This document shows positions 1 through 35,198 of a stretch of 35,198 bases of DNA, piece by piece; position 1 is the first letter of the stretch; the number at the start of each line of letters is the position of its first letter. The notes below the pieces were generated by a model. It was not told the origin of the DNA and searched no databases. It saw only the letters and a list, made by a program, of their open reading frames with translations. A program made the position numbers and the translations under genes. Location: the NCBI GenBank assembly GCA_029882995.1, contig JAOUJV010000014.1, positions 1 to 35,198 on the forward strand, read 5' to 3'. Source of the DNA: Gammaproteobacteria bacterium (GTDB lineage Bacteria > Pseudomonadota > Gammaproteobacteria > DAOVJZ01).

Positions 1-1
1 G

Positions 2-2147
<2,146 letters not shown>

Positions 2148-2180
2148 AAATAAAAAAGCCGGTCATTGACCGGCTTTTTT
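2148..2180. terminator. Rho-independent terminator after proB, T/A tracts on both sides (bidirectional-capable)
   Basis: AAATAAAAAAGCCGGTCATTGACCGGCTTTTTT: 8-bp GC-rich stem plus A/T tracts, immediately after the proB stop. Confidence 0.9.
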
Positions 2181-2197
2181 ATTGTTGCAGATAAATA

Positions 2198-3553
2198 CTA
2201 GTCAATAATATTCAGTGTGGCTTTACCACTGGCTGTATTGCCTGAAGCATCTTCTGTTGATGCGGAAAGCTCAATAACAGAAGTGGTCAAGGTGACTGTA
2301 TTCAGGTTTCCTTGTACTTTTAATGTGTCTCCATTTGCTACAGCAAATCCACCAAAGCCATTTGTGGAAGGTGAAGCATCACAAATATCAGTGGCCGAAT
2401 ATTTTGCCTGGATCCATGAAACATTAGGTCGATCAATTATGGTAACAGCTTCACCAGAGCGTGAATCAACCAGTGCAACATCTATAACAGGAGGTGTTGT
2501 GTCCTGAATAGTTATTGTTTTAGATTCAGAATCAGTCCGACCATCATCTATTTCTACTGTAACTCCAACAGAATGTGTTCCTAATGGTAGAAAGAGGGAT
2601 GCAGATTCACCTGAAGCAACTGTGTTGCCATCAACTTTCCATGAAATATTTGTAATAACAGCATCACTTGGGGATATTACTGCTGATACAGCAACATGAT
2701 TACCACCAGTTGTGGCACATTCTTGTGCTAGTCCACCAGTAACTGACATGCTTACAGTTAATGGAGGTGGTGGCGGTGGTGGCGGAATAATCACTAAATC
2801 TGTACCAGAGAAGATGATGACATTCCATACTTCAAAATAGGGAGCCCCATGAAAGTCTCCCCAATCGCTACCAACATTTGAGCCGGAGACGAGAGTGGCG
2901 CTAAAATCCGGGCGGCCATCACCATTAATATCGCCAAGGTTGGCAATAGGTGTTCCATTTATTGTGCCAGCGGCGTTAGTGGTGGCTCCAGTAGTAAAGC
3001 TTGCCCAGTCTGGCTCAACTTCAACATTCCATCGTCTATCATATAAAAACCCAGCAAATGCGCTGACTGTAGCAAGACGACCTGTTGGAGTAAATGCCAT
3101 GAGGCCTGTTGTTTGATCAATTGTGCCGGTCATACCGGATTGAGGTCCATATTGAGCCAAGTCACCCCCTGCTGTTCTTGGAATGGTGTCTATTTGAAAA
3201 GAAAAATTTGAAAAGGTATTTCCGGATACGTTAATGCCAATTGTGCCAGCATAGCCATCTCCCCCATGAGATGAACCTCTTGGTCCTGCGCCGGTATTAA
3301 CAATAATATTATTGTCAGTCATCAATTGTGATGCGCCGGGTAGAGGAATAGCACCAAATGTAAAAGAAGAATTCCAGGCACCGTCAGTGCCTACATCAGC
3401 GATACCAGGAATTCCCGCATAGTAAGGAGTAGGATTAATCGCAATTGTGTAATCCCCATCCGGTATAATTTGTGCGGATGCTGAGGCTGATATGAGTGCG
3501 CTAGCAAACAGGGTAGATAGAAAAATAGTTTTATTTAATGATTTTAACTTCAT
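2198..3553 (-). CDS. Secreted protein of unknown function with Ca-binding-like loop, octaproline linker and C-terminal Ig/HYR-like region
   Basis: Start at 3553 preceded by AAGGAGT; signal peptide MKLKSLNKTIFLSTLFASALISASASAQ; GDINGDGRPDF loop; PPPPPPPP linker; TPPVIDV...ASTEDASGNTASGKATLNI resembles HYR/Ig-like repeats. ORF-track start at 3589 is upstream of the SD. Confidence 0.8.
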   Translation of the reverse strand: MKLKSLNKTIFLSTLFASALISASASAQIIPDGDYTIAINPTPYYAGIPGIADVGTDGAWNSSFTFGAIPLPGASQLMTDNNIIVNTGAGPRGSSHGGDGYAGTIGINVSGNTFSNFSFQIDTIPRTAGGDLAQYGPQSGMTGTIDQTTGLMAFTPTGRLATVSAFAGFLYDRRWNVEVEPDWASFTTGATTNAAGTINGTPIANLGDINGDGRPDFSATLVSGSNVGSDWGDFHGAPYFEVWNVIIFSGTDLVIIPPPPPPPPLTVSMSVTGGLAQECATTGGNHVAVSAVISPSDAVITNISWKVDGNTVASGESASLFLPLGTHSVGVTVEIDDGRTDSESKTITIQDTTPPVIDVALVDSRSGEAVTIIDRPNVSWIQAKYSATDICDASPSTNGFGGFAVANGDTLKVQGNLNTVTLTTSVIELSASTEDASGNTASGKATLNIID

Positions 3554-3758
3554 TTTAGACTCCTTCTGAAAATTCCATTCGATTAACATCAGAGTCAGTA
3601 ATGCAAGTTTTATACCGAATTTTTAAGCGGTTGTTTTTATAATGTTTAATTTTCAAACAAGAAGAGGATGTTTGGAAGTTGTAAAAAAAACTGACAGTTT
3701 TATCGTCAGATATTTCTGATAAGACTCTAGGAAATTATTTAGTTTTATTGAGAGGTGT

Positions 3759-3791
3759 AAATAAAAAAGCCGGTCACTGACCGGCTTTTTT
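3759..3791. terminator. Rho-independent terminator downstream of rpsT (read on minus strand)
   Basis: AAATAAAAAAGCCGGTCACTGACCGGCTTTTTT; 32/33 nt identical to the proB terminator at 2148-2180; abuts the rpsT stop codon. Confidence 0.88.
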
Positions 3792-4051
3792 TATAATGCT
3801 TTAATGCGTATATTCAATCTGCTCTTGTGACGTGAAGCCTTGTTCTTGTGAATCAGGCCTTTATTCACCATGGAGTCAATTACCGGTAGTGCAGACTTGT
3901 AGGCATTTTGTGCTGTGTCTTTATTACCTGCATCAATGGCTTTCAATACGTTCTTGATTGCAGTACGCATATGTGAGCGCAGGCTCATGTTGTTAGCGCG
4001 GCGTTTGGTTGCCTGGCGAGCGCGTTTTTTGGCTTGTGCCGAGTTTGCCAT
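3791..4051 (-). CDS. rpsT: 30S ribosomal protein S20
   Basis: [33 protein letters not shown], classic bS20; SD AGGAGT upstream. Confidence 0.98.
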
Positions 4052-4217
4052 GTATTACTCCTGAAAATTCAGCTGTCTCTAAAGGAGGCGCATCATACGG
4101 CTTTTAGTCTTTATTTTCAACGTATAAGGTTCAATAGTTAGTCTTGGTTGACGTAAAATGCTATGCTTTTAAACTGGATATTCAAATAAAAACAGAAACT
4201 TATAACAAAATTGGCCA

Positions 4218-5795
4218 ATGAGCGGCAAACTTCTTAAAAATACAGCTACCGTCAGTTCCATGACCTTTATGTCCCGGATTCTGGGGTTAATACGGGATAT
4301 GGTGTTTTTGCGCCTGTTCGGGGCAGCCGCCGGAATGGATGCCTTTTTCGTGGCTTTTCGTATTCCCAACTTCCTGCGCCGCCTGTTTGCCGAGGGCGCC
4401 TTTTCACTGGCCTTTGTGCCCGTGCTGTCTGAATACAAGACCCAGCGAGGGGATGAGGAAGTCCGGCAACTGGTCAGCCGAGTGGCCGGGACATTGGGCG
4501 GTATCCTGTTTATTGTGACCCTGATCGGGGTGATTGCGGCGCCCATTATGGTGGCGATATTTGCCCCCGGCTTTCTGATGGATACTGCGGATGCCGAGAA
4601 GGCGGCACTGACAGAACAGATGCTGCGCATCACCTTCCCGTATCTATTATTTATCTCACTGGTTGCCATGGCCGGTGGTGTGCTCAACAGCTATGGCCGT
4701 TTTGGTGTACCGGCCTTTACCCCCGTTATTATGAACCTGTGTTTGATCGGTGCAGCACTCTGGCTGGCACCTTATTTTGAAAAGCCGGTAGTGGGTCTGG
4801 CCTGGGGTGTCTTTATTTCCGGTGTGGCGCAGTTGTTGTTCCAGTTACCGTTTTTACATCGACTCGGTTTGTTGACCATGCCGCGCTGGGGTAACAAGGA
4901 TGAAGGCGTGCGGCGTATCATGCGCCTGATGATACCGGCTATTTTTGGTTCATCCGTGGCTCAGATCAATTTGTTAATCGACACATTGATTGCGTCTTTC
5001 CTGATCACCGGTAGCGTAACCTGGCTGTATGCCTCGGATCGACTGGTGGAGTTTCCATTAGGCGTGTTTGGTATTGCGTTGGCGACAGTGATTCTGCCCA
5101 GCCTGTCACAGCGTCATGCAGAGGACTCACCTGAAGCCTTTTCCCATACACTGGATTGGGCATTGCGTCTGGTGTTGTTTATCGGTACGCCTGCGACATT
5201 GGGGTTATTTATTTTATCAGGTCCGATTTTGTCGACTTTATTTGAGTACGGGGAATTCAGTGCGCGCGATGTCTTGATGTCATCTTACAGTTTGATGGCC
5301 TATGCAACCGGTTTGTTGGGGTTTATTGGTATCAAGGTGCTGGCGCAGGGGTTCTATGCGCGGCAGGATACACGCACACCGGTACGTATCGGGATTGTGG
5401 CCATGGTGTCCAATATGATCTTGAATGTCATTTTTGTGTATGGGCTCAAGTTTTCTGAATTTGGTGCATTACATATGGGGCTGGCATTGGCGACATCGGC
5501 ATCAGCGTTCATCAATGCCGGTATGTTGTTCATGATGTTGCGCCGACAGGGTATTTACACACCTGACAGGGGGTGGGGCAAGGCATTCCTGCGCGTCACT
5601 GTGGCCTCTGTCCTGATGGTCGGCTTTCTGTTGTGGGCGATTCAGGATCTGTCAGTCTGGAGTGCTCGACACTGGGTTGAGCGGGTAGGCTACCTGATCC
5701 TGTGGGTAGTGCTGGCCAAACTGATCTATTTTATTGCCTTGCGCCTGCAAGGGGTCAAAATTACCGATTTTATTAGTAAAAAAGCGGGTTCTTGA
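4218..5795 (+). CDS. murJ: Lipid II flippase MurJ (MviN family)
   Basis: TVSSMTFMSRILGLIRDMVFLRLFGAAAGMDAFFVAFRIPNFLRRLFAEGAFSLAFVPV; position between rpsT and ribF. Confidence 0.97.
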   Translation: MSGKLLKNTATVSSMTFMSRILGLIRDMVFLRLFGAAAGMDAFFVAFRIPNFLRRLFAEGAFSLAFVPVLSEYKTQRGDEEVRQLVSRVAGTLGGILFIVTLIGVIAAPIMVAIFAPGFLMDTADAEKAALTEQMLRITFPYLLFISLVAMAGGVLNSYGRFGVPAFTPVIMNLCLIGAALWLAPYFEKPVVGLAWGVFISGVAQLLFQLPFLHRLGLLTMPRWGNKDEGVRRIMRLMIPAIFGSSVAQINLLIDTLIASFLITGSVTWLYASDRLVEFPLGVFGIALATVILPSLSQRHAEDSPEAFSHTLDWALRLVLFIGTPATLGLFILSGPILSTLFEYGEFSARDVLMSSYSLMAYATGLLGFIGIKVLAQGFYARQDTRTPVRIGIVAMVSNMILNVIFVYGLKFSEFGALHMGLALATSASAFINAGMLFMMLRRQGIYTPDRGWGKAFLRVTVASVLMVGFLLWAIQDLSVWSARHWVERVGYLILWVVLAKLIYFIALRLQGVKITDFISKKAGS

Positions 5796-5859
5796 TGAAG
5801 CTCGGGTCTCTTTGTTGATATACTCCCACATCTGAATTTACACCTTTTAATATACATAC

Positions 5860-6801
5860 ATGGAACTGATCAGAGGATTACAGAACCTGAAACCCGAACA
5901 TAGTGGTTGTGTTGCCACGATCGGGAATTTTGATGGCGTGCATCTGGGACATCAGGCAGTACTCGGGCAGTTGTCGGAAAAGGCAGCCGAGATGGGATTG
6001 CCTTCACTGGTGATTACATTTGAACCGCAACCACAGGAATTCTTTACGCCGGAAAGCTCACCCGCGAGGCTGACCCGTTTTCGTGAGAAGCTGCGTTCAC
6101 TGTTACGATTTTCTATTGATCGGGTACTGGTTTTGCGTTTTGATCAAAAACTGGCGAGCCTTTCAGCCGATGAGTTTATTAAACAGGTACTGATCAAGGG
6201 TCTGGGTATTCGTTATCTGGTTGTGGGGGATGATTTCCGTTTTGGTAAAATGCGACAGGGTAATTTTGCCATGCTGCAATCAGCCGGTGCTGAATATGGT
6301 TTTCAGGTTGTTAACATGCACACGTTTAATATTGATGGTGAACGTGTCAGCAGCACCCGGATTCGCAAGGCACTGGTATCAGGCGATCTGAATACAGCAG
6401 AAAAATTATTGGGCAGACCTTATCGTATGTGTGGTCGAGTAGCGCATGGTGATAAACGCGGCCGTTCAATCGGTTTTCCGACAGCCAATATTCATTTGCA
6501 TCGTAATGCCACGCCGGTACAAGGCGTATATTGTGTTGAAATGTTTGGTCTGGATGTGGAGCCGGTGGAAGGGGTTGCCAATGTAGGTACACGTCCTACG
6601 GTTGATGGTACACGCAGTCTGCTGGAAGTCCATTTGTTCAATTTTGGTAACGATATTTACGGGCGTTATGTGCATGTGGATTTTGTAAAAAAACTGCGCG
6701 ATGAATTGCGTTTTGATTCGTTTGATGAATTAAAAAACCAGATTGAAAAAGATGTAATCAATGCACATGATTATTTTAACAAGCGTGACAAAGTGACATA
6801 A
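5860..6801 (+). CDS. ribF: Bifunctional riboflavin kinase/FAD synthetase
   Basis: TIGNFDGVHLGHQAVL, SSTRIRKAL, GRSIGFPTANI motifs; between murJ and ileS. Confidence 0.97.
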   Translation: MELIRGLQNLKPEHSGCVATIGNFDGVHLGHQAVLGQLSEKAAEMGLPSLVITFEPQPQEFFTPESSPARLTRFREKLRSLLRFSIDRVLVLRFDQKLASLSADEFIKQVLIKGLGIRYLVVGDDFRFGKMRQGNFAMLQSAGAEYGFQVVNMHTFNIDGERVSSTRIRKALVSGDLNTAEKLLGRPYRMCGRVAHGDKRGRSIGFPTANIHLHRNATPVQGVYCVEMFGLDVEPVEGVANVGTRPTVDGTRSLLEVHLFNFGNDIYGRYVHVDFVKKLRDELRFDSFDELKNQIEKDVINAHDYFNKRDKVT

Positions 6802-6835
6802 CTATCTATTAAGTGATGATTGAAGTGAGAAACAA

Positions 6836-9676
6836 GTGGCAGACTATAAAGACACATTAAATTTACCCAATACCGCTTTTCCGATGAAAGGCAATCTGGC
6901 CAATCGCGAACCGGAAATGCTCAAACGTTGGGATGAAATGGCGCTATATAAAAAAATGCGTACTGCCGGGCAGGGCAGGGAAAAATTCATACTTCATGAT
7001 GGTCCGCCCTATGCTAACGGCGAAATCCATATTGGTCATGCTCTTAACAAGATTTTGAAAGACATTATTGTTAAATCAAAAACCTTAAGTGGTTTTGATG
7101 CGCCCTATGTACCGGGATGGGACTGTCATGGTTTGCCAATCGAACTTAATGTAGAAAAGAAAGTGGGTAAGGCAGGGGTCAAGGTAGATGCTGCCACCTT
7201 CCGTAAAGAGTGTCGCAATTACGCGGGCAAGCAGGTAGATAATCAGCGTAAGGATTTTATTCGTCTTGGTGTATTGGGTGAATGGGAGAATCCCTATCTC
7301 ACTATGGATTACAAATTTGAAGCCAATATTGTGCGTGCACTGGGACGCATTGCTTCAAAAGGACATCTGGATAAAGGCTTCAAGCCGGTTCACTGGTGTA
7401 CGGATTGCGGCTCGGCATTGGCTGAGGCGGAAGTAGAATACGAGAACCATACTTCACCGGCAATTGATGTGCGTTTTAGTGTGATGGATGAAGCAACCCT
7501 GTTGTCACGTTGTGAGCATGTTCCCGGTCATGACGGCAATGGTCCGATCTCGGTTGTGATCTGGACAACCACTCCATGGACACTACCGGCGAATCAGGGT
7601 GTCGCTGTGAATCCTTCACTTGAATATGTTTTGTTGCAATGTGATCTTGAACATGGAGCTGAACGTTTATTGGTTGCCGATGCACTGGTCAAGGATGTTG
7701 CGTTCCGTTATGACCTCGAAAATTATCGTGTTGTTGCCAATATCAGCGGCAAGGAGCTGGAAGGCATGAAACTGCAACACCCGTTTTACAAGCGTGAAGT
7801 GCCGGTGATTCTGGGTGATCATGTAACAACAGAAGCCGGTACCGGTTGTGTGCATACTGCACCCGGTCATGGTCAGGACGACTATGTGGTGGGCCAACGT
7901 TATGGTTTGCCGGTGGATAATCCGGTGGATAACAACGGCGTATTCAAAACAGGTACTGAATTTTTTGAAGGTATGCATGTGTTCAAGGCAAATGAACATG
8001 TGGTTGAAAAACTCAAGGCTGAAGGCAAGCTGGTACATATGGCTAAACTCAACCACAGTTACCCGCATTGCTGGCGCCACAAGACACCGATTATTTTCCG
8101 AGCGACACCGCAGTGGTTTATCAGCATGGAAAAAAATAATTTACGCAAAACCGCCATGGCGGAAATAAACAATGTGCAATGGATGCCGGACTGGGGACAA
8201 GCACGCATAGAGAGCATGGTGCAAAATCGTCCGGACTGGTGTATCTCACGTCAGCGTACCTGGGGTGTGCCAATTGCCCTGTTTGTCCACAAGGACACAA
8301 GCGAACTGCATCCTGAAACACCGCGCTTGATTGAAGAGGTGGCAAAACGTATTGAACAAAAGGGTATTGATGCCTGGTTTGAACTGGGTGCAGAAGAATT
8401 GCTTGGCAGTGAGTCCGGTGATTACCTGAAAGTCACTGATACACTTGATGTCTGGTTTGACTCCGGTGTGACGCATGTTGGTGTTCTGGAAGAACGTGAC
8501 TATTTACAGTTCCCGGCTGATTTATATCTGGAAGGCTCTGATCAACATCGCGGCTGGTTCCAGTCTTCATTACTGAGTTCAGTCTCGATCAACGATGTAG
8601 CACCCTACAAACAGGTACTGACACATGGTTTTACGGTTGATGCCAAGGGACACAAAATGTCCAAATCAAAGGGCAATGTCGTTGCGCCACAAAAAGTGAT
8701 CAAGACACTGGGTGCCGATATTTTACGCCTTTGGGTAGCGTCAACGGATTATCGTAATGAAATGACCGTGTCGGATGAAATCCTGAAACGCACATCGGAT
8801 TCCTATCGGCGTTTGCGTAACACAGCACGTTTTCTGTTGGCCAACCTGAACGGGTTTGATCCGGAACAACATTTGCTGGCACCCAAAGACATGCTGGCAC
8901 TGGATCGCTGGATTGTGGAACATGCTGAAGCCTTACAAAAGGAAATTGTCACGGCTTATGATAAATACCAGTTCCATCAGATTTATCAGAAGACACATAA
9001 TTTTTGTGTGTCAGAGCTGGGCGGTTTTTATCTTGATGTCATCAAGGACAGACAATACACCACCAGATCGGACAGTCAGGCACGACGTTCGGCACAAAGT
9101 GCGATGTATCATATTGTGCATGCACTGGCACGTTGGCTCGCGCCAATCTTAAGTTTTACCTCGGACGAGATCTGGCAAAATATTCCCGGTGAAACCACAG
9201 AATCAGTCTTTTTATCGACATGGTATGAGTTCCCTGCCTCTGTTACCAAACCGGACGACATGATGGGTAATGGTTTCTGGAATCAGGTACTGGAAATGCG
9301 TGAGGTCGTGAGCAAGGAGCTGGAACGCCTGCGTGTTGCCGGTGGTATTGGTTCGGCACTGGATGCCGAAGTTGATCTTTATTGCGGCACCGAACTGTTC
9401 AAGCGTCTCAAGGCATTGGGCGATGAACTGCGCTTCGTGCTGATCACTTCTTATGCGCGACTCCATCCGGACACAGACAAGACAGACGATGCAGTACATT
9501 TCACCTTAACCAGCAATGACGAACTCTGGGTTGCCGTGAATCCATCAGGGCATGAAAAATGTGTGCGTTGCTGGCATCATCGTGAAGATGTCGGTGGTCA
9601 CAGCGAGCATCCGGAACTATGTGGGCGTTGTGTTGATAACGTGTCTGGTAGTGGCGAAGTGCGGCAATATGCTTAA
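6836..9676 (+). CDS. ileS: Isoleucyl-tRNA synthetase (GTG start)
   Basis: [19 protein letters not shown] (HIGH), KMSKSKGN (KMSKS), C-terminal zinc-finger [11 protein letters not shown]...CGRCV. Confidence 0.98.
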
Positions 9677-9706
9677 TTTATAAATGTAAGTGATATTTTT
9701 TCCATT

Positions 9707-9733
9707 CCCCCTCCCCTTGTGGGAGAGGGAGGG
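9707..9733. repeat. C/G-rich palindromic repeat, copy A (upstream of the DUF559 gene)
   Basis: CCCCCTCCCCTTGTGGGAGAGGGAGGG; shares the 21-nt string TTCCCCCTCCCCTTGTGGGAG (9705-9725) with copy C (10158-10178). Confidence 0.85.
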
Positions 9734-9757
9734 TGTAAAAACACAAGGAGGTGTTGA

Positions 9758-10141
9758 ATGGCAAAGGGATATGCCAGATATTTACGATGTAATCTTACTG
9801 ATGCAGAAAAATTGATTTGGCAATATCTACGCAAACGTCAGTTGTATGGATATAAATTTCGTAGACAACAACCAATCGGAAAATACATAGTCGATTTTGT
9901 CTGTTTTGAAAAGAAATTAGTTATTGAGCTTGATGGTGGACAGCATACAGAGCAAACAAGGTATGATGAACTTCGTACAATATGGTTAAATTCACAAGAG
10001 TTTAACGTTTTAAGATTCTGGAACAATGAAGTGTTTAATGAAACAGAAGCGGTTATTGAAAGGATTGCAGAAATTTTGATTACCCCCACCCTAACCCTCC
10101 CCCATAAAGGGGGAGGGGACAAAGGAAGAAGAATCAAGTAG
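9758..10141 (+). CDS. DUF559-family protein (Vsr-like / PD-(D/E)XK-type nuclease fold)
   Basis: ARYLRCNLTDAEKLIWQYLRKRQLYGYKFRRQQPIGKYIVDFVCFEKKLVIELDGGQH, diagnostic of DUF559; strong SD AAGGAGGTG 5 nt before ATG; C-terminus TPTLTLPHKGGGDKG is encoded by repeat copy B. Confidence 0.93.
   Translation: MAKGYARYLRCNLTDAEKLIWQYLRKRQLYGYKFRRQQPIGKYIVDFVCFEKKLVIELDGGQHTEQTRYDELRTIWLNSQEFNVLRFWNNEVFNETEAVIERIAEILITPTLTLPHKGGGDKGRRIK
10083..10118. repeat. C/G-rich palindromic repeat, copy B (inverted relative to A and C; inside the 3' end of the DUF559 gene)
   Basis: CCCCCACCCTAACCCTCCCCCATAAAGGGGGAGGGG; reverse complement aligns with copy C. Confidence 0.85.
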
Positions 10142-10159
10142 ATTGCCTGCCTTTTAGTT

Positions 10160-10195
10160 CCCCCTCCCCTTGTGGGAGGGGGCTAGGGGGAGGGG
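10160..10195. repeat. C/G-rich palindromic repeat, copy C (between the DUF559 gene and lspA)
   Basis: CCCCCTCCCCTTGTGGGAGGGGGCTAGGGGGAGGGG; direct repeat of A, inverted relative to B. Confidence 0.85.
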
Positions 10196-10220
10196 CAAAA
10201 CAAAACCTGAAAATAATTTT

Positions 10221-10688
10221 ATGAAAAAATATCTCTGGATATCGGTATTGGTGATTGTGCTCGATCAGATCACCAAGTATCTGGCAAGTAGCCAGCTGGA
10301 TTATGCAGTGCCGGTTGCTGTTATGCCAATGTTCAACTTTACCCTGTTACATAACACCGGTGCGGCATTCAGTTTTTTGAGTGATGCCGGTGGCTGGCAA
10401 CGCTGGTTTTTTGTTGTGCTGGCTCTGGTCATCAGTATCGTATTATTTGTCTGGCTGACAAGGCTTAAGCAACATGAAAAATGGATTGCGATATCACTGT
10501 CATTAATTCTGGGCGGTGCAATTGGCAATGTCATTGATCGTTTCATTTTTGGTTATGTGATCGATTTTCTGGATGTTTATTACAATAACTGGCATTGGCC
10601 GGCATTTAATATTGCGGATTCAGCGATTACTGTGGGTGCAGTGGTGTTGATACTGGAAGGGGTTCTTAAAAAGGAAGAGAAGGCATGA
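10221..10688 (+). CDS. lspA: Lipoprotein signal peptidase (signal peptidase II)
   Basis: MKKYLWISVLVIVLDQITKYL, NTGAAFSFL, GNVIDRFIFGYVIDFL, FNIADSAI; true start ATG 10221 rather than the ORF-track TTG inside repeat C. Confidence 0.96.
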   Translation: MKKYLWISVLVIVLDQITKYLASSQLDYAVPVAVMPMFNFTLLHNTGAAFSFLSDAGGWQRWFFVVLALVISIVLFVWLTRLKQHEKWIAISLSLILGGAIGNVIDRFIFGYVIDFLDVYYNNWHWPAFNIADSAITVGAVVLILEGVLKKEEKA

Positions 10689-11128
10689 CAGAAGAAAAGC
10701 GTATACAACCTGACAGTGAAGTGGTTATGTATTTCACATTAAAACTGGAAGACGGCACCATTGCGGATTCAACCGAAGATGAAGAGCCAATGCAGTTTAC
10801 GATGGGCGATGGTTCCATGATTCCTGGGCTTGAGCGATCACTATATGGTCTTCAGACAGGTGAAAAGCAGAGCGTGCGTATTGGTCCGGATGATGCCTTT
10901 GGTCAACGTGATCCGGAGAACATCAGAGCCATGAAGCGGGAAGAGTTTCCCGCAGATATGGCGCTGGAACCGGGGGTGGTGATCGAGTTTGATACACCAA
11001 CCGGTGAATCCATAGCCGGTATGATCACTGAAGTACAGACAGATACTGTTAATGTTGATTTTAATCACCCTCTGGCTGGACATGAGGTTACATTTGATGT
11101 GGAAATTGTGGATATCAATCCGTCGTAG
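10685..11128 (+). CDS. fkpB: FKBP-type peptidyl-prolyl isomerase, SlpA/FkpB-like
   Basis: EVVMYFTLKLEDGTIADSTEDEEPMQFTMGDGSMIPGLERSLYGLQTGEKQSVRIGPDDAFG; ATGA overlap with lspA; lspA-fkpB-ispH order. Confidence 0.94.
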   Translation: MTEEKRIQPDSEVVMYFTLKLEDGTIADSTEDEEPMQFTMGDGSMIPGLERSLYGLQTGEKQSVRIGPDDAFGQRDPENIRAMKREEFPADMALEPGVVIEFDTPTGESIAGMITEVQTDTVNVDFNHPLAGHEVTFDVEIVDINPS

Positions 11129-11194
11129 AGATAAGTTAAAAAATAGAGGGTTATGAAAGCAGGGCATATTCATCCTGTCTCATGCCGGAAGAAT

Positions 11195-11224
11195 TTGCCG
11201 TAAACACCTTAAATCCTGTATCTT
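11195..11224 (+). promoter_or_regulatory. Candidate sigma70 promoter for ispH with predicted TSS at or next to the start codon
   Basis: TTGCCG (11195-11200), 18-nt spacer, TATCTT (11219-11224), 7 nt before ATG 11232; only 4/6 matches in each box. Confidence 0.35.
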
Positions 11225-11231
11225 CCTTATT

Positions 11232-12164
11232 ATGAAAATTATTCTTGCCAATCCCCGTGGTTTTTGTGCCGGTGTCGATCGAGCGGTCGAGATTGTGTCA
11301 AAGGCACTGGTACAATTTAAGCCACCCGTTTATGTGCGTCATGAAGTGGTACACAATAAATTTGTGGTGGATTGCCTGCGCAGGGAAGGGGCGGTATTTG
11401 TTGAAGAGCTGAATGAAGTGCCGGATGATTCTACGGTGATTTTCAGTGCCCATGGCGTTTCACAGGCAGTACGTGATGAAGCCGACAAACGCGGGTTGAA
11501 TGTACTGGATGCCACTTGTCCATTAGTGACCAAGGTTCATATGGAAGTTATCCGTCATGCCAGGGCCGGACGCGAATGTATCCTTATTGGTCATGCCGGT
11601 CATCCCGAAGTGGAAGGCACCATGGGACAATATAAAAACAAGACCGGTGGCATGTATCTGGTCGAGACACCGGCCGATGTAGAAAAACTGCAAGTTAACG
11701 ATCCCGATAATCTGGCCTTTGTCACACAAACCACGCTATCTGTTGATGACACCAATGATGTGATGGATGCATTAAGAAAACGTTTTCCCAATATTGTTGG
11801 TCCGAAAAAGGATGATATTTGTTATGCCACCCAAAACCGGCAGGATGCAGTCAAGGCACTGGCCCAAAAAAGTGATCTGGTCTTGGTGGTAGGTTCCCCC
11901 AATAGCTCAAATTCAAATCGCCTGAAAGAAGTCGCCGAACGTGCCGGTAAACAGGCACGTCTGATTGATAATGCCTCTTATATTGAAAAGGGATGGCTTG
12001 AAGGCTGTGAAACTATCGGTATTACCGCTGGTGCCTCGGCACCGGAGATACTGGTTCAGGAGGTCATCGAAAAGTTAAAGGAATACGGTGCTGAAATCAC
12101 AGAAGAAGATGATGGGCAACGTGAAAATGTTGTTTTCACGTTGCCGAAGGTATTGCAGAGTTAG
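11232..12164 (+). CDS. ispH: 4-hydroxy-3-methylbut-2-enyl diphosphate reductase
   Basis: [72 protein letters not shown]. Confidence 0.98.
12115..12145. other. Perfect 13-bp inverted repeat (5-nt loop) inside the 3' end of ispH
   Basis: GGCAACGTGAAAA-TGTTG-TTTTCACGTTGCC. Confidence 0.9.
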
Positions 12165-12598
12165 TTGTTCCAGCAGAAGGTATTGGTGCCCGATTTAAGC
12201 CCGGTATTATCAAGAGTCAGGGTTGCGCAATCAGTATCATCATCCTGACCACCTTTGGTTCCGGCAGTAGCAGTAATGGTGAAACAGTCATTATTCGAGG
12301 TACCGTCTAAATCACAAGCACCAGTGCCTGGAGTGATATCACCCAGATCAACAGAAATACCGTAATAACCTTCAGGGGAAGTAGTGCTGCAGACAGAGCT
12401 ATCATAAGCATTACTGACCGTAAAGGAACGCTCCAGTGCACCGGCACAGGTAGATAATGCAGCTTGTGCATCTGAGCGGCGGGACTTCAAAACAGTATCA
12501 CGATAAGCAGGATAGGCAATAGCTGCAAGTACACCAATAACAACGACTACTATCATCAATTCAATAAGTGTAAAACCGGATTGCTTCTTTTTTAACAT
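12161..12598 (-). CDS. pilE: Type IV pilin-like protein, PilE family minor pilin
   Basis: [48 protein letters not shown]; prepilin leader and E5; start at 12598 with SD AGGAGA; last gene of the cluster. Confidence 0.93.
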
Positions 12599-12630
12599 TT
12601 TATTATCTCCTGTAAATTCTGTTCTATGTA

Positions 12631-15600
12631 TTACAAGTCCAGTTCCTGCCATGATTGTCGACCACTTGGGAAACTACCAATTGCAACACATTTACTGGTT
12701 AACTCACCAGTAGAAGATTGAACAATAACACTGACTGTTCCCGGACCACAGGGGCCAGCACCGCCACCGCTGGCACCACCGCTGGCACCATAACCGGTAC
12801 CGCTATGTACAACAGGGGGTGATACCAGGCCTGCGCCCAGATCAATGGATATGTTAGATAGCTCAGTTCCGGGACTGTTGGAAATAGTGGAATCAAATCC
12901 CAGAGCACCAAATGTGGTTGCAGTCCCTGTTTTATAATTCACGGCATAAAGATCACTTGAGCCTTCAGTGTCGCATTCATTTGATGAAGGCAAGTAATCA
13001 GAGAACAGCAATAAACTGCTGATACGGGTAGAAGTAGTTACATTTCTTGATGATGGATTTGTTCCATCATAAATCAGATCCAGTTTCCAGCCCTTCCAGT
13101 TGTCTTCAATTTCCTGTTCCAGTTCACTCGCTGTAGTTGGAACCGGAGACAGACCAGATGCAGCGAGAGAGCCGCCTGTATCCAGAATTGAACTGTCGTT
13201 AAATGTCTGAACACCGCTTACATCCAGCAAATCTGTTGTCAGAACGGTAGCCCATGTAAATGCTCCACCGCTTTCAGGTTCTTTAATACCATAAAAATCC
13301 TGTTGTACGGTACTGGACGCGTCACCTGATACAAACATACGACCGGTGCCAAAGAACACCCAGTCATCACCATCTTCATCTGTTCCTGTAGAAACAGCAG
13401 AAGTAATTGCCTGATTGGGATCGAACAATGTGCTGAAAGTATTGAGTTCAAGCCGCAAGCGTTCCAGTGTTCCAGTCGGGCTGGAAACAGAACCACTAAC
13501 AGTCCCGAAATACACTGCATCGTCGATAAAGTCATTGTTCCAGTCAACGGTTTTCATATCACCTGTAAAGCTGGCAGTGGCGGCATCACCTGTAATATTT
13601 GCAGTACCATCAAAGCCGGTTTCGAAAGCCTTGGTATTCAGGTTGTATTTATACAACCGCGCACCTTGCAGAGGAGCAGTAACCGTTGTCAGATCGGTAG
13701 GACCAGAACCAAATACCAGATACCAGTCGTCTGCATCAGGTGTTTCCCAGTTTCCACTACCATCTGGCACACGTTTTCTGACAACAGAAGGTTTACTGGT
13801 AGTAAAGCCAAGATTGGCATTCGTAATTTCTGCAATGACGTGGGGCTCTTTTTCCGGATCAGTGACATCAAAAATCACATAAGCGGAACGGGAAGTTGTG
13901 TCATTTGTTCCATCTCCATCGGCATCATAAGTGATACTGCCGCCACCCAGTCGCATACCGATTACCATAATCGTTCCCCAGCCTTTAACATGGTTAATAC
14001 CGTTGGTATCAACACCCGGTGTAAATATATTGGCATCAAACACCAGAGGGGCACCATCCATATAATAAACATGAGGGTAATTAATTTCGGTTAACCACCG
14101 CAGGTGTGGCAACAGATTCATGGGAATATAGGACCACAATTCAGCACCCAGATTATGAGCAGTATTGGTTCCGCTTGTAGTATCAAAGCGTTTGCTTGCG
14201 GCATTCCAGAAACCGCCGTTAAATGCATGTACCATACCGTCATTGGCACCCAGATAAATCATCTGACGTCTGTTTTTATAATATTCCCTGAATTCCTTAT
14301 AAGTGGTATCACCATAGGTGGTATCGTAACCCTCAGCAGGTTCACCAACAACGACGGGTGTAGAGTGAATAATGTCACCAAGTAAGTAATAGGTATCAAC
14401 TGAACCGTTGCCATCAGTATCCAGCGAGCGTGGACGATAACCGGTTATCCCTTCCTCACCGCGAATAAAATCCACCACATTATCTGCATTAACATCAGTT
14501 ACTTCCAGATGACGATACAGGCTTGCAGTGCATGCACCACCTGAATAATTACAGAAATTATCTTTGGTGAAGGCAATAATCTCTGCATCTTCTACTGTGC
14601 TATTAATGGTCCCACCATTAGCACCATCAACCCAGGTTTTAATCCAGCGTCCACTGCTGGCATTGTCTGTATAGTTGCTACGATTGGCGGTATAAGTTGT
14701 AAGACCAGCCAATTGATCTTGCGCATTCCAGATAGGCACAATATTAATCAAATCAACTGTTGAGCCTACATTGGTAAAGGTCACGCCATTGTCTGCAGAA
14801 CTTTGTCTTTGTACAACCGTTTTGTCATTGGCTGAATCGTAACTGAAGATAAGCCTGTAGTCGGTTGTATAACCATCCAGCTGATCATTGGCATTACTGT
14901 CTTCACGGAACAGCCCCTTGTCATCAATAAAGATGGAATGCAGGAATCCAACCCAGGTAATATCATTACTACTACCAGTTACCAGAGGTTGATACAATGC
15001 CTGATAGATTGCCCCGACACCTGATGAGTTGTTGGAAACAACCGCCGCAGCCGTACCGGAAGAGACTCTTTCAGAAATAGCATTGAAAATCTGTTTCAAC
15101 CGATTTTCCAGGTTTGATGCATTGGTGACCAGAAAATAGTTATCAGGAATCCCGTCGGCACCAGCTCCACCGGTGTTATTATTTAATGCATCCCATTCCG
15201 ATGTGATATCGGGCTGATTATCACCATCTGAATCAGCAAAGCCACCGTACTTTGCGGCGTACCATAACGGGCTTTCAAGTAGTGCAGTGGTACTTGCACC
15301 TGCACCATGTGTACGAACACCACGCAAGTCACGGGTAATGCCATCTAAAAAGAAATTTACTGTAGCGCAACTAGTTTCGCTACCACTAGCAGGATATACA
15401 ACGGCGCCACAGCTTGCATTAATTGCAGCCTGAGTGGTTGTATAGTCACCACCGAGACCATCTGCTTGTTGAGTATTGGTGGCAGAGTCACGGTTGGAAG
15501 CCAGATAATAAGTGCCTGCATCCGTTACACCATCAATAATGTACCCCATGTGCATGGTTGCACCGGCTGAAGAACCGGTATTGTAGGCAGTAATGGAAAT

Positions 15601-17544
15601 ATTACTGCCAATTACTTCATATTTGAGGTAACCCTTGAAATCAGAGTCGTGGTCGGCACCGGCAGGCGCATTTTCAAAGTTCATGAAAAATTCACCGGTA
15701 GTCGCGGTATGACTGATGACCTTGAAATTTACAATTGGCATATCGTTCTCATCACGCCAGTTATATCCAACCGGAATAATTTTTACAGTATTACTACCGA
15801 CATTCACACTCAGCTCCGGTCTTGGAGATGCGAGTGAGACCGAGAATGTGTCAACAATCTGGCTACCTGATATTGTCGATCTGATATCATTTTTATGAGC
15901 AAAATAAGACATACCGGCAATCTTGTATGAGCCTTCCAGACCAGCGGCATCAGGACAGAGCCCCGAAACACTGTCCAGAGTGTTTACTGTAGTGGAACTA
16001 CAGGTGTCACTCGCCGAGCCGCCTGTAGTACTGCCCACATAATATTGATTACCATTAATCCCCTCCAACGTACCAATTGCATTGGTTTCCGTTGTAATAT
16101 TCAGACCAGTAATATCACTGGCACCGCCATATTCATCATCATCAAAGGATATTGAGCCGGATGAAAAATTAATGATATTAGGAGCAGAACAACTCGGGTA
16201 ACCCAGACCACCGCTGGCAATAGCAATATAGGGATCTTTCCATGTCGCTGTCGTCAGCGTGCTTATATAGGTTGAATCAGTTGCACTATAGGATGCGGAG
16301 GCCGCAGCCCCGGTAAGATAACGCAGGGATTCCAGATACATTTCACCAATCGGATTACCCCAGTTAACACAGTCATCATTAAGCCAGGAGTTTTGTCCAT
16401 AATTACAACTATCATAAATATTGTAACCAGTGGGGGGGGCACCGGATTTATAAGTTGATATACGTAAGGCGTTCAGTGTGGATATAATGCCATCAGTATT
16501 AGTAAACTTACCGTTAGTTTGATTAATTTCATCAGTAATAGTTGAGATGTTTTTTCTCAAAACACCGCCAGATTTCCCCTTGGAATAACTGCCGGTCATT
16601 AAACCGAAGTGAATGGTGTCACTTTCAGCATAGGTTTGTAGTAAGCCAGTTGGTTTGTAACGATTAGTACCTGAATCGAAATAAATTTTACAAGATTCTG
16701 TGCCAAGATATGAAGCATTGCAGACCTCTACTCTTATTGTAAATTCACCAACATATTGTGCAGCATTACCAGTATTAGGGCTTGATGAGCTGGCCTGTTC
16801 ATTATCCCACAGGCATTGTTCTCCTTCCTGTGAGTCCCAGTTCGCCCATTCGCCCTTTCCCACACGCATGCTTGGTGGGTTAGTATTATTCTTTGAATCA
16901 GCACCATTCGGTGTTGTTACATTACAGAAGGTAAGCCCATCAGGATAGTTTACGCTGAGATAGGGTGTGTATTTGTTAATATCGTTACCAGCATTGGCAT
17001 AGTATTTTGCCCATGCATGAGCATCACTTGGAATATAGGCACGTTCAAGTACTGTTTTTGATATAGTGTCAGTTGAGCGTTTACCGCCATAGAGTACCTT
17101 GCGTAAAATATCCATGCGTGACATGGATATCCAGTTCAGGAAGTTGCCACTCCAGCTACTGGCCGTACCATCACAGTGATGGTTATTTGTGCCTGTAGCA
17201 GTACCTGCGGGATTAAACTCACCACCTGATGAAGTGCTATAGGTATAGCACTTCTCCGGATCAAAATAGCCATAATAATCGACAGTGTCGTTATACGTCT
17301 TATCATCATCCAGTGAACCATCACCATCCAGATCATCATAGTCTGTATAGGCTTTGTAAAACAGCTGGTGATCGTTGGATACATTCAGCATCACAATCGG
17401 TGTGGCTGTCTGATTGATAATGGGCGGTTCAGCGGCAAAGTCACTGGAAGTGGCTGCAATGCTAACGGATGAAATCAGTAACAGCACAAAATTAACCATG
17501 TAGCGTGCTGATAATTTTATCTGGTCATATTTTTTCATCTTCAT
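12631..17544 (-). CDS. pilY1: PilY1-family type IV pilus tip-associated protein
   Basis: About 1637 aa; signal sequence; C-terminal beta-propeller-type region ([45 protein letters not shown]); Ca-loop motif DVNADNVVD; between pilX and pilE. A GTG start at 17553 is possible. Confidence 0.95.
16432..16439. repeat. G8 homopolymer (C8 on coding strand) inside pilY1
   Basis: ACCAGTGGGGGGGGCACC; encodes Ala-Pro-Pro (GCC CCC CCC). Confidence 0.9.
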
Positions 17545-17615
17545 AGCATTCACCTTGTTTACTCCAAATCAATATCTTGAAAACAGATACAAACTTGGGT
17601 TCCTTAAAAATCTGT

Positions 17616-18317
17616 TTAGTTCTTCACATAAGTGGATTGCAGCATTACCTGTGCCGCTGTTGTGCCGCCATAACCACGGGCGGTAATACGGAAAAGCTTT
17701 GAATCTGATGTACAACCTGGGTAACCGGTAACGGCAGGCGCACAGGTGGTAGCGCCACCACCCAGTGGTTCAATGTAACCCATGAATTCAATAATGTAGC
17801 GTGGTGCCTGACTAGCCTGACCAATGCCGGTAATACTGCCGGTATAGGTGCGGTAGCGGCCGGCTGTCGTCCAGACATTCAGATTATTACCAACCGCAGC
17901 CGTGCCGGTATCACAATTGTCCCAGCGATCGGGAATGAACGTTGCATCAGAGCAACCAAAAACACCATCCGCATAATTTTCATCGTGAAATGAAGGTGTG
18001 CAGTAGCCATCAGTACAGGTATCGCCATCATTATTCACAGCAGTATTACCATCATCTGTTCCCGCGTTATAAAAAACAATCGTATGGATGTTGTTACTGT
18101 TTTCTATTTCACGTTCACCGGCACGCAGGGCAGCCTCGGCGGCCTGAAATGCAATTTCGCGATCACGGGTATTGCCCGCCATTTTTTCTTCCATGATAGA
18201 GGAGCTCATGGATGACACACCCAGAATAGTCATGAGCAGGAGCATGATCAGGCCAACAATCAGGGCAGCCCCCTGTTGTGATTGTGGCAGTCGATTTCTG
18301 TAATTTGATGTCATCAT
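17616..18317 (-). CDS. pilX: PilX-like minor pilin
   Basis: QQGAALIVGLIMLLLMTILGVSSMSSSIMEEKMAGNTRDREIAFQAAEAALRAGE; prepilin site without E5; start MMTSNYRN at 18317. Confidence 0.93.
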   Translation of the reverse strand: MMTSNYRNRLPQSQQGAALIVGLIMLLLMTILGVSSMSSSIMEEKMAGNTRDREIAFQAAEAALRAGEREIENSNNIHTIVFYNAGTDDGNTAVNNDGDTCTDGYCTPSFHDENYADGVFGCSDATFIPDRWDNCDTGTAAVGNNLNVWTTAGRYRTYTGSITGIGQASQAPRYIIEFMGYIEPLGGGATTCAPAVTGYPGCTSDSKLFRITARGYGGTTAAQVMLQSTYVKN

Positions 18318-18337
18318 TTCTATAAACCTGAAATTAG

Positions 18338-19369
18338 CTAACAACCATAGGTTGAACCGCAACCACGGTTGCGTAGCTTGATAGTTGATTGTGCTATATA
18401 ACGCTGATATTTTCCTTGTGAATGTACAGAACTATTTATTGTTGCTCCAGCTAGAGTGTATGAGCTTGTGTCAGTTGTTGAGGCTACCTCATGAATTGTA
18501 CGCATTAATAATCCAAACCTGACACTCACCACATCATCCCATTGCGTGCCAGTAATGTTATTTGCAGTCGTATACAAATTGGCGACTCCATCCGAATCAG
18601 TATCTCGACCGTATAGTACTTGCAGGCTTTCAACGCCCTCAACTATTTCTTCAGCTGCATTCGCATTAATCTTTTTAAATAAAGAAGGATGACCGCCTGC
18701 TCCGGTTTGTATTGAATAGGTGATTTGCATTGCTTTAAACACAGATGAGTCACCAGAGTATGATTTAGAAAGGCTCTGTGTTGAGTTACCAGGAGTTACA
18801 CCTGTATTACCTGAATTATGAACAGTTTGCCCGCCATCTAGTGTATCAGCATTAGATGGTCCTGTTATTTGGGTGATATCTGAAGTAACACAATCACTTA
18901 TCATGATTATGTCGCCTATTTGAAGTCCATTGTTTTCAGTTGTATGAGTTCTGCCAGAGTTTGCAGGCATTTGCTGAGTAATACGGATACCTGATGAATA
19001 TGCTCCACGTAGCGTAATTGTATCTGGGGAATTAGATGAACCTTCAGTGCCTTCAAGTGCTGATCCATCAAGGTTTATACCACCACCACTATCTAGATTA
19101 TTTGTAATGGTCATTGAGTCCATACTAATACAACCCCAATAACCTGCCTTACGAATATCGCTAGCAAGCATATGCATCGCATAACGCGTATTCTCCTGCA
19201 TACGCCCCAGTTCTTCAGCAGTACGATAGGATTGTTTATTGGCAATAAAAATCTGGATAACCCCATTCAATAACAGCAGACCCAGCACCATGGCGATCAT
19301 GATTTCTACCAGACCAATACCGTGTTGACGGGAATGTGTATTTACAGAGTGTGTGTATTGATAATTCAT
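18338..19369 (-). CDS. pilW: PilW-like minor pilin
   Basis: QHGIGLVEIMIAMVLGLLLLNGVIQIFIANKQSYRTAEELGRMQENTRYAMHMLASDIRKAGYWGC; ATG 19369 chosen over the ORF-track TTG 19375. Confidence 0.93.
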   Translation of the reverse strand: MNYQYTHSVNTHSRQHGIGLVEIMIAMVLGLLLLNGVIQIFIANKQSYRTAEELGRMQENTRYAMHMLASDIRKAGYWGCISMDSMTITNNLDSGGGINLDGSALEGTEGSSNSPDTITLRGAYSSGIRITQQMPANSGRTHTTENNGLQIGDIIMISDCVTSDITQITGPSNADTLDGGQTVHNSGNTGVTPGNSTQSLSKSYSGDSSVFKAMQITYSIQTGAGGHPSLFKKINANAAEEIVEGVESLQVLYGRDTDSDGVANLYTTANNITGTQWDDVVSVRFGLLMRTIHEVASTTDTSSYTLAGATINSSVHSQGKYQRYIAQSTIKLRNRGCGSTYGC

Positions 19370-19371
19370 GA

Positions 19372-19851
19372 TCAAATCTCTGTCTTGTAGGTAAATGTCT
19401 GGATACTGGCATTGCCGATATTGGATGAATCGGTTTCAGCTCGTGAATCATTCCAGCGAATAGTGATTGTATAGATATAGTTGCCTGCGGAAGGCATTTC
19501 TATTTTGCCATTACCACTGGGTAAGCGTTGTGATAATGCCTGTTTCCACTCATAAAGATCCATATCGCGAATGCCATTGGCATCACAACTGGTTGGACAA
19601 CTGGCAGATGAATAGGTCACATTGTAGTCAGTAGCGTAATTAACGCTGCCTCCACGGTTGGCGCGCATACGATCTGCCATGTCATAGGCCAACAGGCTGG
19701 CCTGCGTACGCAGATAGGCGCTGTGATTAAAACGCAAGGCATTTAATTGCAGACTGGCAATCCCCAACAGGCCTATAGCAAGAATCACAACAGTGATAAG
19801 CACTTCAAGCAGGGTAAAGCCTTTTGATTTGTTTCGCATGTTCATGGTCAT
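19372..19851 (-). CDS. pilV: PilV-like minor pilin
   Basis: KGFTLLEVLITVVILAIGLLGIASLQLNALRFNHSAYLRTQASLLAYDMADRMRANRG; ATG 19851 overlaps the upstream stop (TAATG). Confidence 0.93.
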   Translation of the reverse strand: MTMNMRNKSKGFTLLEVLITVVILAIGLLGIASLQLNALRFNHSAYLRTQASLLAYDMADRMRANRGGSVNYATDYNVTYSSASCPTSCDANGIRDMDLYEWKQALSQRLPSGNGKIEMPSAGNYIYTITIRWNDSRAETDSSNIGNASIQTFTYKTEI

Positions 19852-20411
19852 TATGGTGTGCAATTGGTTATGTTTTCAGAAGTCAGTCTTGGTCGGCCAG
19901 TGTTGATAATCTGGATCTCGCGGCCCTTTGTGTTGCCACGATCATCACACAGGGCAAATAAAACTGTACTGCTGTTGCCATTAGTGCCATCTGCGTTGTA
20001 GGCAAGACTGCTGTCACCGGAAGCGTTTGTTTTAATAATAACGCCCTTGCGAGCTATTTCACTGCGCTTGATTAATGTATCCGTACCGGCAGTAAACGTA
20101 GTATTTGAATCACCACTGGCAAAAACAAACCAGCCAGTCGTCCATGTTTGAGCGATTCCACCACATGCCAGCGAGCTCACTGCCGCTGTTGAATTAGCAG
20201 AACGGCATAAAATAACCTGAACACCGCGCTTGACTGCCTCACTGCGCGCCAGATTGATGTCGGCCACAAGAGAATTAGTTTGTGATACCAGTCGGTTGTT
20301 TTTAATCACATCAGTAAACGCCGGAATCGCCATAGTCAAAAAGATCGCCATGACGGCAAGTGACACCATCAGCTCAATCAGCGTAAAACCCTTGTTCATT
20401 TTCATATTCAT
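19851..20411 (-). CDS. FimT/FimU (GspH-like) minor pilin
   Basis: [57 protein letters not shown]; first gene of the cluster. FimT and FimU cannot be separated from sequence alone. Confidence 0.92.
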   Translation of the reverse strand: MNMKMNKGFTLIELMVSLAVMAIFLTMAIPAFTDVIKNNRLVSQTNSLVADINLARSEAVKRGVQVILCRSANSTAAVSSLACGGIAQTWTTGWFVFASGDSNTTFTAGTDTLIKRSEIARKGVIIKTNASGDSSLAYNADGTNGNSSTVLFALCDDRGNTKGREIQIINTGRPRLTSENITNCTP

Positions 20412-20557
20412 GACCTTTATTTAGCAGGCTGGCGGGGAGATTTCACGTTAAAACCGACCAGTGTCTAGATTCTTCGGATGAACGGGCACATTCTTTATAA
20501 ATATGTGATGGTGGTCACGTTCGCTACTCCGTGCAAAAAACGTGTAAAGTACGCCCC

Positions 20558-21643
20558 ATGAATTCGGATGTTGTCATTATTGGCGGAGGTATCGCCGGTT
20601 TCCTGAGTGCCTATGAATTGCTCCAGCGCGGGGTGAAGGCGACGATTGTCGAGCGTGGCGAGTGCGGGCGTGAATCGTCGTGGGCCGGGGGGGGGATTTT
20701 GTCGCCGCTCTATCCGTGGCGTTATCCCGAACCGGTGACGCGGCTGGCCAGTTGGGGGCAGGCGCGTTATGAAGCATTCGCAAACACCTTATATAAAGGG
20801 AGCGGCACTGATCCGGAATGGCTAAAGAGCGGGTTGTTGTTTCTGGATACGGAGGAAAAACAGCAGGCGCGTGAATGGGCTGAAAAATTCGATATTTCGC
20901 TGGAATTGATTGATTCAAAGCGGCTGTCGGTATTGTCTCCGTCACTCAAGCCTGTCGATGAGGCCATCTGGATGCCGGACGTGGCACAAATGCGTAATCC
21001 ACGCTTGATGCAGTCATTAAAGCAGTTTCTACTGGAAGCCGGTATTAAAATTCTGGAAAACACCCCCGTTACTGGGCTTAAAATCAGCGAAAATCGGCTA
21101 ACTGGCATTAAAACGCCAAAAGGGGATATTTCAGCAAACCGAGTGGTTTTGACCGGTGGGGCATGGAGTCGCGAGATTCTGGGCGAGGAGCTGGGCAAGG
21201 ATTTACGGGTTGAGCCGGTTCGCGGCCAGATGCTGATCTTTAAGGCCAGCCCGGATTTGTTACCCACCATGGTACTGAATCACGGCAAATACCTGATCCC
21301 GCGAAAAGACGGACATATCCTGATCGGTAGTACGCTGGAATACGTTGGATTTCAAAAGGATACAACACCAGCCGCGTTTGATGAACTGAAACTCGCTGCC
21401 TGCGATATGCTGCCTGAGCTGGCAAAGACCCCGATTGAAAAGCATTGGTCAGGGTTACGGCCCGGCTCGCCGGAGGGCATACCTTATATTGGGCCACACC
21501 CTGAGGTCACCGGTCTGTTTGTGAATACCGGTCATTTCCGGAACGGGGTCGTGCTTGGACTGGCCTCAGCCAGCTTATTGGCTGATCTGGTAACAAATAA
21601 CCCACCAGAACTTGATCCATGTCTATATAAGCTCGATAGATAG
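20558..21643 (+). CDS. thiO: FAD-dependent oxidoreductase, glycine/D-amino acid oxidase family (ThiO-like)
   Basis: DVVIIGGGIAGFLSAYELLQRGVKATIVERGECGRESSWAGGGILSPLYPW; GLRPGSPEGIPYIGPH...VNTGHFRNGVVL. Confidence 0.9.
   Translation: MNSDVVIIGGGIAGFLSAYELLQRGVKATIVERGECGRESSWAGGGILSPLYPWRYPEPVTRLASWGQARYEAFANTLYKGSGTDPEWLKSGLLFLDTEEKQQAREWAEKFDISLELIDSKRLSVLSPSLKPVDEAIWMPDVAQMRNPRLMQSLKQFLLEAGIKILENTPVTGLKISENRLTGIKTPKGDISANRVVLTGGAWSREILGEELGKDLRVEPVRGQMLIFKASPDLLPTMVLNHGKYLIPRKDGHILIGSTLEYVGFQKDTTPAAFDELKLAACDMLPELAKTPIEKHWSGLRPGSPEGIPYIGPHPEVTGLFVNTGHFRNGVVLGLASASLLADLVTNNPPELDPCLYKLDR
20687..20695. repeat. G9 homopolymer inside thiO
   Basis: GGGCCGGGGGGGGGATTTTG; encodes Ala-Gly-Gly-Gly-Ile. 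Confidence 0.9.
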
Positions 21644-21761
21644 TTGATTGAGTTGAAAATATCAGATAACTTCCGAGGATTGTCAGGAAATAGAAATAGA
21701 CCATGTCTAATTAACTGACTATAATAGTTTGGAAATTAGCCCGATTTTATGTAGGTATTGT

Positions 21762-22181
21762 ATGAATCAGATGAAAAAGACAAACGAGCAAGTCGCTGAA
21801 ATGCTGAAGTCGTATGACATTATGCCGACCCAACAGCGTTTAAAAATTGCCAATATCCTGTGTGCTGAGCCTTGCCACATGTCAGCCGATCAGGTTTTAA
21901 GTGCGGTTAATCAGGAAAGCACTAAGAAGGTGTGTAAAGCGACTATTTACAACACATTGGGTCTGTTTGCTGAAAAGGGCATTATTCGTGAAGTGATCGT
22001 GGATAACAGCAAGCTGTTTTATGACTCAAATACCAGTGTTCACCATCATTTTTATAATGTGGATACCGGTAAATTGCTGGATATTGGAGAAGACGAATTG
22101 TCTGTCTCAGGACTGCCGGTTTTGCCTGAAGGTACTGTGAATGATGGTATGGAAGTGGTTGTCAGAATTCGTAATAAGTAA
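21762..22181 (+). CDS. Fur-family transcriptional regulator (Irr/PerR-like)
   Basis: YDIMPTQQRLKIANILCAEPCHMSADQVLSAVN...CKATIYNTLGLFAEKGIIREV...VHHHFYNVDTGKLLDI; lacks the C-terminal CxxC pairs of canonical Fur. Confidence 0.88.
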   Translation: MNQMKKTNEQVAEMLKSYDIMPTQQRLKIANILCAEPCHMSADQVLSAVNQESTKKVCKATIYNTLGLFAEKGIIREVIVDNSKLFYDSNTSVHHHFYNVDTGKLLDIGEDELSVSGLPVLPEGTVNDGMEVVVRIRNK

Positions 22182-22205
22182 TCGCGCCGTATTTAATTTT
22201 GTCTT

Positions 22206-22237
22206 AAAAAACCGGTAATACATTTGCCGGTTTTTTT
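22206..22237. terminator. Rho-independent terminator after the Fur-family gene
   Basis: AAAAAACCGGTAATACATTTGCCGGTTTTTTT. Confidence 0.85.
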
Positions 22238-22261
22238 ATTTCAGCGATAAAATGTCGATAT

Positions 22262-22337
<76 letters not shown>

Positions 22338-22433
22338 TATAAAAGGGCGCCGAGCGGGCTACAATGTCAATCTAAGTCCTTGATTTTTTCCTCTAACAGA
22401 TTGTGCACATTAGAAGTTTCTTTTTGAAAGGAG

Positions 22434-22439
22434 TATAAT
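22434..22439 (+). promoter_or_regulatory. Candidate -10 element upstream of the SulP gene
   Basis: Perfect TATAAT, about 68 nt before ATG; no good -35 at canonical spacing. Confidence 0.35.
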
Positions 22440-22506
22440 TGCGCGCTTTCTGCCGGTTCTCCCGCAACCGGTCTCTGTATACATAAGTCATTTTAGTGAG
22501 GTCCCA

Positions 22507-24252
22507 ATGGTCGATGTGGCAAGTTGGTTAAATCAGTGGCGCAAAAATTTTGTACCGTTTTTGAGCTGGATTGGTGAATTAAAAAGTGGTGAGACATTAC
22601 GCGCTGACGTTATCGCCGGTATTACGGTTGCGCTGGTACTTGTTCCGCAATCGATGGCCTATGCACAGTTGGCAGGGCTACCTCCTCACATTGGTTTATA
22701 TGCTTCTTTCGTGCCGGTCATGCTGGCTGCGTTTATGGGATCTTCACGACAACTGGCGACGGGGCCGGTTGCAGTTGTGTCATTAATGACCGCAGCGGCG
22801 CTTGGGCCGATTGCCGGTGGTGATCCCGCAGGTTATCTGGTTTATGCCGCATTACTGGCATTGATGGTCGGTGTGTTTCAGATATTTCTTGGTTTGTTTC
22901 GTCTGGGTGTATTGGTTGACTTCCTTTCACATCCGGTTGTTATTGGCTTTACCAATGGTGCGGCCATCATTATCGGTACCTCACAGCTGAGCAAGTTGTT
23001 TGGTGTGAGTGTCGAGAAGGCAGATCATCATTATGAAACCGTCTGGCGCGTTATTGTTGCAGCAACGGAACATACACATATGGCAACTTTGCTAATGAGT
23101 ATTTTTGCGTTGGGGATCATGATTCTACTGAAAAAACATTTACCTAAAATTCCGAATGTACTGACAGCTGTTGTGGTAACAACGCTGGTTTCAGTCGCTA
23201 TCGGTTTTAAGGACATGGGTGGTCATGTTGTTGGTGAAGTACCAACCGGTTTGCCAGGTATTGCCATACCAACATTTGATTTGGCTGCCATGCAACAACT
23301 CGGTCTGGCTGCGGTCATGATTGCATTGATCGGTTTTATGGAAGCCATTGCGATCGCCAAGGCGATGGCCGGTGAGACACGTCAACGACTCGATACCAAC
23401 CAGGAACTGGTCGGACAAGGGCTTTCCAACATTGCTTCCGGTTTGTTTCAGGGTTATGCGGTTTCCGGATCGTTCTCACGTTCAGCGGTTAACTTCTCAG
23501 CGGGTGCCAAAACCGGCTTTTCATCAATTGTGACCGGTGTTGTAGTGGGTATCACATTGTTGTTCCTGACTCCGCTTTTATATCACTTGCCACAGGCAAC
23601 ACTGGCTTCAGTCATTATTATGGCAGTAATTAACTTGATCAAGATTGCACCGATCAAACATGCCATGAAAGTTCAGGTACATGATGGCTGGGTTGCCATT
23701 ATTACATTTGCGTTGACACTGGCAGTGGCGCCTCATCTCGAGCAGAGTATTGCGATTGGTGTGATTTTGTCGCTCGGCCTGTTCCTGTATCGCACCATGC
23801 GTCCGCGCTTTGTTGAATTGTCTTTACATGAAGACGGTACCTTGCGTGATGCGGAATTATTCAGTCTGGAGCGTTGCAAGACAATTTCGGTTTTACGATT
23901 TGACGGTTCACTGTATTTTGCCAATTCCGGTTATTTCGAAAACTATATACTTTCACATGTTGCCAGCAAGCCGGAACTCAAATATGTCATTCTGGATGCA
24001 GAAGGGATTAACCAGATCGATGCAACCGGTGAGGAAATGCTGGATGGTGTTTCACAGCGTTTGCATGCTGCCGGAGTCGAGTTATTTATTGCGCGTGCCA
24101 AGAAACAGATTATGGATATTTTCAGGGCTACGGGAATGGTGGAACATCTTGGTGAAGATCATTTCTTCCGTACTCGTACTGATTCAATCCAGAAGGCACG
24201 GAGCTTGTTGGGAGAAGAAGCGCCGGAAGTGACACCATTATTAAGAACCTGA
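22507..24252 (+). CDS. SulP-family anion permease with C-terminal STAS domain
   Basis: LRADVIAGITVALVLVPQSMAYAQLAGLPPHIGLYASFVPVMLAAFMGSSRQLATGPVA; STAS region YVILDAEGINQIDATGEEML. Confidence 0.95.
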   Translation: MVDVASWLNQWRKNFVPFLSWIGELKSGETLRADVIAGITVALVLVPQSMAYAQLAGLPPHIGLYASFVPVMLAAFMGSSRQLATGPVAVVSLMTAAALGPIAGGDPAGYLVYAALLALMVGVFQIFLGLFRLGVLVDFLSHPVVIGFTNGAAIIIGTSQLSKLFGVSVEKADHHYETVWRVIVAATEHTHMATLLMSIFALGIMILLKKHLPKIPNVLTAVVVTTLVSVAIGFKDMGGHVVGEVPTGLPGIAIPTFDLAAMQQLGLAAVMIALIGFMEAIAIAKAMAGETRQRLDTNQELVGQGLSNIASGLFQGYAVSGSFSRSAVNFSAGAKTGFSSIVTGVVVGITLLFLTPLLYHLPQATLASVIIMAVINLIKIAPIKHAMKVQVHDGWVAIITFALTLAVAPHLEQSIAIGVILSLGLFLYRTMRPRFVELSLHEDGTLRDAELFSLERCKTISVLRFDGSLYFANSGYFENYILSHVASKPELKYVILDAEGINQIDATGEEMLDGVSQRLHAAGVELFIARAKKQIMDIFRATGMVEHLGEDHFFRTRTDSIQKARSLLGEEAPEVTPLLRT

Positions 24253-24267
24253 CAGGGTAAGTTGTTA

Positions 24268-24300
24268 TAAAAACGCCGCATATAATGCGGCGTTTTTTTT
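24268..24300. terminator. Rho-independent terminator between convergent SulP gene and nadC
   Basis: AAAAACGCCGCATATAATGCGGCGTTTTTTTT. Confidence 0.92.
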
Positions 24301-24321
24301 GAACATAGAGATTATATAGAG

Positions 24322-25143
24322 TTAAACAAACCGCATGGACAAATCAATTGCCCGTAGGTTCTTGGTGAGCGCCCCAACTGAAATAAAATCCACGCCAGTC
24401 TTTGCCAGTGCCGGTATTTTTTCCAGAGAGACACCACCGGAAATTTCCAGTTTTGCTTTTTTGTTATTTAATGTCACTGCCTGTTTTATCTCATCCATAC
24501 TCATGTTGTCCAGCAACAGAATGTCGGCATCGGCATTCAACGCGATTTCAACCTGCTTCAGTGTTTCGACTTCTACTTCAACGGGTAATGACGGGTTCTG
24601 TTGTTTAGCCTGTTTTACCGCTTCTTCAATAGAACCGGCGGCTGTAATATGATTTTCCTTTATCAAAACACCATCGTATAGACCATGGCGGTGATTATCA
24701 CAGCCACCACATTTTACCGCATATTTTTGTGCTTCACGTAAACCGGGAATGGTTTTACGAGTATCCAGAATTTTGGTGTTTGTGCCTTTTACCTGTTCTG
24801 CATAAGTGCTCGCCAGTGTTGCGGTGCCGGAAAGGGTTTGTAAAAAATTCAGCGCAGCACGTTCGCCGGTAAGTATGTTACGAGCAGAACCGGAGAGAGT
24901 GCACAATAACTGATTTTCTTTAACGCGAGTTCCATCAGCTACGTTCCACTGAATAGAGATAGTATTATCCAGTTGGCGAAAGACTTCATTAAACCATTCG
25001 ATACCACAGATGACAGCCGGTTCACGCGAGATAACTTCAGCAGTTGCCTGTGATGATGCAGGAATTAAATGCGCGGTGATGTCGCCACTACCTACGTCTT
25101 CTTCCAGTGCGCGGGTGACATCAGCCTGAATAATTTCTTTCAC
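24322..25143 (-). CDS. nadC: Nicotinate-nucleotide pyrophosphorylase (carboxylating), GTG start
   Basis: ALEEDVGSGDITAHLIP, ERAALNFLQTLSGTAT, ILDTRKTIPGLREAQKYAVKCGGCDNHRHGLYDGVLIKENH. Confidence 0.97.
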   Translation of the reverse strand: MKEIIQADVTRALEEDVGSGDITAHLIPASSQATAEVISREPAVICGIEWFNEVFRQLDNTISIQWNVADGTRVKENQLLCTLSGSARNILTGERAALNFLQTLSGTATLASTYAEQVKGTNTKILDTRKTIPGLREAQKYAVKCGGCDNHRHGLYDGVLIKENHITAAGSIEEAVKQAKQQNPSLPVEVEVETLKQVEIALNADADILLLDNMSMDEIKQAVTLNNKKAKLEISGGVSLEKIPALAKTGVDFISVGALTKNLRAIDLSMRFV

Positions 25144-25476
25144 TTATGCGGAGATTTCCAGTAACTCGATTTCAAAAATCAGTGTCGCATTAGGCGGTAT
25201 CACATCACCGGCACCATGTTCACCATAACCGAGTTGGGGTGGAATAGTCAGCTTGCGTGTACCACCAACCTTCATACCTACTACACCTTGATCCCAGCCG
25301 GGAATAACAAAACCAACACCAAGTTGAAAACTGAATGGGTCATTCCGATCCTTGCTGGAATCAAACTTGGTACCGTCTTCCAGCCAGCCGGTGTAATGGA
25401 CAGTCACCGTTTGACCGGAGCCGGTTGCTTCCTGACCATCACCAACAGTCAGGTCATCACTTACGAGTTCACTCAT
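25144..25476 (-). CDS. FKBP-type peptidyl-prolyl isomerase
   Basis: [62 protein letters not shown]...[16 protein letters not shown]. Confidence 0.96.
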
Positions 25477-25562
25477 ATTTTTCTGCCTTATTCTTAACGT
25501 TGTGATTAAGTAGCCATGATTTTTATGGCTAACTTGAATCGCTGAAATATCTTGAATGCTAA

Positions 25563-26924
25563 TTATAGATCGGTACGACTGAAATAATCATCTGCCAGCT
25601 TCTTGGCCAATCCTCCCAGTAAAACCAGACTGATCAAATTAGGCACTGCCATCAGGATGTTAGCGATATCAGCGAAATTCCAGACCAGATTCAACGGGAT
25701 ATAGGCGCCGACGACAACCAGAACAATATAAATAATGCGATAGGGTAGAACAGCACGTTCACCAAACAGAAATTCAGCACTGCGATCACCATAGTAGGAC
25801 CATGCCAGAATGGTTGAAAAGGCGAAGAATATGAGACCGAATCCAACTACCCAGGCGCCAAATGTACCCAGTGCCATTTCAAACGCATGTGCTGACAACG
25901 CCGCACCATTCAGATCGGCAGGGCGCGCATCTCCCCAGGTACCCATGATCACAATGACCAGTGCCGTCATGCTGCAAATCACAATAGTATCGATAAAGGG
26001 GCCAAGCATCGCGACCAGTCCTTCACGTACAGGTTCGCTGGTACGTGCTGCTGCATGAGCCATCGGTGCCGAACCCAAACCGGCTTCGTTGGAAAATACA
26101 CCGCGTGCGACACCATATTGAATAGCCGCCCCGATTGCACCACCACCAGCGGCGTAGGGATTGAGTGCAAGATTAAAAATAGTGAATAGCGCGTCAGGAA
26201 TTTTTTCAATATTCAAAACAAGAATTAATAGTGCAGCACCACAATAGAGAATGGCCATGAATGGCACAATGCGTGATGCTACCTTGGCAATACGTTTAAT
26301 ACCACCGATGATCACAAGTCCGACCATTACTGCCATGACAACACCGATAATCAGTTTGTATTCGGATGCTGCCGGTATGATGTAGCCAAGTCCGCCAACA
26401 ACTGAATTGGCCTGTACCATGTTGCCAATACCAAACGAGGCAATGAGTGCAAACACAGCAAACAATACACCGAGCCATTTCATATTCAATGCATTTGCCA
26501 AGGTGTACATCGGGCCGCCGGAGATACTGCCATCGCTATGTACATGACGATATTTAACAGCCAGCGTACAGGAAGTGAATTTACTCGCCATACCCACCAG
26601 AGCTGTTACCCACATCCAGAACACCGCACCGGGGCCACCCAATGCAATTGCGGTTGCAACACCGGCGATGTTACCGGTGCCAACGGTGGCAGAAAGTGCG
26701 GTTGATAAGGCTTGAAAGTGGGTGACTTCACCGGGATCGGTGCTCTTGTCATATCTACCCGAGATCAATTGAAATGCATGTTTGAAACCACGCAACTGGA
26801 TCAGTCGCAGTCGAATCGTGAGATACAAACCGGTGCCGACAAGCAACACAATAGAAGGGACACCCCATGCAAGGCCAGCAACTTCACCTGACCATTGGGT
26901 GAGCGAATCAAGCAGGTTATTCAT
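25563..26924 (-). CDS. AGCS family sodium:alanine/glycine symporter
   Basis: [74 protein letters not shown]. Confidence 0.96.
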
Positions 26925-26984
26925 GATATTTACCCTGAGTTTTTATTGTTGTGCCAATAAGCATACACGAATAAAACAGATATT

Positions 26985-27503
26985 TTAATGATTATACTGA
27001 CGCAATGTGAGTTGTTTGCCGCGCTGTGAAAATTCAAGCTGTTTCAGAAAGCTCATGCCGAGCAAGATATCCTGTGAATAGGGGTTGATATTGGCCGGTA
27101 CATTGGTGAGTTTGATAGTACCGAGTTGTACTTCATCAAGTCGTGTAACATAGGCAGTAATCCTGCCGTTGGCAGTTTCAACCTGAATAGCCGGTCCACG
27201 TTTGAGCCCCAGTTGTTGTGCCAGTTTCTCAGGGATTGAAACAGTGGTGGCACCGGTATCCACCATAACTTCCACGTCATGTTGATTGATCCGGGCGGTG
27301 GCAACATAGTGGCCATAGTGGTTTCGTTCCAGCACAATTTCATTCACATTACCGGAAACAGCACCGCCTACCTGTTGATTCGGATTACGCTGTTCGTTCA
27401 GCAGCTTGTTGAAAAAAAGACTCAAAAAAACCAGTAACAATATCCATGCAATGATAACCATCGCCTTGCCGATCGGACGTGTTGTTTGTGGTTCCTGTTC
27501 CAT
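26985..27503 (-). CDS. Membrane-anchored retropepsin-like aspartic protease (clan AA)
   Basis: N-terminal TM segment; VEVMVDTGATTVSIPEKLAQQLGL; DILLGMSFLKQLEF. Confidence 0.9.
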   Translation of the reverse strand: MEQEPQTTRPIGKAMVIIAWILLLVFLSLFFNKLLNEQRNPNQQVGGAVSGNVNEIVLERNHYGHYVATARINQHDVEVMVDTGATTVSIPEKLAQQLGLKRGPAIQVETANGRITAYVTRLDEVQLGTIKLTNVPANINPYSQDILLGMSFLKQLEFSQRGKQLTLRQYNH

Positions 27504-27522
27504 TTGTATTCGGAAATGAAAT

Positions 27523-27975
27523 TCAGATAATGTCAGTTAGTGTGTTGGATGTTTTACGCAAGCTCAGGCTTAACGCAATCGCAATATGCTTGAAAACTTT
27601 TGCGGCAATAGCCGGATATTGTTCAAATATTTCATCGAAAGAATCGCGTCTTAAAATATAAAGAGTCACACCGGTAGCAGCCCTGGCCATGGCAGAGCGA
27701 GGCAGGTTATCAAACAGCGCCATTTCACCAATAGTACGGCCTTTGCCCAGTCTGGCGAGTACCGAAGGTTCACCGGACAATGGTTTTTTTAAAACTTCCA
27801 TTTCACCGTGAATAATAAAACCCATGAAGTCACTGGAATCCCCTTCATTAAAAAGAATGTCATTTCTTGCCAGTTCAACCTGACTTAAATAATCATTAAG
27901 AATTTTCATTTCATCCAGTGTCAGTTCCTTCAGAATAGATGCCGAAGACAGCGTGTCATGTATTGTGTTTTCCAT
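27523..27975 (-). CDS. Stand-alone cyclic nucleotide-binding domain protein
   Basis: ILFNEGDSSDFMGFIIHGEMEVLKK...GRTIGEMALFDNLPRSAMARA phosphate-binding cassette; no HTH. Confidence 0.92.
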   Translation of the reverse strand: MENTIHDTLSSASILKELTLDEMKILNDYLSQVELARNDILFNEGDSSDFMGFIIHGEMEVLKKPLSGEPSVLARLGKGRTIGEMALFDNLPRSAMARAATGVTLYILRRDSFDEIFEQYPAIAAKVFKHIAIALSLSLRKTSNTLTDII

Positions 27976-27986
27976 ATTGTTGTTCC

Positions 27987-29972
27987 TTAGTGACGTCCGC
28001 TGAATAATCTGTCTTCAGCGCGTTTGGTTTCTTCATTTGTTCCATATAATACCAGTACATCACCGGCAATCAATTTTGTATGTGGTTCCGGTGCCGGACC
28101 ACGAATTCCACCGCGACGGATTGCAGTTACCATAATTCCGGTTTTATCCAGTTCCAGTTCCTGCAGGGTATGGCCCAGTGCCCAGGCCTTTTCAGTCAGC
28201 ACGATTGAATGCAAGTGTTTGCGATTACTTTCAGGCTCATTAATGGGAACAGTTTCATCACCATGAAAGAAACCGCGCAGAATACTGTAGCGGTCAGTAC
28301 GTACATCACGCACATGTCTGAGAACGGTCGAAACCGGAACACCAAGCAGCATTAATAAATGTGACATTAACATCAGGCTGGCCTCCAGCGTTTCCGGTAC
28401 AACTTCCGTTGCTCCGGCTTCCTGTAACAGTTCGAGATCACTGTCATCTCTTGTCCGTATCAGGACCGGCATATCCGGTCTGCGGGAGCGGGTGTTCTCA
28501 AGAATTTTCAATGTTGCCGGTGTTTCATCAAAACTGATCAGCATGGCAATGGCGCGTTCCAGCCCGGCGGCATGCAGGATGTCCATGTGGGTTGAATCAC
28601 CATAATTAACTGGGTCACCAGCCTGACGTGCTTCCCTGACACGCACGGGATCAAGATCGATTGCTATATAGGAAAAATTCTCCTTTTCCAGAAAACGGGC
28701 AATATTCTGGCCAACTCGCCCGTAACCACAGATGATGACGTGATCATTTAATAATTCTGCATTACGGAAGATTTCACCTCTTATGTGATCGCGCGTCGAT
28801 CCATAACTGACAGAAAAAATCCGTTTGGCAATATGACCATTAAAACGAATAATGACGGGTGCGAAACCCATACTCAAAAGGATAGAGGCAAGGACAATCT
28901 GTCCAACTGTGCCGGTTAACAGCCCGGCAGTAATGGCCAGTGATAAAAGAATAAAACCAAATTCACCACCTTGCGCCAATGACAGTCCGGTACGCAAGGC
29001 AACGCCTTTTTCCGTTTTATGTAATAACGCCAGACCCATAATCAATAATGTCTTACCGACAATGATGAGTGCAGTAATGCTTAGCACTGGCAGCCATATG
29101 TCGGGCAGGGTATGGATATCCAGCATCATACCAATGGTTACAAAAAACAGACCTAGCAGAACATCACGGAATGGCCGCATGTCAGCCTCAACCTGATGGC
29201 GGTATTCGGTTTCACCGATCATCATACCGGCCAGAAATGCACCCAGTGCCAGTGACAATCCGGCTTCATGTGTCAGCCACGCAGCGGAAAGAGTGAATAA
29301 TAGAACTGTTAGCATGAAGAGATCAGGGGATCGAGTTTTTGCCATGGCATGAAAAATGGGGCGTAATAGCCAATGCCCGATAGACAACATAATAATCAGT
29401 ACAATGATGCCTTTGCCTAAAGCCCAGAACAGCAGTTCACTAACTGGCAGTTCATGCGTGCCTGATAAAGTAGGGATCAGAATCAACAGCGGGATGACTG
29501 CCAAATCCTGAAATAACAGAATGCCCACTGCTTGCCGACCATGACGGGAATGTAGCTCCAGTTGTTCTGATAATTGTCGGATGACAATTGCAGTTGAAGA
29601 CATGGCAAGAATACCGCCGATCACAAAGGCGGAAATCGTATCGAGCCCGAGCAGCTTGCAAATTATCCCGGTGATCAGTGCAGTGGTAATCACTTGCAAG
29701 GCACCCAACCCGAGCACAATATTGCTCATGGCAATCAGACGAGCCAGTGAGAATTCGAGACCAATTGTAAAAAGCAGAAAGACAACACCAAACTCAGCCA
29801 GAAAGCGGGTTTCTGAATTATCCGCAATCCAGCCAAGCCCATAGGGGCCAACTAACACCCCTACAACCAGATAGCCGATAATATTGGGTAAATGCAAAAG
29901 ACGACAAAAAGAAACAGTAATAACCGCTGTTACCAGTAATATCAGAATAATTTCAAAAGTGGAATATTCCAT
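27987..29972 (-). CDS. CPA2-type monovalent cation:H+ antiporter with RCK-N/RCK-C domains (KefB/YbaL-like)
   Basis: Multi-TM Na_H_Exchanger; HVIICGYGRVGQNIARFLEKENFSYIAIDLDP (RCK-N); C-terminal LIAGDVLVLYGTNEE (RCK-C). Confidence 0.94.
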   Translation of the reverse strand: MEYSTFEIILILLVTAVITVSFCRLLHLPNIIGYLVVGVLVGPYGLGWIADNSETRFLAEFGVVFLLFTIGLEFSLARLIAMSNIVLGLGALQVITTALITGIICKLLGLDTISAFVIGGILAMSSTAIVIRQLSEQLELHSRHGRQAVGILLFQDLAVIPLLILIPTLSGTHELPVSELLFWALGKGIIVLIIMLSIGHWLLRPIFHAMAKTRSPDLFMLTVLLFTLSAAWLTHEAGLSLALGAFLAGMMIGETEYRHQVEADMRPFRDVLLGLFFVTIGMMLDIHTLPDIWLPVLSITALIIVGKTLLIMGLALLHKTEKGVALRTGLSLAQGGEFGFILLSLAITAGLLTGTVGQIVLASILLSMGFAPVIIRFNGHIAKRIFSVSYGSTRDHIRGEIFRNAELLNDHVIICGYGRVGQNIARFLEKENFSYIAIDLDPVRVREARQAGDPVNYGDSTHMDILHAAGLERAIAMLISFDETPATLKILENTRSRRPDMPVLIRTRDDSDLELLQEAGATEVVPETLEASLMLMSHLLMLLGVPVSTVLRHVRDVRTDRYSILRGFFHGDETVPINEPESNRKHLHSIVLTEKAWALGHTLQELELDKTGIMVTAIRRGGIRGPAPEPHTKLIAGDVLVLYGTNEETKRAEDRLFSGRH

Positions 29973-30046
29973 TTGCCCCGTATTTTCGTTGACAAGTTTA
30001 TTAATTATAGGCTTTCAGTGGTGAGAATTTAGTTAATTTTGTTAAT

Positions 30047-30604
30047 ATGGCCAGAATGAACATTGATTCTAATAACGGGTTACTTGATGAGGCACGCTAT
30101 GTGCCGTCTCCCAATTGTGATGATCGGCCGGAAAATGAAGCTATTAGCCTGATTGTTGTGCATGGGATCAGTCTGCCGCCGGGAGAGTTTGAGGGTAACT
30201 GGATTGATGATTTCTTCACTAACCGGCTTGACCCCAAAGCACATGATTATTTTGTTGAGATTGCCGACCTGCAGGTTTCATCACATTTATTGATCCGCCG
30301 GAATGGTGAAATTGTGCAATATGTCCCTTTCCATCAACGTGCCTGGCATGCCGGTGAGTCCCGCTTTGACGGGCGTGAACGTTGTAATGATTTTTCCATT
30401 GGTATCGAGCTGGAAGGGACTGATGACTTACCTTATGAATATGTACAATATGAAAAGCTGGCCGAGGTGATCAGGGCACTGAAACAGGCTTATCCGGACA
30501 TCAGTAATGAGCGCATTGCCGGACATAGCGATATTGCACCAGAACGCAAAACTGACCCGGGTGAGGCATTTGACTGGCAATACCTCTATGGACTGTTGGC
30601 CTAG
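30047..30604 (+). CDS. ampD: 1,6-anhydro-N-acetylmuramyl-L-alanine amidase
   Basis: SLIVVHGISLPPGEF, SSHLLIRRNGEIVQYVPFHQRAWHAG, SIGIELEG, IAGHSDIAPERKTDPG. Confidence 0.96.
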   Translation: MARMNIDSNNGLLDEARYVPSPNCDDRPENEAISLIVVHGISLPPGEFEGNWIDDFFTNRLDPKAHDYFVEIADLQVSSHLLIRRNGEIVQYVPFHQRAWHAGESRFDGRERCNDFSIGIELEGTDDLPYEYVQYEKLAEVIRALKQAYPDISNERIAGHSDIAPERKTDPGEAFDWQYLYGLLA

Positions 30605-30668
30605 TAGTCAGTCATAGACTTGGCTATTATTGTCTGAAGCATCAGCTAACAAAGAGAGAACTGTATAA

Positions 30669-31556
30669 ATGACACTGCTGAGTATTTTAATTGCATTATT
30701 AGTGGAACGAATTGTGGAAACCCTGCATGGCTGGCGTGAGCATGGCTGGTTTCAATGCTATTACCAATGGATGTTTCAGCATATGGGCAGTAACAGCTTC
30801 TGGTCAGGTCCGGGTGGTGTTATTGCTGTTCTGGCACCGGTGATTCTGGCAGTGATTGTTGTTTTCAGTATTCTGGACATGATCCTGTTCGGGTTTCTTT
30901 CCTTTATTGGTGCAGTGGCTGTTTTGTTGTTGTGTCTGGGACCGGGAGACCTTGATGCAGACACAGACAATCTGGTTCGTGCAGTTGAGGAAAAGGATGA
31001 TGATGCAATAAAGACATGTACCAAAGCCTTGTTAGGCAAGGATGTTGAGCCAGAGACCAAAGTAATGGCAGAAGGCATTATGTCGCAAAGTCTGGAAAGA
31101 ATTTTTGGAGTGATTTTCTGGTTTGCCATATTGGGGCCTGTGGGTGCGGTTCTGTTTCGCGCCGGTAACAGACTGGCTGTGATTGTTGCTGACAGTGAAG
31201 AGGAACGTGAAGGTTTTGCAACAGCAGTCACACGGCTGAATGGTATTTTGATCTGGCTACCGGCAAGATTGACAGCATTGGGTTTTGCCATAATGGGTAA
31301 CTTTGAGGATGCCCTGCATAACTGGCAAGTACGTTCTGCCGAGACAGAGGCAGACTGGGTAGGTTCAGGCAGAGAGGCACTGGTTGCAAGTGGTATGGGT
31401 GCACTGCGACTGGAAACACCGGCCGAAAGTGAGGATGCATCATCAAGTGAAATTTCTGTCAGTGCAATACGTGCAGCAATGGGGCTGGTCTGGCGTACAT
31501 TAATTGTCTGGCTGATTGTTATTGCCTTGTTGACGCTGGCTGGTCTGGCCGGCTAA
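30669..31556 (+). CDS. ampE: AmpE-like membrane protein (CobD/AmpE family)
   Basis: MTLLSILIALLVERIVETLHGWREHGWFQCYYQWM; FWFAILGPVGAVLFRAGNRL; downstream of ampD. Confidence 0.88.
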   Translation: MTLLSILIALLVERIVETLHGWREHGWFQCYYQWMFQHMGSNSFWSGPGGVIAVLAPVILAVIVVFSILDMILFGFLSFIGAVAVLLLCLGPGDLDADTDNLVRAVEEKDDDAIKTCTKALLGKDVEPETKVMAEGIMSQSLERIFGVIFWFAILGPVGAVLFRAGNRLAVIVADSEEEREGFATAVTRLNGILIWLPARLTALGFAIMGNFEDALHNWQVRSAETEADWVGSGREALVASGMGALRLETPAESEDASSSEISVSAIRAAMGLVWRTLIVWLIVIALLTLAGLAG

Positions 31557-31575
31557 TCATAAATCAGGGTATGTT

Positions 31576-32496
31576 ATGACGTTAATATACCGATTATCGA
31601 TAGTATTTCTTGTTTGTTATTCATTTTCAGTGAATGCGGGGCAAGTGGCACGCATTATTATCGAGGATGACAATAAGCAGACGCTCACATTTGCCAAACC
31701 GGTCAGCCGTATTGTCAGTCTGGCACCGCATATTACAGAGTTGTTATTTACTGCCGGTGCCGGGGACAGAATTGTCGGTGTTGTTGAACACAGTGATTAC
31801 CCGGAAGCAGCCAAACAGTTACCGATTGTAGGTAGTGGTTTTGGGCTTGATCTGGAAAAAATTGCTGCACTTAAACCGGATCTGGTTGTTGCATGGCATG
31901 GCGGCAATCCTGAAAAACAGATTGAGAAACTCAAGACCATGGGCTTTCCGGTTTTTGAAAGTGATCCCAAGGATATTGATGGCATCACAAAAAACCTGGT
32001 GCGTTTCAGTCAGCTGGCAGGTACCGAGGTGGTTGCCAACCAGTTTGTGAAAAAATTTCATAAAAGGCATCGCAAGCTGAAAAATGATTATGCCAAGCGG
32101 AACAGGGTGACCGTGTTTTACCAGATTTGGCATGACCCGCTCATGACAGTGGGAAGCAATCATTTGATCAATTATGTGCTTGAGCTTTGTGCCGGTAAAA
32201 ATGTGTTTGATGAGCTGGACAAGCCGGCAGTCAAAATCAGTCTGGAATCAGTAGTGCAGCGTGATCCCGAAGTTATTATTACCAGCAGGACAGAATCCGA
32301 ATCCGAATTTAATGCATTAGCGCACTGGGAAAAATGGAAAGAAATGCAGGCCGTTCAGGGCAATAATCTGTTTCTTGTATCACCTTCCATACTTCAGCGA
32401 CATGGTCCACGCATACTCGATGGGGCAGATGAAGTGTGCAATTATCTAGATAAGGTGCGAGATAAAAAACGGGAATCAGCTACCTCGGTTGAGTAA
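31576..32496 (+). CDS. Periplasmic cobalamin/iron-type ABC substrate-binding protein (BtuF-like)
   Basis: Signal peptide; SRIVSLAPHITELLFTAGAGDRIVGVVEHSDYPEAAKQLPIVGSGFGLDLEKIAALKPDLVVAW; Peripla_BP_2-type. Confidence 0.9.
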   Translation: MTLIYRLSIVFLVCYSFSVNAGQVARIIIEDDNKQTLTFAKPVSRIVSLAPHITELLFTAGAGDRIVGVVEHSDYPEAAKQLPIVGSGFGLDLEKIAALKPDLVVAWHGGNPEKQIEKLKTMGFPVFESDPKDIDGITKNLVRFSQLAGTEVVANQFVKKFHKRHRKLKNDYAKRNRVTVFYQIWHDPLMTVGSNHLINYVLELCAGKNVFDELDKPAVKISLESVVQRDPEVIITSRTESESEFNALAHWEKWKEMQAVQGNNLFLVSPSILQRHGPRILDGADEVCNYLDKVRDKKRESATSVE

Positions 32497-32508
32497 TATT
32501 CCCGTTTT
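32466..32508 (+). terminator. Possible terminator hairpin overlapping the 3' end of the BtuF-like gene
   Basis: AAAACGGGAAT (32466-32476) pairs perfectly with ATTCCCGTTTT (32498-32508), 21-nt loop containing the stop codon; only four T residues. Confidence 0.5.
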
Positions 32509-32605
32509 CCAGCTTCTACCGCTATAATATATTTTTATTGGCATAATATTCTGGTAGAATCCGCGCACTTGGCAAGATCTAACCAGAGATATATCAGGAA
32601 TCCCC

Positions 32606-33517
32606 ATGGCTGATCGCAGATTACAGGTTTTTCACACTGTCGCCCGACTTCTCAGTTTTACCAAGGCGGCTGAATCACTCCATATGACTCAACCGGCAGT
32701 CACCTTTCAGGTGCGTCAGCTTGAAGAATATTTCAATACACGATTGTTTGATCGGACTCATAACCGAATAAGCCTGACCGATGCCGGTAAGCGGGTTTAT
32801 GATTTTGCTGAACGTATATTTGAGCTTTATGGCGAAATGGATAATGCAGTACGTGAACTGACCGGTGAAATAAGCGGTGTTCTGATTATCGGAGCCAGTA
32901 CAACAATTGCAGAATACATGTTGCCGGCCCTGCTGGGTGATTTCAGAGTTCAATATCCGGATGTTGGTGTTCGACTCAAGGTTTCCAATACAGAAGGTAT
33001 TGTGTCCATGGTTGAAAACAATGTTATTGATCTGGGTGTTGTCGAAGCACCGGTCAGTAACAAGAATCTGGCAGTGGAAAGCTGTCGTCTGGACAAGCTG
33101 GTTGTGATTGTGCCACGAAACCATGAGTTGGCCAGTGAGAAGGTCGTGCCTTTATCAAGAATTCTGGACTATCCCTATATTTGTCGTGAAGAAGGTTCGG
33201 GTACACGAGAAGTGATTGTTGAACATATGAGTGATCACGGTTTAAATGCGAATGAACTCAATATCACAATGGAACTCGGCAGTCCGGAAGCAATCAAGGG
33301 TGCAGTCGAGGCATCAATGGGAATTTCAGTTGTATCGAAAGCAACCATTGCCAAGGAACTGAAACTGGGGACACTGGTTGCACTTGAACTTGATCCACCT
33401 CTGGAAAGACCTTTCTCTTTTGTGCATCAAAAGCAGAAATTCCGCATGCGAGCCATGGATGAACTACTTGAGTTTGCGCGTAATTACTGCACAGAGCACA
33501 AGGACGATGTTATCTAG
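32606..33517 (+). CDS. LysR-family transcriptional regulator
   Basis: RLQVFHTVARLLSFTKAAESLHMTQPAVTFQVRQLEEYFNTRLFDRTHNRISLTDAG HTH; SD AGGAA upstream. Confidence 0.95.
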   Translation: MADRRLQVFHTVARLLSFTKAAESLHMTQPAVTFQVRQLEEYFNTRLFDRTHNRISLTDAGKRVYDFAERIFELYGEMDNAVRELTGEISGVLIIGASTTIAEYMLPALLGDFRVQYPDVGVRLKVSNTEGIVSMVENNVIDLGVVEAPVSNKNLAVESCRLDKLVVIVPRNHELASEKVVPLSRILDYPYICREEGSGTREVIVEHMSDHGLNANELNITMELGSPEAIKGAVEASMGISVVSKATIAKELKLGTLVALELDPPLERPFSFVHQKQKFRMRAMDELLEFARNYCTEHKDDVI

Positions 33518-33531
33518 TTTTTTATTTTCTC

Positions 33532-33909
33532 ATGTCATCGCGAGAAGAAAACTTTCTTAATACGCTGAAACAGCTTTCACAAAGCGATCAGAATACATTG
33601 ATGGCATTTGCCGAATTTCTCCTGATTCGTTCCGGCCAGATACAGATTCAGATTGATGAACAGGAAACGAGTATTACCCGTGCCGTGCCCTCACCGGAAG
33701 ATATTCCCCGTCCCGAAAAAGAAAGCGTTGTAATCGCGATCAAGCGTTTGTCCGCCACCTATCCCATGATCAGCAAGCAGACCATGCTGAATAAAATTTC
33801 CCCTCTTATGTCACAACATATTATGGAAGGGCGCGATGCCAATGAAGTCATTGACGATCTGGAAGAAATTTTCCGTAAACGTTACGAAGAAATCGTAGCA
33901 GGCGACTGA
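33532..33909 (+). CDS. Small hypothetical protein following the LysR gene
   Basis: 125-aa ORF filling the space up to the phoH stop; helical, charged sequence with no recognised domain; no clear SD. Confidence 0.65.
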   Translation: MSSREENFLNTLKQLSQSDQNTLMAFAEFLLIRSGQIQIQIDEQETSITRAVPSPEDIPRPEKESVVIAIKRLSATYPMISKQTMLNKISPLMSQHIMEGRDANEVIDDLEEIFRKRYEEIVAGD

Positions 33910-35198
33910 TTACAATATTTCAGAAGCAAAGTCTGCCAGACGTGAACGTTCACCGCGATGCAGGGTAATATGGCCGCCATGTGGCCAGTCCTTGAATCGA
34001 TCCACAATATAGGTCAGACCAGATGTGGTTTCCGTCAGATAGGGTGTATCAATCTGCCCTACATTACCCAGACAGACAATCTTTGTTCCCGGCCCTGCAC
34101 GTGTAATCAGTGTTTTCAGCTGTTTTGATGTCAGGTTCTGTGCTTCATCAATAATAATAAACTTGTTCAGGAAAGTACGGCCGCGCATAAAATTCAGTGA
34201 ACGAATACTGATCCGGTTTTGTATCAGATCCTGTGTTACAGCACGACCCCAGTTGCCACCGGGACTGCCATTGCTGTTTTCTTCCTTGGTCAAGACTTCA
34301 AGATTGTCCATCAAGGCACCCATCCAGGGAGTCATTTTTTCTTCTTCAGTACCAGGCAGGAAACCGATATCTTCACCAACCGGAATTGTGACACGGGTAA
34401 AGATAATTTCACGATAACGTTTGTCATCCATGGTTTGTGTCAGTGCTGATGCCAGTGTCAACAGGGTTTTACCGGTACCGGCCGTACCCATCAGGCTGAC
34501 AAAATCAATATCGGGATCCATCAGGAAGTTAAGCGCAAAATTCTGTTCACGATTGCGCGCATGAATACCCCAGACAGTGTGATCACCATGTAAATAATTT
34601 TTTATCACTTCCAGCGTTGCGGTGTTCTTGTCAATATTGCGGACAATGGCAGAGAACGGAGGCTCTGATTCCATATACAGACACTGGTTGATATGCCATG
34701 CATTAACAAGATCACCGGTCACTGTATAAAAGGTGTGGCCCTCATCATTCCATGACTTCATATCCTTGCTGTGTGTTTCCCAGAAATCAGCCGGCAATTC
34801 AGCCGTGCCGGAATAAAGCAGATCAAGGTCATCCAGTACCTTGTCATTAAAATAATCCTCGGCCTTGATACCAAGAACCGCGGCCTTGATGCGCAGGTTA
34901 ATGTCCTTGGATACCAGCGTAACGTTTCGTTCGGGGAAGTTTTTATCAAGAGCGAGCACAGTGCCAAGAATGGTGTTGTCCGGACGATCACCCGGCAGGG
35001 TGGGCGGCAGTTCGAGAGGAACGGTGGTTGTTTGCAAATACAGTTTTCCCGGAACTATGCCTTCACTTTCCGGTGCGGGTAACGGAAGTCCCTGATCAAT
35101 TTCTTCCTTACTGGCATTCTTGACCAGATCGTCCAGAAAACGACTTGCCTGACGGGCATTGCGAGCTACTTCAGACAGCCCTTTTTTTCCTGCATCCA
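33910..35198 (-). CDS. PhoH-family ATPase, probably with N-terminal PIN domain (5' end beyond the window)
   Basis: MGTAGTGKTLLTLASALTQ Walker A, FIIIDEAQNLTSKQLKTLITRAG Walker B. ORF-track start 35037 is an internal TTG; translating 35038-35198 by hand gives an open frame (DAGKKGLSEVARNARQASRFLDDL...GKLY) to the window edge. Confidence 0.93.
   Translation of the reverse strand, partial: DAGKKGLSEVARNARQASRFLDDLVKNASKEEIDQGLPLPAPESEGIVPGKLYLQTTTVPLELPPTLPGDRPDNTILGTVLALDKNFPERNVTLVSKDINLRIKAAVLGIKAEDYFNDKVLDDLDLLYSGTAELPADFWETHSKDMKSWNDEGHTFYTVTGDLVNAWHINQCLYMESEPPFSAIVRNIDKNTATLEVIKNYLHGDHTVWGIHARNREQNFALNFLMDPDIDFVSLMGTAGTGKTLLTLASALTQTMDDKRYREIIFTRVTIPVGEDIGFLPGTEEEKMTPWMGALMDNLEVLTKEENSNGSPGGNWGRAVTQDLIQNRISIRSLNFMRGRTFLNKFIIIDEAQNLTSKQLKTLITRAGPGTKIVCLGNVGQIDTPYLTETTSGLTYIVDRFKDWPHGGHITLHRGERSRLADFASEIL

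Follow-up and report, generated by a model that had tools for sequence, protein, structure and literature searches.

DUF559 nuclease genes and inverted triplex-type repeats: a candidate selfish unit inserted between ileS and lspA

The locus considered here raises the question of why a small gene and three palindromes should lie between ileS and lspA, and whether the gene and the palindromes belong together. The DNA analysed, referred to below as the window, is the whole 35,198-nt stretch of contig JAOUJV010000014.1 (assembly GCA_029882995.1) from a Gammaproteobacteria bacterium. Within it, 544 nt separate the end of ileS (9676) from the start of lspA (10221), and this gap is filled by a single DUF559 (PF04480) open reading frame and three C/G-rich palindromes, designated A, B and C. 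The features of the region, in order, are:

6836..9676, + strand: ileS, the upstream operon gene (Pfam tRNA-synt_1 and IleRS zinc finger)
9705..9733, + strand: repeat A, a hairpin upstream of the DUF559 gene, with a degenerate or truncated third purine strand
9745..9753, + strand: Shine-Dalgarno sequence AAGGAGGTG of the DUF559 gene, strong, 4 nt 5′ of the ATG, as read from the sequence
9758..10141, + strand: DUF559 gene (PF04480, E 5e-43; YcjD-like), 127 aa, a predicted PD-(D/E)XK/EDxHD-type nuclease
about 9764-10075, + strand: DUF559 domain (PF04480)
10084..10119, − strand: repeat B, inverted, with the complete four-part layout of a triplex-type repeat, its tail toward the DUF559 gene
10158..10195, + strand: repeat C, with the complete four-part layout of a triplex-type repeat
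10221..10688, + strand: lspA, the downstream operon gene (Peptidase_A8)

These coordinates and the PF04480 match bear out the original prediction that the gap contains a DUF559 gene with its own strong Shine-Dalgarno sequence and three palindromes, and its description of A and C as direct copies and of B as inverted also holds in the sequence. A and C have a 21-nt string in common (TTCCCCCTCCCCTTGTGGGAG), and the 17-mer CCCTCCCCTTGTGGGAG has only two sites in the window, one in A and one in C, where 0.05 would be expected (up to 3 mismatches allowed). The order is A(+), the DUF559 gene, B(−) and then, farther out, C(+). The gene had also been described as packaged between the repeats. This flanking arrangement is real, but the 3′ end of the DUF559 reading frame translates through copy B (ITPTLTLPHKGGG), so that B lies inside the annotated ORF, and A has lost most of its third purine strand. 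B and C are composed of a pyrimidine arm, a short loop, a purine arm and, after 3 nt, a second purine tract in mirror orientation to it; this four-part layout is absent from A. The core of the DUF559 gene has a G+C content of 34%, compared with 46% for the window. No transposase was found inside the DUF559-repeat unit at ileS-lspA, and no target duplication is recognisable there. PADLOC gave no match, and Rfam returned sub-threshold matches only, mostly to miRNA and snoRNA families. The longest ORF in the window, at 12631-17553 on the − strand, encodes 1,640 aa.

In profile searches, the protein matched PF04480 with 145.9 bits (curated cut-off, 20.6), confirming its predicted assignment as a PD-(D/E)XK-like DUF559 protein; only the DUF559 and MTES_1575 profiles match it. 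Residues D46, E57, D59 and H63, among others, are invariant in 28 homologues. The DUF559 core gives a gapless alignment with the endonuclease-like protein of PDB 3hrl (E 2e-33), and profile comparison relates it distantly to the homing endonuclease I-Bth0305I (PDB 3r3p; E 3e-5). These similarities, together with the invariant acidic and histidine core, make nuclease activity of the window protein likely. DUF559 has been placed in the EDxHD homing-endonuclease family (PMC9403480), and a selfish nuclease of this kind would account for DUF559 insertions; both filled and empty alleles exist. I-Bth0305I itself is multi-domain and intron-borne and recognises a target of nearly 60 bp (PMC3943268), whereas the window protein comprises just a domain of about 105 aa, is encoded between repeats and is associated with neither an intron nor an intein. 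DUF559 is also related to Vsr (PMC1189080), and the mismatch endonucleases Vsr and VsrA have a fold superfamily in common with it. The Caulobacter protein VsrA, which has a DUF559 domain, brings about an SOS response in vivo in cells that lack a solitary cytosine methyltransferase (PMC12907096), and in Legionella, transposase/DUF559 segments are recombination hotspots (PMC12308824).

The anatomy of the repeats is that of a published class, the intrastrand triplex motif (TM_ECO, PIT or box C), in which a pyrimidine arm, a loop and a purine arm are accompanied by a third purine strand. The original prediction had recognised the repeats as palindromic, correctly, but had overlooked this class and the third purine strand as the common feature. 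As described by Holder et al. in 2015 (PMC4666352), TM_ECO likewise consists of a C-arm, loop, G-arm, 3 nt and second G-arm, is intergenic, occurs in inverted pairs and lies at unstable loci. In vitro the motif folds into a stable triplex, 3,610 copies were counted in 262 proteobacterial genomes, and two E. coli strains had 29 copies and 1 copy, respectively (PMC4666352). The same authors found no mobility gene near the motifs, and their paper mentions neither DUF559 nor YcjD (PMC4666352). The published TM_ECO sequence, CCCTCNCCCN3-6GGGNGAGGGN3GGGNGAGGG, is not matched exactly by the window copies, in which the stem is CCCCCTCCC as against CCCTCNCCC; exact copies occur elsewhere in the window genome, 5 forward and 4 reverse. 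By their layout, B and C are putative triplex-type repeats. In the accessible literature, which included few subscription journals or preprints, we found no report that ties DUF559 or any other enzyme to intrastrand triplex repeats.

That DUF559 genes often sit beside such repeats had been put forward as general background; it is now strongly supported, and quantified with controls. In 60 DUF559 loci drawn evenly over the phylum, hairpins with a pyrimidine and a purine arm occurred at 3.88/kb within 250 bp of DUF559 and at 0.13/kb more than 1 kb away, a 29-fold difference. Repeats were present on both sides of DUF559 at 29 of the 60 loci, compared with 6 of 516 control ORFs from the same loci (odds 80, p 2e-26), and inverted similarity between the flanks (score of at least 20) was detected for 32/60 DUF559 genes and 3/516 control ORFs. 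At least one repeat was found in 87 of 95 DUF559 loci in a set that includes cyanobacterial and Deinococcus plasmids and Neisseria, and the pairing recurs in at least three bacterial phyla. Genes for the related nuclease Vsr (PF03852), unlike those for DUF559, lack the association and are a clean negative control, with repeats upstream in 1/28, downstream in 1/28 and on both sides in 0/28. The link between DUF559 and the repeats is general and specific. Similarity of the repeat arms was correlated with similarity of the DUF559 proteins (Mantel rho 0.38, 0/500 permutations, phylogeny uncontrolled).

Hairpins near the gene were pyrimidine-first in 132 of 132 cases at the 60 loci, against 93:28 in the background. 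A crude test over all hairpins gave no bias in the orientation of the tail. When the nearest repeat was considered and its mirror third strand scored, that strand faced inward for 36 of the 42 upstream repeats that could be scored and for 39 of 44 downstream (p 2e-12, which is not the p of a pre-planned test, as this one was devised after the crude test had been seen). Complete nearest-repeat pairs were (+,−) in 21 cases and (−,+) in 1. The orientation of the nearest repeats is fixed and inverted. At one Neisseria gonorrhoeae locus (L060), hairpin pairs recurring every 281 bp or so form a tandem array of at least 3 units 3′ of the DUF559 gene, from about position 3480.

Gene and repeat also occur together at the level of whole genomes. 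A strong DUF559 match (E < 1e-20) and the published TM_ECO pattern were both present in 45 of 349 genomes; 43 had DUF559 only, 18 the pattern only, and 243 lacked both (odds 14, p 4e-18). A second set comprised 114 genomes of the same class, almost every one from a different family, and was scanned with a looser repeat pattern; the corresponding numbers were 18/3/20/73 (both/DUF559 only/TM only/neither; odds 22, p 6e-8), and in both tests phylogeny was ignored beyond the sampling design. Vsr and the motif were not significantly associated across genomes (odds 1.7, p 0.13), and a reversed repeat pattern gave almost no matches in the genomes scanned. The window genome (2.42 Mb) has one DUF559 gene and 13 copies of the wider repeat class at about 8 sites; 3 copies are at ileS-lspA, and some of the repeats are solo inverted pairs. 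The original prediction allowed that repeats scattered through the genome might have no link to DUF559; repeats do occur elsewhere in the genome, yet the link across genomes is strong.

Among the places listed, strict TMs are the immediate neighbours of DUF559 in G144, G171 (two genes), G266, G270, G330 and G389. Of the inward TM pairs listed, the 4 with a spacing of 385-424 bp all have DUF559 between them; the other 11 are spaced by 51-155 bp and are solo forms. The strict motif is absent in about half of the DUF559 genomes, and dozens of repeats occur with no detected DUF559 gene in G048, G094, G046, G162 and G247, so that variant repeats or loss have to be postulated; the repeat-rich genomes may have lost the enzyme or may use a different one. 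Weak DUF559-like matches in G004, G007, G047, G069, G073 and G102 lie in ORFs of about 1,000-1,850 aa, unlike the small repeat-flanked form.

Comparison with G001, a sister species and the only genome of the same genus among the relatives sampled, shows insertion polymorphism in operon junctions. The ileS stop of G001 overlaps its lspA start, providing the empty site in a relative for which the original prediction had called. At lspA-fkpB, G001 carries a DUF559 gene 79% identical to that of the window, with repeats of a like type; another DUF559 gene, whose repeats are of a different type, lies at nuoM-nuoN. The lspA-fkpB junction of the window genome is empty, lspA overlapping fkpB (10685), and its nuoM-nuoN junction is an ordinary short gap. 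At each of the three junctions, only one of the two sister species carries an insert. Repeat C is identical over 36 nt to the repeat adjoining the G001 DUF559 gene. DUF559 also lies at differing junctions of the hpa cluster on two Deinococcus plasmids.

The E. coli member of the family is YcjD, encoded between sapF and fabI, and the repeats adjoining ycjD have the TM_ECO form. We take these repeats to be the box C elements described beside envM (fabI), and TM_ECO is presumably the box C of E. coli. The 1992 envM paper, as represented in Holder et al., is among the earlier notes of the motif (PMC4666352). A sapF-ycjD-fabI query was at least 80% covered at one place in 3,335 of 5,426 complete E. 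coli genomes. In 60 strains spread down the ranking, with box C-like places counted by a composite BLAST query, the median number of such places was 18 in 37 ycjD+ strains and 4 in 23 ycjD− strains (p 2e-9; confounded by phylogroup); one ycjD− strain has 18. The ycjD− strains do not represent a clean empty site, because an efflux operon occupies the sapF-fabI site (cf. PMC12817139). In E. coli K-12 ER2796 (L062, 1900-2150), a partial copy of the ycjD 3′ end (ATGGAGACGGTGCTGGAGAATATTCGG...) lies 3′ of ycjD and is followed by a box C-type repeat and then fabI. PLSDB files some chromosome-sized records as plasmids (NZ_CP141089, NZ_OL790696 and NZ_CP119142; E. coli of 4.8-4.9 Mb and N. gonorrhoeae of 2.2 Mb).

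The arrangement had been likened to RAYT/REP systems, an analogy that is sustained by anatomy, genome-level co-occurrence and solo copies but lacks the defining HUH enzyme. In RAYT/REP (REPIN; Nunvar 2010, PMC2817692), the enzyme gene likewise lies between inverted palindromic repeats, solo repeat copies are dispersed and partly form inverted pairs, and presence of the enzyme correlates with presence of the repeat. Repeat type there tracks enzyme type, for which a possible DUF559 counterpart is the phylogenetically uncontrolled correlation given above. The RAYT enzyme, however, is an HUH/Y1 tyrosine transposase related to IS200/IS605, whereas that of the window is of the DUF559 PD-(D/E)XK type. 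The GTAG head tetranucleotide of REPs is absent from A, B and C, the DUF559 repeats being of the pyrimidine/purine triplex type; their copy numbers are lower than those of REPs (13 in the window genome), and mobilisation of the DUF559 unit is putative.

Explanations other than a cognate pairing of nuclease and repeat have to be weighed against these data. Palindromes might arise by chance or from base composition, but the within-locus, other-gene, Vsr, reversed-pattern and polarity controls reject this reading, which is left with no support and next to no probability. The repeats might also be unconnected with the enzyme and serve as terminators, insulators or stabilisers of mRNA on either side of an inserted gene. 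Strong hairpins do stand at both ends of the insert, and the B-C pair as a single strand folds better than 200 of 200 shuffles; such a role is nonetheless very improbable, since the repeats occur on either side of the gene, invariably have the pyrimidine arm first, do not flank Vsr and, unlike intrinsic terminators, are not followed by T-runs in the window sequence. An earlier study, as cited by Holder et al., found the motif to be without promoter or terminator activity (PMC4666352). We also consider it quite unlikely that DUF559 serves in repair or restriction, as a Vsr-like or structure-specific nuclease, with repeats that are processed by it or regulate it and have no role in mobility. Its kinship with Vsr (PMC1189080), the SOS response caused by Caulobacter VsrA (PMC12907096) and the nature of triplex motifs as instability sites (PMC4666352) would agree with such a function, but true Vsr genes are without repeats, and the patchy presence, the low G+C content of the gene relative to the window and the shifting operon junctions look selfish rather than housekeeping.

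A different possibility is that DUF559 does not drive the movement, and that a MITE or IS moved in trans by a conventional transposase carries the gene and its repeats as passive cargo. In one genome (G033; L035, L052, L053 and L179), three near-identical DUF559 copies of 494-532 bp and one internally deleted copy have terminal inverted repeats CAAAGGTATCTACACAAG in common, with apparent 9-bp flanking duplications (GTGCAGATT and GTTTGTAAC). The CAAAGGTATCTACACAAG ends also bound elements without DUF559, and for this reason mobilisation of cargo in trans stays a live rival, if an unlikely one; a search for a transposase for the G033 ends found none. Because the ends are common to non-DUF559 elements, the 9-bp duplications were downgraded as proof of self-driven transposition. 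Against passive cargo, the other loci examined have no G033-type outer ends, the C/G repeats being their outermost common feature, and cargo status leaves unexplained why the repeats flank DUF559 rather than Vsr or other genes. The G033 DUF559 elements are inserted into another dispersed repeat, which contains GTTTGTAAC.

A unit of repeat plus cognate nuclease is the best reading, because of the inverted end repeats, the short relatives, the insertion polymorphism and the specificity relative to Vsr. On balance, the DUF559 nuclease and its repeat probably form a cognate pair that spreads together; that they do so by a specific break-repair (homing-like) route is possible but rather doubtful. 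Enzymes of the PD-(D/E)XK superfamily make breaks and do not themselves join strands, so the most economical route would be a cut at the repeat followed by copying through host repair. In such a scheme, a DUF559 nuclease gene between two inward-facing triplex (box C-type) repeats would constitute one selfish mobile unit. The nuclease would recognise the repeat as a hairpin, as a triplex or as the duplex that encodes them, and would cut at or near it. Host break repair would then copy the unit, or the repeat pair alone, into repeat-bearing or new intergenic sites, and the scattered short repeat-spacer-repeat pairs would be the non-autonomous form.

For the family as a whole, the best reading is an association of DUF559 with triplex repeats that extends throughout it, a RAYT/REP-like selfish unit with an unrelated enzyme. 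The data suggest that the DUF559 nuclease is the missing enzyme of a widespread orphan repeat, the box C or intrastrand triplex motif. A broader proposal, which we advance with reserve as falling somewhat short of an even chance, is that DUF559/YcjD proteins are the cognate enzymes of box C/triplex repeats throughout bacteria. This would be a second REP-type system of independent evolutionary origin: a metal-dependent nuclease recognising the triplex or hairpin would spread the short repeats via host break repair, without transposase chemistry. DUF559 proteins, including YcjD, and the orphan triplex repeats would each gain a testable partner, in laboratory E. coli. If this is true, a second enzyme class, besides the HUH RAYTs, would be linked to short palindromic repeats.
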